64,000 nt of DNA from Klebsiella electrica. GTDB lineage: Bacteria; Pseudomonadota; Gammaproteobacteria; Enterobacterales; Enterobacteriaceae. This document shows, in pieces, positions 1-64,000 of the stretch. Made by a program: the position numbers and the translations under genes. The first letter of the stretch is position 1; each line of letters opens with the position of its first letter. The notes beneath the pieces were generated by a model, which made no database searches, had not been told where the DNA came from, and saw only the letters and a list, made by a program, of their open reading frames with translations. The stretch is from positions 3,658,001 to 3,722,000 of the forward strand of contig NZ_CP041247.1 of assembly GCF_006711645.1 (NCBI RefSeq), given 5' to 3'.

Positions 1-21
1 CCGGACCTGCGGGCCGTGTAG

Positions 22-47
22 ATCGGGTAAGCACAGCGCGACCCGAT
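22..47. repeat. REP-like hairpin upstream of ybhR
   Basis: Inverted repeat with arms ATCGGGT and ACCCGAT around a short AAGCACAGCGCG loop. The core resembles the REP core seen many times in the array at 22.4-23.5 kb (GGTAAGCGCAGCGC). It sits between ybhR and a reading frame that stops at base 21, which may be the last codons of the upstream gene (ybhS expected from E. coli order, not provable from 21 bases). Confidence 0.5.
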
Positions 48-61
48 ATGAGGAAGGTACT

Positions 62-1168
62 ATGTTTCATCGCTTATGGACCTTGATTCGTAAAGAGCTG
101 CAATCGCTGCTGCGCGAGCCGCAAACGCGCGCCATTTTGATTATGCCGGTGCTGATTCAGGTGCTGCTGTTTCCCTTCGCCGCGACGCTGGAGGTGACCA
201 ACGCCACCATAGCCATCTACAACGAAGACAATGGTCGTCACGCGGTAGAGCTGACCCAGCGTTTCGCCCGGGCCAAAGCCTTCACCCATGTGATGATCCT
301 CAAAAGCCCGCAGGAGATCCGCCCGACGATCGATGAGCAAAAAGCGCTGTTGCTGATCCGCTTCCCGGCGGACTTCTCGCGCAATCTCGACACCAACCAG
401 CCCGCGCCGCTCCAGCTCTTACTCGACGGCCGCAACTCGAACAGCGCGCAGATCGCCGCCAACTATCTCCAGCAGATAGTCAAAAACTATCAGCAGGAGT
501 TGCTGGAAGGGAAAGCGAAGCCGAACAACAGCGAGCTTATCGTGCGCAACTGGTATAACCCGAATCTCGATTACAAATGGTTTGTGGTGCCGTCGCTTAT
601 CGCCATGATCACCACCATCGGCGTGATGATCGTCACCTCTCTCTCGGTGGCCCGCGAGCGGGAGCAAGGCACGCTCGATCAGCTGCTGGTTTCGCCGCTG
701 GCCACCTGGCAAATTTTCGTCGGCAAAGCGGTTCCGGCGCTGATTGTTGCCACGCTGCAGGCGAGCATCGTACTGGCTATCGGCATCTGGGCGTATCAAA
801 TCCCGTTCGCCGGTTCGCTGCTGCTGTTTTACTTTACGATGGTCATTTACGGTCTGTCGCTGGTGGGGTTCGGCCTGCTGATTTCATCGTTGTGCTCAAC
901 CCAGCAGCAGGCTTTCATCGGCGTTTTCGTCTTTATGATGCCGGCTATCCTGCTTTCCGGCTACGTCTCACCGGTTGAGAATATGCCGCAGTGGCTGCAG
1001 GACGTGACATGGATAAACCCGATTCGTCACTTTACTGATATCACCAAGCAGATTTATTTGAAGGATGCGAGTCTGGAGATTGTATGGGGAAGTTTGTGGC
1101 CGCTACTGGTCATAGCGGCCACAACGGGTTCAGCGGCATATGCGATGTTCCGCAGAAAGATCGCCTGA
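62..1168 (+). CDS. ybhR: YbhR, ABC-2 type multidrug/cation export permease
   Basis: Inner-membrane permease of an ABC exporter, 368 residues, the same length as E. coli YbhR, whose sequence it follows throughout. An N-terminal membrane helix (about residues 22-42) is followed by a large soluble domain (45-170) and then five hydrophobic segments (about 175-365), the usual ABC-2 plan. The ATPase (YbhF) and partner permease (YbhS) would lie upstream, outside the window. An AGGAAGG ribosome site precedes the ATG. In E. coli the YbhFSR pump is linked to cefoperazone and chloramphenicol sensitivity; that role is carried over by family only. Confidence 0.93.
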
Positions 1169-1177
1169 TCCCCGTCA

Positions 1178-1290
1178 TCGTTCAGGCTGCCTCGGCGTTG
1201 GCTTCCTTACTCACCCCGGTCACATAGCTATCTATGCTCCCGGGGATTCGTCGCGTCGCCGCCTTGATGCAGTCCGAACGCTTTAGGGGA
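1178..1290. repeat. ERIC-like intergenic repeat, copy 1
   Basis: Sequence runs GCTGCCTCGGCGTTGGC, CTCACCCCGGTCAC, a small palindrome ATAGCTATCTAT, then CTCCCGGGGATTC, matching the known ERIC core layout (CTCACCCCAGTCAC... CTCCTGGGGATTCAC). It lies directly after the ybhR stop and is followed by a second, more divergent copy. Confidence 0.7.
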
Positions 1291-1299
1291 TCCTTGCTA

Positions 1300-1437
1300 T
1301 CGTTCAGCCTGCCTCGGCGTTGGCCTGATTACCCGGTCCGTCCTGGGCCTCGCCACGTCGGCCCGTTCGCACAGCTATCTGTGCTTCTGGGGATTGGCAG
1401 CGTTGCCGCCTTGTTGTAGCCCGAACGATTTAGCGTA
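1300..1437. repeat. ERIC-like intergenic repeat, copy 2
   Basis: Second copy in the same orientation, starting CGTTCAGCCTGCCTCGGCGT and ending GCCCGAACGATTTAGC, like copy 1 (CGTTCAGGCTGCC ... GTCCGAACGCTTTAG). Its middle keeps CACAGCTATCTGTG and CTTCTGGGGATTG but the left part has diverged. The last roughly 20 codons of ybhQ on the other strand lie inside this repeat. Confidence 0.65.
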
Positions 1438-1812
1438 TCTGTTTTTATCTTTCGCCAACAGCGACACCACTGCCGGGCCTGCCAGAATCGCCACCCCGGC
1501 GACGGCCAGCAGCAGATTATTGTGCAGCACGCGCGAAAGTAGCCACAGCACGATAACCGCCACGCCAAAGTACCAGGTGGTGGTGAGCTCCTCAAGGAAG
1601 TCACCGACATCACGCCAGCGGGCTTCCTGGTGGCGCTGTAAAAACAGCATCGACAGTAATGTGACGCCGTACAGTACGCACAGCCCTAATCCGACGCGAA
1701 CCAGCGCGCCACTCATCCAACCCATCACCAGTACTGCCACGACCAGTAGATGCAACATAATCTGCCAGCAACTGAGGCCAGTTGCGACGCGTACACGTTG
1801 TTGCCACTTCAT
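1375..1812 (-). CDS. ybhQ: YbhQ, small inner-membrane protein of unknown function
   Basis: 145-residue integral membrane protein with four hydrophobic segments (about 17-38, 41-56, 79-95, 99-117), matching E. coli YbhQ, which is about ten residues shorter as I recall. No function is established. The conserved part ends near LLAKDKNRY. The following residues, rich in Gln, Gly and Asn, are encoded by the ERIC-like repeat at 1300-1437, so the native C terminus has been replaced by repeat-derived sequence. It is convergent with ybhR and divergent from ybhP. Confidence 0.88.
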   Translation of the reverse strand: MKWQQRVRVATGLSCWQIMLHLLVVAVLVMGWMSGALVRVGLGLCVLYGVTLLSMLFLQRHQEARWRDVGDFLEELTTTWYFGVAVIVLWLLSRVLHNNLLLAVAGVAILAGPAVVSLLAKDKNRYAKSFGLQQGGNAANPQKHR

Positions 1813-1943
1813 GGCTTCTCTCCTGAAGGATCTTTATCTGTAACTCAGAGTACCGCACTTTACGGAAAATTCCGGAACACCGCATCTTTTTGTGACACCT
1901 ACTACACTATTTCATTCAGGAAAGTGACATTGACCGGAGAAAC

Positions 1944-2702
1944 ATGGCTGAGCAAACGGGCGGATTTTCGTTAAACGTGCTGACAATTAACATTCATAAA
2001 GGCTTTACGACGTTTAATCGACGCTTCATGTTGCCGGCACTGCGCGACGCCATCCGCAGCGTCAGCGCCGACATCGTCTGTCTGCAGGAAGTCACCGGGG
2101 CGCATGAGATTCATTCGCTGCAGATCGAAAACTGGCCGGATCGCAGCCATTATGAGTTTCTTGCCGATAGTCTGTGGAGCGAATACGCCTACGGACGCAA
2201 CGCGGTCTATCCGGAAGGGCATCACGGCAATGCCGTGCTCTCCCGCTTTCCTATTGAATATACGGAAAATGTTGATATCTCCGTTGGCGACAGCGAAAAG
2301 CGCGGTCTGCTCTACTGCCGGATTGTAGCGCCGCAAAGCGCGGCGCTACACCTGTTTTGTGTGCACCTCGGCCTGAGGACGCGGCAGCGATCGGCCCAGC
2401 TGGCGATGCTCGCCCGGCGGGTCAACGACCTGCCCGCCCGGCAGCCGGTGGTGGTGGCCGGCGATTTTAACGACTGGCGCCAGCAGGCCAACCGGGTGCT
2501 CAAGTCGCAGGCCGGGCTGGAGGAGATCTTTACCCGCGCCCATGGCCGCCCGGCGAGAACCTTTCCGGCGCGTTTTCCGCTCCTGCGCCTTGACCGGATC
2601 TATGTGAAAAATGCGCATGCCAGCCACCCGACGGCGTTGCCGCTTCGACCCTGGCGTCACCTCTCCGATCATGCCCCGCTGAGTGTGGAGATTCATTTAT
2701 GA
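1944..2702 (+). CDS. ybhP: YbhP, endonuclease/exonuclease/phosphatase family protein
   Basis: 252 residues of the EEP metal-dependent phosphodiesterase fold. Visible landmarks are the N-terminal TINIHKGF, the catalytic VCLQEV glutamate (about residue 47), GNAVLSRFP, the VVAGDFNDW motif (about 172) and the C-terminal [10 protein letters not shown] (Asp-His pair). GGAGA precedes the ATG. The stop overlaps the clsB start (TTATGA), so the two are translationally coupled. In E. coli ybhP-clsB-ybhN form one operon, and YbhP is needed for full ClsB activity, as I recall. The true substrate is not known. Confidence 0.92.
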
Positions 2703-3943
2703 AATGCCGCTGGCAGGAAGGAAACCGCATTCTGCTTCTGGAGAACGGCGATAACTATTACCCGGCGCTGTTTGCCGCCATCGCCCGCGCGCAGCGAAAA
2801 GTGATCCTCGAAACGTTTATCTGGTTTGAAGATGACGTGGGCTGGCAACTACACGCCGTGCTGCTAAAAGCCGCACGCCGCGGGATACGGGTCGAAGTGC
2901 TGCTCGACGGCTACGGTTCTCCCGATCTGAGCGAGCGTTTCGTCAATGAACTGAGTGCCGCCGGCGTGATTTTTCGCTACTACGATCCGCGCCCGCGTCT
3001 GTTCGGCATGCGGACCAATCTGTTTCGCCGCATGCACCGCAAAATCGTGGTGATCGATGAGACGACGGCCTTCGTCGGGGGCATCAATTACTCCGCCGAG
3101 CATATGACCGACTACGGCCCGGAGGCAAAACAGGACTATGCCGTTCAGGTGGAGGGGCCGGTGGTGCAGGATATCCTGCAATTTGAGCTGGAGAATCTCC
3201 CGGCCAGCGAAGAGACCCGCCGCTGGTGGCGTCGGCGTCGCCACCAGCCGGCGATCAACCGCAGCCCCGGGGAAGCACAGGCGCTGTTTGTCTGGCGGGA
3301 TAATCACGAACATCGCGATGATATTGAACGCCATTATCTCAAGATGCTGGCTAACGCCCGCCGGGAAGTGATCATTGCCAACGCCTACTTTTTCCCCGGC
3401 TACCGGCTGCTGCATGCGATGCGTAACGCCGCCCGCCGCGGCGTGCGGGTTAAGCTGATTGTGCAGGGCGAGCCGGATATTCCGATCGTTAAAGTCGGCG
3501 CCCGCCTGCTGTATCGCTACCTGGTCAACGGCGGCGTACAGGTTTTTGAGTATCAGCGCCGACCGCTGCACGGCAAAGTTGCCCTCGCCGATGACCATTG
3601 GGCTACCGTCGGCTCAAGCAATCTTGACCCGCTCAGCCTGTCATTAAATCTGGAAGCCAACCTGATTATCCACGATCGCCAGTTTAACCAGACCTTACGC
3701 GATAACCTCAACGGGCTGATCGCCGAGGACTGCCAGCAGGTGGACAAATCGATGCTGCCAAAGCGCAGCTGGTGGAATTTGGCTAAGAGCGTGCTGGCAT
3801 TCCACTTTCTGCGTCACTTCCCGGCATGGATAGGCTGGCTGCCTGCCCATACGCCGCATCTGGCGCGGGTGCGCCCGCCGGTACAGCCAGAAATTGAGAC
3901 TCAGGATCGACTGGATGCGACGAATCAGGAGGTGAAACCCTGA
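2699..3943 (+). CDS. clsB: Cardiolipin synthase B
   Basis: 414-residue phospholipase D-family enzyme that condenses phosphatidylglycerol molecules to cardiolipin at the inner membrane. Both HKD motifs are present: [16 protein letters not shown] (about residue 113) and [18 protein letters not shown] (about 290), the second followed by the usual LEANLI stretch. A basic, amphipathic C-terminal region (about 345-385) may bind membrane. The start overlaps the ybhP stop by four bases and its own stop overlaps the ybhN start (TGATG), so the three genes form a tight operon. Confidence 0.95.
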
Positions 3944-4908
3944 TGGCAAAATCGTCCCCTCGCAGGCGGATGGCGAAAAAGATCTTCACCGTCATTTTCC
4001 TCCTCGCCGTCACCGCTCTGCTGGTGGTTTACGCGCAAAAGGTGGACTGGCCGGCGGTGTGGAAGGTGATTCGTCACTATGATAGTGCCGTCCTGCTCGG
4101 CGCTATGGGGCTGACGATAGTAAGCTACCTGATTTATGGCTGCTACGACCTGCTGGGGCGCGCCTGGTGTGGACACAAACTGGCTAAACGGCAGGTGATG
4201 CTGGTGTCGTTTATCTGCTACGCCTTTAATCTGACCCTCAGTACCTGGGTAGGCGGTATCGGGATGCGCTACCGCCTCTATTCGCGCCTGGGTTTGAGCG
4301 GCGGGACCATTACCCGTATTTTCTCATTGAGCATTACCACCAACTGGCTGGGCTTTATTCTGCTGGGCGGCGTCATTTTCACCGCCAATCTGGTGGCGCT
4401 ACCGGCGCAGTGGTATATCAGCCAGGGCACGCTACGGCTCATCGGCGGCGGGCTGCTGGCGATGAGCGCGCTTTATCTGTGGGCCTGCGCGTTCGCCCGC
4501 CGACGCCATCTGACTCTTAAAGGCCAACGGCTGGTACTGCCGTCATGGCGGTTCGCTCTGCTGCAAATGGCGCTTTCGGTGGCCAACTGGATGGTGATGG
4601 GCGCGATTATCTGGCTGCTGATGGCGCAGCAGGTTGATTATTTCCTGGTGCTGGGCGTGCTGCTGGTCAGCAGTATTGCCGGCGTCATTGTGCATATTCC
4701 CGCCGGGATCGGCGTGCTGGAAGCCGTTTTTATCGCCATGCTTTCCGCCGGGTCGATTAGCCGTGGCGAGATTATTGCCGCCCTGCTGGCCTGGCGCGCG
4801 CTGTATTACTTTTTGCCGCTGCTTATCGCTACCGTCTGCTATCTGCTGCTGGAGAGTCGGGCGAAAACGTTACGCGAAAAGAATCAGCGTAAGCTGGCGG
4901 ACGGATAG
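3943..4908 (+). CDS. ybhN: YbhN, UPF0104/LPG synthase-type membrane protein
   Basis: 321-residue inner-membrane protein of the lysylphosphatidylglycerol synthase transmembrane-region family, with about eight hydrophobic segments. It contains the family signature WVGGIGMRYRLYSRLGLS (about residues 104-121) and the HIPAGIGVLEAVF stretch (about 250). It has only the flippase-like half and no aminoacyl-transferase domain. Its start overlaps the clsB stop by one base, suggesting a phospholipid-transport role next to a cardiolipin synthase. Direct function is unproven. Confidence 0.9.
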   Translation: MAKSSPRRRMAKKIFTVIFLLAVTALLVVYAQKVDWPAVWKVIRHYDSAVLLGAMGLTIVSYLIYGCYDLLGRAWCGHKLAKRQVMLVSFICYAFNLTLSTWVGGIGMRYRLYSRLGLSGGTITRIFSLSITTNWLGFILLGGVIFTANLVALPAQWYISQGTLRLIGGGLLAMSALYLWACAFARRRHLTLKGQRLVLPSWRFALLQMALSVANWMVMGAIIWLLMAQQVDYFLVLGVLLVSSIAGVIVHIPAGIGVLEAVFIAMLSAGSISRGEIIAALLAWRALYYFLPLLIATVCYLLLESRAKTLREKNQRKLADG

Positions 4909-4934
4909 GAGAGATGGCCGGAGATAATCTGCGC

Positions 4935-4960
4935 TCCCCGGGCCAGATACAGCCCGGGGA
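4935..4960. terminator. Strong hairpin between convergent ybhN and ybhL
   Basis: Perfect nine-base stem TCCCCGGGC / GCCCGGGGA around CAGATACA, sited between the two convergent stops. No U-tract follows on either strand, so it may be a shared barrier or a decayed REP rather than a classic intrinsic terminator. Confidence 0.5.
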
Positions 4961-4969
4961 CCCAAAGCC

Positions 4970-5674
4970 TTAACGGCGGTTGCCGAAAATACGCAGCAGC
5001 ATCAGGAACAGGTTGATAAAGTCCAGATACAGCGTCAGCGCGCCGAGAATGGAGTACTTACGCAGCGTTGAGGTGTCGCGGGTATCGATCTGCTCGCCGA
5101 TGTTTTTCAGCTTCTGCGTGTCGTAAGCGGTCAGGCCGACAAACACGATCACCCCGATATAGGTAATTGCCCACATCAGCGCTTCGCTCTTCAGCCAGAG
5201 GTTGACCAGCGAAGCCAGGACGATGCCAATTAAGGCCATAAACAGCATGTTGCCAAAACCGCTAAGATCGCGCTTCGTGGTATAGCCGTAAAGGCTCATT
5301 ATCCCAAACATCCCGCCGCTGACCACAAAGGTGCTGGCAATCGACGAATAGGTGTAGACGAGGAAGATACTGGATAGCGTCAGTCCGGTCAGCGCCGAAT
5401 AGAGCATAAACAGCGTAGTCGCCATCCCAGCGCTCAGGCGCTGCACCATCCCGGAGAGCACGAAGACCAGCGCCAGCTGGGCGATAATTAAACCAAAAAA
5501 GGTTATTTTGCTGGAAAAGACGAACATCATGACCGCCGGCGTATTGGCGGCAAACCAGGCAATGAATGCCGTCAACAGCAGCCCGACCGTCATCCAGCCG
5601 TATACCTGGGCCATATAGGTTTGCAGGCCGCCGCGCGCCTGAACAATAGAATCTGAACGAGGGAATCTGTCCAT
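4970..5674 (-). CDS. ybhL: YbhL, Bax inhibitor-1/YccA family membrane protein
   Basis: 234 residues with seven hydrophobic helices and the BI-1 family C-terminal pattern AYDTQKLKNIG (about 188) and YLDFINLFLMLLRIF. The family has a pH-sensitive calcium-leak activity in characterised members; whether that holds for YbhL is not known. In E. coli the paralogue ybhM lies next to it; no ybhM is present here. GGAGACAG precedes the ATG. Confidence 0.92.
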   Translation of the reverse strand: MDRFPRSDSIVQARGGLQTYMAQVYGWMTVGLLLTAFIAWFAANTPAVMMFVFSSKITFFGLIIAQLALVFVLSGMVQRLSAGMATTLFMLYSALTGLTLSSIFLVYTYSSIASTFVVSGGMFGIMSLYGYTTKRDLSGFGNMLFMALIGIVLASLVNLWLKSEALMWAITYIGVIVFVGLTAYDTQKLKNIGEQIDTRDTSTLRKYSILGALTLYLDFINLFLMLLRIFGNRR

Positions 5675-5719
5675 GACTGTCTCCTGATTAACACGTTTTA
5701 TCTTATTAAGCGTATCACA

Positions 5720-6172
5720 CTACCAGCGCTCTGCCGCCTGGCGATCGCTATCGCGCGCATCTACCCAGCGTTCGCCTTCCGCTGTCGCTTCCCGTTTCCA
5801 GAACGGCGCGCGGGTTTTCAGGTAATCCATAATGAATTCCCCGGCGGCAAACGCGCTGCTGCGGTGCGCGCTGGTCACGCCAACAAACACAATCTCTTCG
5901 CCAGGCCACATTTCGCCGATGCGGTGAATCACCGTCACCCGGCCGAGCGGCCAGCGTTCCCGCGCCAGTTCAACGATTTCCGCCAGCGATTTCTCCGTCA
6001 TTCCCGGATAGTGTTCGAGGGTCAGCGCCTTCACGCTGTCCCCGAGATTGTGGTTACGTACTTTTCCGGTAAACGTGACCACCGCGCCGTCTTCATCGCG
6101 CTCGGCCAGCCACGGATATTCGTCGCCGACGCAAAAACGATCGCGACTGACGATGATGCGAGTCTGCGTCAT
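5720..6172 (-). CDS. moaE: Molybdopterin synthase catalytic subunit
   Basis: 150 residues. MoaE inserts two sulfurs into cyclic pyranopterin monophosphate to form molybdopterin, in a heterotetramer with two MoaD. Conserved parts include FTGKVRNHNLGDSV (about 33-46), the active-site stretch VTSAHRSSAFAA (about 99-110) and KTRAPFWKRE with the catalytic lysine (about 119-128). The start codon abuts the moaD stop. It is the last gene of moaABCDE. Confidence 0.96.
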   Translation of the reverse strand: MTQTRIIVSRDRFCVGDEYPWLAERDEDGAVVTFTGKVRNHNLGDSVKALTLEHYPGMTEKSLAEIVELARERWPLGRVTVIHRIGEMWPGEEIVFVGVTSAHRSSAFAAGEFIMDYLKTRAPFWKREATAEGERWVDARDSDRQAAERW

Positions 6173-6421
6173 TTAACCTCCCGTAACCGGCGGAAAGAAC
6201 GCCACTTCGTCGCCGGACACCAGCGGATGGTCAAAGGGGGTCAGCGTCTGGTTTACCGCCGCCAGCAGCTTGCCCTCTTCCAGCGCCAGCGCCCAACGTT
6301 CGCTGCGACCGGCAAGCTGACGCCGCACGGTTTCGACCGTCGACAGCGCATCGACCTCGAGGGTCAGGGATTCGGTGCCAACCAGTTCGCGCACCTGGGC
6401 AAAAAACAGAACCTTAATCAT
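6173..6421 (-). CDS. moaD: Molybdopterin synthase sulfur carrier subunit
   Basis: 82-residue ubiquitin-like sulfur carrier. It ends in the essential Gly-Gly, which is thiocarboxylated by MoeB and then feeds sulfur into MoaE. The start at 6421 ([13 protein letters not shown]) gives the family length; a longer in-frame extension upstream reads through moaC coding sequence and is not credible. It overlaps the moaC end by eight bases and directly abuts moaE. Confidence 0.95.
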
Positions 6422-6902
6422 GCGTCTCGTCCGCCTTGAAATCCCCGGATTTGCCGCCGCTTTTCGCCAGCAGACGCACCGGGCCAATCACCATATCTTT
6501 TTGTACCGCTTTGCACATATCGTAAATCGTCAGCGCCGCCACGGAGGCGGCGGTCAGCGCTTCCATCTCCACGCCGGTTTTGCCGGTCAGACGGCACAGC
6601 GACTCGATGCGTACCCGGTTGTGTTCCGGCTGAGCCTGCAAATTGACTTCGACTTTACTCAGCATCAGCGGATGGCACAGCGGGATCAGCTCCCAGGTGC
6701 GTTTTGCCGCCTGGATACCGGCGATACGAGCGGTGGCGAAGACATCGCCTTTGCGGTGGCTGCCGTCGATGATCATCGCCAGCGTCGTCGGGCGCATTTC
6801 AACATAGGCTTCAGCCCGGGCTTCGCGTACCGTCTCGGCCTTGGCAGAAACATCGACCATGTGCGCCTCGCCGGCGGCGTTAATATGGGTGAGTTGTGAC
6901 AT
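6414..6902 (-). CDS. moaC: Cyclic pyranopterin monophosphate synthase
   Basis: 162 residues, one more than E. coli MoaC. With MoaA it converts GTP through 3',8-cyclo-GTP to cyclic pyranopterin monophosphate. Conserved [15 protein letters not shown] (about 73-87), [14 protein letters not shown] (about 107-120) and YDMCKA with the catalytic aspartate and KDMVIG are intact. Only three bases separate it from moaB, and its 3' end overlaps moaD. Confidence 0.96.
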
Positions 6903-6905
6903 CGC

Positions 6906-7418
6906 TTATTTCTTAAGATGAGAGATAAAGTTACAGGGCCGCGTACGGGCATCCAGCTGCGGGGCAATGATATTTTCCCACGCGGTACGGCAGGCTTTGG
7001 TTGAGCCCGGCATGGCAAAAATCAGCGTGCGATTCGCCATACCGGCAATGGCGCGGGATTGCAGCGTCGATGTACCGATTTCCTCGAAGGACAGCATGCG
7101 GAAAACTTCGCCAAACCCTTCGACTTCACGGTCAAACAGCGGCCGCAGCGCTTCCGGCGCCTGATCGCCATCGGTAAACCCGGTTCCACCGGTGATCAGC
7201 ACCACCTGCACATCATCGCTGGCTATCCACGCCGAGACCCGGGCGCGGATGTCGTAGCGGTTCTCTTTAACCATCGCCTTATCGACAATATGGTGGCCCA
7301 CCTCCTGCGCCGCATCACGCAGCCAGTGACCAGAGGTATCATCCTCTTCGCCGCGTCGGCTGGAGACGGTGAGAATAGCAATACGGGTTGGGGTAAACTC
7401 AGCGCTGGCCTGACTCAT
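6906..7418 (-). CDS. moaB: MoaB, molybdopterin adenylyltransferase-family protein
   Basis: 170 residues of the MogA/MoaB fold, with the TGGTGF motif (about 86-91) and MPGSTKACRTAWENII (about 144). In E. coli the adenylyltransferase step is carried by MogA and MoaB is dispensable, so its role in the operon is accessory. It lies 22 bases after moaA in the same transcript. Confidence 0.93.
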   Translation of the reverse strand: MSQASAEFTPTRIAILTVSSRRGEEDDTSGHWLRDAAQEVGHHIVDKAMVKENRYDIRARVSAWIASDDVQVVLITGGTGFTDGDQAPEALRPLFDREVEGFGEVFRMLSFEEIGTSTLQSRAIAGMANRTLIFAMPGSTKACRTAWENIIAPQLDARTRPCNFISHLKK

Positions 7419-7440
7419 CTGTTCGCTCCTTTAGAATGAA

Positions 7441-8430
7441 TTATCCGCCAATATACGACAGGTTTTGCGTAATACCGGTGTTGCCCTGATGCAGGAAATG
7501 GGTTTGTTTTTTCTGGGTTAATGCTTCGGAGATGCGCGCTTCCAGCGCCGCCTGCTGCTGGTCCTCGACAAGCAGGTCGCGCAGTTCCACGCCGCCGTCG
7601 CCGAACAGACACAGATGCAGTTTGCCTACGGAGGAGACACGAAGACGGTTGCAGCTGGCGCAGAAATCCTTCTCGTACGGCATGATTAAGCCTATCTCCC
7701 CGGCGTAGTCCGGGTGACAAAAGACCTGGGCCGGACCGTCGCTGCGTTGGCTGATTTGGTGAATCCAGCCGCGACGCAGCAGTTCATTGCGCAGCACGAT
7801 GCCGGAAATGTGGTGGCGTCGGAACAGGTCGCTGCCCTCGCCGGTTTCCATAAGCTCAATAAAACGCAGCTGAATACGTCGGGGCTGGATCCACGCGAGG
7901 AAGGTATCGAGCTGATGATGGTTCACATCGCGCATCAGCACGGTATTGACCTTCACCTTCTCAAAACCGGCGGCAAAGGCGGCATCAATACCGTCCATCA
8001 CCTGGTGAAATTTATCCTGCCCGGTAATGGCGTGAAACTGGCGCGCATCAAGGCTGTCAACGCTGACGTTAATCGCCGTCAGTCCGGCATCACGCCACCG
8101 GCTGACGTCGCGCGCCAGGCGATAGCCATTGGTGGTGACCGCTATCTGGCGAATCGCGCGGTTTTCACCTACGGCGGCGATGATATCGGCAAAGTCGCGG
8201 CGCAAAGAGGGTTCGCCGCCGGTCAGGCGCACCTTCTCGGTGCCGAGCGCAGAAAACGCGCGCGTGACCCGGCGTACTTCATCAACGCTGAGAAAGCCTT
8301 TGTTGGTGACCGCGCCGGGCTTGTAGCCATCCGGCAGGCAGTAGGTGCAACGAAAGTTACACACATCGGTAATCGACAGGCGCAAGTAATAAAACTTACG
8401 CGCAAATGCATCGGTAAGCTGTGAAGCCAT
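7441..8430 (-). CDS. moaA: GTP 3',8-cyclase
   Basis: 329-residue radical-SAM enzyme for the first step of molybdenum cofactor synthesis. The N-terminal cluster motif CNFRCTYC (about 24-31) binds the SAM-cleaving 4Fe-4S cluster. A second cluster is bound by CASCNRLR and the later Cys in LHLCLFG (about 257-275), and the protein ends in the Gly-Gly needed for activity. The start at MASQLTDAF (8430) matches the E. coli length; the in-frame extension upstream lies in the riboswitch leader. Confidence 0.96.
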
Positions 8431-8439
8431 ATACACCTT

Positions 8440-8545
8440 TCCAAATACGGGAGACGCGGTCATTTCTTCCCGCGCCCTGGTGACAAGCGAAGCTGTCACG
8501 GCCAAAGCACCATATCTTGCGACACAGGCACAGAGGCTAGAGTGT
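8440..8545 (-). ncRNA. Moco riboswitch in the moaA leader
   Basis: The moaA leader closely follows the E. coli moaA leader: CTCTAGCCTCTGTGCCTG, then GGTGCTTTGGCCGTGACA, a CTTCGCTTG hairpin loop, CACCAGGGCG, a GCGGGAAGAAATGACCGCG hairpin and finally CTCCCGTATTTGGAAAGGTG just before the ATG. This is the Moco RNA motif, which lowers moa expression when cofactor is plentiful. Boundaries are approximate. Confidence 0.85.
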
Positions 8546-8599
8546 TAACTGGTTATGCCGATAGTAGCGCGGAAACGACTGTTTCGCCATTTCCGCTTT

Positions 8600-8623
8600 C
8601 GTTATATAATCATGTATATATCG
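8600..8623. promoter_or_regulatory. ModE-type operator for moa
   Basis: Near-palindrome CGTTATATA-ATCATG-TATATATCG, the ModE consensus layout, placed upstream of the riboswitch where ModE activates moaA in E. coli. The mod operon in this window carries a similar site at 41088-41112. Confidence 0.65.
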
Positions 8624-8764
8624 AGGCAATCGTGCATTTTCGTTACAGAATAGCTAAAAACCAGGCTTTTGCATTGATATCGGTCATTTTGTCAGGATCC
8701 GGGCATCGTCTTTTAGGGGTAGATCGGTTACTGTGAGCCCGTTCAACAGAGATAAGGAATGTGT

Positions 8765-9670
8765 ATGCGCACTCGTACGTTCGCCGATCTTGATCGCGTA
8801 GTGGCACTTGGCGGGGGGCACGGTCTGGGCCGGGTGATGTCGTCGCTCTCATCGCTCGGCTCACGTCTGACCGGGATCGTCACGACTACCGATAACGGCG
8901 GTTCCACGGGGCGAATTCGCCGTTCCGAAGGCGGTATAGCCTGGGGAGATATGCGCAACTGCCTTAACCAGCTGATCGCCGAACCCAGTATTGCCTCGGC
9001 GATGTTTGAGTACCGTTTCGCCGGTAATGGCGAACTTTCCGGGCATAACCTCGGAAATCTGATGTTAAAGGCCCTCGATCACCTGAGCGTACGGCCTTTA
9101 GAGGCGATTAATTTAATCAGAAATCTGCTAAAAGTGGACGCATTCCTGATCCCGATGTCGGAACAACCGGTGGATCTGATGGCCATTGACCACGAAGGTC
9201 ATGAAGTCTATGGCGAAGTCAATATCGACCAGTTGCCAGGTGTCCCGAAGGAGCTGATGCTCACTCCGCCGGTGCCCGCCACCCGCGAAGCGGTAGAGGC
9301 CATCGCGGAAGCCGATTTAATCCTGATTGGGCCCGGAAGTTTCTACACCAGCCTGCTGCCAATTCTGCTGCTCGATGAGATGGCGCAGGCGCTGCGCCGG
9401 ACACCGGCGACAATGGTCTTTATCGACAATCTAGGCAAAGAACATAGCCCGGCGGCGAATCTGACGCTGGCGGACAGGGTCGGGATTATGGAGCGCTATA
9501 TTGGCAAGCGGGTGATCGATGCCATCGTCGTTGGACCGAAAACCGATACGAGCGGACTGGAAAACCGGGCGATCGTTCAGACCCCGCTGGATGCCGCGGA
9601 TGTCCCCTATCGCCACGACCGGATGCTGTTACGCAACGCGCTGGAAAAAGCTATCCAGACCTTAGGTTAG
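8765..9670 (+). CDS. ybhK: YbhK, gluconeogenesis factor (YvcK/CofD-like family)
   Basis: 301 residues of the YvcK/CofD-like fold. The glycine-rich [12 protein letters not shown] (about 13-24), [13 protein letters not shown] (about 42-54), [11 protein letters not shown] and [11 protein letters not shown] motifs form the nucleotide-sugar/phospholactate-type binding site. YvcK proteins bind UDP-sugars and influence wall and carbon metabolism in Gram-positives; the role in enterobacteria is unclear. The start at 8765 is chosen because AAGGAA lies seven bases upstream; a codon-for-codon extension to 8759 is possible. It diverges from moaA. Confidence 0.92.
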
Positions 9671-9725
9671 CTCGCGGCCAGCGAGAAGAAGCGGGTAATG
9701 ACGCGTCAGACCTTTATATTAAAAT

Positions 9726-9742
9726 GTTAAGGTTGTCTTAAA
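9726..9742 (+). promoter_or_regulatory. PmrA box upstream of eptA
   Basis: GTTAAG-GTTGT-CTTAAA: two direct TTAA half-sites with the five-base spacer of the PmrA (BasR) consensus, each half differing at one outer base. Implies autoregulation of eptA-pmrAB. Confidence 0.7.
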
Positions 9743-9759
9743 ATAAAAGTGGCACCATG

Positions 9760-9787
9760 GCAACTATCTTAGTCCCAGGATAGTTGC
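9760..9787 (+). promoter_or_regulatory. Inverted repeat covering the eptA ribosome site
   Basis: Nine-base arms GCAACTATC and GATAGTTGC with a ten-base loop, ending one base before the eptA ATG. The AGGA Shine-Dalgarno lies at the loop/3'-arm junction, so folding would mask it. A closely similar repeat precedes the PmrR-like gene at 13289-13320. Confidence 0.6.
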
Positions 9788-9788
9788 T

Positions 9789-11435
9789 ATGTCGTTATTC
9801 GCTTTACGTCGGCCGGTCATGAGCCGTACGGTTTATCTGATTATTTTTGCCCTCTATGTCGGGCTGTTGCTCAATCTTGCGTTTTATCGACAGGTGTTCA
9901 CCCTGCTGCCGGTAAACGGCCTGCACAACTGGCTGGTATTCCTCAGTATGCCGGTGGTTGCCTGCAGCGTGATGAATATTCTCACCACGCTCGCCTCTTT
10001 CCTCAGGCTCGACCGCCTCGTTATTAGTCTGTTTATTTTGCTCAGCGCCTCGGCCCAGTATTTTATCTGGACCTTCGGGGTCGTCATCGACCGCGCCATG
10101 ATTACCAACATTCTGGATACCACGCCGGCGGAAAGCTTCGCCCTGATGTCCGTTAAAATGGTGCTGACGCTGGGACTGTCCGGTGTGCTGATGGTCGCCC
10201 TGGCCTGGTGGATAAAAATCAGTAAAGCCAAAACGCTGTGGCGCAGCATCGCGGTACGTCTGCTGAATATCCTCGTCTCGGCCCTGCTGATCGTTCTGGT
10301 CGCGGCGCTGTTTTATAAAGATTACGCCTCGGTCTTTCGCAACAACAAAGAGCTGGTGAAATCCCTGAGCCCCTCGAACAGCATCGTCGCCATCAACTCG
10401 TGGTACGCGCACAATCAGATGGACAACCTGCCGCTGGTAAAAATTGGCGAAGATGCCGTGCAAAAAACCGAAATGCACAGCGGCCCGCGCAAAAATCTGA
10501 CCATCCTGGTGCTGGGAGAGACATCGCGCGCGCAAAATTTCTCGCTGGGCGGCTATGAACGCGAGACCAATCCGCGACTCAAACAAGATGATGTCATCTA
10601 CTTTGCCAACACCACCTCGTGCGGCACGGCCACCGCGGTGTCGGTACCCTGTATGTTCTCCAACATGCCGCGCGCGCATTACGATGAAGAGCTGGCCCAC
10701 CATCAGGAAGGCGTTCTCGACATTCTGCAACGCGCCGGGGTTCGGGTATTGTGGAACGACAATGACGGCGGCTGTAAGGGCGCCTGCGATCGCGTCCCGC
10801 ATCAGAACGTGACCGACCTGAACCTGACCGGCCAGTGCATCGATGGCGAATGTTACGATGAAGTGCTGTTCCATAATCTGGAGAACTACATCGACAATCT
10901 GCAACAGGACGGGATTATCGTGCTGCACACCATCGGTAGCCACGGCCCGACGTATTACAATCGCTACCCTGCTGAATTCAAAAAATTCACCCCAACCTGC
11001 GATACCAACGAAATCCAGAGCTGTACCCAGCAGCAGCTGACGAACACCTACGATAATACGATTCTGTATATCGATTATATGGTTGATAAGACGATAAAAT
11101 TACTGCAGTCGAAGCAGGATAAATTCACCACCAGCCTGGTTTACCTCTCCGACCACGGTGAATCGTTGGGTGAAAACGGCGTCTATTTACACGGACTGCC
11201 GTGGTCAATCGCCCCGGAAACGCAAAAGCACGTGCCGATGCTAATCTGGTTATCTCCGGATTATCAACAGCGCTATGGCGTTTCCAGCCAGTGTCTGCAA
11301 CAAAGAGCTAAAACAGACCCTTACTCTCAGGATAATCTGTTTTCCACCTTGCTTGGACTTCTTGGGGTCAATACCCACGAGTACCAGGCAGCCGATGATA
11401 TTTTAACGCCGTGCAGAAGCGAGACCGCCAGATGA
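9789..11435 (+). CDS. eptA: Lipid A phosphoethanolamine transferase EptA (PmrC)
   Basis: 548-residue inner-membrane enzyme with a periplasmic alkaline-phosphatase-like domain that transfers phosphoethanolamine from phosphatidylethanolamine to lipid A, lowering negative charge and polymyxin binding. Five N-terminal hydrophobic segments (about 13-180) lead to the catalytic domain. Zinc and catalytic residues are visible: E244 in LGETSR, nucleophile T280 in [10 protein letters not shown]455-H456 in YLSDHGES and H468. Cysteines occur in the pairs expected for family disulfides. The stop overlaps the pmrA start (ATGA), giving an eptA-pmrA-pmrB operon, as in E. coli, though at a different chromosomal place from E. 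coli. Confidence 0.95.
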
Positions 11436-12103
11436 AAATCTTAGTCATTGAAGACGACGCACTCCTGTTACAAGGCCTGATCCTGGCAATGCAAAGCGAG
11501 GGATACGTCTGTGACGGCGTCGCCACTGCGCACGAGGCCGCCTTGTCCCTCGCCAGCAACCATTACAGCCTGATCGTACTCGATCTCGGCCTGCCGGATG
11601 AGGATGGCCTGCACTTCCTGACGCGAATGCGCCGGGAAAAATTCAGCCAGCCGGTTCTGATCCTGACCGCCCGCGATACCGTTGAAGACCGCATCAGCGG
11701 TCTCGATACCGGCGCGGATGACTATTTAGTGAAACCTTTCGCCCTGGAAGAGCTGAACGCCCGTATCCGCGCGCTGCTCCGCCGCCATAATAACCAGGGC
11801 GACAACGAAATGGCCGTGGGCAACCTGCGACTGAACATCACCCGTCGCCTGGTGTGGCTGGGCGGCGAGGCGCTGGACCTGACGCCGAAAGAGTACGCCC
11901 TGCTCTCTCGCCTGATGATGAAAGCGGGCAGCCCGGTACACCGTGAAATTCTCTACAACGATATCTACAGCTGGGACAATGAACCCGCCACCAACACGCT
12001 GGAGGTTCATATCCATAACCTGCGCGAAAAAGTGGGCAAAGCCCGCATTCGTACCGTCAGAGGGTTTGGCTATATGCTGGTGAATAATTCGGGAACGGAA
12101 TAA
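11432..12103 (+). CDS. pmrA: Response regulator PmrA (BasR)
   Basis: 223-residue OmpR/PhoB-type response regulator. The receiver domain (1-115) has the acidic pocket E7-D8-D9, phospho-acceptor D51 in IVLDLGLP, T in LTARD and K in VKPF. The C-terminal winged helix (about 125-218) has the typical TPKEYALL and [12 protein letters not shown] stretches. It activates promoters with the CTTAA-N5-CTTAA box; two such boxes are in this window (9726 and 13331). The start at 11432 is preferred over an upstream one because it overlaps eptA's stop and gives the conserved MKILVIEDD. Confidence 0.95.
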
Positions 12104-12107
12104 CGCT

Positions 12108-13199
12108 ATGGCACTGTTCGCAAGCGAAACCTGGACCATGCGTCACCGCCTGCTGCTGACAATCGGCGCTATTCTGGTGGTCTGTCAGTTGATCAGCGTT
12201 TTCTGGTTATGGCACGAAAGCAAAGAGCAGATTCAGCTGCTGGTGGAGAGCGCCATTGACCGACATAACAACCAGAAGCACATCGAACACGAAGTGCGCG
12301 AAGCGGTCGCCAGCCTGCTAATACCCAGCCTGCTGATCGTCGGCCTGGCGCTGTATATCAGTCTGGTGGCGGTGAGAAAAATCACCCGGCCGCTGTCGAA
12401 TCTGCAAACTGAGCTTGAAAGCCGGACGCCGGATAACCTGCAGCCGATTACGCTGACGGAGTCGGTTCCGGAAGTGACGGCGGTGACGACGGCGATTAAT
12501 CAGCTGGTTTCTCGCCTGAACTTAACCCTCGATCGCGAACGGCTGTTCACCGCTGACGTCGCGCACGAGCTGCGCACCCCGCTTGCGGGACTGCGTCTGC
12601 ATCTGGAGCTGATGGCGAAAGTGCATCACGTGGAGGTGAGTCAGTTGCTCCAGCGTCTGGATCAGATGACCAACAGCATCTCACAGCTGCTGCAGCTGGC
12701 GCGCGTCGGGCAGTCATTCTCCGCCGGGAGCTACCAGCGCGTGCTGCTGAAAAAGGATGTGGTCGAGCCGATTCGCGGTGAGCTGGAGAGCATGCTGGAA
12801 CAACGCCAGCAAACGCTGGAGCTCTCCTTCCCTGACGGAGATGACAACAAGGATGTTGTTGTCTCCGGCGATGCCACCCTGCTGCGCGTTGTGCTGCGTA
12901 ATCTGGTGGAGAACGCACATCGCTATAGCCCGGCGGGGTCGAAGGTAAAAATCGCCGTACAGGCCGGTACAACGCCGGTTATGGCCGTGGAAGATGAAGG
13001 TCCAGGGATTGATGAAGCGAAAAGCGGCGAGCTGAGTAAAGCTTTTGTCCGCATGGACAGCCGCTATGGGGGCATTGGCCTGGGATTAAGTATTGTGACG
13101 CGCATCGTTCAGCTGCACGAGGCCCAGTTCTTCTTACATAACCGCCAGCCGGGCCCCGGCGTCCGGGGCTGGATTCTGTTTCCTAAGTCTTCGCGTTAG
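12108..13199 (+). CDS. pmrB: Sensor histidine kinase PmrB (BasS)
   Basis: 363-residue membrane sensor kinase. Two transmembrane helices (about 14-35 and 69-89) flank a short periplasmic loop with several acidic residues (EHEVRE), the type of loop that senses Fe(III)/Al(III) and mild acid in Salmonella. HAMP follows (about 90-142). The phospho-acceptor is H153 in DVAHELRTPL; N box NLVENAHRYS, G1 EDEGPGI and G2 GGIGLGLSIV are all intact. It starts four bases after pmrA. Its TAG stop overlaps, by two bases, the stop of the convergent PmrR-like gene. Confidence 0.94.
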   Translation: MALFASETWTMRHRLLLTIGAILVVCQLISVFWLWHESKEQIQLLVESAIDRHNNQKHIEHEVREAVASLLIPSLLIVGLALYISLVAVRKITRPLSNLQTELESRTPDNLQPITLTESVPEVTAVTTAINQLVSRLNLTLDRERLFTADVAHELRTPLAGLRLHLELMAKVHHVEVSQLLQRLDQMTNSISQLLQLARVGQSFSAGSYQRVLLKKDVVEPIRGELESMLEQRQQTLELSFPDGDDNKDVVVSGDATLLRVVLRNLVENAHRYSPAGSKVKIAVQAGTTPVMAVEDEGPGIDEAKSGELSKAFVRMDSRYGGIGLGLSIVTRIVQLHEAQFFLHNRQPGPGVRGWILFPKSSR

Positions 13200-13288
13200 A
13201 AAGTCAGCACCCACTGATGGAAAAAAGCGACAATCACGCCAAAAGCGCAGATAACGGCCAGAGACTCACGGAAGGTTAATTTTTGCAT
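13196..13288 (-). CDS. pmrR: PmrR-like 30-residue membrane peptide (probable LpxT modulator)
   Basis: A 30-codon ORF with an AAGGA ribosome site seven bases before its ATG. The product begins MQKLTFRESL, has one hydrophobic helix (about 9-23) and an aromatic end with W26 and F30. Aligned without gaps to PmrR of E. coli/Salmonella as I remember it, it shares Glu-Ser-Leu before the helix and the later Val, Phe, Trp and Thr. PmrR is a PmrA-induced peptide that inhibits LpxT, which adds a phosphate to lipid A. A good PmrA box (13331-13347) lies upstream, supporting the call. In Salmonella pmrR lies near the arn operon; here it is convergent with pmrB. Confidence 0.75.
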   Translation of the reverse strand: MQKLTFRESLAVICAFGVIVAFFHQWVLTF

Positions 13289-13320
13289 GACACTATCCTT
13301 ATCAGAATGGGGATAGTGTC
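13289..13320 (-). promoter_or_regulatory. Inverted repeat covering the pmrR ribosome site
   Basis: Perfect ten-base arms (reading the gene strand, GACACTATCC and GGATAGTGTC) with a twelve-base loop, ending directly at the ATG. The AAGGA ribosome site straddles the loop and 3' arm. The same ACTATC...GGATAGT design occurs before eptA. Confidence 0.6.
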
Positions 13321-13330
13321 GCCTGGCAAT

Positions 13331-13347
13331 ATTAAGCAGACATTAAG
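13331..13347 (-). promoter_or_regulatory. PmrA box upstream of pmrR
   Basis: On the gene strand CTTAAT-GTCTG-CTTAAT, a perfect match to the PmrA direct repeat (YTTAAK-N5-YTTAAK). It lies 42 bases upstream of the pmrR ATG. Confidence 0.8.
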
Positions 13348-13434
13348 CCAGCCCGAAAACGGCGCGGAATAACAAAAAATCAGCGTCCCGACACACTGAC
13401 GGGCTCCGTGCGGCGGCGCATCGCGGGCTGCGGA

Positions 13435-15456
13435 TCAGGATGCCGCGATAAACAGCTCGCGCAGCTGATGCAGCTGGTCGCGGATTTGCGCGGCCTCTTC
13501 GAACTCCAGATTCTGCGCATGTTGCATCATCTGCCCTTCCAGCTCGTGGATTCTCTGCTGTAGCGCTTTTGGCGTCAGCAGCACCTCCGGTATATCCGCC
13601 TCAACCGGCGAACGTGATTTTCCGCGCCCTTTGGCTTTGGTCTTCGCCAGATTGCTGCCGAGCTGCAGAATATCGACCACTTTTTTATTCAGCCCCTGCG
13701 GGGTAATGCCGTGCTCTTCGTTATAGCGCTGCTGCTTCTCACGGCGACGCTCGGTCTCGCTGATGGCTTTCGCCATCGAAGCGGTAATTTTATCGCCGTA
13801 CAGAATCGCTTTACCGTTGATGTTACGCGCGGCGCGGCCAATGGTCTGAATCAGCGAGCGCTCCGAACGCAGGAAGCCCTCTTTATCGGCGTCCAGAATC
13901 GCCACCAGCGACACTTCCGGCATATCCAGCCCTTCACGCAGCAGGTTGATACCGACCAGGACATCGAACTCGCCCAGCCGCAGGTCGCGGATTATCTCCA
14001 TACGCTCGACGGTATCGATATCGGAGTGCAGGTAGCGCACGCGCTCGCCGTGCTCTTCAAGATATTCGGTTAAATCTTCCGCCATCCGTTTAGTCAAAGT
14101 GGTGACCAGCACGCGCTCGTTAATGGCCACGCGGAGGCGAATTTCCGACAGCAGGTCATCGACCTGAGTCGCGACCGGACGCACTTCAATCAGCGGGTCA
14201 AGCAGCCCGGTCGGACGGACTACCTGATCGACCACCTCATCACCGGATTTATCCAGCTCATAAGGACCCGGCGTCGCCGAGACGTAAATGGTCTGCGGCG
14301 CCAGCGCTTCAAACTCTTCGAACTTCAGCGGGCGGTTGTCCAGCGCCGACGGCAGACGGAAGCCGTACTCCACCAGCGTCTCTTTACGCGCCCGGTCGCC
14401 GCGGTACATGCCGCCGATTTGCGGAATGGTGACGTGGGATTCGTCAATCACCAGCAAACCGTCTGCCGGCAGGTAGTCAAACAGCGTCGGCGGCGGTTCG
14501 CCCGGCCCGCGCCCGGAAAGATAGCGCGAGTAGTTTTCGATACCCGAGCAGTAGCCCAGCTCGTTCATCATTTCGAGGTCAAACTGCGTCCGCTGGGACA
14601 GCCGCTGCTCTTCGAGCAGCTTGTTGTTGTCCAGCAGCGTCTTCCGCCTGTCGGCCAGCTCGACTTTAATCTCCTCCATCGCCTGCACGATACGCTCGCG
14701 TGGCGTCACGTAGTGCGTTTTCGGGTAGATGGTGTAGCGGGGAATCGTCGATTCAACCTGACCGGTCAGCGGGTCGAACAGCGACAGCCGCTCAACCTCT
14801 TCATCAAACAGTTCGATACGCAGCGCAATATCGTCGGATTCCGCCGGAAAGACGTCGATCACTTCGCCGCGCACGCGGAAGGTGCCGCGCTGGAAGGCCT
14901 GATCGTTACGGGTATACTGCAACTCCGCCAGGCGGCGCAAAATCGCCCGCTGGTCGATCAGCATGCCGGTGGTCAGGTGCAGCATCATCTTCAGGTAAAG
15001 GTCCGGGTCGCCCAGACCATAGATAGCCGATACCGAGGCCACCACCACCACATCGCGCCGCTCAAGCAGCGCTTTGGTCGCCGACAGACGCATCTGCTCG
15101 ATATGCTCGTTCACCGAGGCGTCTTTCTCGATGAAGGTATCTGAGCTCGGCACATAGGCTTCAGGCTGATAGTAATCGTAGTAGGAGACGAAATACTCCA
15201 CCGCATTGTCCGGGAAGAACTCTTTCATTTCGCCGTACAGCTGCGCCGCCAGGGTCTTATTCGGCGCCAGCACCATCGTCGGACGCTGAAGATCGGCGAT
15301 AATGTTAGCAATGGTGAACGTCTTGCCCGACCCGGTCACCCCCAGCAGCGTTTGATGCGCCAGACCATCTTCCAGCCCCTCTTCCAGGCGTCGGATAGCC
15401 TCCGGCTGGTCGCCAGAAGGACGGAATGCGGAATGCAGCGTGAACGTTTTACTCAT
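13435..15456 (-). CDS. uvrB: Excinuclease ABC subunit B
   Basis: 673 residues, E. coli length. UvrB is the helicase-like damage-verification subunit of nucleotide excision repair. Walker [11 protein letters not shown] (about 39-48), the beta-hairpin [12 protein letters not shown] (about 92-103), DESHVT Walker B (about 338), helicase motifs [10 protein letters not shown] (about 535-545) and the C-terminal UVR/UvrC-binding domain (about 630-668) are all present. SOS control is indicated by the LexA box at 15548-15563. Confidence 0.97.
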
Positions 15457-15547
15457 ATGTCTGACCCTGAAGAAGGATGAAGCGCCTGGTTAACTGCGGC
15501 AGGTGTTTAATTCTACCCTTCACGCTGACTTTTGCCAATAAATAATA

Positions 15548-15563
15548 CTGGATATACAAACAG
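15548..15563. promoter_or_regulatory. LexA box of uvrB
   Basis: CTGGATATACAAACAG, one base from the CTGT-N8-ACAG consensus and very like the E. coli uvrB SOS box. It lies about 90 bases upstream of the uvrB ATG. Confidence 0.8.
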
Positions 15564-15582
15564 TATTCGATTACTGTTTGTA
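15555..15582. repeat. Inverted repeat overlapping the LexA box
   Basis: Perfect eleven-base arms TACAAACAGTA / TACTGTTTGTA around TTCGAT. The left arm includes one half of the LexA box, so the half-site is presented twice in opposite orientation. Confidence 0.6.
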
Positions 15583-15867
15583 CCTGAAATCATCCGCACT
15601 TGCGTCTTTTTGGGGCAAAAATGGGCCATCCTGCAGAATAATTCGCCGGCCAGTAGGGTTATCCCCAAAAAAATTTGTCATTTAACATTTGTCAAGCAAG
15701 GCGATGAATCTTTTATGGCAACAGGTGACACTTTCCTTACAACCATTGCTTTTATTTAACTAATTGATATTTAATAACATTAAACAAAAGACGGGTTTAG
15801 CGCCAATTCAGCCGCAGGCCGCGTAATCTCTAGCTTACCGCAAGTTCTCTAACTCTAATGCACAAGG

Positions 15868-15890
15868 TTATCCACAGGAATAGTGGATAA
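15868..15890. promoter_or_regulatory. Paired DnaA boxes in the long uvrB upstream region
   Basis: A perfect TTATCCACA is followed six bases later by an inverted near-match AGTGGATAA; a third, weaker TTATCCCCA lies at 15659-15667. DnaA binding upstream of uvrB is reported for E. coli (the P3 promoter region), so these are probably functional. The rest of the 15.6-16.1 kb gap is AT-rich and shows no credible gene. Confidence 0.6.
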
Positions 15891-16041
15891 CTGTCTGCAG
15901 GCCAAGGCTTCAGCCACCCCGCACAAATCGACCGTCGGTGAAAATCGGGCGCCTAAAAAAAATTATCGAATTATTTTTGATATTTATCAGCTAAGGGCAC
16001 CTGCCTTTTTGTTGCTTTCTGCACCATTTTTCATAGGCCTC

Positions 16042-16058
16042 AGCACCGGGAGAGTGCA
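16042..16058. promoter_or_regulatory. NtrC-like enhancer site
   Basis: AGCACC-GGGAG-AGTGCA, matching TGCACC-N5-GGTGCA at ten of twelve defined bases, about 75 bases upstream of the sigma54 promoter core. A further half-site TGCACC is at 16020-16025. Confidence 0.5.
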
Positions 16059-16132
16059 ACCGTCTCGCTGACCCGCCTTCACCCCACCCTGCGACACCTG
16101 TCGGTACGGGAAAAAACCGAAACATCTTTTTC

Positions 16133-16149
16133 CTGGCAAGAGATTTGCA
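16133..16149 (+). promoter_or_regulatory. Sigma54 promoter of the UrtE-like ATPase gene
   Basis: CTGGCAAGAGATTTGCA agrees with YTGGCACGRNNNTTGCW at all defined positions but one. It sits 45 bases upstream of the ATG, at the right distance for a -24/-12 promoter. Confidence 0.75.
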
Positions 16150-16193
16150 GAATCTTCATATCGCCCGCATTCCCCAAAAAGGAGAAAACGTCT

Positions 16194-16916
16194 ATGTTGA
16201 GTCTACGCGCAGTCAATCAGTACTACGGAAATCAGCACACGCTATGGAATGTCGACCTTGAACTTCAGCCGGGAGAGTGCACCTGCGTGATGGGACTGCA
16301 GGGGATGGGGAAAACCACGCTGGTAAACTGCATTACCGGGCATCTCCCGGTGGCCAGCGGCAGCATGACCTGGCATGAGGCTGGTTCACCGCCTTGTGAT
16401 ATCACGCCGCTCTCCGCCCATTCACGCTCGATTATTGGCATCGGCTATGTCCCGCAGGACCGGCGGATCTTTTCTCAGCTGAGCGTGGAGGAGAATCTGC
16501 ATATTGCGCTGGCCGCCGGAGGGAATCCGGACGTCGCCGTAAAAGGGGAAATTTACGATTTTTTTCCGGACCTCTACGGACGACGTCAGCATAAAGGCGC
16601 CATGCTGTCAGAGGATGACCAGTACCAGCTGGCGCTGGCGCGAGCGCTGGTTGTCCGGCCGCGACTGCTGATTCTTGATGAGCCTTCGCGCGGCAGCGGA
16701 CAGCACTTCTTGCATAAGCTGGGCGACCTGCTGGTGCGTCTGAACCGCGACATCGGCTTAACGGTGCTGCTTGCGGAACAGCACCTGCCGTTTATTCGCC
16801 GGGTAGCAGACCGTTTTTGCCTGCTGCATCGCGGACGCAACGTGGCGCAAGGCCGCGTTATCCAGCTGGATGAACCGCTGCTGGCGCAGTGGATGACGCC
16901 CGATCCAGCGCGCTGA
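16194..16916 (+). CDS. Orphan UrtE/LivF-like ABC transporter ATP-binding protein with altered signature motif
   Basis: 240-residue nucleotide-binding protein of the UrtE/LivF branch (urea or branched-chain amino acid import). Walker A is intact at about 34-42 (GLQGMGKTT), Q-loop in YVPQDRR (about 85-91), Walker B LLILDEP (about 158-164). The ABC signature, normally LSGGQ, reads LSEDDQ (138-143), so both glycines that contact ATP are replaced by acidic residues. No permease or binding-protein gene is adjacent. The sigma54 promoter and NtrC-like site suggest induction by nitrogen limitation, fitting urea uptake. Its last 59 bases overlap bioD antisense. Function unproven; it may be degenerate or regulatory. 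Confidence 0.8.
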   Translation: MLSLRAVNQYYGNQHTLWNVDLELQPGECTCVMGLQGMGKTTLVNCITGHLPVASGSMTWHEAGSPPCDITPLSAHSRSIIGIGYVPQDRRIFSQLSVEENLHIALAAGGNPDVAVKGEIYDFFPDLYGRRQHKGAMLSEDDQYQLALARALVVRPRLLILDEPSRGSGQHFLHKLGDLLVRLNRDIGLTVLLAEQHLPFIRRVADRFCLLHRGRNVAQGRVIQLDEPLLAQWMTPDPAR

Positions 16917-17580
16917 GATCCAGGTACTGGCCGAGATCCTCACGCTGCGAGGCCTCCGCCAGCCACGGGATCTCGCCAAGCAACGGGGTCGCAAGCCGAT
17001 CGGTGAGGGCCGCCAGATATTCCGCATGGCGTTTACCCGGCGGCTGGATATCGTTTGCAATCCAGCCCACCAGCGGCAGCCCGGCCTGACGTACCGCCTG
17101 GGCCGTCAGCAGCGCGTGGTTGATGCAGCCAAGCTTAATACCGACCACCAGAATGACCGGCAGCTGTTCGTCGCGTACCCAGTCAGCAAAACTCAGCGTT
17201 GCGGACAGCGGCGTAAACCAGCCCCCCGCCCCTTCGACCAGCACCCATTCCGCCAGCGTCTCCAGTTCTCGCAGCCCGGCAGAAAGCGCATCGCCGCGAA
17301 TCGGCCGTCCTTCCTCCGCGCTCGCGATATGCGGTGAAGTCGGTTCGGCGAAGGTAAAGGGGTTGACCTGCGCATAGCTCAGCGCCACAGCGCTATTGCG
17401 CTGGAGCGCCAGCGCATCATCGTTACGCAGCCCGTGTGCCGTCCGCTCACTCCCGGAAGCCACCGGTTTATAGCCCGCGCTCTTCAGGCCCGCCAGCCTT
17501 GCCGCCTGTAACAGGGCGCAGCTGGCGACCGTCTTACCGACCTCAGTGTCGGTTCCGGTGACGAAAAAACGTTTAGTCAC
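16858..17580 (-). CDS. bioD: Dethiobiotin synthetase
   Basis: 240 residues (E. coli 225). Carboxylates 7,8-diaminopelargonate to dethiobiotin with ATP. The [10 protein letters not shown]-loop is at residues 8-16, with [11 protein letters not shown] (about 112-122) and the purine-site INDxxPP-like [11 protein letters not shown] place the start at the GTG of 17580 (VTKRFFVTG): AGGAG is eight bases upstream and this matches the family N terminus; a TTG two codons earlier is possible. The C terminus has about fifteen extra residues (rich in Ala, Ser, Pro) that overlap the 3' end of the convergent ATPase gene. It overlaps bioC by eight bases. Confidence 0.94.
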
Positions 17581-18328
17581 GTGCAATGACTCCTGTAAAA
17601 AGATGGTACGTCAGCGGGCACTGGCCCTGCTGTTTTGGCCAGGCCAGCTGCAGCTGACGCAGTTTTCCCCGGCTCAACGGCGCCGCGCTGCGCCCCTGAT
17701 GCAAATGTGTTGCCCCAATCCCTTTGAGCGAACGCATCGCGCTCAGGGCATCGGCAAACGGCAGGCTAACGGCGTGAACCTCGCCGACGGCACGCCGCCC
17801 GGCCAGCGCTTCGCGCACCGCCTGTTCGCTGAGAAAACGGTTGGCATGGGGATGCGCATCAATGGCGCGCCAGGCCTGATTCAGTTCGGGCAGCGAGTCG
17901 GCCAGCAAGGTGGTGAATGCCACCCGACCGCCGGGGCGCACCACCCGGCACAGCTCATCGAGCGCGCCGGACAGACTCTCGCACCACTGCACCGCCAGAT
18001 TGCTCCACGCCAGATCGACGCAGCCATCGGCCAGCGGCAGCGACTCAATATCCCCTTCGAGGTAACGCTGTGCGCACTCGTCGCGCTGCGCCTGGGCCAG
18101 CATCTCAACCGACAGATCCAGCGCCGTCACATCACTGCCGGCATCGCGCCAGTAGCGGCTCATGCTGCCGGGTCCGCAGCCAGCGTCCAGTACCACTGAA
18201 AAGGTGCGGCCCTGGAGCCGGCGCAGCAGCAGTTCGGCGCTGTAACGCTGCAACGCGTCGTGTTGCGAATAGTGGCTGGCCGCCCGACCAAAGGCCGCGG
18301 CCACCGCCCGTTTATTCACCGCCGCCAT
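17573..18328 (-). CDS. bioC: Malonyl-ACP O-methyltransferase
   Basis: 251-residue SAM methyltransferase that masks malonyl-ACP as its methyl ester to prime pimelate synthesis. The SAM-binding motif [16 protein letters not shown] (about 48-63) and [18 protein letters not shown] are typical. The start at 18328 ([17 protein letters not shown]) matches the family; its first codons overlap the bioF 3' end by 17 bases, showing the compact bioBFCD operon. Confidence 0.95.
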
Positions 18329-19469
18329 GCAGCACCTCCAGCAGACGGGTAATATCAGTCGGCTCATGGGCCGCGGTCAGCGTCAGGCGCAGCCGCGCGC
18401 TGCCTGCCGGCACCGTCGGCGGACGAATGGCCGTTGCCCAGCAGCCCTGCTCGCGCAGGCGTGCCGCCAGCTGCAACGCTCGCGTATTGTCGCCGACGAT
18501 CAGCGGCTGAATCGCGCTGTGCGAGGCGCTCAGTTCCCCCGGAAAGCCGGCCATACCGTCGCGAAATTGCGCCACGCGGCTGGCCAGTTTTTCCCGCCGC
18601 TGCTGGCCGTCATCGCTGCGGATCACCGCCAGCGCGGCGCTCAGCGCAACCGCCTGGGCTGGCGGCATGGCGGTGCTGTAAATCAGATGGCGGGCAAACT
18701 GCAGCAGATAATCCGCCAGCGCCTCGTCACACAAAACCGCCGCGCCGCTGACGCCAAAGGCTTTACCAAAGGTCACCACCAGCAGCTCAGGACGCACGTT
18801 CTGCGCATGGCAACTGCCGCGCCCCTCTTCACCCACTGTGCCAATGCCGTGCGCATCATCCACCAGCAGCCAGCCGCCGGCGGCCCGGGTGGTTCGGCTG
18901 ATGGCGCTGAGCGGGGCGCTGTCGCCATCCATGCTGAAGACCCCTTCCGTCACCACCAGTTGCTGACCCGCCAGCGGTTTGGCCAGCAGGGTGTCCAGTT
19001 GCTGCACATCATTGTGCGCAAAGCGCCGGAGCTGCGCCGGGCTCAGGTTGGCCGCCTCAAGCAGCGAAGCGTGGCTCAGCCGATCCGCGACGATGCGATC
19101 GTCCCTGGCGAGCAGGGCGGCAATCAGCGCCTGGTTAGCGGCAAACCCGGAAATAAACAGCAGCGCGCGCGGATACCCCAGCCAGTCCGCCAGGCTCTCT
19201 TCCAGCTCACGATGCGCTTCGCTGTAACCGCTGACGTGGCCGGAGCCGCCGGAGCCCACGCCGTAACGCGCCGCCCCCTGCTGCCAGGCGGCGATAATCT
19301 GCGGATGCTGGCTCAGCCCAAGATAATCGTTGCTGGAGAAATTCAGCCAGCGCTGACCTTCGCGGATGAGCCAACGCCCGGCCCCCTGCGCCACCGGCTG
19401 GCGGCGGCGAAAGGTATCCGCCTGCCGCCGCTCGCTCAGCGCCTGGTCGATGCGTTGCGACCAGCTCAT
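18312..19469 (-). CDS. bioF: 8-amino-7-oxononanoate synthase
   Basis: 385-residue PLP enzyme that condenses pimeloyl-ACP with alanine. Conserved [10 protein letters not shown] (about 44-53), [11 protein letters not shown] (about 72-82), [10 protein letters not shown] (about 204-213) and the PLP-lysine in [12 protein letters not shown] (about 232-243). Its ATG overlaps the bioB stop by four bases. Confidence 0.96.
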
Positions 19470-20506
19470 ATCACCGCCGCGTTGTAGTATTCCTCGGTAT
19501 CGGGGTTATTCAGCGCATGTTCCAGACGCTGCTGCTGCTCGTTATCGCCTTCCAGCACCGCCGTCTGCTGCGGGTTAAGCCCCAGCTTACGGAACAGCTG
19601 CAGGTCTTTGTCCTCTTCCGGGTTCGGCGTGGTCAACAGCTTGCAACCGTAGAAAATCGAGTTCGCCCCGGCCATAAAACACATCGCCTGGGTCTGTTCA
19701 TTCATCTGCTCGCGGCCAGCGGAAAGACGCACGTACGAGGTCGGCATCATGATGCGCGCCACTGCAATGGTGCGGATAAAATCAAAGGCGTCGACATCGT
19801 CGTTATCGGCCAGCGGCGTGCCCTTCACCTTAACCAGCATGTTGATTGGTACGCTCTCCGGCGGCGTCGGCAGGTTAGCCAGCTGTAGCAGCAGGCCGGC
19901 GCGATCTTTCTCGGTTTCGCCTAAGCCGACGATGCCGCCCGAACACACTTTAATCCCGGCGTCGCGCACTTTGTCGAGGGTGTCCAGACGCTCCTGATAG
20001 GTGCGGGTGGTGATGATGTTGCCGTAAAATTCCGGCGAGGTATCGAGGTTGTGGTTGTAGTAGTCCAGCCCGGCTCCCGCGAGGCGCTGCGCCTGACTAT
20101 CGGTTAAGGTCCCGAGGGTCATGCAAGACTCCAGTCCCAGTTCCTTAACGCCTTTCACCATCTGCTCAAGGTACGGCATATCGCGATCGTTAGGGTTCTT
20201 CCACGCCGCCCCCATGCAGAAGCGGGTGGAACCGGCATTTTTTGCCTGGCGCGCGGACTCCAGCACCTGCTCCACTTCCATCAGACGCTCTGACTCGAGG
20301 CCGGTTTTGTAGCGCGCGCTCTGCGGGCAATATTTGCAATCTTCCGGGCAGGCGCCGGTTTTAATCGACAGCAGCGTGCTGACCTGCACCTGGCGTGGGT
20401 CAAAGTGCTGGCGATGGATCTGCTGGGCCTCGAACAGCAGATCTAACAATGGTTTATTAAACAACTCGGTAACTTGCGACATTGTCCAGCGTGCGTGGTG
20501 AGCCAT
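19466..20506 (-). CDS. bioB: Biotin synthase
   Basis: 346-residue radical-SAM enzyme inserting sulfur into dethiobiotin. The SAM cluster motif CPEDCKYC is at about 53-60, the 2Fe-2S ligands include Cys in [15 protein letters not shown] and the Arg in [11 protein letters not shown], all intact. The start at [16 protein letters not shown] gives the E. coli length; four extra in-frame codons upstream are not needed. First gene of bioBFCD, facing bioA across the shared operator. Confidence 0.97.
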
Positions 20507-20545
20507 TGGCCTCTCCAAAGGGTTTTGTTAATTGTTGGTTCGGTT

Positions 20546-20587
20546 TATACTCGTAAACCTAAATGTTTTCAAAATGGTTTACAAGTC
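20546..20587. promoter_or_regulatory. BirA operator between bioA and bioB
   Basis: TCGTAAACC ... GGTTTACAA with about sixteen bases between, nearly identical to the E. coli bio operator. The holo-BirA dimer here shuts off both divergent promoters. The left arm has one mismatch (TCG for TTG). Confidence 0.88.
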
Positions 20588-20591
20588 ACTT

Positions 20592-21881
20592 ATGACAACG
20601 GACGATCTCGCCTTCGATCGGCGCCACATCTGGCACCCCTACACTTCCATGACCTCTCCTCTGCCGGTATATCCGGTGGTTGCCGCCCACGGCTGCGAGC
20701 TGTCTCTCGCCAGCGGCGAGCAGCTGATCGACGGGATGTCTTCATGGTGGGCGGCAATCCACGGCTACAATCACCCGCGTTTAAATGCGGCGATGAAAGC
20801 GCAGATTGAGCAGATGTCGCACGTGATGTTTGGCGGTATTACCCACCCTTCGGCGGTGGCGCTGTGCCGCCAGCTGGTGGCGATGACCCCGGAGTCGCTG
20901 GAGTGCGTATTCCTCGCCGACTCGGGTTCGGTGGCGGTGGAAGTGGCGATGAAAATGGCCCTGCAGTACTGGCAGGCCAAAGGCGAACCGCGTCGGCGTT
21001 TTCTCACCTTCCGCAACGGCTACCACGGCGATACCTTTGGCGCGATGTCGGTCTGCGATCCGGATAACTCCATGCACAGTCTGTGGCAGGGCTATTTGCC
21101 GGATAACCTGTTCGCCCCGGCGCCGCAGAGCCGCTTCGGTGGCGAGTGGGATGAACGGGATCTGGTGCCGTTTGCCCGCCTGATGGCAGCCCATCGCGAT
21201 GAGATCGCGGCGGTGATTCTTGAGCCGGTCGTACAGGGCGCAGGCGGCATGAGGATGTATCATCCTGAGTGGCTGAAGCGCATTCGCAAGATGTGCGATC
21301 GTGAGGGCATTCTGTTGATTGCCGATGAGATTGCCACCGGATTTGGCCGGACCGGCAAGCTGTTTGCCTGCGAACACGCGGGCATCGCCCCGGATATTTT
21401 ATGTCTCGGCAAAGCGCTGACCGGCGGCACCATGACGCTGTCGGCGACCCTCACCACCCGACCGGTCGCTGAGACCATCAGCAACGGCGAAGCCGGCTGC
21501 TTTATGCATGGCCCGACCTTTATGGGCAACCCTCTGGCCTGCGCGGTGGCGGCAGAAAGCCTGCGGCTGCTGGAAAGCGGCGAATGGCAAGGCCAGGTCG
21601 CCGCGATTGAAGCGCAGCTTAATGTCGAGCTGGCTCCGGCCCGGGAATCCCCGCGGGTCGCCGATGTCCGCGTGCTCGGCGCCATCGGCGTGGTGGAAAC
21701 GTGCCGCCCGGTCAATATGGCCGCGCTACAGCGCTTCTTCGTCGAACAGGGGGTATGGATTCGCCCGTTCGGCCGCCTGATTTACCTGATGCCACCGTAC
21801 GTGATTACCCCGCAGCAGCTGACGCGCCTGACCGAGGCGGTTAACGCGGCGGTGCTCAACGATACATTTTTTCGCGAATAA
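20592..21881 (+). CDS. bioA: Adenosylmethionine-8-amino-7-oxononanoate aminotransferase
   Basis: 429 residues, E. coli length. This PLP enzyme uses SAM as amino donor to make 7,8-diaminopelargonate. Conserved IWHPYTSM (about 13-20), [13 protein letters not shown] (about 47-59), [12 protein letters not shown] (about 142-153), the aspartate in [15 protein letters not shown] (about 241-255) and the PLP-lysine in [10 protein letters not shown] (about 270-279). The start at 20592 (MTTDDLAFD) is chosen by family; in-frame ATGs upstream lie in the operator. Confidence 0.96.
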
Positions 21882-21951
21882 GCAGCGGAAACTGGCCGTC
21901 AACAGGACTACACTTCTTTGTTAATCAGTCGATTATCCCAGAGGAGACGTC

Positions 21952-22428
21952 ATGAAAGTAATCAGTCACGATCTGCAGGATGGCGGGAAATTGCCCCACC
22001 GCCATGTTTTTAACGGCATGGGCTACGATGGCGATAATATCTCGCCGCATCTGGCGTGGGATGAGGTGCCTGACGGGACGAAAAGCTTTGTCGTGACCTG
22101 TTACGATCCCGATGCGCCCACCGGATCCGGCTGGTGGCACTGGCTGGTCGCCAATCTGCCGGCGGAAACGCGCGAACTGCCGCAGGGCGCCGGCTCCGGT
22201 CTGACTCCGCTGCCGGCCAGCGCAATCGAAACCCGCACCGATTTCGGCGTGCCCGGCTACGGCGGCGCGGCGCCGCCAAAAGGGGAAAGCCATCGCTACA
22301 TCTTTACGGTGCATGCGCTGGATGTCGAGAAGATTGATGTCGATGAAGGGGCAAGCGGCGCGGTGGTCGGTTTTAACGTCCATTTTCATTCGTTGGGCAG
22401 CGCATCCATCACCGCCCTGTTTATCTGA
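21952..22428 (+). CDS. ybhB: YbhB, PEBP/RKIP-family cytoplasmic protein
   Basis: 158 residues, as in E. coli. Carries the PEBP signature CYDPDAPTGSGWWHWL (about 49-64) and the GYGGAAPPKGESHRYIF stretch (about 103-119) that form the anion-binding pocket. Function in bacteria is not settled. AGAGGAGA precedes the ATG. The BIME array begins about 18 bases after its stop. Confidence 0.93.
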   Translation: MKVISHDLQDGGKLPHRHVFNGMGYDGDNISPHLAWDEVPDGTKSFVVTCYDPDAPTGSGWWHWLVANLPAETRELPQGAGSGLTPLPASAIETRTDFGVPGYGGAAPPKGESHRYIFTVHALDVEKIDVDEGASGAVVGFNVHFHSLGSASITALFI

Positions 22429-22446
22429 CCTTCTCTCGCCAGTCCT

Positions 22447-23520
22447 CCCCGGGTGGCGGCTTGCGCCTGACCCGGGCGACCACACCTCGTAGCCCCGGTA
22501 AGCGCAGTGCCACCGGGAAGCATCTCGGGTGGCGGCTTGCGCCTGACCCGGGCGACCACAACTCCCTGTAGCCCCGGTAAGCGCTGCGCAACCGGGGGAA
22601 TATCCCGGGTCGCAGCTTGCGCCTGACCCGGGCGACCACACCCCGTAGCCCCGGTAAGCGCTACGCTACCGGGGGAATATCCCGGGTGGCGGCTTGCGCC
22701 TGACCCGGGCTACCACACCCTGTAGCCCCGGTAAGCGCTGCGCCACCGGGGGAACATCCCGGGTGGCGGCTTGCGCCTGACCCGGGCGACCACACCTCGT
22801 AGCCCCGGTAAGCGCAGCGCCACCGGGGAACATCCCGGGTGGCGGCTTGCGTCTGATCCTGGCGACCACACACCTCGTAGCCCCGGTAAGCGCAGCGCAA
22901 CCGGGGGAGCCTCCCGGGTGGCGGCTTGCACCTGACCCGGGCGACCACACCCTGTAGCCCCGGTAAGCGCAGCGCTACCGGGGGAATATCCCGGGTCGCG
23001 GCTTGCGCCTGACCCGGGCCACCACAACACCTGTAGCCCCGGTAAGCGCTGCGCAACCGGGGGAACATCCCGGGTGGCGGCTTGCGCCTGACCCGGGCGA
23101 CCACACCCTGTAGCCCCGGTAAGCGCAGCGCAACCGGGGGAGCCTCCCGGGTCGCGGCTTATGCCTGACCCGGGCTACCACACCTCGTAGCCCCGGTAAG
23201 CGCAGCGCCACCGGGGAACATCCCGGGTGGCGGCTTGCGCCTGACCCGGGCGACCACACACCTCGTAGCCCCGGTAAGCGCTGCGCCACCGGGGGAATAT
23301 CCCGGGTCGCGTCTTGCACCTGACCCGGGCGACCACACCTCGTAGCCCCGGTAAGCGCTGCGCAACCGGGGAGCATCCAGGGTCGCGGCTTACGCCTGAC
23401 CCGGGCGACCACACCTCGTAGCCCCGGTAAGCGCAGCGCAACCGGGGGAGCCTCCCGGGTCGCGGCTTATGCCTGACCCGGGCGACCACACCTCGTAGCC
23501 CCGGTAAGCGCAGCGCCACC
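22447..23520. repeat. BIME array: 14 tandem units of paired REP hairpins
   Basis: Fourteen units of about 77 bases. Each has one palindrome of the type CCCGGGTGGCGGCTTGCG ... ACCCGGG and one GTAGCCCCGGTAAGCGCAGCGC ... ACCGGGG in opposite sense. GTAG heads lie near 22489, 22568, 22645, 22722, 22799, 22878, 22955, 23034, 23110, 23188, 23267, 23342, 23418 and 23496. Small variants (CACACCTC/CACACCCT spacers, AATAT/AACAT/AGCCT linkers, C/A/T at the loop) show independent drift. The last unit is cut at CGCAGCGCCACC, where it joins permease coding sequence. Long frames across the array arise because it is GC-rich and are not genes. Confidence 0.92.
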
Positions 23521-23930
23521 GCCGCCAGCAGCGCCACGCCCATCACCACTACCGTCATCCACGGCACGCCGTTGCTGGCAATGCGCTGGAAACTTTCAGG
23601 CACCATCCCCTCTTTTGCCATGCCGTACATCATGCGACCGGTGCCAAAAATATCGCTGTTGATGGCTGAAATACTGGCGCTGATCACGATGATATTGAGG
23701 ATTGTTGCCGCAGCCGGGATCCCCAGGCCGCTAAAAATGAGCACGAACGGGCTGCCCTGCTCGCCAAAGCTGTTCCACGGAAAAATAGCCATCAGGATCG
23801 CCAGCGTGCAGACATAGAACAGCCCGGTGCCGATGGCGGAACCGAGCGCAATAAAGCGAATATGTCGGGCATTCAGCCCACACAGCAGGTGTGGCTTTTG
23901 TGGCGATTGTGGTGGTTGTTGTATATACAA
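23521..23930 (-). pseudogene. Remnant of a hut-linked APC-family amino acid permease
   Basis: Frame starts at a TTG (23930) inside the HutC operator and gives an N terminus typical of AroP/ProY/HutT permeases ([20 protein letters not shown]). At about residue 39 it jumps in frame to [14 protein letters not shown], which belongs near residue 270 of such proteins (usually about 455 long), and continues through [16 protein letters not shown] to [12 protein letters not shown]. There the frame enters the BIME array. So about 230-240 internal residues and about the last 120-150 are missing. Both junctions sit in short sequence shared by the joined parts (CTGTTCTA; GGTGGCGCTG). Non-functional as a transporter. 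Confidence 0.85.
23919..23930. promoter_or_regulatory. HutC operator at the permease remnant
   Basis: Perfect palindrome TTGTATATACAA, the same core as the operators before hutU (27279) and hutI (29473). It shows that the permease belonged to the HutC regulon. Confidence 0.7.
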
Positions 23931-24023
23931 GTGTCCTGATAATTTTTGTATGACGACAAATATGCGTGTAGGACGGCCGGGGGGAGCTTATCCCCCCGAC
24001 GCGGGTACAGAAAACAACGAGGA

Positions 24024-25544
24024 TCAGATGACGGCAGGGAGCAGTCGCGTCAGGTGACGTGCCGCCAGAAGCGCAATAGCGTTATCGATATCCGGGGCGA
24101 AGAAGCGATCGTGGGTGTAATGCGAAACCCGCTCGCGCAGCAGATGACGCGCCTCTTCCAGCAGCGGGCTGCTGGCCAGCCCTTCGCGCATATCCAGCCC
24201 CTGGACGGCGGCCAGCCACTCCACGGCCAGCACGCCGCGGGTGTTTTCCGCCATCGCCCACAGGCGGCGACCGGCGGCCGGCGCCATCGAGACGTGATCT
24301 TCCTGGTTCGCCGACGTCGGTAGGCTATCCACGCTGTGCGGATGCGCCAGCGCTTTGTTCTCGCTGGCTAACGCCGCAGCGGTCACCTGGGCAATCATAA
24401 AGCCGGAGTTGACGCCGCCGTTTTTCACGAGGAAAGGCGGCAGTTGCGACATATGGCTGTCCATCATCAGCGCAATACGACGCTCAGACAGCGAACCGAT
24501 TTCGGCAATCGCCAGCGCAATATTATCCGCCGCCATCGCCACCGGTTCGGCATGGAAGTTACCGCCGGAGATCACTTCGTTCTCACTGGCGAAGACCAGC
24601 GGGTTGTCCGACACCGCGTTGGCCTCAATCAGCAGGACTTCGGCGGCCTGGCGAATCTGGGTCAGACAGGCGCCCATGACCTGCGGCTGACAGCGCAGTG
24701 AGTATGGGTCCTGCACTTTAGTACAGTTGTGATGCGACTGCGAAATCTCGCTGCCGTCGGCCAGCACATGGCGGTACAGCGCCGCAGCGTCAATTTGCCC
24801 ACGCTGGCCGCGCGCATCGTGAATACGCGCATCAAACGGACGGCGCGAACCCAGCGCCGCTTCGGTGGTTAACGCGCCGCATACGATAGCGGAAGCGAAC
24901 AGGTCTTCCGCCTCAAACAGGCCGCGCAGCGCAAACGCCGTCGATGCCTGAGTGCCGTTCAGCAGCGCCAGCCCCTCTTTCGCCGCCAGGGTAATCGGCT
25001 GCAGACCCACTTTTTGCAACGCCTGCAGCGCCGGCATCCATTCGCCGTCGACGCGGGCTTTGCCCTCACCCAGTAACGTCAGGGACATGTGCGCCAGCGG
25101 CGCCAGGTCGCCGGATGCGCCGACGGAACCTTTCGCCGGGATCCATGGCGTGACGCCTTTATTCACCAGTTGAATCAGCGCCTGAATGACGCTCAGACGA
25201 ATCCCGGAGAAGCCGCGGGAAAGGCTGTTAATCTTCAGCACCATGATCAGACGCGCCATAGCGTCATCCAGCGGCTCACCGATGCCCGCCGCATGGGACA
25301 GCACCAGAGAACGCTGCAGGTTTTCCAGATCGTCCGTGGAGATCCGCGTTGACGCCAGCAGGCCAAAGCCGGTGTTAATGCCGTACGCGGTACGTCCTTC
25401 GGCCAGAATGGCGTTGACGCAGGCGACGCTGTCGTTAATAACGGCAAAAGCCTGCTCGTCGAGGGTAATAGTCAGCGGCTGCTGGAACACTTCACGTAGC
25501 TGCGCCAGACTCAGCTGACCTGGAATCAGAGTTAAGTTTTTCAT
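24024..25544 (-). CDS. hutH: Histidine ammonia-lyase
   Basis: 506 residues. Deaminates histidine to urocanate using the MIO group formed from the Ala-Ser-Gly in [15 protein letters not shown] (about 140-154); other landmarks are [12 protein letters not shown] (about 53-64), SQSHHNC and the QEDHVSM stretch. The start at [10 protein letters not shown] is supported by family length. Its ATG lies two bases after the hutU stop, so hutUH is one operon. Nothing suggests damage. Confidence 0.96.
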
Positions 25545-25546
25545 TT

Positions 25547-27232
25547 TCAGCGTTGCCCCTGCGTTGCTGCCACCATAGGAAGATTCAGCCCTTGTTCCGC
25601 CGCGCACTCAATCGCGATGTCGTAACCCGCATCGGCGTGACGCATCACCCCGGTCGCCGGGTCGTTATGCAGCACGCGGGCAATACGCGCGGCCGCTTCG
25701 TCGGTACCGTCACAGACGATAACCATCCCGGAGTGCTGCGAGAAGCCCATCCCGACGCCACCGCCGTGATGCAGCGACACCCAGGTCGCGCCGCTGGCGG
25801 TATTCAGCAAGGCATTCAGCAGCGGCCAGTCGGACACCGCATCGGAGCCGTCGCGCATGGATTCCGTTTCGCGGTTCGGGCTGGCGACCGAGCCGGAGTC
25901 AAGGTGGTCGCGACCAATGACGATCGGCGCAGACACTTCACCGCTGCGGACCATTTCATTAAAGGCCAGCCCCAGCTTCTGACGCCACTCCAGCCCTACC
26001 CAGCAAATACGCGCCGGCAGTCCCTGGAAGCTAATACGCTCACGCGCCATATCCAGCCAGTGGTGCAGGTGCTGATCATCTTTGATTATCTCTTTGACTT
26101 TGGCATCCGTTTTGTAGATATCCTGCGGATCGCCGGAGAGGGCCGCCCAGCGGAACGGGCCGATGCCGCGGCAGAACAGCGGACGAATATAGGCAGGAAC
26201 AAAGCCCGGGAAGTCGAATGCGTTGGCGACGCCCATCTCCTGCGCCATCTGGCGGATATTGTTGCCGTAGTCGAAGGTCGGTACGCCCATGTCGTGGAAG
26301 GCCAGCATCGCCTGAACGTGATCGGCCATGGAGCGTTTCGCCGCCAGAATGGTGCCCTGCGGGTCGGATGCGGCTTTCTGCTGATACGCTTCCCAGCTCC
26401 AGCCTTTCGGCAGATAGCCATGCAGCGGGTCGTGAGCGCTGGTCTGGTCGGTGACCATATCCGGGCGCACGCCGCGTTTCACCATCTCCGGCACGATATC
26501 GGCGGCGTTACCGCACAGGGCTATAGAGATAGCCCGGCCTTCCGCGGTGTATTTTTTGATACGCGCCAGCGCGTCATCCAGCGATGTCGCCTGCTCGTCG
26601 ACGTAGCGGGTACGCAGACGGAAATCGATCCGGCTCTGCTGGCATTCGATGTTCAGCGAGCAGGCGCCCGCCAGCGTCGCCGCCAGCGGCTGTGCGCCGC
26701 CCATGCCGCCCAGACCGGCGGTTAATACCCAGCGCCCCTTCAGGCTGCCCTGGTAGTGCTGACGTCCGGCTTCGACGAACGTTTCATAGGTGCCCTGCAC
26801 GATGCCCTGGCTACCGATATAAATCCAGCTGCCCGCGGTCATCTGGCCGTACATCGCCAGCCCCTTCGCATCCAGCTCGTTGAAATGTTCCCAGGTCGCC
26901 CAGTGCGGGACCAGGTTGGAGTTGGCAATCAGCACGCGCGGCGAATTTTCATGGGTTTTAAATACGCCAACCGGTTTACCGGACTGCACCAGCAGCGTCT
27001 CATCGCTTTCCAGGTTTTTCAGCGCCTTCACGATAGCGTCATAGCATTCCCAGTTGCGCGCCGCGCGGCCAATACCGCCGTAGACCACCAGCTCATGTGG
27101 GTTCTCGGCGACCTCGGGATCGAGGTTGTTCATTAACATACGCAGCGGGGCTTCGGTCAACCAGCTCTTAGCATTCAACGTTGTGCCTCGCGGTGCACGG
27201 ACGTCTTGCTGGCGATATTTGCTTTGCGACAT
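25547..27232 (-). CDS. hutU: Urocanate hydratase
   Basis: 561-residue NAD-dependent urocanase converting urocanate to imidazolone propionate. Conserved [10 protein letters not shown], the NAD-binding [19 protein letters not shown] (about 173-191), YGNNIRQMA and the active-site Cys in [12 protein letters not shown] (about 405-416) are present. The start at [11 protein letters not shown] is preferred; six more codons upstream are optional. First gene of hutUH, downstream of a HutC operator. Confidence 0.96.
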
Positions 27233-27278
27233 CGGGGTTTCTCCTGACAATTAACGTTGTTTACATAGATACATATAC

Positions 27279-27290
27279 TTGTCTATACAA
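27279..27290. promoter_or_regulatory. HutC operator of hutUH
   Basis: TTGTCTATACAA, one mismatch from a perfect palindrome, about 50 bases upstream of the hutU ATG in an AT-rich promoter region. Confidence 0.7.
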
Positions 27291-27374
27291 CTATGCGCAA
27301 GTCAGGTTTTAACAGAAATGATACAATTTTATTATATTGCGTCAGCAATCACGCTTTTGCCGACGCGACGATCA

Positions 27375-28100
27375 TCAGGAAGTGAAATGGCCCTGCAGCC
27401 GGTAGCGGCTACCCGGGAACAGAAGACGGGCGTGGGAGACAATATGCGTGGCTGACCAGGTACGGCGCCGAATCAGCAGGCAAGGATCGTGGGCATGGAT
27501 ATGCAGCAGTTCGCACTCTTTGCCGCTGGCCTGTACCGCTTCGACGATGTGCTCGCCTTCGGTTAACGGCGCAATCAGCGACAAATAATCATGCGGCGTG
27601 GTAACGGTATAGTCCTGCTCTAAATATGCCGGTACCACCGCCGCATTGACGCAGCGGTCTTCAATCTGCACCGCAATATCATTTTCAAAATGGACCATCA
27701 GGGAGTGAAAAATCCGCGTCCCTTCGGCCACATTCAGCGCGGCGGCCTGGATAAGATCGGCTTTCGTCTCTTCCAGCAGCAGTACCTCGCAGCGGTGCTG
27801 ATGGCGACGGGAGGTAATTTCGTCGGCGATGCTACGAACTTCGAACAGCGCCGACTGCCCTTTCGGCTCCGCCACAAAGGTGCCTACGCCCTGCAAACGG
27901 ACCAGTAAACCTTCATCGGTGAGTTCACGCAGCGCCCGATTGATGGTCATGCGACTGAAACCAAACTGCGCCACCAGTTCCGCCTCCGAGGGAATACGGT
28001 CATGGGGACGCCAGACGCCGCGCTGAATCTTTTCGCTGATCGACTGCTTCACCTTTTCATAAAACGGGGCAGGCGCGGTTCGGGGATGCGGTGAAAACAT
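27375..28100 (-). CDS. hutC: Histidine utilisation repressor HutC
   Basis: 241-residue GntR-family (HutC subgroup) repressor that releases DNA on binding urocanate. The N-terminal winged helix (about 8-75) includes GVWRPHDRIPSEAELVAQFG and SRMTINRALRELTDEGLL; the UTRA effector domain follows (about 90-236). The start at 28100 has AAGGA about ten bases upstream; a longer frame from 28133 has no clear ribosome site. The gene once followed hutG, now almost entirely deleted. Confidence 0.94.
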   Translation of the reverse strand: MFSPHPRTAPAPFYEKVKQSISEKIQRGVWRPHDRIPSEAELVAQFGFSRMTINRALRELTDEGLLVRLQGVGTFVAEPKGQSALFEVRSIADEITSRRHQHRCEVLLLEETKADLIQAAALNVAEGTRIFHSLMVHFENDIAVQIEDRCVNAAVVPAYLEQDYTVTTPHDYLSLIAPLTEGEHIVEAVQASGKECELLHIHAHDPCLLIRRRTWSATHIVSHARLLFPGSRYRLQGHFTS

Positions 28101-28136
28101 AGCCTGGCTTTCCTTATGCTCAATGGGCGGCAACGG

Positions 28137-28238
28137 TCAGAATATACTGAATCGTCGGCGCCACCAATGGGCGATTTGCCATGCCCGCCGGGCCGCGCTG
28201 TCGTCACGGTCGGCGAAGGCCAGTCGCCGCAATGTCAT
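28137..28238 (-). pseudogene. hutG: Residue of hutG (formiminoglutamase), core deleted
   Basis: Between hutI and hutC only about 135 bases remain where hutG (about 315 codons in the usual hutI-G-C order) belongs. An ATG overlaps the hutI stop (ATGA), as expected for hutG translational coupling, and opens a 33-codon frame. After six codons it reads FADRDDSAARRAWQIAHWW, which resembles the conserved C-terminal end of arginase/formiminoglutamase proteins (D-R-D-x-x-x-A-R ... A). The identification of the tail is from motif memory. The enzyme is certainly absent here. Confidence 0.6.
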
Positions 28239-29452
28239 TGCATTTCGCCACCCACAACGCGATGCCAGAGCGGGCTCCGCCCCGGTTCGTAGACCATTTC
28301 AACCGGATGTTCCGCATCCCAGATAGCAAAATCGGCAACAAACCCCGCCGCCAGCTGGCCGTGACTATTCTGCCGCCCCAGCGCCTGCGCGGCATGACGC
28401 GTCACGCCGGCCCACGCCTCTTCCGGGGTTAAGCCGAACTTCACGCAGGCCATATTCATCGCCAGGTGCAGGCTGGCAAACGGGCTGGTACCCGGGTTGT
28501 AATCCGTCGCCACCGCCATCGGTACCTGATACTGACGCAGCAGTCCGACCGGCGGTTTACGGGTTTCATTGAGGAAATAGAACGCGCCGGGCAACAGCAC
28601 CGCCACCGTCGCGCTGCGGCTCATCGCCGCCACTCCCTCTTCGGTTAAGTATTCGATATGATCGGCCGAGAGCCCCTGATAACGGCTCACCAGCTGCGCG
28701 CCCCCCAGCGCAGAGAGCTGTTCAACGTGCCCTCTGACCGGAATACCGCGCGCCTGCGCGGCCTGAAACACGCGTTCGGTCTGCTGCGGGCTGAAGCCGA
28801 CGTTTTCGCAGAACACATCAACGCTTTCAAACAGCCCCTCTTCCCATAGCGTCGGCAGCAGAGTTTCACACACCAGCGTGATGTAAGCGTCCGGATCATC
28901 TTTATATTCCGGCGGCGTGGCGTGAGCGGAGAGCAGCGTCGGCGATAGCCCGACCGCATTGTTCTGCGCCAGGCGGCGCGCCACCTGCAGCATTTTGCGT
29001 TCGTTTGCCAGATCCAGTCCATAGCCGGATTTAATTTCAAGCGTGGTCACCCCTTCGCGAAGCAGACGATCCAGTCGCTGCTGGGCCAGCGCTAACAGCT
29101 GCGCTTCGCTGCTTTCACGGGTAGCGCGCACCGTTGAGTTAATGCCGCCGCCGTTGGCGCTGATCGTCTGGTAGGAGACGCCGTTCAGCCGCTGTTCCCA
29201 CTCCTGCGCCCGACTACCGCCGAAGACCAGATGGGTGTGGCAATCGATCAGCCCCGGCGTCAGCAGCCTGCCGCCAAGATCGATGCTCCGCCCGGCCGGG
29301 GCATCGTTTTCCGGCACAATGGCTTCAATCCGGCCATTGCGCACCAGCAGCGCATGACGATCCCGCAGGCCGTAAGGCTGCGAATCATCGGGGGTCAGAG
29401 TGGCAAGGCGGGCATTGCGCCAGATAACGCGTTCGGAGGTGGCTTCAGTCAT
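28235..29452 (-). CDS. hutI: Imidazolonepropionase
   Basis: 405-residue amidohydrolase-superfamily metalloenzyme cleaving imidazolone propionate to N-formimino-glutamate. Metal ligands are visible in [14 protein letters not shown] (about 67-80), in [12 protein letters not shown] (His about 247) and the late aspartate in [12 protein letters not shown] (about 320). The start at [16 protein letters not shown] follows the family; the ribosome site is weak. A longer frame to 29494 reads through the operator and is less likely. Confidence 0.94.
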
Positions 29453-29472
29453 CGCAGTCAACTTGTCATGGG

Positions 29473-29484
29473 TTGTATAGACAT
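29473..29484. promoter_or_regulatory. HutC operator of hutI
   Basis: TTGTATAGACAT, a palindrome with two mismatched pairs, about 20 bases upstream of the hutI ATG. The remaining 29.5-29.8 kb gap holds a TATAAT (about 29702) that may be the ybhC -10. Confidence 0.6.
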
Positions 29485-29818
29485 TTATTTTCATTCTCCG
29501 CGAAATGTCAATAAAAGCAGAGGAAATGGTTATTTTTTTGTGACCAGATGCGACAAGGACGTCGGCCCGGTGAGCGGTTTAGGCGAACTTTTTCGCGCAG
29601 CGTCTTCCCGTTTCGCTCAACTTAGTATAAAAAGCAGGTTTTAAAGGACGTTATACGCGTAATTCATTCCTTGTCGGCCTGACGCCGCTTGCATGTTTTT
29701 TGTATAATGCCCGCCCCAATCATTCGGGTTGCTTTGCGGCGGAAATCAACACCTACGCCATCAAAAAGGCAGCCAGAAGAATGACAGGTTTTGTTAATTG
29801 ATTCTTGCCCGGAGCAAC

Positions 29819-31102
29819 ATGAACACATTCTCAGTTTCCCGCCTGACGCTGGCACTGGCTTTTGGCGTGACGTTATCCGCCTGTAGCTCAACCCCTGCCG
29901 ATCAACAGCCCTCGACGCAGACTGCGCCGGGCACCGCCTCTCGCCCTGTGTTAACCGCTGATGAAGCGAAGAATTTCACTCCGGCAAGCTATTTCCAGTC
30001 CCTGGATCCCAACGCCGCAGCGTGGACCCCGACGGCCATCAGCATCCCGTCTCAGCCTGACTTCGTCGTCGGCCCGGCGGGCGCCCAGGGCGTGACCCAT
30101 ACCACCATTCAGGCCGCGGTTGATGCAGCTATCGCCCGTCACTCCAATCGTCGTCAGTTTATTGCGATTATGCCGGGTGAATATACGGGTACCGTGTATG
30201 TCCCTGCGGCACCCGGCGCGCTGACGCTATACGGCACCGGCGAGAAGCCGCTGGATGTGAAAATCAGCCAGGCCATTGACTCGCAAATGGACGTGACCAG
30301 CTGGCGCCACCTGGTCAACCCGGCCGGCAAATATATGCCGGGTAAACCGGCGTGGTATATGTTTGACAGCTGCCAGAGCAAACGCGCCGCCACCGTCGGC
30401 GTGATGTGTTCCGCGGTATTCTGGTCGCAGAACACCGGCCTGCAGCTGCAGAACCTGACCATCGCCAACAACCTTGGCGACAGCGTGGATGCCGGGACTC
30501 ACCAGGCCGTTGCGCTGCGCAGCGATGGCGACCAGGTACAGATTAACAACGTCAACATTCTCGGTCGCCAGAACACTTTCTTCGTCACCAACAGCGGCGT
30601 GCAGAACCGTCTGCAAAACGATCGCCAGACCCGCACCCTGGTGAGCAACAGCTACATCGAAGGCGATGTTGATATCGTTTCCGGCCGCGGTGCCGTGGTG
30701 TTTGATAACACCGATTTCCGCGTCGTGAATTCACGTACGCAGAAAGAGGCCTACGTCTTTGCACCGGCAACGTTGAAAAGCGTCACCTACGGCTTCCTGG
30801 CCGTGAACAGTCGCTTTACCGCCGCCGGCAACGGCGTGGCACAGCTGGGGCGCTCTCTTGATGTCGACAGCGCCACCAATGGCCAGGTTGTCATCCGCGA
30901 CAGCGCCATCAATGAAGGCTTCAACGTGGCGAAGCCGTGGGCCGATGCGGCCATTTCCAACCGCGCGTTCAGCGGCAACACCGGTGCTGTGGATGCGAAA
31001 GGCGTGCCGCAGCGTAATCTCAACGACAGCAGCTTCAACCGCATGTGGGAATACAATAACCGCGGCGTTGGCAGCGTGATTGTCGCAGAGCCGAAGCAGT
31101 AA
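29819..31102 (+). CDS. ybhC: YbhC, outer-membrane lipoprotein of the pectinesterase family (acyl-CoA thioesterase)
   Basis: 427 residues, identical in length to E. coli YbhC. The N terminus is a lipoprotein signal ending in LSACSS. The right-handed beta-helix body has the family's GRQNTFF and YIEGDVDIVSGRGAVVFDN motifs (catalytic aspartates) and WADAAIS near the end. The E. coli protein lacks real pectinesterase activity and is reported as an acyl-CoA thioesterase. GGAG precedes the ATG at 29819; an upstream in-frame start is rejected because it would bury the signal. Confidence 0.93.
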   Translation: MNTFSVSRLTLALAFGVTLSACSSTPADQQPSTQTAPGTASRPVLTADEAKNFTPASYFQSLDPNAAAWTPTAISIPSQPDFVVGPAGAQGVTHTTIQAAVDAAIARHSNRRQFIAIMPGEYTGTVYVPAAPGALTLYGTGEKPLDVKISQAIDSQMDVTSWRHLVNPAGKYMPGKPAWYMFDSCQSKRAATVGVMCSAVFWSQNTGLQLQNLTIANNLGDSVDAGTHQAVALRSDGDQVQINNVNILGRQNTFFVTNSGVQNRLQNDRQTRTLVSNSYIEGDVDIVSGRGAVVFDNTDFRVVNSRTQKEAYVFAPATLKSVTYGFLAVNSRFTAAGNGVAQLGRSLDVDSATNGQVVIRDSAINEGFNVAKPWADAAISNRAFSGNTGAVDAKGVPQRNLNDSSFNRMWEYNNRGVGSVIVAEPKQ

Positions 31103-31112
31103 CGCTTAGCAA

Positions 31113-31140
31113 GGGGGAGCGCGTCTCCCCCTTCTTCTTG
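31113..31140 (+). terminator. Rho-independent terminator after ybhC
   Basis: Stem GGGGGAG / CTCCCCC with a CGCGT loop followed by the T-rich TTCTTCTTG, eleven bases after the ybhC stop. Confidence 0.75.
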
Positions 31141-31370
31141 CGCTATTTTGCTTAGCGACTTTCTCTTGCGCTTTCTCCTGCGCTCCACGCCCGCAATACA
31201 TCCCCAGCGCAGCGGCTTTTGTCGCACGTGCAAAAAATATCATTTTTCGGCGAATAAAAATCCCCGCTGATGCGTTTACTCACAGTAAGAACACCACGAC
31301 CTTCCGGCACGGTTCACCCCAAGATGGGACGGCGCCGGGTTACCCGCATCGCGACTCATGGAGACGAAAA

Positions 31371-31922
31371 ATGAACGCACTTATCTTATCGATTCAGCCG
31401 GCTGCGCGCCGCTTAATGGTTCCGGCACTGCTATGTTTGTTATACGCATCGCCGTCATTCGCCATGGGTGATAACAGCACCCAGAGCAAAACGCCGGACT
31501 GCCCCAGCGGGCAGGTTTATGACAGCGTCAGCAAACAGTGCGTCCCGGATAAAACCAGCAACCTTAGCGATCGGGATAAAACCAACTACGCCTATCATCT
31601 GGCGAAAAAAGGGCAGTATCAGGCGGCACTGAACCTGCTGGACTCGCTGAAAAACGGCAACACGGCAGAGGCCTGGAACTATCGCGGCTATGCCACCCGT
31701 AAGCTCGGACGTACCGATGAAGGGATTGGCTATTATCAGCGCGCGCTGGCGCTTAAGCCCGACTACGCCAAAGCGCGTGAGTATCTTGGCGAAGCGTGGA
31801 TGGTAAAAGGCCGCCGGGATCTGGCGCAGGAACAGCTTAAAGTGATCTCCGGGATTTGCGGTCAACGCTGCGAGGAGTATCGCGATTTGCAGGCCGCCAT
31901 TAACGGACACCCGGAATCCTGA
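31371..31922 (+). CDS. Exported TPR protein with two Cys pairs
   Basis: 183 residues. A signal peptide (about 1-31, ending PSFA) is followed by a segment with two Cys (CPSGQVYDSVSKQC), TPR helices (about 68-153: YHLAKKGQYQAALNLL, NYRGYATRKLGRTDEGIGYYQRALALKPDYAKAREYLGEAWM) and a final CGQRC pair. Probably periplasmic, with disulfide-capable cysteines. First gene of an island with ECF sigma factors, peroxiredoxin and a DsbD-like protein, 22 bases before the first sigma gene. No named family recognised; a redox-sensing or scaffold role would be inference. Confidence 0.85.
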   Translation: MNALILSIQPAARRLMVPALLCLLYASPSFAMGDNSTQSKTPDCPSGQVYDSVSKQCVPDKTSNLSDRDKTNYAYHLAKKGQYQAALNLLDSLKNGNTAEAWNYRGYATRKLGRTDEGIGYYQRALALKPDYAKAREYLGEAWMVKGRRDLAQEQLKVISGICGQRCEEYRDLQAAINGHPES

Positions 31923-31944
31923 AGGTCATCGCGAGGGTAAAAAA

Positions 31945-32460
31945 ATTACAACCAGCGACGTTCGTTCACAACTTGCCGCACATCTGGCCCGTCTTTGGCG
32001 CTACGGGCTGATTCTGTCGCGCAATCGCGATATTGCCGAAGAGCTGGTTCAGTCAACCTGCGTTCGCGCGCTCGAACGGAGCGCGCAGTTTACGCCGGGT
32101 ACCCGCATCGACCGGTGGCTGTTCACTATTCTTCACTCCATCTGGATTTCCGAACTGCGGGCGCGTCACGTCCGAATGGGGCAAGGCTTCGTCGAAACCG
32201 ACCCGCTGCTCGCCGCCGATGACCGTGAAATGAATAAAGATCATCGTCAGTATCAGCAGCTTATGCGCCAGGTCAGCGCCCTGCCGGAAGCCCAACGCAA
32301 CGCGGTATTTTTAGTTTATGTTGAAGGTTTTACCTATCAGGAGGCGGCCGACACGCTATCGGTCCCCATCGGTACGGTGATGAGCCGGCTGGCGGCGGCG
32401 CGATCGACGCTGGCAAAAACGCTCAGTCCCGCCCCTTCAGCCAGGGAGAAACGCTTGTGA
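31945..32460 (+). CDS. ECF sigma factor 1, probable ATT start codon
   Basis: 171-residue ECF sigma factor. Region 2 is clear in ARLWRYGLILSRNRDIAEE and LVQSTCVRALERS, with RIDRWLFTILHSIWISELR; region 4 is LPEAQRNAVFLVYVEGFTYQ ... GTVMSRLAAAR. The frame is open from 31846, but no ATG, GTG or TTG occurs before the ATG at 32176, which would remove all of region 2. An ATT at 31945 lies seven bases after GAGGG, ideal for initiation, so I call that as the start. It is coupled downstream to its anti-sigma by a GTGA overlap. Confidence 0.85.
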   Translation: MTTSDVRSQLAAHLARLWRYGLILSRNRDIAEELVQSTCVRALERSAQFTPGTRIDRWLFTILHSIWISELRARHVRMGQGFVETDPLLAADDREMNKDHRQYQQLMRQVSALPEAQRNAVFLVYVEGFTYQEAADTLSVPIGTVMSRLAAARSTLAKTLSPAPSAREKRL

Positions 32461-33260
32461 AATCATCCTTTTTTACGCCCCCCTATAGCGATGAGGCCAT
32501 TATTGCCTGGCTGGACGGCGAAATGAGCACTCCCGACGCCCGCCGCTTTGAAGCCGCCCTCCGGGAGGATCGGCAGCTGGCCGCACGCACTGCCGAACTG
32601 AAGAGCAAGCCGCAGAATTATCAGCAGGCGTTTGCCCCGCTGCTGGAACAGGCTCCCGTCGCGCGCATGCAGAGCCGGCTTGATGCCCAGTTGGCCGCGC
32701 TGTCCGCGGCGGACATCCCGACACGCCCCCCGGCCTTTAGCCGCCGTGCCATGATTGCCGCCTCGCTCACTTTTTTACTGATCGGCAGCGGCTTAGGCTA
32801 TCTGGCCCGTCCCGAGGCCGACGAACCTGATGAGAGCGAGAACATTCGCGATCTTGAAGCCCGTTACATGTCGCTTTATAGCGCGGAAACTCTGCTCGCT
32901 CTGGACAGTTCACCGGCGATATTACAGCGCGGCCTGACGCGTACCGCCGAAGATATTGGTTTAGCGCTCAAGCCGCAGCAGCTCGCGCTGCCGGGTGCCG
33001 AGCTAAAAATGGTGCGCATCCTGCGCTACGAGCGAACCACCATTGCGCAGATCGCCTGGATTCACGCGGCGTATGGACCGATGGCGCTGTGCATCTCTAC
33101 GGCCAGCCAGCAAAACGATGCGAGGATAAACGCCGAACGGCGGCACGGCATGAACCTCGCCTGGTGGCGCGCTAACGGATATCAGTTCGTGCTGATTGGC
33201 CGCAATCCTGATGCGCAATTACAGGCTAACGCCAGCGAATTGCAGCGCTTACTGTCATAA
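32457..33260 (+). CDS. Membrane anti-sigma factor (RsiW-like) partner of ECF sigma 1
   Basis: 267 residues starting with GTG that overlaps the sigma stop. The N-terminal cytoplasmic part (about 1-90) contains AIIAWLDGEMSTPDARRFEA, the typical anti-sigma opening. A single membrane helix lies at about 93-115 (MIAASLTFLLIGSGLGYLA), then a periplasmic domain (about 118-267). No zinc ZAS motif (HxxxCxxC) is visible. The overlap and topology indicate that it sequesters ECF sigma 1 at the membrane. Signal unknown. Confidence 0.82.
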   Translation: MKSSFFTPPYSDEAIIAWLDGEMSTPDARRFEAALREDRQLAARTAELKSKPQNYQQAFAPLLEQAPVARMQSRLDAQLAALSAADIPTRPPAFSRRAMIAASLTFLLIGSGLGYLARPEADEPDESENIRDLEARYMSLYSAETLLALDSSPAILQRGLTRTAEDIGLALKPQQLALPGAELKMVRILRYERTTIAQIAWIHAAYGPMALCISTASQQNDARINAERRHGMNLAWWRANGYQFVLIGRNPDAQLQANASELQRLLS

Positions 33261-33429
33261 CCAGCGTCGCCCTTCGGGGCGAGGTTGTCCTCAGCCTCGT
33301 TGAGGATTGCCGTCGGTCATCGCGCCTGGCGCTAAATATTTTTCCCCCGGCGAAACTTTCTTTCTCACTGCGGCGAACTGTATAGCAGAGTCACCTGACC
33401 AGAACGCCCTGACATCGCTGGAGCTCATA

Positions 33430-34002
33430 ATGAAACTGATGAAAAACCTCGCCCGTTCTTTGACCCTGACCGTGGCGCTTGGCCTGTCCGCCACCGCCTT
33501 TAACGTCAACGCGGCGCTGCCCGTCGGCGCGCAAGCCCCCGCTTTCGAACTGCAGGGTGCCTTAGCCGGTAAACCGATCGCCTTCTCCTTGCAGCAGGCT
33601 TTGCAAAAGGGGCCGGTGGTGCTCTATTTCTTCCCGGCGGCCTTTACCGCTGGCTGCACCATTGAGGCCCACGATTTTGCCGAAGCCACCGATGAATTCA
33701 ACAAAATGGGCGCCACCGTCATCGGCGTCACCGCCGGTAACACCGACCAGGTCAGCGATTTTTCTAAACTGGAGTGCCGCGATAAGTTCGCCGTCGCCGC
33801 GGATCCGGGGGCGAAAGTGGCCGCACAGTATCAAACGCTAATGGAGATGAAGGGCAAGACCGTCTCCGACCGGACTTCATTTGTCATTGCGCCGGACAGA
33901 ACGATTCTGCTCAGCTACACCGACCGAAATCCGGACGCTCATATCGAGAAAACGCTGGCCGCCGTCAAGCAGTACGACGCCGCCCACCCGCAAACCCACT
34001 AA
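33430..34002 (+). CDS. Periplasmic peroxiredoxin (AhpC/TSA family)
   Basis: 190 residues with a signal peptide (about 1-28, ending NVNA). The thioredoxin-fold peroxidase has FFPAAFTAGCT with peroxidatic C76 in the T-x-x-C context and a second Cys, C116 (SKLECRDKF), that could resolve it. A conserved Arg follows later. The start at 33430 has GGAG eight bases upstream; a longer frame is rejected as it hides the signal. It is followed 15 bases later by a DsbD-like carrier, suggesting that the carrier reduces it in the periplasm. Confidence 0.88.
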   Translation: MKLMKNLARSLTLTVALGLSATAFNVNAALPVGAQAPAFELQGALAGKPIAFSLQQALQKGPVVLYFFPAAFTAGCTIEAHDFAEATDEFNKMGATVIGVTAGNTDQVSDFSKLECRDKFAVAADPGAKVAAQYQTLMEMKGKTVSDRTSFVIAPDRTILLSYTDRNPDAHIEKTLAAVKQYDAAHPQTH

Positions 34003-34017
34003 GCAAAGAGGCCAGCG

Positions 34018-35256
34018 ATGCTCACCGCCATGCTGGCCGCCTTTATTGGCGGCATCATCCTCAACTTTATGCCCTGCGTTTTTCCGGTCATCTCCCTGAA
34101 AGCACTCGGGCTTCTGCGCCATACGGATAACGCCGTGGGCGCTCGTCGCGAAGGGCTGGCTTTTTTACTTGGTGTGCTGGTCACCATGCTGCTGCTAGCC
34201 GCTGTTCTGCTGGCTGCCCGCGCCGGCGGTGCCGCCGTTGGCTGGGGGTTCCAGCTGCAATCGCCGCTGGTGATTGCCCTGCTTGCGCTGGTGATCCTCG
34301 CCGCCGCGCTTAACCTGCTGGGGGTGTTCGAAGTCGGTCTATCGGCGCAGCGCGTCGGCGGGCTGGAGATTGGCCGCGGCGCCTTTTTACGCTCGGCGAT
34401 GACCGGCGCGCTGGCTATCGTCGTTGCGACCCCGTGCGCGGCGCCGTTTATGGCCAGCGCGATTGGCTATGCGCTGGTGCAGCCGCCGGCTACCGCGCTG
34501 GCCGTGTTTTTTGCCCTCGCGCTCGGCTTTTCCGCTCCGTTCACTCTCGTCTCGCTGTTTCCGGCGCTGGCGGCACTCCTCCCTCGCCCTGGCGCCTGGA
34601 TGGATATACTTAAACGTGCGCTGGCCTTTCCGATGTTCGGCGCTTACGCCTGGCTGGTCTGGGTGCTGGCGCAGCAGGCCGGTAACAGCGCGCTGGCAAC
34701 ACTACTGGCGGTCTCCATGGCGCTCAGTTTTGCCGCCTGGATCTATGGCATCGCCCAGCAGCGTCGCTTTCAGGGCAAAGGGCATAAGCGCCTGTTCGCC
34801 GTCACCGGCCTGCTCGCCGTCGCGGTTATTGCCCCGCTGGCCGGTCTGATTCAGGCTGATTCCGTGTCGCCCGGCGCACAGACTGTCGCGACCGCCGAAA
34901 CCGCTGCGGAAAAATGGACGCCGCAGGCCGTCGAGGCGCAGCGCGGCCACGGCAAAGCTATCTTTGTTAACTTCACCGCCTCCTGGTGTATCACCTGCCA
35001 GGTTAACGAAAAGACATCGCTTTCAACCCAGGCCGTTAAAGAGGCGCTGGCAAAAACCGGGACGCTGTATATGGTGGCAGACTCGACTAAATTTAATCCG
35101 GACGTCGATGATGCGCTGAATCAATTTGGTCAGGGCGGCTTGCCGCTGTACGTGGTCTATCCTGCCGATGGCGGGCCGCCGAAAGTCCTGCCGCAGATTC
35201 TGACGCCGGGCATTGTCGTGAACGCACTGAACCAGGCAACCGGCAACAAAGCGTAA
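34018..35256 (+). CDS. DsbD-like transmembrane thiol-disulfide carrier without the N-terminal alpha domain
   Basis: 412 residues. About eight membrane helices carry the paired Cys of the DsbD beta domain, C20 in NFMPCVFPV and C140 in ATPCAAPF. The C-terminal thioredoxin domain (about 300-412) has WCITC (C324, C327) like DsbD gamma. The periplasmic alpha domain present in DsbD and ScsB is absent, so the protein begins directly with helix 1. It would move electrons from cytoplasmic thioredoxin to a periplasmic acceptor, most simply the neighbouring peroxiredoxin. AAAGAGG lies six bases before the ATG. Confidence 0.88.
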   Translation: MLTAMLAAFIGGIILNFMPCVFPVISLKALGLLRHTDNAVGARREGLAFLLGVLVTMLLLAAVLLAARAGGAAVGWGFQLQSPLVIALLALVILAAALNLLGVFEVGLSAQRVGGLEIGRGAFLRSAMTGALAIVVATPCAAPFMASAIGYALVQPPATALAVFFALALGFSAPFTLVSLFPALAALLPRPGAWMDILKRALAFPMFGAYAWLVWVLAQQAGNSALATLLAVSMALSFAAWIYGIAQQRRFQGKGHKRLFAVTGLLAVAVIAPLAGLIQADSVSPGAQTVATAETAAEKWTPQAVEAQRGHGKAIFVNFTASWCITCQVNEKTSLSTQAVKEALAKTGTLYMVADSTKFNPDVDDALNQFGQGGLPLYVVYPADGGPPKVLPQILTPGIVVNALNQATGNKA

Positions 35257-35273
35257 ACGCAACAAGGCGGATT

Positions 35274-35825
35274 ATGGACATAAACGATAGCGCACGTGAA
35301 AGCTGGCCCACGCTAATGGAGCAGGCGCAGGCGGGCGATCAGCTCGCCTACACCCGGCTGTTAAAAGCGCTGGTGCCGGTGATTCGTTCGCAGATACGTA
35401 AGCGAATCGCCGACGACGCGTTAGTGGAAGATGTCATTCAGGATGTGCTGCTGACGGTGCATCGGGTACGCCATACCTACGATCCGACCTACCCTTTTTT
35501 GCCCTGGCTGATGGCAATTATCTCGGCGCGGGCCGTTGATGCGCTGCGCCGTCGCGGCCGCTATCAGCAGTGGGAGATCCCTGAAGAGACGCTGCCGGAA
35601 CCGGCAACCTCCCCGGATCCGCAAAAACGGGATAGCCGGGAGGAGCTGGCAGGCTATTTGCGCCAGCTCCCCTCCCGCCAACGAGCCATTGTGGAGCACG
35701 TCCATCTGCGCGAAATGAGCCTGACGGAAGCCGCTGCACATAATAATCTGAGTGTCGCCGCAGTGAAATCGCTGCTGCATCGGGCGCTGAAAAACCTGCG
35801 CCGTTTTGGAGCTCATCATGACTAA
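35274..35825 (+). CDS. ECF sigma factor 2
   Basis: 183-residue ECF sigma factor. Region 2 shows ALVEDVIQDVLLTVHRVRHT and PFLPWLMAIISARAVDALRR; region 4 is LPSRQRAIVEHVHLREMSLT ... VAAVKSLLHRALKNLRR. It starts 17 bases after the DsbD-like gene and its last eight bases overlap the NrsF-like gene, the usual arrangement of SigF-NrsF pairs. It is clearly different from ECF sigma 1, so the island has two independent sigma factors. Confidence 0.92.
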   Translation: MDINDSARESWPTLMEQAQAGDQLAYTRLLKALVPVIRSQIRKRIADDALVEDVIQDVLLTVHRVRHTYDPTYPFLPWLMAIISARAVDALRRRGRYQQWEIPEETLPEPATSPDPQKRDSREELAGYLRQLPSRQRAIVEHVHLREMSLTEAAAHNNLSVAAVKSLLHRALKNLRRFGAHHD

Positions 35826-36447
35826 TCATGACCTGTTAATTGACAAACTGGGGCGCGACATGCGGCCGGTGAAACGCCTGCCGTCGACCGGCAGGCGGGT
35901 TCTGAGCTGGCTGGCAGCGGCGCTGCCGTGCGCGGTGGCCGCCAGTTTCCTTGTGCAACGCAGTCCGACCGACTGGTCACAGCCCGGCGCCCCTCTGGCG
36001 GTGGTGCAGCTGGTGCTGGCTTTTGCGCTCGGCGCGCTGGCGATTCGCAGCGCCTTCACGATGAGTATTGCCGGCCGGCGTTCGCTCAGCTGGAAAGCCC
36101 TGCTGCCGATTGGGCTGATGTGGCTGGGGTTGAGTATCAGCAGCATTCCCTATCCGGCGCTGCGGGTGGCGGAGAGCGACAGCACGCCCTGCTTTACCTT
36201 TTTGCTGGTGGTCAGCACGCCAATGATGGCGCTGATGATTGCCAGTCTGCGCCGCAGCCGAACGCTGCATCCGGTGCGCAGCCTGGCAATGGCGGGACTG
36301 GGCATTGCCAGCATGGCGGTCAGCCTGCTGGCGTTTTGCCATCCGGTGCATCTGCATCCGATGGATTTTGTCATGCATCTGGCGGCGATCGTCACCATAG
36401 TGGCGCTGACGGTGCTGGTTGGCAGGCGCTGGGTGGCGCTGGATTAA
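35818..36447 (+). CDS. NrsF-like (DUF1109) membrane anti-sigma factor
   Basis: 209 residues, six predicted membrane helices (about 27-45, 61-83, 93-113, 124-143, 155-173, 181-203). Cysteines lie in the first helix (Cys about 38), in DSTPCFTF and in LLAFCHPVHLHPMDF, the last also rich in His; such residues could sense metals or oxidants, as Cys of Caulobacter NrsF do. The ATG at 35818 has GGAG six bases upstream and overlaps the sigma gene; a TTG at 35806 is the alternative. Name by family resemblance. Confidence 0.82.
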   Translation: MTNHDLLIDKLGRDMRPVKRLPSTGRRVLSWLAAALPCAVAASFLVQRSPTDWSQPGAPLAVVQLVLAFALGALAIRSAFTMSIAGRRSLSWKALLPIGLMWLGLSISSIPYPALRVAESDSTPCFTFLLVVSTPMMALMIASLRRSRTLHPVRSLAMAGLGIASMAVSLLAFCHPVHLHPMDFVMHLAAIVTIVALTVLVGRRWVALD

Positions 36448-36520
36448 CGCTCTGCCGCCTCTCAGCGCTATCGGGTGAATGGCGCTTTGCCTGCCAGCCT
36501 CTCAGGCTGCGCGAACCGAT

Positions 36521-36547
36521 AAAAAAACCTCGCGCGGCGAGGTTTTT
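36521..36547. terminator. Bidirectional terminator between nrsF-like gene and pgl
   Basis: AAAAAACCTCGC-GCG-GCGAGGTTTTT: an eight-base GC stem with A- and T-runs on both sides, between convergent genes. Confidence 0.85.
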
Positions 36548-36558
36548 ATCTCAGCAAA

Positions 36559-37554
36559 TTAGTGAGCGTTAACGACCACCCACATTGGCCCCTGACCGAC
36601 GGCATAGCGCCCTTTCTCTTTCAATAGTCCCTGCTCACCGGCAATCTCATAGACCGCAATATGGTGGGATTTCTGCCCCGCCGCTATCAGATATTTACCG
36701 CTGTGATCGAGGTTGAAACCGCGCGGCTGCGCTTCCGTCGGCTGATACCCTTCGACGGACAGCACGCTGCCATCCTCGGATACGCTGAAAATGGTGATGA
36801 TGCTGGCGGTGCGGTCACAGGCGTACAGGTGACGGCCATCCGGCGTCAGATGAATATCCGCCGCCCAGCGTACGCCGGTAAAATCGCCAGGCATCATATC
36901 CAGCGTCTGGACGCACTCAATTTCGCCATGCGGATCTTTCAGCTCCCAGACGTCAACGGAGCTGTTCAGTTCGTTCACACAGTAGCCGTATTGCTGATTC
37001 GGGTGGAACACCATGTGACGCGGGCCAGCTCCTTCAACGGTGGTCACTTCCGCCGGTTCTTGCGCGGCGAGGAATCCATCATCGCCGAGGGTAAACAGGC
37101 AAATACGATCCTGTTTCAGCGCCGGGACCCACAGGGTGCGGTTGTCGGGAGAAATATTGGCCGAGTGGCACCCTTCCAGCCCTTCCACAACGGCCACCGT
37201 TTCACCCGGCAGGCCATCGGTCAGCGGAGTAACGCTCACGCAGCCGGCGTTATAGGACGCGCTGAAGACAAAACGGCCCTGATGATCGGTCGAAATATGC
37301 GTCGGGCTGCCCGGCAGCGCCGCTTCGCCAGCGAAAGTCAGCGCGCCGTTATCGGGCGCAATGCGGTAAGCCAGGACGCGAAACTCCGGACGTACGCCAA
37401 CATAGAGATACTCTTTATTCGGGCTCACCACCATCGGCTGAACCTGACCCGGGGCATCGACAACCTGAACAAGCTTCAGGTTACCCTCAAGATCGAGACT
37501 CCAGACATGAATCTGCTGGCTTTCCGGGCTGGCGGTATAAACGGTTTGTTTCAT
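36559..37554 (-). CDS. pgl: 6-phosphogluconolactonase
   Basis: 331 residues, E. coli length, seven-bladed beta-propeller of the YbhE type. Hydrolyses 6-phosphogluconolactone in the oxidative pentose phosphate path. Typical stretches are [44 protein letters not shown] and the repeated [14 protein letters not shown]. The start at MKQTVYT is set by family and the good GGAGCAG ribosome site. Confidence 0.95.
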
Positions 37555-37727
37555 GACTGCTCCTTTCCTCACTGCACAGGGAAAACGTATACATTTCATT
37601 CATCAGGCGATTGGGCTGATGCAATGTATAGACTCTTTTAACGGTAGATGCTGAAAAATTTGCCCCGCTGGCATAGCGGTGTACCATCGTGCCAGGCACT
37701 TTTTTCATCATTAACCGGAAACAACAC

Positions 37728-38546
37728 ATGACATCACGCGTGATTGCACTGGATTTAGACGGCACCCTGCTCACCTCCAACAAAACTATTCTGCCCGCTT
37801 CGCTGGAAGCCCTGGCCCGCGCCAGAGAGGCGGGGTTCCAGGTGATCGTCGTCACTGGCCGACATCACGTCGCTATCCACCCTTTTTATCAGGCACTGGC
37901 TCTGGATACACCTGCAATTTGTTGTAATGGCACTTATTTGTATGATTATCAGGCAAAAAAGGTTCTGCAGTCCGATCCGATGCCGGTCGATAAGGCGTTG
38001 AGCCTGACCGATATGCTCGCCGCTCACGATATCCACGGCCTGATGTATGTTGACGACGCCATGCTCTATGAACGCCCGACCGGCCACGTTATCCGTACGA
38101 CCCGCTGGGCACAGTCGCTGCCGGTCGAGCAACGTCCGGTGTTCACTCAGGTCGATTCGCTGGCGCAGGCTGCCCGCGACGTCCAGTCGGTGTGGAAGTT
38201 TGCTCTCACCGATGAAGATATTCCTAAGCTGCAACAGTTTGCCCTTGATGTGGGACAGACGCTGGGGCTGGAGTGTGAATGGTCGTGGCACGATCAGGTC
38301 GATATCGCCCGCGCGGGCAACAGCAAAGGCAAACGCCTGGCGCAGTGGGTGGAAGCCCAGGGCCTGTCGATGCAGGATGTGGTGGCCTTTGGCGATAACT
38401 ATAATGACCTCAGTATGCTGGAAGCCGCCGGAACCGGCGTGGCGATGGGCAATGCGGTTGAGGAAGTCAAAGCGCGCGCCAACGTGGTCATTGGCGAAAA
38501 CGAAAGCAACAGTATTGCCGACTTCATCAACCGCAACCTGCTGTAA
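37728..38546 (+). CDS. ybhA: YbhA, HAD-family sugar/PLP phosphatase
   Basis: 272-residue Cof-type (IIB) HAD hydrolase. Motif I DLDGTLL (about 8-14), motif II VVTGR (about 43-47), the lysine in SKGKRLAQW and motif IV FGDNYNDLSML (about 223-233) are all present. E. coli YbhA dephosphorylates pyridoxal phosphate and sugar phosphates in vitro. Its stop directly abuts the stop of convergent modC. Confidence 0.93.
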   Translation: MTSRVIALDLDGTLLTSNKTILPASLEALARAREAGFQVIVVTGRHHVAIHPFYQALALDTPAICCNGTYLYDYQAKKVLQSDPMPVDKALSLTDMLAAHDIHGLMYVDDAMLYERPTGHVIRTTRWAQSLPVEQRPVFTQVDSLAQAARDVQSVWKFALTDEDIPKLQQFALDVGQTLGLECEWSWHDQVDIARAGNSKGKRLAQWVEAQGLSMQDVVAFGDNYNDLSMLEAAGTGVAMGNAVEEVKARANVVIGENESNSIADFINRNLL

Positions 38547-39605
38547 TCAGGCGGCAATCGAAACGCTTTTAATCTGCGCATACAGCCATTGGCCTGGCGT
38601 AATCCCCAGGTCATCTCTGGCCCATGGGCTGATGCGCGCCCACAGCGTGCGGCCGCTGAGGCTCAACTGCACTTCAATCTGCCCGTGTGTTTCAATACAC
38701 TGCACCACCTGCGCCGGCAAAATATTGCGAATGCTGGTCTGCTGCGGCTGTTCGAGCACCAGCGATACGTCGGAGGCCTGGATGCGAATTCGCGTCGCCT
38801 CGCCGACTGGCCGGTCGAGATAGTTCACCCAGATCTGCTGCTCACCCAGCGCCAGCGCGGTCATGGCATAGCGGGGATGCTGCGCGGCAACGGACAGGTT
38901 CAGTATTGTGCTCTGTTGATCCGGCGGTAGCCACGGATGCATCACGCTGCTGCTCCATACCTCTTCCAGGTCGCCAAAGGCTTTGACTCGCCCCTCCTCC
39001 AGCACCAGCACTTTATCCGCCAGATGTTGAATCTCATCCAGCGAGTGGCTGACGTAGAGCATCGGAATATGTATTTCACGCGCCAGCCGCTGCAGGTACG
39101 GCAGCAGCTCGCGTTTACGAGGAATATCCAGCGAGGCCAGCGGTTCATCAAGCAGCAACAGCTCAGGGGCGGTGAGAAGCGCTCTGCCAATGGCCACCCG
39201 TTGTTTTTCTCCGCCGGACAGGCCGCCCGGCAGGCGCTCAAGCAGCGGTTCAATACCGAGCAGCGCCACCAGCTTATCAAACTGCCCCGCCATGCTTTTC
39301 GCCATGCCGTACTTCAGATTGCCGCGTACCTTGTAGTGTGGAAACAGGCGCGCGTCCTGGAACACATAGCCCACCCGCCGCTTTTCCGGGGCCAGGCAGA
39401 TACGTTTTTCGGTATCATTCAAGACCCTGCCGTTGAGCACGATCCGCCCTTTCTGCGGCCGGGTCAGGCCGCTGATGGCATTAATCAGAGAGGTTTTGCC
39501 CGCGCCGGAGACGCCAAAAACAGCGGTGATGCCGCTGGCAGGCAGCGTTTCATTAATACTCAGGCAGTGGTTACCCAGCGTCTGGGTGAAATGGAGTTCA
39601 AGCAT
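38547..39605 (-). CDS. modC: Molybdate ABC transporter ATP-binding protein
   Basis: 352 residues. ATPase domain with Walker [12 protein letters not shown] (about 31-41), signature [15 protein letters not shown] (about 130-144) and Walker B LLLLDEP, followed by a C-terminal Mop-type regulatory domain (about 290-352). Starts inside the end of modB (eight-base overlap), last gene of modABC. Confidence 0.96.
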
Positions 39606-40296
39606 CTGATTTCCCCGTCCGCACGCGGCTAAGACGCGCCAGCCATTCAGAAACCAGTAGCGATACCAGCGCCAGCACGATGGAAATCAAACATAAACGT
39701 GCGGCAGCCCCTTCGCCGCCCGGAGTCTGAATCAGGGTATACATTGCCGAAGGAATGGTGCGCGTTTCCCCCGGGATATTGGAGACAAAGGTAATGGTGG
39801 CGCCAAACTCCCCTAGCGAGCGGGCGAAGGCCAGAACGGTACCGACGATAATGCCCGGCAGCGTCAGCGGCAGCGTTATCGTAAAAAACACCCGCCAACG
39901 GCCCGCCCCCAGGGTTCGCGCCGCCTGTTCCAGCCTGACGTCCACCCCTTCCAGCGCCAGGCGAATGGCCCGCACCATCAGCGGAAACGACATGACCGCC
40001 GCCGCCAGCACCGCCCCGCGCCAGCTGAAGGCAAAGGTCAAACCGAACCAGTCATACAGCCAACTGCCGATAAAACCACGCCGCCCCATGGCAATCAACA
40101 GCAGGTAGCCCACCACCACCGGCGGCAGCACCAGCGGCAGGTGGATAATACTGTCGAGCAGCGCCTTTCCGGGGAAATTGCGCCGCACCAGCAACCATGA
40201 GATAAAAATCCCAAAAGGTAAGCTTAACACCACCGCCAGGGATGAGACTTTCAGGCTCAGCAGTACCGCCTGCCATTCGGGATCGCTTAAAATCAT
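39598..40296 (-). CDS. modB: Molybdate ABC transporter permease
   Basis: 232 residues, five to six membrane helices, with the permease EAA loop [21 protein letters not shown] (about 142-162), which docks on ModC. Its ATG overlaps the modA stop by one base (TAATG). Confidence 0.96.
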
Positions 40297-41069
40297 TAGC
40301 GGGTGGTAAATCCGTATTGTTTGAAGATGGCGGCCGCCTGCGGCCCTTTCAGGTAGTCGTAAAACCCGGTGACGGTGGCATTTTTATGCCCGTCGACGAT
40401 AGCCAGCGGGTATTCAACTTTCTTGTGCGAATCTTCCGGGAACGTCCCGACCACTTTCACACCTTTGCTCGCCACCGCATCGGAACCGTAGACGATCCCC
40501 AGCGGGGCTTCGTTACGCTCAACCAGCGCCAGCGCTCCGCGTACGTCTTCAGCCGGTGCCAGTTTCGGCGCCAGCGTCTCCCAGGCACCCAGTTTTTGCA
40601 GCGCTTCTTTCGCGTAGATGCCTGCCGGCACGTGCTCCGGGTCGCCAACGGCCAGGCGGCCGCCTTTCAGCAGACTGGTCCAGTCGGTTTTGTTGTTAAT
40701 CACCATCTCGCCCTGCGCGCTGGCTTTAGGCGCGACAACCACCAGGCTGTTGCCAAGCAGCGTCGTACGCGAGGCGCTATCGATCGCTTTTTTCTCGACC
40801 GCGTAATCCATCCACTTCTGGTCGGCGGAGATAAACAGGTCCGCAGGCGCGCCGGCTTCGATTTGCCGTGCCAGCGTCGATGAAGAGGCAAACGACGAGA
40901 CCACATCGACGTTTTTCTCTTTCTTATAGGCCTTCGCAATATCCTGCATCGCATTCGTTAACGATGCCGCGGCAAACACCGTAACTTTCCCCTCTTCTGC
41001 CAGCGCGTGACCCGCGAGGGAAAGCGTTAGCGTCGCTCCGGCAAACAAGCGTAACCATTGACGTGCCAT
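40296..41069 (-). CDS. modA: Molybdate-binding periplasmic protein
   Basis: 257 residues with a signal peptide (about 1-24, GHALA). Contains the oxyanion-binding segments FAAASLTNAMQDI (about 33-45) and SSFASSSTLARQIEAGAPAD (about 58-77), and the later DVRGALALVERNEAPLGIVYG. First gene of modABC, just downstream of a ModE operator. Confidence 0.96.
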   Translation of the reverse strand: MARQWLRLFAGATLTLSLAGHALAEEGKVTVFAAASLTNAMQDIAKAYKKEKNVDVVSSFASSSTLARQIEAGAPADLFISADQKWMDYAVEKKAIDSASRTTLLGNSLVVVAPKASAQGEMVINNKTDWTSLLKGGRLAVGDPEHVPAGIYAKEALQKLGAWETLAPKLAPAEDVRGALALVERNEAPLGIVYGSDAVASKGVKVVGTFPEDSHKKVEYPLAIVDGHKNATVTGFYDYLKGPQAAAIFKQYGFTTR

Positions 41070-41087
41070 CTGAAACTCCTGTGAGTG

Positions 41088-41112
41088 CGTTATGTAGGGG
41101 ATAATATAACGA
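41088..41112. promoter_or_regulatory. ModE operator of modABC
   Basis: On the mod strand TCGTTATATTATCCCCTACA then TAACG: two inverted CGTTAT arms with the ModE spacing, nearly identical to the E. coli mod operator. Represses modABC when molybdate is bound. Confidence 0.85.
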
Positions 41113-41214
41113 TAAGATCAGGGTTTTCCCAGCGCGAATTGGTGCCAGGTAGAGGAGGATCAAAAGAGAGCGGAAAAGAAGGTGGAAAAGTAGAAAGGAA
41201 AGAGGAAAAGACAA

Positions 41215-41232
41215 CGCCCGGAAAACCGGGCG
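41215..41232 (-). terminator. Terminator after acrZ
   Basis: CGCCCGG-TTTT-CCGGGCG on the acrZ strand followed by TTGTCTTTTCC. The adjacent 41150-41214 is a nearly pure purine tract on the plus strand. Confidence 0.75.
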
Positions 41233-41240
41233 CCGGGAAG

Positions 41241-41390
41241 TCAGTTGTTCTGCTGGCCGCGATCTTTGTGACCTACGCCGGAGAAGATGTTAAACACTTC
41301 GCCCAGACCGTAAATCAGACCCAGGATGATGGCCATCACCACCGGGACCATGACAAGGGCAAACACCAGACTTTTCAATAGCTCTAACAT
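41241..41390 (-). CDS. acrZ: AcrZ, small accessory protein of the AcrAB-TolC pump
   Basis: 49-residue single-helix inner-membrane peptide ([20 protein letters not shown] ... [11 protein letters not shown]), almost identical to E. coli AcrZ (YbhT), which binds AcrB in the membrane and helps export some drugs. The start at 41390 is set by homology; the longer open frame upstream overlaps the promoter region of modE. Confidence 0.95.
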
Positions 41391-41543
41391 GGTTGGCTCC
41401 AGAAAGTACGAATGCTTTATTGTAACCGCTTCAGCTGGAAAAACACGCCCCATTTGTGCGGTGGCGGGCCGATAGCGGCGACAGATGCATCTTGCAAGAT
41501 GACCGCTATCGGTCACAATACTCTTTTTTGCCAGGATATCATT

Positions 41544-42332
41544 ATGCAGGCCGAAATTCTTCTGACCCTCAAGCTACAGCAGCGCCTGTTCGCCGATCCT
41601 CGTCGTATCGCCCTGTTAAAACAGATCGATAGCACCGGATCGATTAGCCAGGGGGCGAAAAACGCGGGCATCAGCTATAAAAGCGCGTGGGACGCCATCA
41701 ATGAGATGAACCAGCTCAGCGAACAGACGCTGGTGGACAGGGCTACCGGTGGCAAAGGCGGCGGCGGTGCCGTGCTGACCCGCTACGGACAGCGGCTGAT
41801 CCAGCTGTACGACCTGCTGGCGCAAATTCAGCAAAAAGCCTTCGATGTGCTGAGTGACGACGACGCCCTGCCTCTCGACAGCCTGCTGGCCGCTATTTCG
41901 CGCTTCTCGCTGCAGACCAGCGCGCGTAATCAGTGGTTTGGCACCATCACTGGCCGCGACCACCAGCAGGTACAGCAACATGTCGAGGTGCTGCTTGCCG
42001 ATCGCCAGACCCGCTTAAAAGTCGCTATCACCGCGCAGAGCGCAGAGCGTCTCGGCCTGGATGAGGGCCAGGAAGTTCTGCTGCTGCTGAAGGCCCCCTG
42101 GGTGGCAATGACCCAGGACCCGACGGTTGCTAAAGAGGCCGATAATCAACTCACCGGGCGAATCAGCCATATCGAGTATGGCCCGGAGCAGTGTGAAGTG
42201 TTGATGGCGCTGCCTGACGGCCAGAGTTTGTGCGCCACCTTACCGTTGGAACAGACCCGAAAACTGGCAGAAGGTGCTGAGGCAATAGCATATTTTAATG
42301 CCGATCGAATCATTCTCGCCACGTTATGCTGA
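41544..42332 (+). CDS. modE: Molybdate-responsive transcription factor ModE
   Basis: 262 residues, E. coli length. An N-terminal LysR-type winged helix (about 1-120, [20 protein letters not shown]) is followed by two Mop/TOBE molybdate-binding domains (about 125-262; [10 protein letters not shown] and GRISHIEYG). It controls the ModE sites before modA and moaA here. The start at MQAEILLTL follows the family; an upstream frame is rejected. Confidence 0.96.
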
Positions 42333-42399
42333 CGGCATTGACATTGCGCGCGTGACGTCGTATCCCTGTGGCAAATCGCTGCAAAAAGTGGGATACACA

Positions 42400-43875
42400 A
42401 TGTCATCATTGCAAATTTCGCAAGGCACGTTTCGCCTGAGCGACACAAAAACGTTAAAAATCGAACACCTCACCGTTGGCGTCGGCGAAAGCTGGGCCTT
42501 CGTCGGCAGCAACGGTAGCGGGAAGTCGGCGCTGGCTCGCGCGCTGTCCGGTGAGCTCACCCTGCTGTCCGGCCGCGATGAAAACCGCTTTCCCCGGGTA
42601 ACCCGCCTCTCCTTCGAACAGTTGCAGAAGCTGGTCAGCGACGAATGGCAACGTAACAATACCGACTTACTCAGCCCAGGCGAAGAGGACACCGGCCGCA
42701 CGACGGAGGAGATTATCCAGGAAGAGTCCAGAGATGCCGCCCGCTGCGCGCGCCTGGCGGAATTGTTCGGCATTACGTCTTTGCTCCCGCGCCGCTTTAA
42801 ATACCTCTCCACCGGAGAAACGCGTAAAACGCTGCTCTGCCAGGCGCTGATGACCCAGCCGGACCTGTTGATTCTCGACGAGCCTTTTGACGGCCTGGAC
42901 GTCGCTTCCCGCCAACAGCTTGCCGGGCTGCTGGAGAGGTTGCACCGCGAAGGACTCACGCTGGTGCTGGTACTCAACCGCTTCGATGAGATTCCGCCGT
43001 TTGTCCAGTTTGCCGGCGTGCTGGCCGATTGTACCCTCAGCGAAACCGGAGAAAAGCAGGCGCTGCTGCAACAGGCGCTGATCGCCCAACTGGCGCACAG
43101 CGAAAAACTGACGGGCATGAGCTTACCGGAACCAGACGCCCCCGCCGCCCGCCATGCTCTCGACGCCGGGGCGCCGCGCATCGTCCTGCGGGATGGCGTG
43201 GTGTCATACAACGACCGGCCAATCATCGAGCACCTGAGCTGGACCGTTAACCCCGGTGAACACTGGCAGATAGTCGGTCCCAATGGCGCCGGTAAATCGA
43301 CCCTGCTCAGTCTGGTAACCGGCGACCATCCGCAGGGCTACAGCAACGACCTGACCCTCTTTGGCCGCCGCCGCGGCAGCGGTGAAACCATCTGGGACAT
43401 CAAAAAGCATATTGGCTACGTCAGCAGCAGCCTGCATCTTGAGTACCGCGTCAGTACCACGGTGCGCAACGTGATTCTGTCGGGTTATTTCGACTCTATC
43501 GGTATTTATCAGGCCGTTTCCGATAAGCAGCGCAAGCTGGTGCAGAACTGGCTGGATATTCTGGGGATCGACAAGCGTACCGCCGATGCGCCGTTCCACG
43601 GTCTCTCGTGGGGACAACAGCGGCTGGCGCTGATTGTCCGGGCGCTGGTGAAGCACCCGACGCTGCTGATCCTTGACGAGCCCCTGCAGGGACTGGATCC
43701 GCTTAACCGTCAGCTGGTGCGGCGTTTCGTGGATGTGTTGATTAGCGAAGGCGCCACTCAACTGCTGTTTGTCTCCCACCACGCCGAAGATGCACCGGAC
43801 TGCATTACCCACCGACTGGAGTTTGTGCGCAGTGGAGACGGTTACACTTATCAGGTCGGTCCACTCGCTGACTGA
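42400..43875 (+). CDS. modF: ModF, double-ATPase protein of the mod locus
   Basis: 491 residues with two fused ABC ATPase domains. The first has GSNGSGKSAL (about 35-44) and LLILDEPFDGLD; the second has GPNGAGKSTL (about 294-303), HGLSWGQQRLALIVRALV and LLILDEPLQGLDP. It lacks membrane segments and lies after modE, as in E. coli; its exact role (possible photorepair-like or transporter-linked function) is unclear. The start is at MSSLQISQGTFRL; the longer frame overlaps modE. Confidence 0.93.
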   Translation: MSSLQISQGTFRLSDTKTLKIEHLTVGVGESWAFVGSNGSGKSALARALSGELTLLSGRDENRFPRVTRLSFEQLQKLVSDEWQRNNTDLLSPGEEDTGRTTEEIIQEESRDAARCARLAELFGITSLLPRRFKYLSTGETRKTLLCQALMTQPDLLILDEPFDGLDVASRQQLAGLLERLHREGLTLVLVLNRFDEIPPFVQFAGVLADCTLSETGEKQALLQQALIAQLAHSEKLTGMSLPEPDAPAARHALDAGAPRIVLRDGVVSYNDRPIIEHLSWTVNPGEHWQIVGPNGAGKSTLLSLVTGDHPQGYSNDLTLFGRRRGSGETIWDIKKHIGYVSSSLHLEYRVSTTVRNVILSGYFDSIGIYQAVSDKQRKLVQNWLDILGIDKRTADAPFHGLSWGQQRLALIVRALVKHPTLLILDEPLQGLDPLNRQLVRRFVDVLISEGATQLLFVSHHAEDAPDCITHRLEFVRSGDGYTYQVGPLAD

Positions 43876-43884
43876 GCCGCTACA

Positions 43885-43912
43885 GGGGGCTACGGCCCCC
43901 TGTTTTTTTTCA
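43885..43912 (+). terminator. Terminator after modF
   Basis: Stem GGGGGC / GCCCCC with a short TACG loop followed by TGTTTTTTTT, ten bases past the modF stop. Confidence 0.88.
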
Positions 43913-43987
43913 GAAAAATAACCCTAAAAGACATCAATAAACTGTTTTTAAACATAAAAATAAAAAAATCACGCATTATGTATTTTA

Positions 43988-44003
43988 GTGTAATCGATTC
44001 CAC
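43988..44003. promoter_or_regulatory. External gal operator (GalR/GalS)
   Basis: GTGTAATCGATTCCAC, one base from the E. coli O-E operator. It is followed by a CRP-like TGTGTCACACTTT (about 44014-44026) and a -10 TATGCT at 44039-44044, reproducing the E. coli gal promoter layout. Confidence 0.88.
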
Positions 44004-44081
44004 CAATTTGGCCTGTGTCACACTTTCCACTTCTTTGGTATGCTATCTTCATCACACACGATAAGCCTATTGGAGCGAATC

Positions 44082-45098
44082 ATGAAAGTACTGGTTACAG
44101 GTGGTAGCGGTTACATTGGGAGTCATACCTGCGTTCAACTGCTGCTGCAGGGACATGAAGTGATTATTCTCGACAATCTCTGCAACAGTAAGCGCAGCGT
44201 ATTGCCGGTCATTGAACGTCTCGGCGGGAAAACAGCCACCTTTGTCGAAGGCGATATTCGTAATGAAGCGCTGATGACAGAAATTCTGCACGATCACGCT
44301 ATTGAAGCGGTGATCCACTTTGCCGGCCTGAAAGCCGTCGGCGAATCTGTCGCGAAGCCGCTGGAATATTACGACAATAACGTTACCGGTACACTTAAAT
44401 TAGTTTCCGCTATGCGCGCCGCTGGCGTAAAGAACTTTATTTTTAGCTCCTCGGCAACCGTCTACGGCGATCAGCCGAAGATCCCTTATGTCGAAAGCTT
44501 CCCGACCGGCACGCCGCAAAGCCCATATGGCAAAAGCAAGCTGATGGTCGAGCAAATCCTCACCGATCTGCAAAAAGCCCAGCCGGACTGGAGCATTGCG
44601 CTGCTGCGTTACTTCAACCCGGTCGGCGCGCATCCGTCAGGCGATATGGGCGAAGACCCGCAGGGTATCCCGAACAACCTGATGCCTTACATCGCGCAGG
44701 TGGCTGTCGGTCGTCGCGAATCGCTGGCCGTTTTCGGCAATGATTATCCGACCCCTGACGGCACCGGCGTACGCGACTATATCCACGTCATGGACCTCGC
44801 CGACGGCCACGTTGCGGCGATGGAAAAACTGGCCGGCCGCGAAGGCGTACACATTTATAACCTCGGCGCAGGCGTCGGCAGCAGCGTCCTCGACGTGATC
44901 AATGCCTTCAGCAAAGCCTGCGGCAAACCTGTTAATTACCACTTCGCGCCGCGCCGCGATGGCGATCTGCCGGCCTACTGGGCGGATGCCGAAAAGGCCG
45001 ACCGCGAACTGAACTGGCGCGTTACGCGCGACCTTGACGAGATGGCGCAGGACACCTGGCACTGGCAGTCCCGTCATCCTCAGGGTTACCCAGACTAA
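44082..45098 (+). CDS. galE: UDP-glucose 4-epimerase
   Basis: 338-residue short-chain dehydrogenase-type epimerase of the Leloir pathway. The NAD motif GGSGYIGSHT is at residues 7-16; catalytic Ser and YGKSK are in SSSATVYGD (about 122-130) and SPYGKSKLM (about 147-155). The internal gal operator lies in codons 7-12. First gene of galETKM; start from family and GGAGCGA ribosome site. Confidence 0.97.
   Translation: MKVLVTGGSGYIGSHTCVQLLLQGHEVIILDNLCNSKRSVLPVIERLGGKTATFVEGDIRNEALMTEILHDHAIEAVIHFAGLKAVGESVAKPLEYYDNNVTGTLKLVSAMRAAGVKNFIFSSSATVYGDQPKIPYVESFPTGTPQSPYGKSKLMVEQILTDLQKAQPDWSIALLRYFNPVGAHPSGDMGEDPQGIPNNLMPYIAQVAVGRRESLAVFGNDYPTPDGTGVRDYIHVMDLADGHVAAMEKLAGREGVHIYNLGAGVGSSVLDVINAFSKACGKPVNYHFAPRRDGDLPAYWADAEKADRELNWRVTRDLDEMAQDTWHWQSRHPQGYPD
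44101..44116. promoter_or_regulatory. Internal gal operator within galE
   Basis: GTGGTAGCGGTTACAT, identical to the E. coli O-I operator. Together with the upstream operator it allows GalR-mediated looping. Confidence 0.88.
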
Positions 45099-45107
45099 GG
45101 AACCGTC

Positions 45108-46154
45108 ATGAGCGTATTTAACCCCGTCGACCATCCGCATCGTCGTTATAACCCGTTAACCGGGCAGTGGATTCTGGTATCACCGCATCGCGCCAGGCGC
45201 CCCTGGCAAGGGGCGCAGGAAACGCCGGCAAAATCAACCTTGCCGGCGCACGATGCGGATTGTTTTCTGTGTCCGGGTAACACCCGCGTCACCGGCGACA
45301 CCAACCCGAATTACACCGGTACCTACGTGTTTACTAATGACTTTGCGGCATTGATGACCGACACCCCCGATGCCCCGAACAGCGACGATCCGCTGATGCG
45401 CTGTCAAAGCGCGCGCGGCACCAGTCGGGTCATCTGCTTCTCGCCGGATCACAGCAAAACGCTGCCTGAGCTGAGCGTTGAAGCGCTGGAAGGCGTGGTT
45501 AATACGTGGCAGGAACAGACGGCTGAGCTGGGCCAGACCTATCCGTGGGTGCAGGTTTTTGAGAACAAAGGCGCGGCGATGGGCTGCTCCAACCCGCACC
45601 CGCACGGCCAGATCTGGGCCAACAGCTTCCTGCCCAATGAGGCGGAACGCGAAGACCGTTTGCAAAAAGGGTATTTCGCCGCTCAGGGGTCGCCGATGCT
45701 GGTGGATTACGTTCAGCGCGAATTAGCCGACGGCAGACGGACTGTCGTCGAAACTGAACATTGGCTGGCCGTCGTACCTTACTGGGCGGCCTGGCCCTTT
45801 GAGACGCTGCTGCTGCCGAAAGCGCATATTCTGCGTCTTACCGATTTAACCACAGCCCAGCGCAGCGACCTTGCGCTGGCGCTGAAAAAGCTGACCAGCC
45901 GTTACGACAATCTGTTCCAGTGCTCATTCCCATATTCCATGGGCTGGCACGGGGCGCCGTTTAATAACAAAGAGAATAATCACTGGCAGCTACACGCTCA
46001 CTTTTATCCGCCGCTGCTGCGCTCGGCGACGGTACGCAAATTTATGGTCGGCTATGAAATGCTGGCCGAAACTCAGCGCGATTTGACGGCCGAACAAGCC
46101 GCCGAACGCCTGCGGGCAGTGAGCGACGTCCATTTTCGCGAATCCGGAGAATAA
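45108..46154 (+). CDS. galT: Galactose-1-phosphate uridylyltransferase
   Basis: 348 residues, E. coli length. HIT-superfamily transferase with the active-site HPHGQIW (about 164-170, catalytic His in NPHPHGQ) and zinc ligands CFLCPGN (about 51-57). Nine bases after galE. Confidence 0.97.
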
Positions 46155-46156
46155 CA

Positions 46157-47305
46157 ATGAGTCTGAAAGAGAAAACCCAAACCCTGTTTGCTGAAAAATT
46201 CGGCTACCCTGCCACCCACGCTATTCAGGCCCCGGGCCGCGTCAATTTGATCGGCGAACACACCGACTATAACGACGGCTTCGTGCTGCCTTGCGCGATT
46301 GATTATCAGACGGTGATCAGCTGCGCGCCGCGCGCGGACCGAATTGTCCGGGTGATTGCCGCCGATTATGACAATCAGAGCGACGAGTTCTCCCTCGATA
46401 AGCCGATTGTCAGCCACGATACCCAGCAGTGGTCAAACTATGTCCGCGGGGTGGTGAAACACCTGCAGAAACGCAACAACCATTTTGGCGGCGCCGATCT
46501 GGTGATCGGCGGCAACGTGCCGCAGGGGGCGGGTTTAAGCTCCTCCGCGTCGCTGGAAGTGGCCGTCGGAACCGTATTCCAGCAGCTGTACCATCTGCCG
46601 CTGGACGGGGCGCAAATTGCCCTTAACGGCCAGGAAGCGGAGAACCAGTTCGTCGGCTGTAACTGCGGCATCATGGACCAGCTTATCTCGGCGCTGGGTA
46701 AGAAAGATCACGCCCTGCTGCTTGACTGCCGCACATTAGGAACCAAGGCCGTCTCCATGCCGAAAGGCGTCGCGGTGGTAATCATCAACAGTAATTTTAA
46801 ACGTACTCTGGTCGGCAGCGAATACAATACCCGCCGCGAACAGTGCGAGACCGGCGCACGTTTCTTCCAGCAGCCTGCGCTGCGCGACGTCAAAATCGCC
46901 GAGTTCAATGCCGTTGCCCATGAGCTGGATCCGGTGGTTGCGAAACGCGTGCGCCATGTCCTGACCGAAAATGCGCGTACGCTCGAAGCCGCCGCCGCGC
47001 TGGAAAAAGGCGACCTCAAGCGAATGGGGGAACTGATGGCGGAATCTCACGCCTCGATGCGCGATGATTTCGAAATTACCGTTCCGCAAATTGACACGCT
47101 GGTGGAGATAGTCAAAGCCACCATCGGCGATAAAGGCGGCGTACGCATGACCGGCGGCGGATTTGGCGGTTGCGTCGTGGCGCTGGTACCGGAAGAGTGC
47201 GTTGATAGCGTTAAGCAAGCCGTCGCGCAGCAGTATGAAGCGAAAACCGGTATTAAAGAGACCTTCTACGTTTGCAAACCATCACAGGGGGCCGGCCAGT
47301 GCTAA
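46157..47305 (+). CDS. galK: Galactokinase
   Basis: 382-residue GHMP kinase. Signature [20 protein letters not shown] (about 26-45), ATP loop [18 protein letters not shown] (about 117-134) and C-terminal [11 protein letters not shown] (about 334-344). Two bases separate it from galT and its end overlaps galM by seven bases. Confidence 0.97.
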
Positions 47306-48342
47306 ACCAAACAACAGAACTGGCGCCGGACGGGCAGCCGTGGAATCTAATTACCCTGCGGAATAATGCCGGGATGGTGGTCACGTTGATGGACTGGGGC
47401 GCGACGTTATTGTCCGCCCGGCTCCCGCTGGCCAATGGCGAAATTCGCGAAGCGCTGCTCGGCTGCGCGACGCCGGAAGGCTATACCCGTCAGGCGGCCT
47501 ATCTCGGCGCCTCCGTGGGCCGCTATGCCAACCGTATCGCCAACAGCCGTTTTACCCTGGATGGCCAGACGGTCCAACTGACCCCTTCTAACGAGGCCGG
47601 CCATCAGCTGCACGGCGGGCCAGGCGGGTTCGACAAACGTCGCTGGCAGATAGTCAGCACGGACACGCATCAGGCGCTGTTTGCCCTTATTTCCGCTGAC
47701 GGCGATCAGGGTTTTCCCGGCAATCTGCAAGCCACGGCGCACTACCGTCTTAGCGAAGATAATCGTATCGCCATCGAGTATCGTGCGACGGTTGATCGGC
47801 CCTGTCCGGTCAACCTGACCAACCACGTCTACTTCAACCTCGACGGTGGGCAGACGGACGTGCGCAACCATCAGCTACAAATTTTCGCCGACAGCTACCT
47901 GCCGGTGGAGAGCGACGGTATTCCGGGCGGTGACTTACAGGACGTCGCCCAAACCAGCTTCGATTTTCGCACGCCGAAAACCGTCGCGGCCGACTTCCTT
48001 CGCGATGCCGATCAGCAGAAGGTGAAGGGGTATGATCATGCTTTCCTGCTGCAGGCAAAAGGCGATGCCCGCAAGGCCGCGGCCCACGTCTGGTCTCAGG
48101 ATGGTCAGCTGCAGATGGCGGTGTATACCTCCGCCCCTGCCCTGCAGTTTTATTCGGGTAACTACCTGGGCGGCACGCCATCGCGCACGGAACAGCCGTA
48201 CGCCGACTGGCAAGGTCTGGCGCTGGAGAGTGAATTTCTGCCGGATTCACCAAATCATCCGCACTGGCCTCAGCCCGACTGCATCTTGCGCCCGGGCGAG
48301 GAGTACGTCAGCCTGACGGAATATCAGTTTATTGCCCGATAA
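47299..48342 (+). CDS. galM: Aldose 1-epimerase (mutarotase)
   Basis: 347 residues. Interconverts alpha- and beta-galactose. The start is the GTG at 47299, inside the end of galK; it matches the E. coli N terminus ([14 protein letters not shown]). Catalytic His residues lie in [15 protein letters not shown] (about 95-110) and [10 protein letters not shown], and the catalytic Glu in [14 protein letters not shown] (about 308). Confidence 0.95.
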
Positions 48343-48349
48343 GCCTCTG

Positions 48350-48374
48350 GCCCTCCTGACGGAGGGCTTTTTTT
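48350..48374 (+). terminator. Terminator of galETKM
   Basis: GCCCTCC-TGAC-GGAGGGC followed by seven Ts. Confidence 0.9.
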
Positions 48375-48503
48375 CATCATTTTGCTGCAAATTACGCCAC
48401 TCGCAGACAAAAATATAACCGCCGATTTACAAGCATCTTACACTGAGCCACGATTTTCGCTATGGTTAGGGATAAGCATTGCCGTGACGCAAATCGCGGC
48501 AAT

Positions 48504-48523
48504 ATAATGAGAATTGTTATCAT
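48504..48523. promoter_or_regulatory. Fur box upstream of gpmA
   Basis: ATAATGAGAATTGTTATCAT, close to the GATAATGATAATCATTATC consensus. E. coli gpmA is Fur-regulated. Confidence 0.75.
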
Positions 48524-48549
48524 TCAAACAAAGCTTGAGGAGTAAGTGT

Positions 48550-49302
48550 ATGGCTGTAACTAAGCTGGTACTGGTCCGTCATGGCGAAAGCCAATGGAAC
48601 AATGAAAACCGTTTCACCGGTTGGTACGACGTTGATCTGTCCGAGAAAGGCGTAGGTGAAGCAAAAGCGGCAGGTAAACTGCTGAAAGACGAAGGCTTCA
48701 GCTTCGATTTTGCTTATACCTCTGTGCTGAAACGTGCCATCCATACTCTGTGGAACGTGCTGGATGAGCTGGATCAGGCCTGGCTGCCGGTTGAGAAATC
48801 CTGGAAACTGAACGAGCGTCACTACGGTGCATTGCAGGGTCTGAACAAAGCGGAAACCGCTGAGAAATACGGTGATGAGCAGGTTAAACAGTGGCGCCGT
48901 GGCTTTGCCATTACTCCGCCGGAGCTGACCAAAGACGACGAGCGCTATCCGGGCCACGATCCGCGTTATGCAAAACTGACCGATCAAGAGCTGCCGGTAA
49001 CCGAAAGCCTGGCGCTGACCATCGAGCGCGTAGTGCCTTACTGGAACGAAACCATTCTGCCGCGCCTGAAAAGCGGTGAGCGCGTGATTATCGCCGCTCA
49101 CGGCAACTCCCTGCGCGCGCTGGTGAAGTACCTGGACAATATGGGCGAAGACGAAATCCTTGAACTGAACATCCCGACCGGCGTACCGCTGGTTTATGAG
49201 TTCGACGAAAACTTCAAACCGATCAAACACTACTATCTGGGCAATGCGGATGAAATCGCCGCAAAAGCCGCCGCGGTAGCAAACCAGGGTAAAGCGAAAT
49301 AA
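48550..49302 (+). CDS. gpmA: 2,3-bisphosphoglycerate-dependent phosphoglycerate mutase
   Basis: 250 residues, E. coli length. Glycolytic interconversion of 3- and 2-phosphoglycerate. Phospho-histidine motif [10 protein letters not shown] (about 8-17), [11 protein letters not shown] (about 91-101) and the second catalytic His in [12 protein letters not shown] (about 181-192). The start at MAVTKLVLV has TGAGGAG upstream. Confidence 0.97.
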
Positions 49303-49316
49303 TTTTCGCCAGCCAT

Positions 49317-49348
49317 AAAAAAAGCGTGGACCCGTCCACGCTTTTTTA
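49317..49348. terminator. Bidirectional terminator between gpmA and aroG
   Basis: A-run, GCGTGGAC-CC-GTCCACGC stem, T-run; serves both convergent genes. Confidence 0.9.
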
Positions 49349-49398
49349 TTGGCTCTGAATCCCGGCGACACGATGCGCTGCCGGGCTCAGGCTGCGGA

Positions 49399-50451
49399 TT
49401 AACCGCGACGGGCTTTTACCGCATCTGCCAGCTGACGCAGGATAGTATCGGTATCTTCCCAGCCGATGCAGGCATCGGTGATGCTTTTACCGTAGGCCAG
49501 CGGCGCGCCGCTCTCCAGACTCTGGCTACCTTCCACCAGATGGCTTTCAATCATCACGCCCATAATCGCCTGCTCGCCACCAGCTATCTGCCGGCACACA
49601 TCGGCGCCCACTTCCATCTGTTTTTTGAACTGCTTGCTGGAGTTCGCGTGGCTGAAATCAATCATCAGCTGTACGGGCAGACCCGCTTTTGCCAGACCCA
49701 CTTTCACTTCAGCAACATGCTTCGCACTGTAGTTTGGCTCTTTGCCGCCGCGCAGAATGATATGACAGTCGCTGTTGCCGCTGGTATTCACAATCGCCGA
49801 ATGACCCCATTTGGTCACTGACAGGAAGCAGTGCGGCGCGCCCGCTGCGTTAATCGCGTCGATGGCCACTTTTATTGTCCCGTCGGTGCCGTTTTTAAAA
49901 CCTACCGGACAAGAAAGGCCAGACGAAAGTTCGCGATGCACCTGTGATTCCGTGGTACGCGCGCCAATGGCGCCCCAGCTCATCAGGTCAGCAAGGTACT
50001 GCGGGGTGATCATATCAAGGAATTCACCCGCCGCAGGCAGCCCGCTGTCGTTAATCTCCAGCAGCAGCTTACGCGCGATACGAAGACCGTCGTTGATGTG
50101 GAAGCTGTTATCCATATGCGGATCGTTGATTAACCCCTTCCAGCCAACGGTAGTACGCGGTTTTTCAAAGTAAACGCGCATCACCACTTCCAGCTCGCCC
50201 TTCAGCTCCTCACGAAGCGTCAGCAGGCGTTCAGCATACTCTTTCGCTGCTGCAGGATCGTGGATAGAGCACGGGCCAATCACCACCAGCAGACGATCGT
50301 CATTGCCTTTAAGGATCTGATGGATCGCTTTACGAGCGTGCGCCACGGTGTTAGCAGCATTTTCGGTCGCGGGGAACTTTTCCAGGAGTGCAACGGGAGG
50401 TAATAATTCGTTGATCTCTTTAATACGTAAATCGTCGTTCTGATAATTCAT
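49399..50451 (-). CDS. aroG: 3-deoxy-7-phosphoheptulonate synthase, Phe-sensitive
   Basis: 350 residues, E. coli length. Commits PEP and erythrose 4-phosphate to aromatic synthesis. Conserved VIGPCSIHDP (about 58-67), KPRTTVGWKG (about 97-106), GFKNGTDG and IDFSHANSSK (about 264-273). The start at MNYQNDDLRIKEI follows E. coli AroG. A TyrR box lies about 70 bases upstream. Confidence 0.96.
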   Translation of the reverse strand: MNYQNDDLRIKEINELLPPVALLEKFPATENAANTVAHARKAIHQILKGNDDRLLVVIGPCSIHDPAAAKEYAERLLTLREELKGELEVVMRVYFEKPRTTVGWKGLINDPHMDNSFHINDGLRIARKLLLEINDSGLPAAGEFLDMITPQYLADLMSWGAIGARTTESQVHRELSSGLSCPVGFKNGTDGTIKVAIDAINAAGAPHCFLSVTKWGHSAIVNTSGNSDCHIILRGGKEPNYSAKHVAEVKVGLAKAGLPVQLMIDFSHANSSKQFKKQMEVGADVCRQIAGGEQAIMGVMIESHLVEGSQSLESGAPLAYGKSITDACIGWEDTDTILRQLADAVKARRG

Positions 50452-50521
50452 TTTCTTTCCAGCGTTGCCATACTTAATCAATTGTGTGCAATCCTTTCAA
50501 TCTAACTCGCCGTCAGAAAAG

Positions 50522-50539
50522 TGTAAACAGACTTTTACA
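50522..50539. promoter_or_regulatory. TyrR box of aroG
   Basis: TGTAAA-CAGACT-TTTACA, a perfect inverted TyrR consensus (TGTAAA-N6-TTTACA). Confidence 0.82.
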
Positions 50540-50666
50540 GTCGCAAGGGTAATTGACTGATTAAACAGATAAAAACAATACAAACCACAGGAATAGTGAG
50601 AAACAAAGCCTCACGACCAGTTATAAACACCAGAAAGTTAACATATATAAATATTATATATTGCAT
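50535..50666 (-). CDS. Hypothetical 43-residue hydrophobic ORF in an AT-rich gap
   Basis: Between aroG and zitB, where E. coli has ybgS, there is about 320 bp of AT-rich sequence. A frame beginning MQYIIFIYVNFLVFI encodes a peptide that is hydrophobic over most of its length, like a small membrane protein. The ribosome site is weak and the frame overlaps the TyrR box at its end. It may be chance. No ybgS is visible in the gap. Confidence 0.25.
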   Translation of the reverse strand: MQYIIFIYVNFLVFITGREALFLTIPVVCIVFICLISQLPLRL

Positions 50667-50857
50667 TAATGAGGTATCACTCAATAATGCTCCGGTTATT
50701 GGCATTTTTGGCCTATTGTTGCCGCATCTGCGTATTGTTGAAACAAATGCCGCAGCACCTTGCCCTATCGACATTCGCTGATGGAACAGATGCCCGATTG
50801 TGGTTAATCTGTAAGAAGGTCAGAGACTAATTGCTAAAATAATGACAGGATTCTGTA

Positions 50858-51796
50858 ATGGCTCATGCTCACACTCCGTCAGAAACCCCCGACCGCGGTA
50901 ACGAAAAACGCCTGTTGCAGGCTTTCATCGTCACCGCCGGATTTATGCTGGTTGAAGCCATCGGCGGCGTCGTTTCAGGCTCGCTGGCGCTGCTGGCTGA
51001 TGCCGGTCATATGCTCACCGATTCAGCCGCCCTGTTGTTCGCTCTGCTGGCGGTGCGCTTCGCCAGTCGTCCGCCCAATACACGCCATACCTTCGGCTGG
51101 CTGCGTCTGACCACGCTGGCGGCTTTCGTCAATGCCATTGCGCTGGTTGTGATTACCATTCTTATTTTCTGGGAAGCGATTCAGCGTTTTAACCATCCGC
51201 AGCCCGTCGCCGGTAACACGATGATGGTGATTGCCGTAGCCGGGCTATTGGCAAACATACTGGCATTCTGGATCCTGCATCGCGGCAGCGAAGAGCGAAA
51301 TCTCAACGTTCGCGCAGCGGCATTACACGTGCTGGGTGACTTACTGGGCTCGGTCGGGGCGATTATTGCCGCCATCGTGATTATCACCACTGGCTGGACG
51401 CCAATTGACCCGATTTTATCGGTGCTGGTCTCATGCCTGGTGTTGCGCAGCGCCTGGCGGCTGTTGCAGGAAAGTATCAACGAACTGCTGGAAGGGGCGC
51501 CGCGGTCGTTAGATGTCGAGGGGTTGCAGCGCGATTTGCACCGCTCGGTGGCGGAAGTCCGCGACGTGCACCACGTCCACGTCTGGCTGGTCGGCGAAAA
51601 AACGGTTATGACGCTGCATGTTCAGGTTGTCCCTCCGCACGATCACGACGCTCTGCTGAATCGCATCCAGGCATTTTTGCAGCATAAATATAATATTGAG
51701 CATGTGACCGTGCAGATGGAGTATCAGCCCTGTAGCGGCCCGGAATGCCATCTTAATATGACGCACGCCGGGCACGACCCTCATCACCACCATTAG
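50858..51796 (+). CDS. zitB: Zinc efflux transporter ZitB (CDF family)
   Basis: 312 residues. Cation diffusion facilitator with six membrane helices; zinc-site motif in [15 protein letters not shown] (about 45-59) and [12 protein letters not shown] in helix 5 ([11 protein letters not shown], about 151-161). Both N terminus (MAHAHT) and C terminus ([10 protein letters not shown]) are His-rich. Overlaps the end of convergent pnuC by four bases. Confidence 0.95.
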
Positions 51797-52512
51797 CGAG
51801 AAAACGCGTGAGAACCTCGCTCACGCGCGCTGTTGATCCACATCCGACTGCCGTTAAGGGCAATAAAGGTCAAAAGCAGATATTCCAGCGACATCGCGTA
51901 AACCCCCTGAAGGGCAAAAATCACCACGCTGATGATGTTGATGAGCACCCAAAGCAGCCAGTTTTCGACATACTTACGGGTCATCAGAATCATGGCGGCG
52001 ACCGACAGCACCATCATGCAGGAGTCCCAGAACGGGAAGGCATCGGGCTGCAGTTCCGGCATCGTGACCTGCAGTCCCAGACTCTGCATGAGGGCGACCG
52101 CGATGCGCGTCAGGAAAGCGAAGACCGGATTAATGAAGACCGTCATCAGCGCAATTGCCACGATACAAGCGGTCAGCCAGCCCAGCGCCTTCGGCAATGG
52201 CAGCCAGCGAATACGCAGCTCGGCTTCATGGCTGCTGGTTTGCCGGGACCAGGCGTACCAGCCATAAACGTTGGCGGCAAAGAAAAAGACCTGCAACAGC
52301 AGACTGGCATAAAGCTGAATCTGAAAGAAAATAATGGCAAACAAGGTGACGTTGACCAGCCCAAACGCATAGTTGCTGATCTTTTCCAGACTCGCCAGCC
52401 AGATACACAGCAGCCCGGCAAGCGTACCGACCGCCTCGATCCATGATAAGTCGTATCCGCCGGCGCCGATGGGTATATGCACCAGGATATTCTGCGTACT
52501 AAAAAAATCCAT
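51793..52512 (-). CDS. pnuC: Nicotinamide riboside transporter PnuC
   Basis: 239-residue inner-membrane carrier with seven helices; conserved [10 protein letters not shown] (about 81-90) and the C-terminal [20 protein letters not shown]. Lies 36 bases downstream of nadA in the same direction, forming nadA-pnuC. Confidence 0.94.
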
Positions 52513-52548
52513 ATTTTCCCCGTCCAGTATTGATTGCGTAATTAATCA

Positions 52549-53592
52549 CTATCCCCGAAGTGTAGCCGCAAAATCCAGCATTCTGTTCAGCGGGACTAAT
52601 GCGCCGGTACGCAGCTGCGCATCGACCTTAATTTCGTGTTCGCGTCCCCCATTTTCCAGCCCTTCGGCAATCGCCTTCAGGCCATTCATCGCCATCCACG
52701 GGCAGTGGGCGCAGCTACGACAGGTTGCCCCCTCTCCCGCGGTCGGCGCTTCCAGCAGCTCTTTTTCCGGTACCGCCTGCTGCATTTTATAGAAGATCCC
52801 GCGATCGGTGGCGACAATGAGCTGGCGCGCCGCAAGCGTTTTGGCAGCGGCAATCAGCTGGCTGGTCGACCCTACCGCATCCGCCATATCCACAATAGAC
52901 TGCGGCGATTCTGGATGTACCAGAATGGCGGCATCAGGATAGAGGGCTTTCATCCGCGTTAACGCCTGGGTTTTAAATTCATCATGGACAATACAGGCCC
53001 CCTGCCAGCACAAAACATCTGCGCCGGTCTGGCGCTGTACGTACCGGCCTAAGTGACGGTCAGGCGCCCAAAGAATTTTTTCCCCGAGGCTGTCGAGATG
53101 CTCAATAAGCTCAACGGCAATACTGGAGGTCACCACCCAATCGGCGCGCGCTTTGACCGCCGCTGAGGTATTAGCATAAACGACGACGGTACGATCCGGG
53201 TGGGCATCGCAGAATGCGTTAAACTCCTCAATCGGGCAGCCCAGATCCAGAGAACACTCGGCATGCAGCGTAGGCATCAGGATGGTCTTCTCCGGGCTGA
53301 GAATTTTTGCCGTTTCCCCCATGAAGCGTACGCCGGCCACCAGCAACGTCGACGCTGAATGACGGGCGCCGAAACGAGCCATTTCGAGAGAGTCAGCGAT
53401 ACAGCCGCCGGTCTCTTCGGCCAGTTGCTGAATTTCCGGGTCGGTATAGTAATGAGCCACCATCACCGCATCGCGCTCGCGCAGCAGACGTTTAATCTTT
53501 TCACGGTGAAAGTGCTTTTCATCGCGACTTAATGGCAACGGTTTAGGCGGGAAAGGGTAAATCGCCGTTTCGGGGTCAAACATTACGCTCAT
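52549..53592 (-). CDS. nadA: Quinolinate synthase
   Basis: 347 residues, E. coli length. 4Fe-4S enzyme that makes quinolinate from iminoaspartate and dihydroxyacetone phosphate. Conserved [14 protein letters not shown] (about 45-58), cluster Cys in [11 protein letters not shown], and C-terminal [13 protein letters not shown] (about 291-303). A NadR-type operator is about 75-90 bases upstream. Confidence 0.96.
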
Positions 53593-53665
53593 CTTGCAGT
53601 CTCGTTTTACTGGCTTAACTCAAATGCCGTTAACATGCCTTCAGATGGCATAGCGGCAGTCATGA

Positions 53666-53683
53666 TGTTTTATATGCTAAACA
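53666..53683. promoter_or_regulatory. NadR operator of nadA
   Basis: On the gene strand TGTTTA-GCATAT-AAAACA, near the TGTTTA-N6-TAAACA NadR consensus. Confidence 0.7.
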
Positions 53684-53780
53684 AGATAGCGGATTGTACA
53701 GAAAATGTCGTGGGGAATTTATTGCCGTCTGATGACAAAAAAGGGGAATTAGCATTTCTGGGGAGAAAACAACAGAGAGC

Positions 53781-53807
53781 AAAAAGGCGCCTTTAGGGCG
53801 CCTTTTT
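53781..53807 (-). terminator. Terminator of the lysine/valine tRNA operon
   Basis: GGCGCC-CTAAA-GGCGCC stem with A- and T-runs, just beyond the last repeat copy. Confidence 0.88.
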
Positions 53808-53811
53808 ACAT

Positions 53812-53906
53812 TGGTGGGTCGTGCAGGATGACTCGCTCTGCTCGCCCTTCGGGCCGTTGCTACGCAACGTTATCCTTCACGTTTAACATCAGCTTTAATG
53901 TTAAAG
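53812..53906 (-). repeat. tRNA-3'-end spacer repeat, copy A
   Basis: Lies after the last tRNA-Lys. In transcript sense it has a GTTAAACGTGAAGGATAACG entry, hairpin CGTTGCGTAGCAACG, hairpin GGCCCGAAGGGC, then GAGTCATCC, and ends with the exact last 18 nucleotides of tRNA-Lys (ATCCTGCACGACCCACCA). Confidence 0.8.
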
Positions 53907-53982
53907 TGGTGGGTCGTGCAGGATTCGAACCTGCGACCAATTGATTAAAAGTCAACTGCTCTACCAACTGAGCTAACGACCC
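53907..53982 (-). tRNA. tRNA-Lys(UUU)
   Basis: 76 nt, anticodon TTT within GACTTTTAATC, T-loop GGTTCGAATCC and encoded CCA. Fourth lysine tRNA and last tRNA of the operon; sequence identical to the other three. Confidence 0.96.
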
Positions 53983-54005
53983 CTCGCGGGACTTCACTTT
54001 TACTA

Positions 54006-54099
54006 TTCAGGTGCGCAGGATGACTCGCTTTCGCTCGCTCCAGGACCGTTGCCACGCAACGTTATCCTTCACGTTTAACATCAAGGTTCAATGCTAAAG
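54006..54099 (-). repeat. tRNA-3'-end spacer repeat, copy B
   Basis: Between lysine tRNAs three and four. Same hairpin core (CGTTGCGTGGCAACG) and GAGTCATCCTGC; the tRNA-like end is eroded to ATCCTGCGCACCTG. Confidence 0.75.
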
Positions 54100-54175
54100 T
54101 GGTGGGTCGTGCAGGATTCGAACCTGCGACCAATTGATTAAAAGTCAACTGCTCTACCAACTGAGCTAACGACCC
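54100..54175 (-). tRNA. tRNA-Lys(UUU)
   Basis: 76 nt, UUU anticodon, encoded CCA. Third lysine tRNA in transcription order. Confidence 0.96.
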
Positions 54176-54220
54176 GCTCGGGTACTACCTGAATTTTTTC
54201 ACTCGTCACCAATGTTAAAT

Positions 54221-54317
54221 TGGTAGGTCGTGCAGGATGACTCGCTTTCGCTTGCCCTTCGGGCCGTTGCTACGCAACGTTATCCTTCACGTTCAACATC
54301 TGAGTTCGATGTTAAAT
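54221..54317 (-). repeat. tRNA-3'-end spacer repeat, copy C
   Basis: Between lysine tRNAs two and three. Core hairpins conserved; the tRNA-like 3' end reads ATCCTGCACGACCTACCA, one base from tRNA-Lys. Confidence 0.78.
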
Positions 54318-54393
54318 TGGTGGGTCGTGCAGGATTCGAACCTGCGACCAATTGATTAAAAGTCAACTGCTCTACCAACTGAGCTAACGACCC
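54318..54393 (-). tRNA. tRNA-Lys(UUU)
   Basis: 76 nt, UUU anticodon, encoded CCA. Only three bases after tRNA-Val, so the two must be cut from a tight dimer. Confidence 0.96.
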
Positions 54394-54396
54394 GAG

Positions 54397-54472
54397 TGGT
54401 GGGTGATGACGGGATCGAACCGCCGACCCCCTCCTTGTAAGGGAGGTGCTCTCCCAGCTGAGCTAATCACCC
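54397..54472 (-). tRNA. tRNA-Val(UAC)
   Basis: 76 nt; anticodon TAC within CCTTACAAGG, T-loop GGTTCGATCCC, encoded CCA. Corresponds to valT in the E. coli lysT-valT-lysW operon. Confidence 0.96.
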
Positions 54473-54512
54473 GATACTGCGCTGGATACAACATCTTACT
54501 AATCAAAGTAAG

Positions 54513-54614
54513 TGGTGGGTCGTTCAGGATGACTCGGCTTCGCCTCGCCCTGTGGGCCGTTGCTAATGCAACGTTATCCTTCACGTTTTACTACCGTTCC
54601 ACCGTGGTAGTGAG
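54513..54614 (-). repeat. tRNA-3'-end spacer repeat, copy D
   Basis: Between the first tRNA-Lys and tRNA-Val. Core hairpin is CGTTGCATTAGCAACG and the tRNA-like end reads ATCCTGAACGACCCACCA (one change). Confidence 0.78.
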
Positions 54615-54690
54615 TGGTGGGTCGTGCAGGATTCGAACCTGCGACCAATTGATTAAAAGTCAACTGCTCTACCAACTGAGCTAACGACCC
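54615..54690 (-). tRNA. tRNA-Lys(UUU)
   Basis: 76 nt, UUU anticodon, encoded CCA. First gene of the operon, matching lysT by position. Confidence 0.96.
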
Positions 54691-54741
54691 ACTTTTTTCA
54701 TCGCTTCAGGCTTGTTTGATATCCCGTGGCAACGGCGGCAT

Positions 54742-54769
54742 ATATTACTGATTTAAGAATTCAGCGCAA
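54742..54769 (-). promoter_or_regulatory. Promoter of the tRNA operon
   Basis: On the gene strand TTGCGC, 16 bases, TAATAT, followed by the GC-rich discriminator GCCGCCG typical of stringently controlled stable-RNA promoters. Confidence 0.6.
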
Positions 54770-54817
54770 CAAGTATTTCGATAAAAAACATCTGACTGCT
54801 TAGGATTCACGCGACAA

Positions 54818-54843
54818 GACCAGAAATAATGCGATTTCTGGTC
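54818..54843 (-). terminator. Hairpin after cpoB
   Basis: Perfect ten-base stem GACCAGAAAT / ATTTCTGGTC, loop six, nine bases beyond the cpoB stop. No long T-run, so possibly Rho-aided or an RNA-stabilising end. Confidence 0.55.
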
Positions 54844-54852
54844 ATGCCATAA

Positions 54853-55641
54853 TCACCCAAGGGCATTAAGACGTTTCTGAGCCTGTTTCGCGCCATCGGT
54901 GCCAGGAAATTTACTGACGACCTGTTGGTAAACAGCCTTCGCCTTCGCGGTATCGCCTTTATCCTGCATAATCACGCCGACCTTAAACATGGCATCAGGC
55001 GCTTTCGGGGATTTAGGGTAATTCTTAACCACGGAAGCGAAATAATAAGCGGCATCATCTTTTTTCCCCTTGTTGTAATTCAACTGACCGAGCCAGTAGT
55101 TGGCATTCGGCTGATAGGTTGAATCCGGGTACTTTTTGACGAAATTCTGAAATGCTGCCTGCGCGTCATCCTGGCGGGACGGATCCTTCACCAGCGCAAT
55201 AGCCGCATTGTAGTCAGTATTGGCATCCCCGCTCGAGGCGGGAGCACCAGAAGAGGCAGCTGGCGCCGCGGTAGCCGCCGCACCCTGATCGCCTGCCGAA
55301 GGCGATGGCTGTGCACCTGCCGCCGCCCCACCGCTGCTCAGACCGTCGATCTGTAACAGAATTTGCTTCTGCCGTTCGACAACCTGATTGAGCTGATACT
55401 GATTTTCCTGAATCTGGCCGCGCAGGGAATCAATATCATTCTGATTATCGGAGAGCTGTTGCTGAAGTTGGGTTAAAAGCTGGCTGTGAGCGTTAGAAAT
55501 ACGCTCGAGTTGAGTGACGCGGTCTTCGACCGAGCCTGAGCCGACACTACTGATTGGCGCCTGAGCAAAAGCGGCCCAGGGGGCCGCTATGCCAACCAGT
55601 AACGACAGACTCAACAGATGATGTCTGAAGTTACTGCTCAT
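54853..55641 (-). CDS. cpoB: Cell division coordinator CpoB (YbgF)
   Basis: 262 residues. Signal peptide (about 1-26, ending AFA), a coiled-coil trimerisation segment (about 38-95, rich in Gln, Asn and Leu), an Ala/Pro/Ser linker (about 108-140) and a TPR domain (about 142-262, DYNAAIALVKDPSRQDDAQAAF). It links Tol-Pal constriction with PBP1B in the periplasm. Nine bases after pal. Confidence 0.95.
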   Translation of the reverse strand: MSSNFRHHLLSLSLLVGIAAPWAAFAQAPISSVGSGSVEDRVTQLERISNAHSQLLTQLQQQLSDNQNDIDSLRGQIQENQYQLNQVVERQKQILLQIDGLSSGGAAAGAQPSPSAGDQGAAATAAPAASSGAPASSGDANTDYNAAIALVKDPSRQDDAQAAFQNFVKKYPDSTYQPNANYWLGQLNYNKGKKDDAAYYFASVVKNYPKSPKAPDAMFKVGVIMQDKGDTAKAKAVYQQVVSKFPGTDGAKQAQKRLNALG

Positions 55642-55650
55642 GCAATTCTC

Positions 55651-56199
<549 letters not shown>

Positions 56200-56209
56200 T
56201 TATTTATTA

Positions 56210-57502
56210 TCACAGATACGGAGACCAGGCAGGGAATTTTACCTGTCCGTCAGTCGCCGGAATACGCGCTTTGAAACGCCCATCTGTAGAAACCAGATTC
56301 AGCACAGATCCCATCCCCTGAGAAGAGCTGTAGATTACCATAGTGCCGTTAGGTGCCAGACTTGGCGTTTCATCCAGGAACGTTGACGACAGAACTTGTA
56401 CGCCACCCGCTACCAGATCTTGTTTGGCAATGTGCTGCTGACCACCGGCCGAGCTGACCATTACCATAAATTTACCGTCGCTGCTGACATCCGCATCCTG
56501 GTTCTGCGAACCTTCCCAGGAGATACGCTGCGGAGTGCCGCCGCCGATGCTGACTTTATACACCTGCGGACGACCGGCCTGGTCAGACGTAAAGGCCAGG
56601 TTCTGACTGTCCGGGAACCAGCTTGGTTCGGTATTGTTGCTGCGACCGTTGGTCACCTGACGAATCTGACCCGAGCCCAGATCCATCACATACAGGTTCA
56701 GGCTACCGGTTTTCGACAATGCGAAGGCCAGTTTGCTGCCGTCCGGCGAGAAGGCAGGAGCGCCGTTATGCTGCGGGAACGAGGCAATCTGACGCACCGC
56801 GCCGTTAGCCAGGGTCTGCACCACCAGCGCTGAACGACCGCTTTCGAAGGTCACGTAAGCCAGTTTAGAACCATCCGGAGACCAGGCCGGAGACATCAGC
56901 GGCTGCGGTGAACGGTGGACGACAAACTGGTTATAGCCATCGTAGTCGGAGACGCGCAGCTCATACGGGAACTGACCGCCGTTAGTCTGGACAACGTAGG
57001 CGATACGGGTACGGAAAGCGCCTTTTATCCCGGTCAGTTTCTCAAACACCGCGTCGCTGGCGGTGTGAGCCGCATAGCGCAGGTACTGTTTAGTGACCTT
57101 ATAAGAGTTCTGCGCCAGAATCGTCCCCGGAGCACCGCCGGTATCCACCAGCTGGTAAGCCACGTTGTACGACCCGTCCGGGTTCCCGGTCACCTGACCG
57201 ACAACCACCGCATCAATACCCAGCGCAGACCATGCCGCCGGCTGAACTTCTTGCGCCGTTCCCGGTTGCTGAGGCAGACGCGAGCGATCCAGTGGGTTGA
57301 ACTTACCGCTGTTACGCAAGTCAGCCGCCACGACACCGCCAATATCTTCAGGCGCGGCACCCGGCCCTGCCCACTGGAACGGCACAACGCCGATCGGGCG
57401 CGCCGAGTCCACCCCCTGGGTGATCTCGATACGTACTTCTGCGTGCAGCACCGCCGCCCACAGCATTAAAAAACCAAATGCTACTCGTAATGCCTGCTTC
57501 AT
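56210..57502 (-). CDS. tolB: Tol-Pal system protein TolB
   Basis: 430 residues. Periplasmic, signal peptide (about 1-21, LHA), an N-terminal TolA-binding domain and a six-bladed beta-propeller (about 165-430) with repeated [17 protein letters not shown]. It binds Pal and TolA. Of two adjacent ATGs the second (57502) fits the GGGAG ribosome site better and matches E. coli. Confidence 0.96.
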
Positions 57503-57603
57503 CATATCTCCCTTATCCGGGCGGAAAGCCCACGATAATTTAGCAGAATGTTAACAAACTCAAATACACAAAACTACCGAAACCCAGTGACTACCATAGT
57601 TTG

Positions 57604-57628
57604 TTTTCCCCCGTTTGCACGGGGAAAA
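57604..57628. terminator. Stem-loop between tolA and tolB
   Basis: TTTTCCCC / GGGGAAAA arms around CGTTTGCAC; may attenuate tolQRA read-through into tolB-pal-cpoB. Confidence 0.4.
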
Positions 57629-57631
57629 ATA

Positions 57632-59011
57632 TCATTGCGGTTTGAAGTCCAGTGGCGCATTTTTGAACGTCTCATACACAGCCTGAGAAGGCGGTTTCGG
57701 GAACTTGCTCATCCGGCTGGTTGCCGCCAGCATCTGCTGACAGAAAGCAGGATCGCCTCCCTCCGACTTCACGCTCAATAACGTCCCGTCCTGAGCCAGG
57801 TTCACGCGTAACGTACATGTTTTACCTTTGTACGTGTCCCAGTCATAGAGATGCCCTTTAATCGCCGCCTGAACCTGCGAAATATAACTGGCAATCTCAG
57901 CCTTAGACGCGCCTCCCTGCCCCGGTTTACTTCCTTTAGCAGGAGAAGAGCCTCCATTGCTACCGCTGGTGTTACCTTTCGGCGCATTCTTACCTGAACT
58001 CAGATCGCCGAGCAGGTCGTCTACGCCCTCAGCATCCTTCGCTGCCGCGGCTTTTTTCGCTGCAGCAGCCTTGGCTGCTGCCGCTTTAGCCGCTTTATCA
58101 GCAGCAGCTTTTTCCGCTGCTGCGGCCTTGGCTGCGGCGGCTTTTTCCGCTTTTTCCGCGGCGGCTTTCTCTGCTGCGGCGGCCTTTTCTGCTGCCGCTT
58201 TTTCAGAGGCGGCTTTTTGCGCCGCGGCTTTTTCAGCTGCTTTTTCGGCTGCTTTCTCAGCGGCTTTTTCGGCGGCGGCTTTCTCGGCCGCTGCCTGCTT
58301 AGCCGCTTCCTGCTGGGCTTTCTTCTCAGCCTGCTGCTGCGCTTTTTTCGCAGCATCGGCTTCGGCTTTCTTCTGGGCATCCGCTGCGGCTTTCGCCGCT
58401 TCAGCTTCCGCTTTCTTCTGAGCATCCGCCGCGGCTTTCGCTGCTTCGGCTTCCGCCTGTTTCTTCGCATCGGCTGCGGCTTTAGCGGCTGCGGCTTCGG
58501 CTGCTTTCGCCTGCGCATCGGCCTTCGCTTTCGCGTCAGCTGCGGCTTTTGCTGCCGCTTCCTGTGCTTCTTTCGCCTGAGCATCCGCTTTAGCTTTCGC
58601 CGCTGCCGCCGCTTTCGCTGCCGCCTCTTCAGCCTGCTTCTGCTCTTCCTTCGCTTGCTTAGCCGCTTCCTGCGCCTGCAAACGCTCCTGCTCCATCTGT
58701 TTCAGTCGTTCCTGCTCGGCGGCCTGCTTTTCACGCAATTCTTCAGCCTGCTGCTGAGCCTGCTTCTCGCGCTGCTCCGCAGCCCGACGCGCGCTGGCCT
58801 GCTGCTGCTGTTGGCGGTTGTAGTTACTCACCACCGCCCCCGGATCGACCATTACCGCATCAATGGAAGAACCTCCGCCGCCGCCGGCTGAGGCATCCAG
58901 ATGCTCGTCGAACGAACTCCAGATCAGCAGCGCGATCAGAATGATGTGCAGCGCGACTGAAATTATGATCGCTCGTTTAAGCTTGTCGTTTTGTTCGGTT
59001 GCCTTTGACAC
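57632..59011 (-). CDS. tolA: TolA, energy-transducing protein of Tol-Pal
   Basis: 459 residues, against 421 in E. coli. An N-terminal membrane helix (about 14-34, SVALHIILIALLIWSS) contacts TolQR, a very long Ala/Lys/Glu helix (about 70-330) spans the periplasm, and the C-terminal globular domain (about 365-459) holds GKTCTLRV and GGDPAFCQQ (a disulfide pair) and the conserved PPSQAVYETFKNAPLDF end. The extra length is in the Ala-Lys-rich repeats. Confidence 0.96.
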   Translation of the reverse strand: MSKATEQNDKLKRAIIISVALHIILIALLIWSSFDEHLDASAGGGGGSSIDAVMVDPGAVVSNYNRQQQQQASARRAAEQREKQAQQQAEELREKQAAEQERLKQMEQERLQAQEAAKQAKEEQKQAEEAAAKAAAAAKAKADAQAKEAQEAAAKAAADAKAKADAQAKAAEAAAAKAAADAKKQAEAEAAKAAADAQKKAEAEAAKAAADAQKKAEADAAKKAQQQAEKKAQQEAAKQAAAEKAAAEKAAEKAAEKAAEKAAAQKAASEKAAAEKAAAAEKAAAEKAEKAAAAKAAAAEKAAADKAAKAAAAKAAAAKKAAAAKDAEGVDDLLGDLSSGKNAPKGNTSGSNGGSSPAKGSKPGQGGASKAEIASYISQVQAAIKGHLYDWDTYKGKTCTLRVNLAQDGTLLSVKSEGGDPAFCQQMLAATSRMSKFPKPPSQAVYETFKNAPLDFKPQ

Positions 59012-59114
59012 TATCGGTTCCCAAAAACTGTTCGCCTGTCCCCGCTACTCTCACCGGCCGCGAGTCTGTGATTCTCGCAGCCAGCGGCCCGGCGGGCGCA
59101 CATATCCGAAGCGA

Positions 59115-59543
59115 TTAAATAGGCTTGGTCATTAAGCCAACCGATTTAACCCCTGCGCTATGCAACAGGTTAAGCGCTTTAATAATTTCATCGTAAGGTA
59201 CGTCTTTCGCACCGCCGATCAGGAACACCGTCTTCTCGTTGGCGTCGAGTCGGCGCTTCGCTTCAGCAATAACCTGCTCTGGCGGTAGCTGCGACAGCGT
59301 TTCCGGACCCACTTTCACGCTGTACTGTCCGACGCCGGAAACTTCAACAATCACCGGCGGATCATCATTACTTTTGACCGCCTGTGTTTCCGTCGCATCC
59401 GGCAGGTCGACCTCTACGCTCTGCGTAATGATCGGCGCGGTCGCCATAAAGATCAGCAACAGCACCAACAAGACATCCAGCAGCGGAACGATGTTGATCT
59501 CGGACTTCAGTTCGCGACGTCCGCGTCCACGTGCTCTGGCCAT
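59115..59543 (-). CDS. tolR: Tol-Pal system protein TolR
   Basis: 142 residues, ExbD family. One membrane helix (about 17-38) with the key aspartate in NIVPLLDVLLVLLLIFM (Asp about 23), then a periplasmic domain. Four bases separate it from tolQ. Confidence 0.96.
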   Translation of the reverse strand: MARARGRGRRELKSEINIVPLLDVLLVLLLIFMATAPIITQSVEVDLPDATETQAVKSNDDPPVIVEVSGVGQYSVKVGPETLSQLPPEQVIAEAKRRLDANEKTVFLIGGAKDVPYDEIIKALNLLHSAGVKSVGLMTKPI

Positions 59544-59546
59544 GGC

Positions 59547-60640
<1,094 letters not shown>

Positions 60641-60800
60641 TTTACATCCCGGTAATGCAAAAAAAGATTAGTGCTTTCAAACTTCGCTACTATACGCGCG
60701 GGAAAGGTGGTTTGGAATGGGGGAAAGTAAACAGCGAGTAAATTTTTATGGGCTTATGCAAGCCCATGAGGTTAACAGAGTTCTCTTATTCTCTTCTCTT

Positions 60801-61094
60801 TCAAAAGAAGAAAAAAAACAGCCCCGTGATGAGTACAATATCAGCGATAAGTGGACAAAAAATCCCTTGCCAGTGAATGGCATGCGGGCGGAAACCCACG
60901 CCGTGGATAACGCCGGCGCACACGGCCCACATCAGCAGGAAGCCGTGCCAAATCTCCAGCTCACTGGTCTTTGCCGCAAAGCGCGACGGATCCCAGAAAA
61001 TGCAGCCGGCCAGCAGCAGCGCCATCAATAAGGAAAGCGCCCTTAACGGGCGCTTATCCATTATCGCATACAGCATTGCGATAATTTTACTCAT
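60801..61094 (-). CDS. ybgE: YbgE, cyd operon membrane protein
   Basis: 97 residues, three hydrophobic helices, with DKRPLRALSLLMALLLAGC and SELEIWHG as in E. coli. It ends in a run of Phe codons. Its ATG overlaps the cydX stop by one base (TGATG). Role in cytochrome bd function is not established. Confidence 0.92.
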   Translation of the reverse strand: MSKIIAMLYAIMDKRPLRALSLLMALLLAGCIFWDPSRFAAKTSELEIWHGFLLMWAVCAGVIHGVGFRPHAIHWQGIFCPLIADIVLITGLFFFFF

Positions 61095-61207
61095 CAGTGT
61101 TCTTCTTTACCTGCTTTGGTGCTTTCCACGTGCTCAAGCGCTAACGCGGTGATAACCCCAAAAGCACAGGCAAGAAGCGTTCCCAAAATCCATGCGAAAT
61201 ACCACAT
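61094..61207 (-). CDS. cydX: CydX, small subunit of cytochrome bd-I
   Basis: 37-residue single-helix peptide beginning MWYFAWILGTLLACAFGVI, with the conserved Glu in ALEHVES. Needed for stable heme insertion in bd-I oxidase. Lies 15 bases after cydB and is too short for many ORF callers. Confidence 0.95.
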   Translation of the reverse strand: MWYFAWILGTLLACAFGVITALALEHVESTKAGKEEH

Positions 61208-61222
61208 ATCTAGCTCCTTACC

Positions 61223-62362
61223 TTAATACAACGAGTGGGTGTTCTTTTCGATGTCTTCGCGGGTAATGCGACCGAACATCTTCCAGTAACACCAGGTGGT
61301 GTAGCCCAGAATAATCGGCACGAAGATAATCGCCACATAAGTCATTACGTTCAGCGTTCTCTGGCTGGAGGTTGAATCCCACATGGTCAGGCTCACGTTC
61401 ATCATCGTGCTGGACGGCATGATGAACGGGAACATCGCAATCCCGGCGGTCAGGATGATGCAGGCCAGCGTCAGAGAAGAGAAGATAAACGCCAGAGCGC
61501 CCTTCTCCATCCGCGAGGTCAGGATAGTCAGCAGCGGCAAGACGACGCCCAGTACCGGGATAGCCCACAGAGAAGGCATATTATTGAAGTTCGCCAACCA
61601 TGCTCCAGCCTGACGAGTCACCTCTTTGGTCAGCGGGTTAGACGGCGCAGTGTGGTCGATAGCCGAGGTGACCACATAACCGTCAATCCCGTATACCACC
61701 CAGACACCGGCCAGCAGGAAGCAAACCAGCGTTACCAGCGCCGCTACCTGAGAGGTAGTGCGGGCACGCAGGTGCAGCTCACCCACGGTACGCATCTGCA
61801 GGTAGGTCGCCCCCTGCGTCAGAATCATCGCCACGCTAACAATACCGGCCAGCAGACCAAACGGGTTCAGCAGCTGGAAGAAGTTACCGGTGTAGAACAG
61901 GCGCATATATTCATCCATATGGAACGGTACGCCCTGCAGCAGGTTACCGAACGCCACGCCAATCACCAGCGGAGGAACGAAGCTACCGATGAAGATGCCC
62001 CAGTCCCACATGTTGCGCCAGCGGGTGTCTTCAATCTTCGAGCGGTAGTCAAAACCCACCGGACGGAAGAACAAAGAGGCCAGCACCAGAACCATCGCCA
62101 CATAGAAGCCGGAGAACGCAGCGGCATACACCGTCGGCCAGGCGGCAAACAGCGCGCCGCCGGCGGTGATCAGCCACACCTGGTTTCCGTCCCAGTGCGG
62201 AGCGATGGAGTTAATCATGATTCGACGCTCGGTGTCATTACGACCGAGGAAACGGGTGAGCATTCCCACCCCCATGTCGAAGCCATCGGTGACGGCAAAA
62301 CCAATCAGCAGGACACCGATCAGCAGCCACCAGATAAAACGCAATACTTCATAATCGATCAT
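61223..62362 (-). CDS. cydB: Cytochrome bd-I ubiquinol oxidase subunit II
   Basis: 379 residues, E. coli length, eight to nine membrane helices. Begins MIDYEVLRFIWWLLIGVLLI with the conserved GFDMGVGML (Asp near 29) and ends in YTTWCYWKMFGR. Partner of CydA, 15 bases downstream of it. Confidence 0.97.
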   Translation of the reverse strand: MIDYEVLRFIWWLLIGVLLIGFAVTDGFDMGVGMLTRFLGRNDTERRIMINSIAPHWDGNQVWLITAGGALFAAWPTVYAAAFSGFYVAMVLVLASLFFRPVGFDYRSKIEDTRWRNMWDWGIFIGSFVPPLVIGVAFGNLLQGVPFHMDEYMRLFYTGNFFQLLNPFGLLAGIVSVAMILTQGATYLQMRTVGELHLRARTTSQVAALVTLVCFLLAGVWVVYGIDGYVVTSAIDHTAPSNPLTKEVTRQAGAWLANFNNMPSLWAIPVLGVVLPLLTILTSRMEKGALAFIFSSLTLACIILTAGIAMFPFIMPSSTMMNVSLTMWDSTSSQRTLNVMTYVAIIFVPIILGYTTWCYWKMFGRITREDIEKNTHSLY

Positions 62363-62377
62363 TTGACGACTCCTGTC

Positions 62378-63946
62378 TTAGCGTGCCGGCTGAGTAGTCG
62401 TGGAAGACTGCTCGTAGTGGTAGCGACCGGTTTTCAGGCTGCTTGGTCCACGGCGTGCGAATTTGAACATCAGATACAGCTCCGCGACCAGGAACAGGGT
62501 GTACAGACCGCAAATCAGCAGCATCGAGAAGAGCAGATCGCCCGCAGTCAGGGACGAGTTCGCTACCGCGGTAGGCAGTACCTCACCTATCGCCCACGGC
62601 TGGCGGCCATATTCCGCCACGAACCAACCGGACTCGATAGCGATCCACGGCACAGGAATTGCGAACATCGCAATGCGCAGCAGCCATTTCTTCTCGCCAA
62701 TCTGGTTACGGATAACGGTCCAGAACGACGCCGCGATGATACCGAGCATCAGGATGCCGCAGGCCACCATGATACGGAACGCGAAGTACAGCGGCGCAAC
62801 GCGAGGAATAGAATCTTTCGTCGCCATCGCAATTTGTTCTTCCGTCGCTTCAGCCACATTCGTGGTATAGCGTTTCAGCAGCAGACCGTAGCCCAGATCT
62901 TTCTTCACGTGATTGAATTCATCACGAACGGCCTGGTCGGTTGAACCGGAACGCAGCTGTTCCAGCAGCGCGTAAGCTTTCATCCCGTTGCGGATGCGCG
63001 CTTCGTGCTGGCTTAACAGATCTTTCAGACCGATAACCGGCTTGTCTACGGAACGGGTCGCAATGATACCCAGCGCATAAGGGATCTGAATCGCGAAATG
63101 GTTTGTCTGTGCGTCCTGGTCCGGAATACCAAACAGGGTAAAGGCAGCCGGAGCCGGCTGGGTTTCCCATTCGGCTTCGATGGCCGCAAGTTTAGTTTTC
63201 TGCACGTCGCCCATTTCGTAACCGGATTCATCGCCGAGCACAATAACGGAGAGAATCGCCGCCATACCGAAGCTGGCAGCAATGGCAAAGGAACGTTTAG
63301 CGAAGGCGAAGTCGCGGCCGCGCAACATATAGTAGGAACTGATACCCAGAACGAACATCGCGCCGCAGACGTAGCCGGATGCGACGGTATGCACAAATTT
63401 CACCTGAGCAACCGGGTTCAGAACCAGTTCAGAGAAACTGACCATCTCCATACGCATGGTTTCAAAGTTGAAATCCGAGGCGATCGGGTTTTGCATCCAG
63501 CCGTTAGCCACGAGGATCCACAGTGCAGACAAGTTGGAACCCAGTGCCACCAGCCAGGTTACCGCCATGTGCTGAACTTTGCCCAGACGATCCCAACCGA
63601 AGAAGAACAGACCTACAAAGGTAGATTCGAGGAAGAAGGCCATCAGACCTTCAATGGCCAGAGGCGCACCGAAGATATCGCCCACGTAGTGAGAGTAATA
63701 AGACCAGTTTGTCCCGAACTGGAACTCCATGGTCAACCCGGTTGCTACACCCAGTGCAAAGTTGATACCAAACAACTTGCCCCAGAATTTGGTCATATCT
63801 TTATAAATCTGTTTGCCGGAGAGGACGTAAACCGTTTCCATGATGGCCAGCAGGAACGCCATACCGAGCGTCAGTGGCACAAAAAGGAAGTGGTACATCG
63901 CGGTCAAGGCAAACTGTAAGCGCGACAGTTCGACTATATCTAACAT
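62378..63946 (-). CDS. cydA: Cytochrome bd-I ubiquinol oxidase subunit I
   Basis: 522 residues, E. coli length. Binds hemes b558, b595 and d: His ligands lie in the [14 protein letters not shown] stretch (His19) and HTVASGYV (His about 186), with Met in YVxFRIM-like [11 protein letters not shown]. The long quinol-binding Q-loop (about 250-385) is present, as in the E. coli type. The start MLDIVELSR at 63946 follows the family; further upstream codons are not needed. The bases beyond, to the window end, hold only leader. Confidence 0.96.
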
Positions 63947-64000
63947 CATGACTCCTTGCTCATCGCATGAAGACTCCGAGAATGAACCCTGCACATCTGA

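Follow-up and report, generated by a model that had tools for sequence, protein, structure and literature searches.

Seven adjacent genes of Klebsiella electrica probably form two self-contained ECF sigma factor switches, in one of which the sigma gene appears to lack an ordinary start codon

INTRODUCTION

Several described systems couple an extracytoplasmic function (ECF) sigma factor, or an electron carrier, to defence of the cell envelope. In the SigF-NrsF (ECF16) switches, as presented in the available portions of the papers on Caulobacter (PMC3511200) and on the Brucella BcrS-AbcS pair (PMC8315932), the anti-sigma factor NrsF spans the membrane six times and carries two cysteines ~50 residues apart (C131/C181 and C129/C179), and the promoter reads GTAAC-N16/17-CGAA. 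In the Caulobacter ScsB-TlpA-PprX pathway, a membrane thiol carrier feeds a peroxiredoxin of the cell envelope (PMC5403849), whereas in Shewanella a periplasmic glutathione peroxidase, PgpD, is governed by the ECF switch RpoE2-ChrR (PMC4336711). The LcoA-BcnA system of Burkholderia, comprising a cytochrome b561 and a YceI lipocalin, protects from lipid peroxyl radicals (PMC9113575). Lastly, the Streptomyces oxidative-stress sigma factor SigR has a conserved GTC start that is repressed by IF3, and its co-transcribed anti-sigma factor RsrA, the gene for which overlaps the sigma stop codon, is kept in excess (PMC5472188).

RESULTS AND DISCUSSION

Organization of the locus

ORF and sequence inspection places seven genes on one strand at 31371-36447 of the window, the 64,000-nt stretch of Klebsiella electrica DNA that was analysed. 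As the initial annotation stated, all run in one direction, and the corresponding ybhC-pgl gap of an E. coli genome is occupied by ybhJ, ybhI, ybhH and ybhD. Pfam assigns TPR, Sigma70_r2 with r4 (two genes), AhpC-TSA, DsbD_TM with a thioredoxin fold, and NrsF (PF06532); hydropathy analysis counts eight segments in the DsbD-like protein, six in NrsF and a single one each in anti-sigma 1 and, N-terminally, in the TPR protein, while the peroxiredoxin has none above the cut-off. No Rfam family reached its gathering threshold in window positions 28000-40000, and sites resembling sigma-70 promoters were no more frequent than chance would give (2 versus 2.1).

We read the seven genes, with a probability of roughly 0.78, as two self-contained ECF switches lying side by side: module A (tpr, sigma 1 and anti-sigma 1) and module B (prx, a short dsbD, sigma 2 and nrsF), each of which is kept as a unit across genomes. 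B looks like a thiol-peroxidase switch and A like a lipid-peroxide switch of the LcoA-BcnA kind.

Module B, a putative thiol-peroxidase switch

The first gene of module B, prx (33430..34002, forward strand), encodes a PrxQ/BCP-like peroxiredoxin with an N-terminus that is signal-like by eye; its profile matches BCP-type chains in the PDB, and Cys76 and Cys116 are both kept in 27/27 loci. In PrxQ/BCP proteins the resolving cysteine follows the peroxidatic one by five residues, although subtypes with a distant resolving cysteine exist; here Cys116 lies 40 residues past Cys76, and thus not at the five-residue spacing. The short DsbD (34018..35256, forward strand) joins an eight-segment membrane domain to a C-terminal thioredoxin fold with a CITC motif. 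At 412 residues it lacks the N-terminal alpha domain, the alignment to the DsbD model starting at position 171 of 574, and its first hydrophobic segment comprises residues 4-22. Cys140, Cys324 and Cys327 are invariant (27/27), and Cys20 is kept in 26/27. Repeats (L090, L091, L094, L095) and the frame-broken rows L089 and L079 had been removed before cysteines were counted. A membrane thiol carrier beside a peroxiredoxin had been pointed out beforehand, and indeed the two genes adjoin in every B locus seen.

Sigma 2 (35274..35825, forward strand; Sigma70_r2/r4) is SigF-like: in 30/30 Pseudomonadota loci tested, a sigma gene lying no more than 1.5 kb from NrsF is matched by the sigma proteins of module B. 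The last gene (35818..36447, forward strand) encodes a membrane anti-sigma factor of the NrsF/DUF1109 family (PF06532; 43.9 bits against a curated cut-off of 26.8), in which Cys125 and Cys174 are kept in 27/27. The earlier assignment of these two genes to a SigF-NrsF-type pair therefore fits by domain, by the conserved cysteines and by promoter type. Searched by tblastn, the NrsF proteins of module B matched none of 30 NrsF loci from the phylum, and so they represent a divergent branch of the family.

By comparison with the published SigF-NrsF/ECF16 systems (PMC3511200, PMC8315932, each as far as available), module B shares the six-segment NrsF, the two cysteines ~50 residues apart, the CGAA -10 element and the 16-nt spacer; it differs in its -35 element, mostly GAAAC or GCAAC rather than GTAAC, in its divergent NrsF, and in carrying a peroxiredoxin and a short DsbD in the same operon. 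Like ScsB-TlpA-PprX, as described in a review (PMC5403849), it would have a membrane carrier feeding an envelope peroxiredoxin, but the operon has no TlpA-like relay and the carrier no N-terminal domain. The predicted control of a periplasmic peroxidase by an ECF switch recalls RpoE2-ChrR and PgpD (PMC4336711, in part), albeit with NrsF and a PrxQ-DsbD pair in place of ChrR and a glutathione peroxidase.

We infer the following scheme, including its signal and its electron flow. NrsF would hold sigma 2 until oxidation of the two conserved cysteines frees it; the freed sigma factor would then act at a single promoter, the one in front of prx-dsbD-sigma2-nrsF. Peroxide would be removed by the putatively exported peroxiredoxin, to which the short DsbD would pass electrons from cytoplasmic thioredoxin. 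If so, the SigF-NrsF family gains a peroxiredoxin-DsbD cargo.

Other SigF-NrsF pairs respond to different stresses, dichromate and cadmium in Caulobacter (PMC3511200) and HOCl in Brucella (PMC8315932), as reported in the available parts of these papers, and a like-spaced cysteine pair is kept in module B NrsF. A less likely but plausible reading is that the role of module B, too, is resistance to hypochlorite or metals, with peroxide as no more than a side substrate. Yet its cargo differs: PF06532 was found in 81/398 genomes of the phylum, and in none of the 30 strong NrsF loci taken as the best matches from these 81 do prx or dsbD lie within 1.5 kb, a distance beyond which cargo would escape the count. 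Moreover, the peroxiredoxin-carrier pair itself points to peroxides. A Klebsiella chromate transcriptome mentions no peroxiredoxin, DUF1109 protein or anti-sigma factor in the portion of the paper available (PMC8195247).

Inheritance of the two modules

The initial annotation took the seven genes for a single island in which two sensors control one redox pathway, and proposed a check of co-inheritance across genomes. The outcome is divided: each module is inherited together, the set of seven is not. A adjoins B in just 4/28 distinct B loci and 4/23 A loci, all of one Raoultella lineage at ybhC-pgl, a gap that is a variable site housing both modules. B gene order is intact in 15/15 named loci, although dsbD is split in two at two of these, and A stands beside B in three of the 15. 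Further loci, one of each kind frame-broken and four of the B loci repeating named ones, show the same for A (19/19) and B (16/16), with either module by itself or the two at separate places; in seven genomes the modules lie far apart or on separate contigs. Module A had no DNA-level match in 5,426 E. coli genomes. The profile of its anti-sigma factor matched in 58/369 genomes of the class, in many over the N-terminal part only, and none of 29 class-level loci taken from that profile gave a tpr match; the module B NrsF profile found, in the same 369 genomes, its own genome and one weak match only.

Promoter elements and the predicted module A regulon

The modules also differ in the elements that precede them, which are read directly from sequence, as are the module boundaries, the cysteine conservation and the start-codon pattern. 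Upstream of tpr lies CGAATAAAAATCCCCGCTGATGCGTTTAC (31251..31279, forward strand), the putative -35/-10 of sigma 1; its pattern, GAATAR-N14/15-YGTTHAC, is present at 25/25 A loci (21/21 further A loci included; L079, with no start called, left out). Module B is preceded by GAAACTTTCTTTCTCACTGCGGCGAACT (33352..33379, forward strand), an element of SigF type with a spacer of 16, and GNAAC[CT]-N16-CGAA is common to 26/26 distinct regions scanned from the 28 distinct loci (L085 and L089, without a called start, left out). In all 26, CGAA and the spacer are invariant, and the -35 has A or C in second place, apart from a T in L082. No A element was found upstream of prx in these 26 regions, nor did the tpr upstream regions that were scanned contain a B element.

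The strict B pattern has one match in its own genome and is found at prx in 12/12 B-bearing genomes of the genus; extra matches fall in recF/gyrB coding DNA in eight genus genomes, which we put aside as likely chance, and in seven other places. The strict A pattern has three matches in its own genome, including tpr and a YceI gene, and the element is found at tpr in 8/8 A-bearing genomes of the genus. It also precedes cytochrome b561 in 6/6 loci where that gene leads an operon, and yceI in 6/7 loci where yceI adjoins, being absent at the yceI of L066. Eight of 19 strict A matches are found at places other than these three genes, and three of the eight belong to genomes that lack module A; the match overlapping a riboflavin synthase-like start (L134) was discounted as a likely coincidence. 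Pfam confirmed the cytochrome b561 and YceI domains in two proteins each (PF01292, PF04264), and these are the two Pfam families of LcoA-BcnA (PMC9113575). In the portion of that paper available, sigma factor control is absent, 'sigma' occurring twice and both times as a supplier's name; nor did open-licence PMC papers yield one linking YceI, cytochrome b561 and an ECF sigma factor.

Separate inheritance, different promoter elements and the recurrence of the A element in front of YceI and cytochrome b561 genes, rather than thiol genes, thus leave two sensors for one thiol pathway without support, and on the first two grounds we reject a single seven-gene island. Some features do speak for joint government of a single thiol-peroxidase pathway in which the exported Cys-TPR protein would be a shared client or sensor: the modules adjoin on one strand in the four Raoultella-type loci, the TPR protein has four invariant cysteines, tpr lies directly before prx, without sigma 1, at one locus (L036), and co-occurrence is somewhat above chance, uncorrected for relatedness (genus 7/20, P 0.054; family 4/149, P 0.016). 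Weighed against the separation of both genes and elements, they leave such an arrangement improbable. Adjacency in a single lineage can evidently mislead, and it was cross-genome comparison that split the two systems.

Within module A as a separate switch, tpr (31371..31922, forward strand) encodes a TPR protein with a signal-like N-terminus and Cys44, Cys57, Cys163 and Cys167, kept in 23/23. Anti-sigma 1 (32457..33260, forward strand), which shares its first 4 nt with the end of sigma 1, stop codon included, in 21/22 loci, consists of an N-terminal region, one transmembrane segment and a periplasmic domain that resembles, with a moderate fold match, the C-terminal domain of RseB/MucB. It had been called RsiW-like, a weak likeness: zf-HC2 scores 19.9 bits, below the Pfam cut-off of 22.2. 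HxxxCxxC is the motif of zinc-binding anti-sigma factors of the RsiW/RsrA type; it is absent here, as the sole cysteine, Cys212, lies behind the transmembrane segment, which leaves no Cys-based zinc motif. Membrane-bound anti-sigma 1, with its RseB-like domain, would hold sigma 1, which once freed would activate its own operon and a YceI lipocalin gene, joined in many genomes by cytochrome b561. Cytochrome b561-YceI defence against lipid peroxides would thereby be tied to a dedicated ECF switch.

The proposed start codon of sigma 1

In the ORF list sigma 1 begins only at 32176, a position within the gene. The true start is most likely an ATT at 31945, giving an ECF sigma factor of 171 residues (31945..32460, forward strand; Sigma70_r2/r4) behind a Shine-Dalgarno-like GAGG (31933..31936, forward strand). 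Across 34 loci (L143, of the same species as L142, omitted) this position holds ATC in 22, ATT in ten, ATA in one and GTG in one (L075), and never ATG; ATH is therefore kept in 33/34, although on the tree the codon has changed six times or more, or seven if two fragmentary rows are counted. Upstream conservation is highest at -12 to -9, apart from an A at -2, and a Shine-Dalgarno-like match with a spacer of 5-9 occurs in 31/32 loci, L076 being without a standard one. The remaining genes have ATG at the aligned start in 23/23 (tpr), 27/27 (sigma 2), 27/27 (nrsF), 26/27 (prx) and 26/27 (dsbD), where ATG was preferred over GTG or TTG and the counts give its availability.

Database starts of sigma 1 homologues are placed variously: 22 of the 120 best begin exactly at this position, the codon being confirmed as ATH from DNA only for the one with a genome in the set (L028), and the RefSeq starts of two Pantoea plasmid copies are a GTG lying 22 codons and an ATC lying five codons further in. 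Such variation might suggest an upstream or internal canonical start, or a frameshift out of tpr, the ATH codon being merely a conserved isoleucine; this is very doubtful, as 15/32 loci have no canonical codon between the upstream stop and +15, a start at 32176 would delete sigma region 2, and conservation at the three codon positions is triplet-like downstream of ATH (.78/.87/.58) and flat upstream (.53/.44/.51). Frameshifting we reject in view of in-frame stops one or two codons before ATH in L076, L070 and L079. As far as codon +15, the open frame does contain an ATG, GTG or TTG in 17/32 loci, within codons -9 to +5 in six (read off listings) and at the start position in L075 only.

Translation of sigma 1 thus appears to begin at a very rare start codon that many enterobacterial genomes have retained, and its lack of an ordinary start codon appears to be new. 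Among open-licence PMC papers searched for an AUU or AUC sigma start, the closest precedent is SigR. In the available part of PMC5472188, SigR-RsrA likewise combines an oxidative-stress sigma factor, a conserved non-canonical start and a co-transcribed, overlapping anti-sigma gene; sigma 1 differs in having AUU/AUC rather than GTC, a Gram-negative host, a membrane anti-sigma factor without a Cys-based zinc motif, and another regulon. By analogy with SigR, near-cognate initiation would leave sigma 1 scarcer than anti-sigma 1 and sensitive to IF3. We lean, at somewhat better than even odds, towards sigma 1 being a second, independently evolved stress sigma factor with a selected near-cognate start, such that IF3 and the state of translation would set the sigma:anti-sigma ratio of a membrane-lipid oxidative stress response; hidden starts, misplaced by annotation pipelines, may recur in sigma switches. 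If true, this would be a parallel among Enterobacteriaceae to the SigR GTC start, and IF3 tuning of stress sigma factors would become directly testable in E. coli K-12. Among more distant sigma kin, a canonical codon stands near this point in 28/28, as read off listings, the remaining class-level locus of the 29, L170, being without a sigma match.

Organization of the locus

The gap between ybhC and pgl, occupied by ybhJ, ybhI, ybhH and ybhD in the E. coli genome compared, is filled in the window by seven genes, all on the same strand, as noted in the initial annotation. The gene list given there is borne out by domain calls, except that anti-sigma 1 lacks a Cys-based zinc motif; the further proposal, of a single redox island with two sensors acting on one thiol pathway, does not stand. 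The genes form two modules, tpr-sigma1-antisigma1 (module A) and prx-dsbD-sigma2-nrsF (module B, with a short DsbD and a SigF-like sigma 2), which are fresh representatives of already known system types. Our confidence in this two-module reading is slightly reduced, since off-target matches to the promoter patterns and a divergent NrsF count against it. In the TPR protein (window:31371-31922), four Cys residues and GHPE near the C-terminus are invariant across 21 aligned rows. The NrsF of the window shares 98% identity with the Raoultella ornithinolytica protein, and the host genome is 5.8 Mb. Between anti-sigma 1 and prx lies a UUCG-loop hairpin sequence, CGCCCTTCGGGGCG (window:33268-33281), with no clear T tract, which may or may not separate the two operons.

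Distribution of the two modules

The order prx-dsbD-sigma2-nrsF is kept in all 15 named loci retrieved with NrsF; the dsbD match is in two pieces in those of Erwinia sp. S63 and Pantoea rodasii (L034 and L035), reflecting either a frame break or an assembly error. Module A adjoins module B in three of the 15 (R. ornithinolytica, R. planticola and Raoultella sp. BIGb0138). In the 19 further loci found with anti-sigma 1, tpr-sigma1-antisigma1 is always present (once frame-broken), and module B was found near none of them within a stretch of ~11 kb. Discarding repeats and counting the window leaves 28 loci of module B and 23 of module A. In four the modules stand together, and these four form a single clade in the tree of sigma 1. 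Both are present but apart in five genomes (G001, G028, G115, G161 and G165); in G161 and G165, module A without B occupies the ybhC-pgl site and module B lies elsewhere, and in G153 (L080) the site holds module B without A. In Erwinia sp. S63 and P. rodasii, the modules are on different contigs, with tpr and sigma 1 seen of module A. In the locus of Enterobacteriaceae bacterium UBA2655 (L036, 6872-8132), tpr alone stands directly before prx; the locus gave no match to sigma 1 or to anti-sigma 1, and the region scanned has no A element (the putative module A promoter element). Here TPR may have been recruited to module B.

Among 20 genomes of the genus, nrsF is found in 12, anti-sigma 1 in eight and both in seven; the corresponding figures for 149 genomes of the family are 10, 17 and four. 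Co-occurrence is slightly above chance (P 0.054 and 0.016, respectively, uncorrected for relatedness).

Module A also occurs on a Pantoea agglomerans plasmid (L142:4458-6918), flanked on one side by a Gfo/Idh/MocA oxidoreductase gene and on the other by a convergent yceI, and close to arnBCA. Large Pantoea plasmids carry module B (L024, plasmid pSOD02), and 93 of the 136 Prx-matching plasmid records are from Pantoea.

Putative promoter elements

Upstream of prx, the B element, GNAAC[CT]-N16-CGAA[CT], is present in all 30 regions scanned (26 distinct), and the A element in none of the 30. The SigF promoter of Caulobacter is given as GTAACC-N16-CGAA (PMC3511200), and that of the ECF16 pair of Brucella as (T/C)GTAAC-N17-CGAA (PMC8315932). 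Across the 20 genus genomes, the strict B pattern yields 27 matches and its backwards control two. Of the 27, 12 are at prx (one per B-bearing genome), eight in recF/gyrB DNA and seven elsewhere; in the host genome, the single match is at prx.

The A element, GAATA-N16/17-GTT[TC]AC, is found upstream of tpr in 15 of 23 regions scanned; among the remaining eight, a cytochrome b561 gene precedes tpr in six, a variant element is seen in one, and L036 lacks the element. All 21 A loci scanned whole carry a slightly looser form; in the six just mentioned it precedes cytochrome b561, and where a yceI gene adjoins, it also lies upstream of that gene in six of seven cases (two of the seven being plasmids of one species). 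Of 28 matches, 25 have a gap of 15 between GAATAR and YGTTHAC. In the genus, the strict pattern gives 19 matches versus six for the backwards control: eight at tpr (one per A-bearing genome), three at YceI or cytochrome b561 genes, one of them the YceI gene of the host genome, and eight elsewhere. Both identities were confirmed by Pfam; in Burkholderia, BcnA (YceI) and LcoA (cytochrome b561) are described as protecting from lipid peroxyl radicals (PMC9113575).

The proposed start codon of sigma 1

The new point that is worth experiment is that sigma 1 probably starts at a conserved AUU/AUC codon; the gene has no ordinary start codon in the window, where the proposed start is the ATT at 31945. 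At this position, 34 module A loci carry ATC (22), ATT (10), ATA (one) or GTG (one). In 31 of 32 loci the codon is preceded, at a distance of 5-9 nt, by a Shine-Dalgarno-like match. No ATG, GTG or TTG occurs between the upstream in-frame stop and codon +15 in 15 of the 32; six have a canonical codon within -9..+5, and one, L075 (GTG), has it exactly at the proposed start. An ATG is available at the start of tpr (23/23), sigma 2 (27/27) and nrsF (27/27) in this data set, a choice that the script favoured. Anti-sigma 1 starts with ATG (13), GTG (five) or TTG (four), and in 21 of 22 loci has a 4-nt overlap with the sigma 1 stop. Downstream of the proposed start, conservation varies with codon position (.78/.87/.58); upstream it is flat. 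Parsimony on the tree gives seven start-codon changes with 32 rows, and six with 30 (fragmentary L073 and L079 left out). In all 28 of the more distant sigma homologues from the class, codons -9..+5 include a canonical one, so the non-canonical start looks to be a derived trait in Enterobacteriaceae. The start is annotated inconsistently across databases: 22 of the best 120 homologues begin exactly at the proposed position, and the RefSeq starts of two Pantoea copies lie 22 codons (GTG) and 5 codons (ATC) further in.

Known non-canonical starts include those of infC and pcnB in E. coli (PMC4245954), and of infC, cvfC1 and ccpN in S. aureus (PMC13009471). Among those described in these sources, the closest in kind to sigma 1 is Streptomyces sigR, whose GTC start is reported to be repressed by IF3, leaving the anti-sigma factor in excess (PMC5472188).
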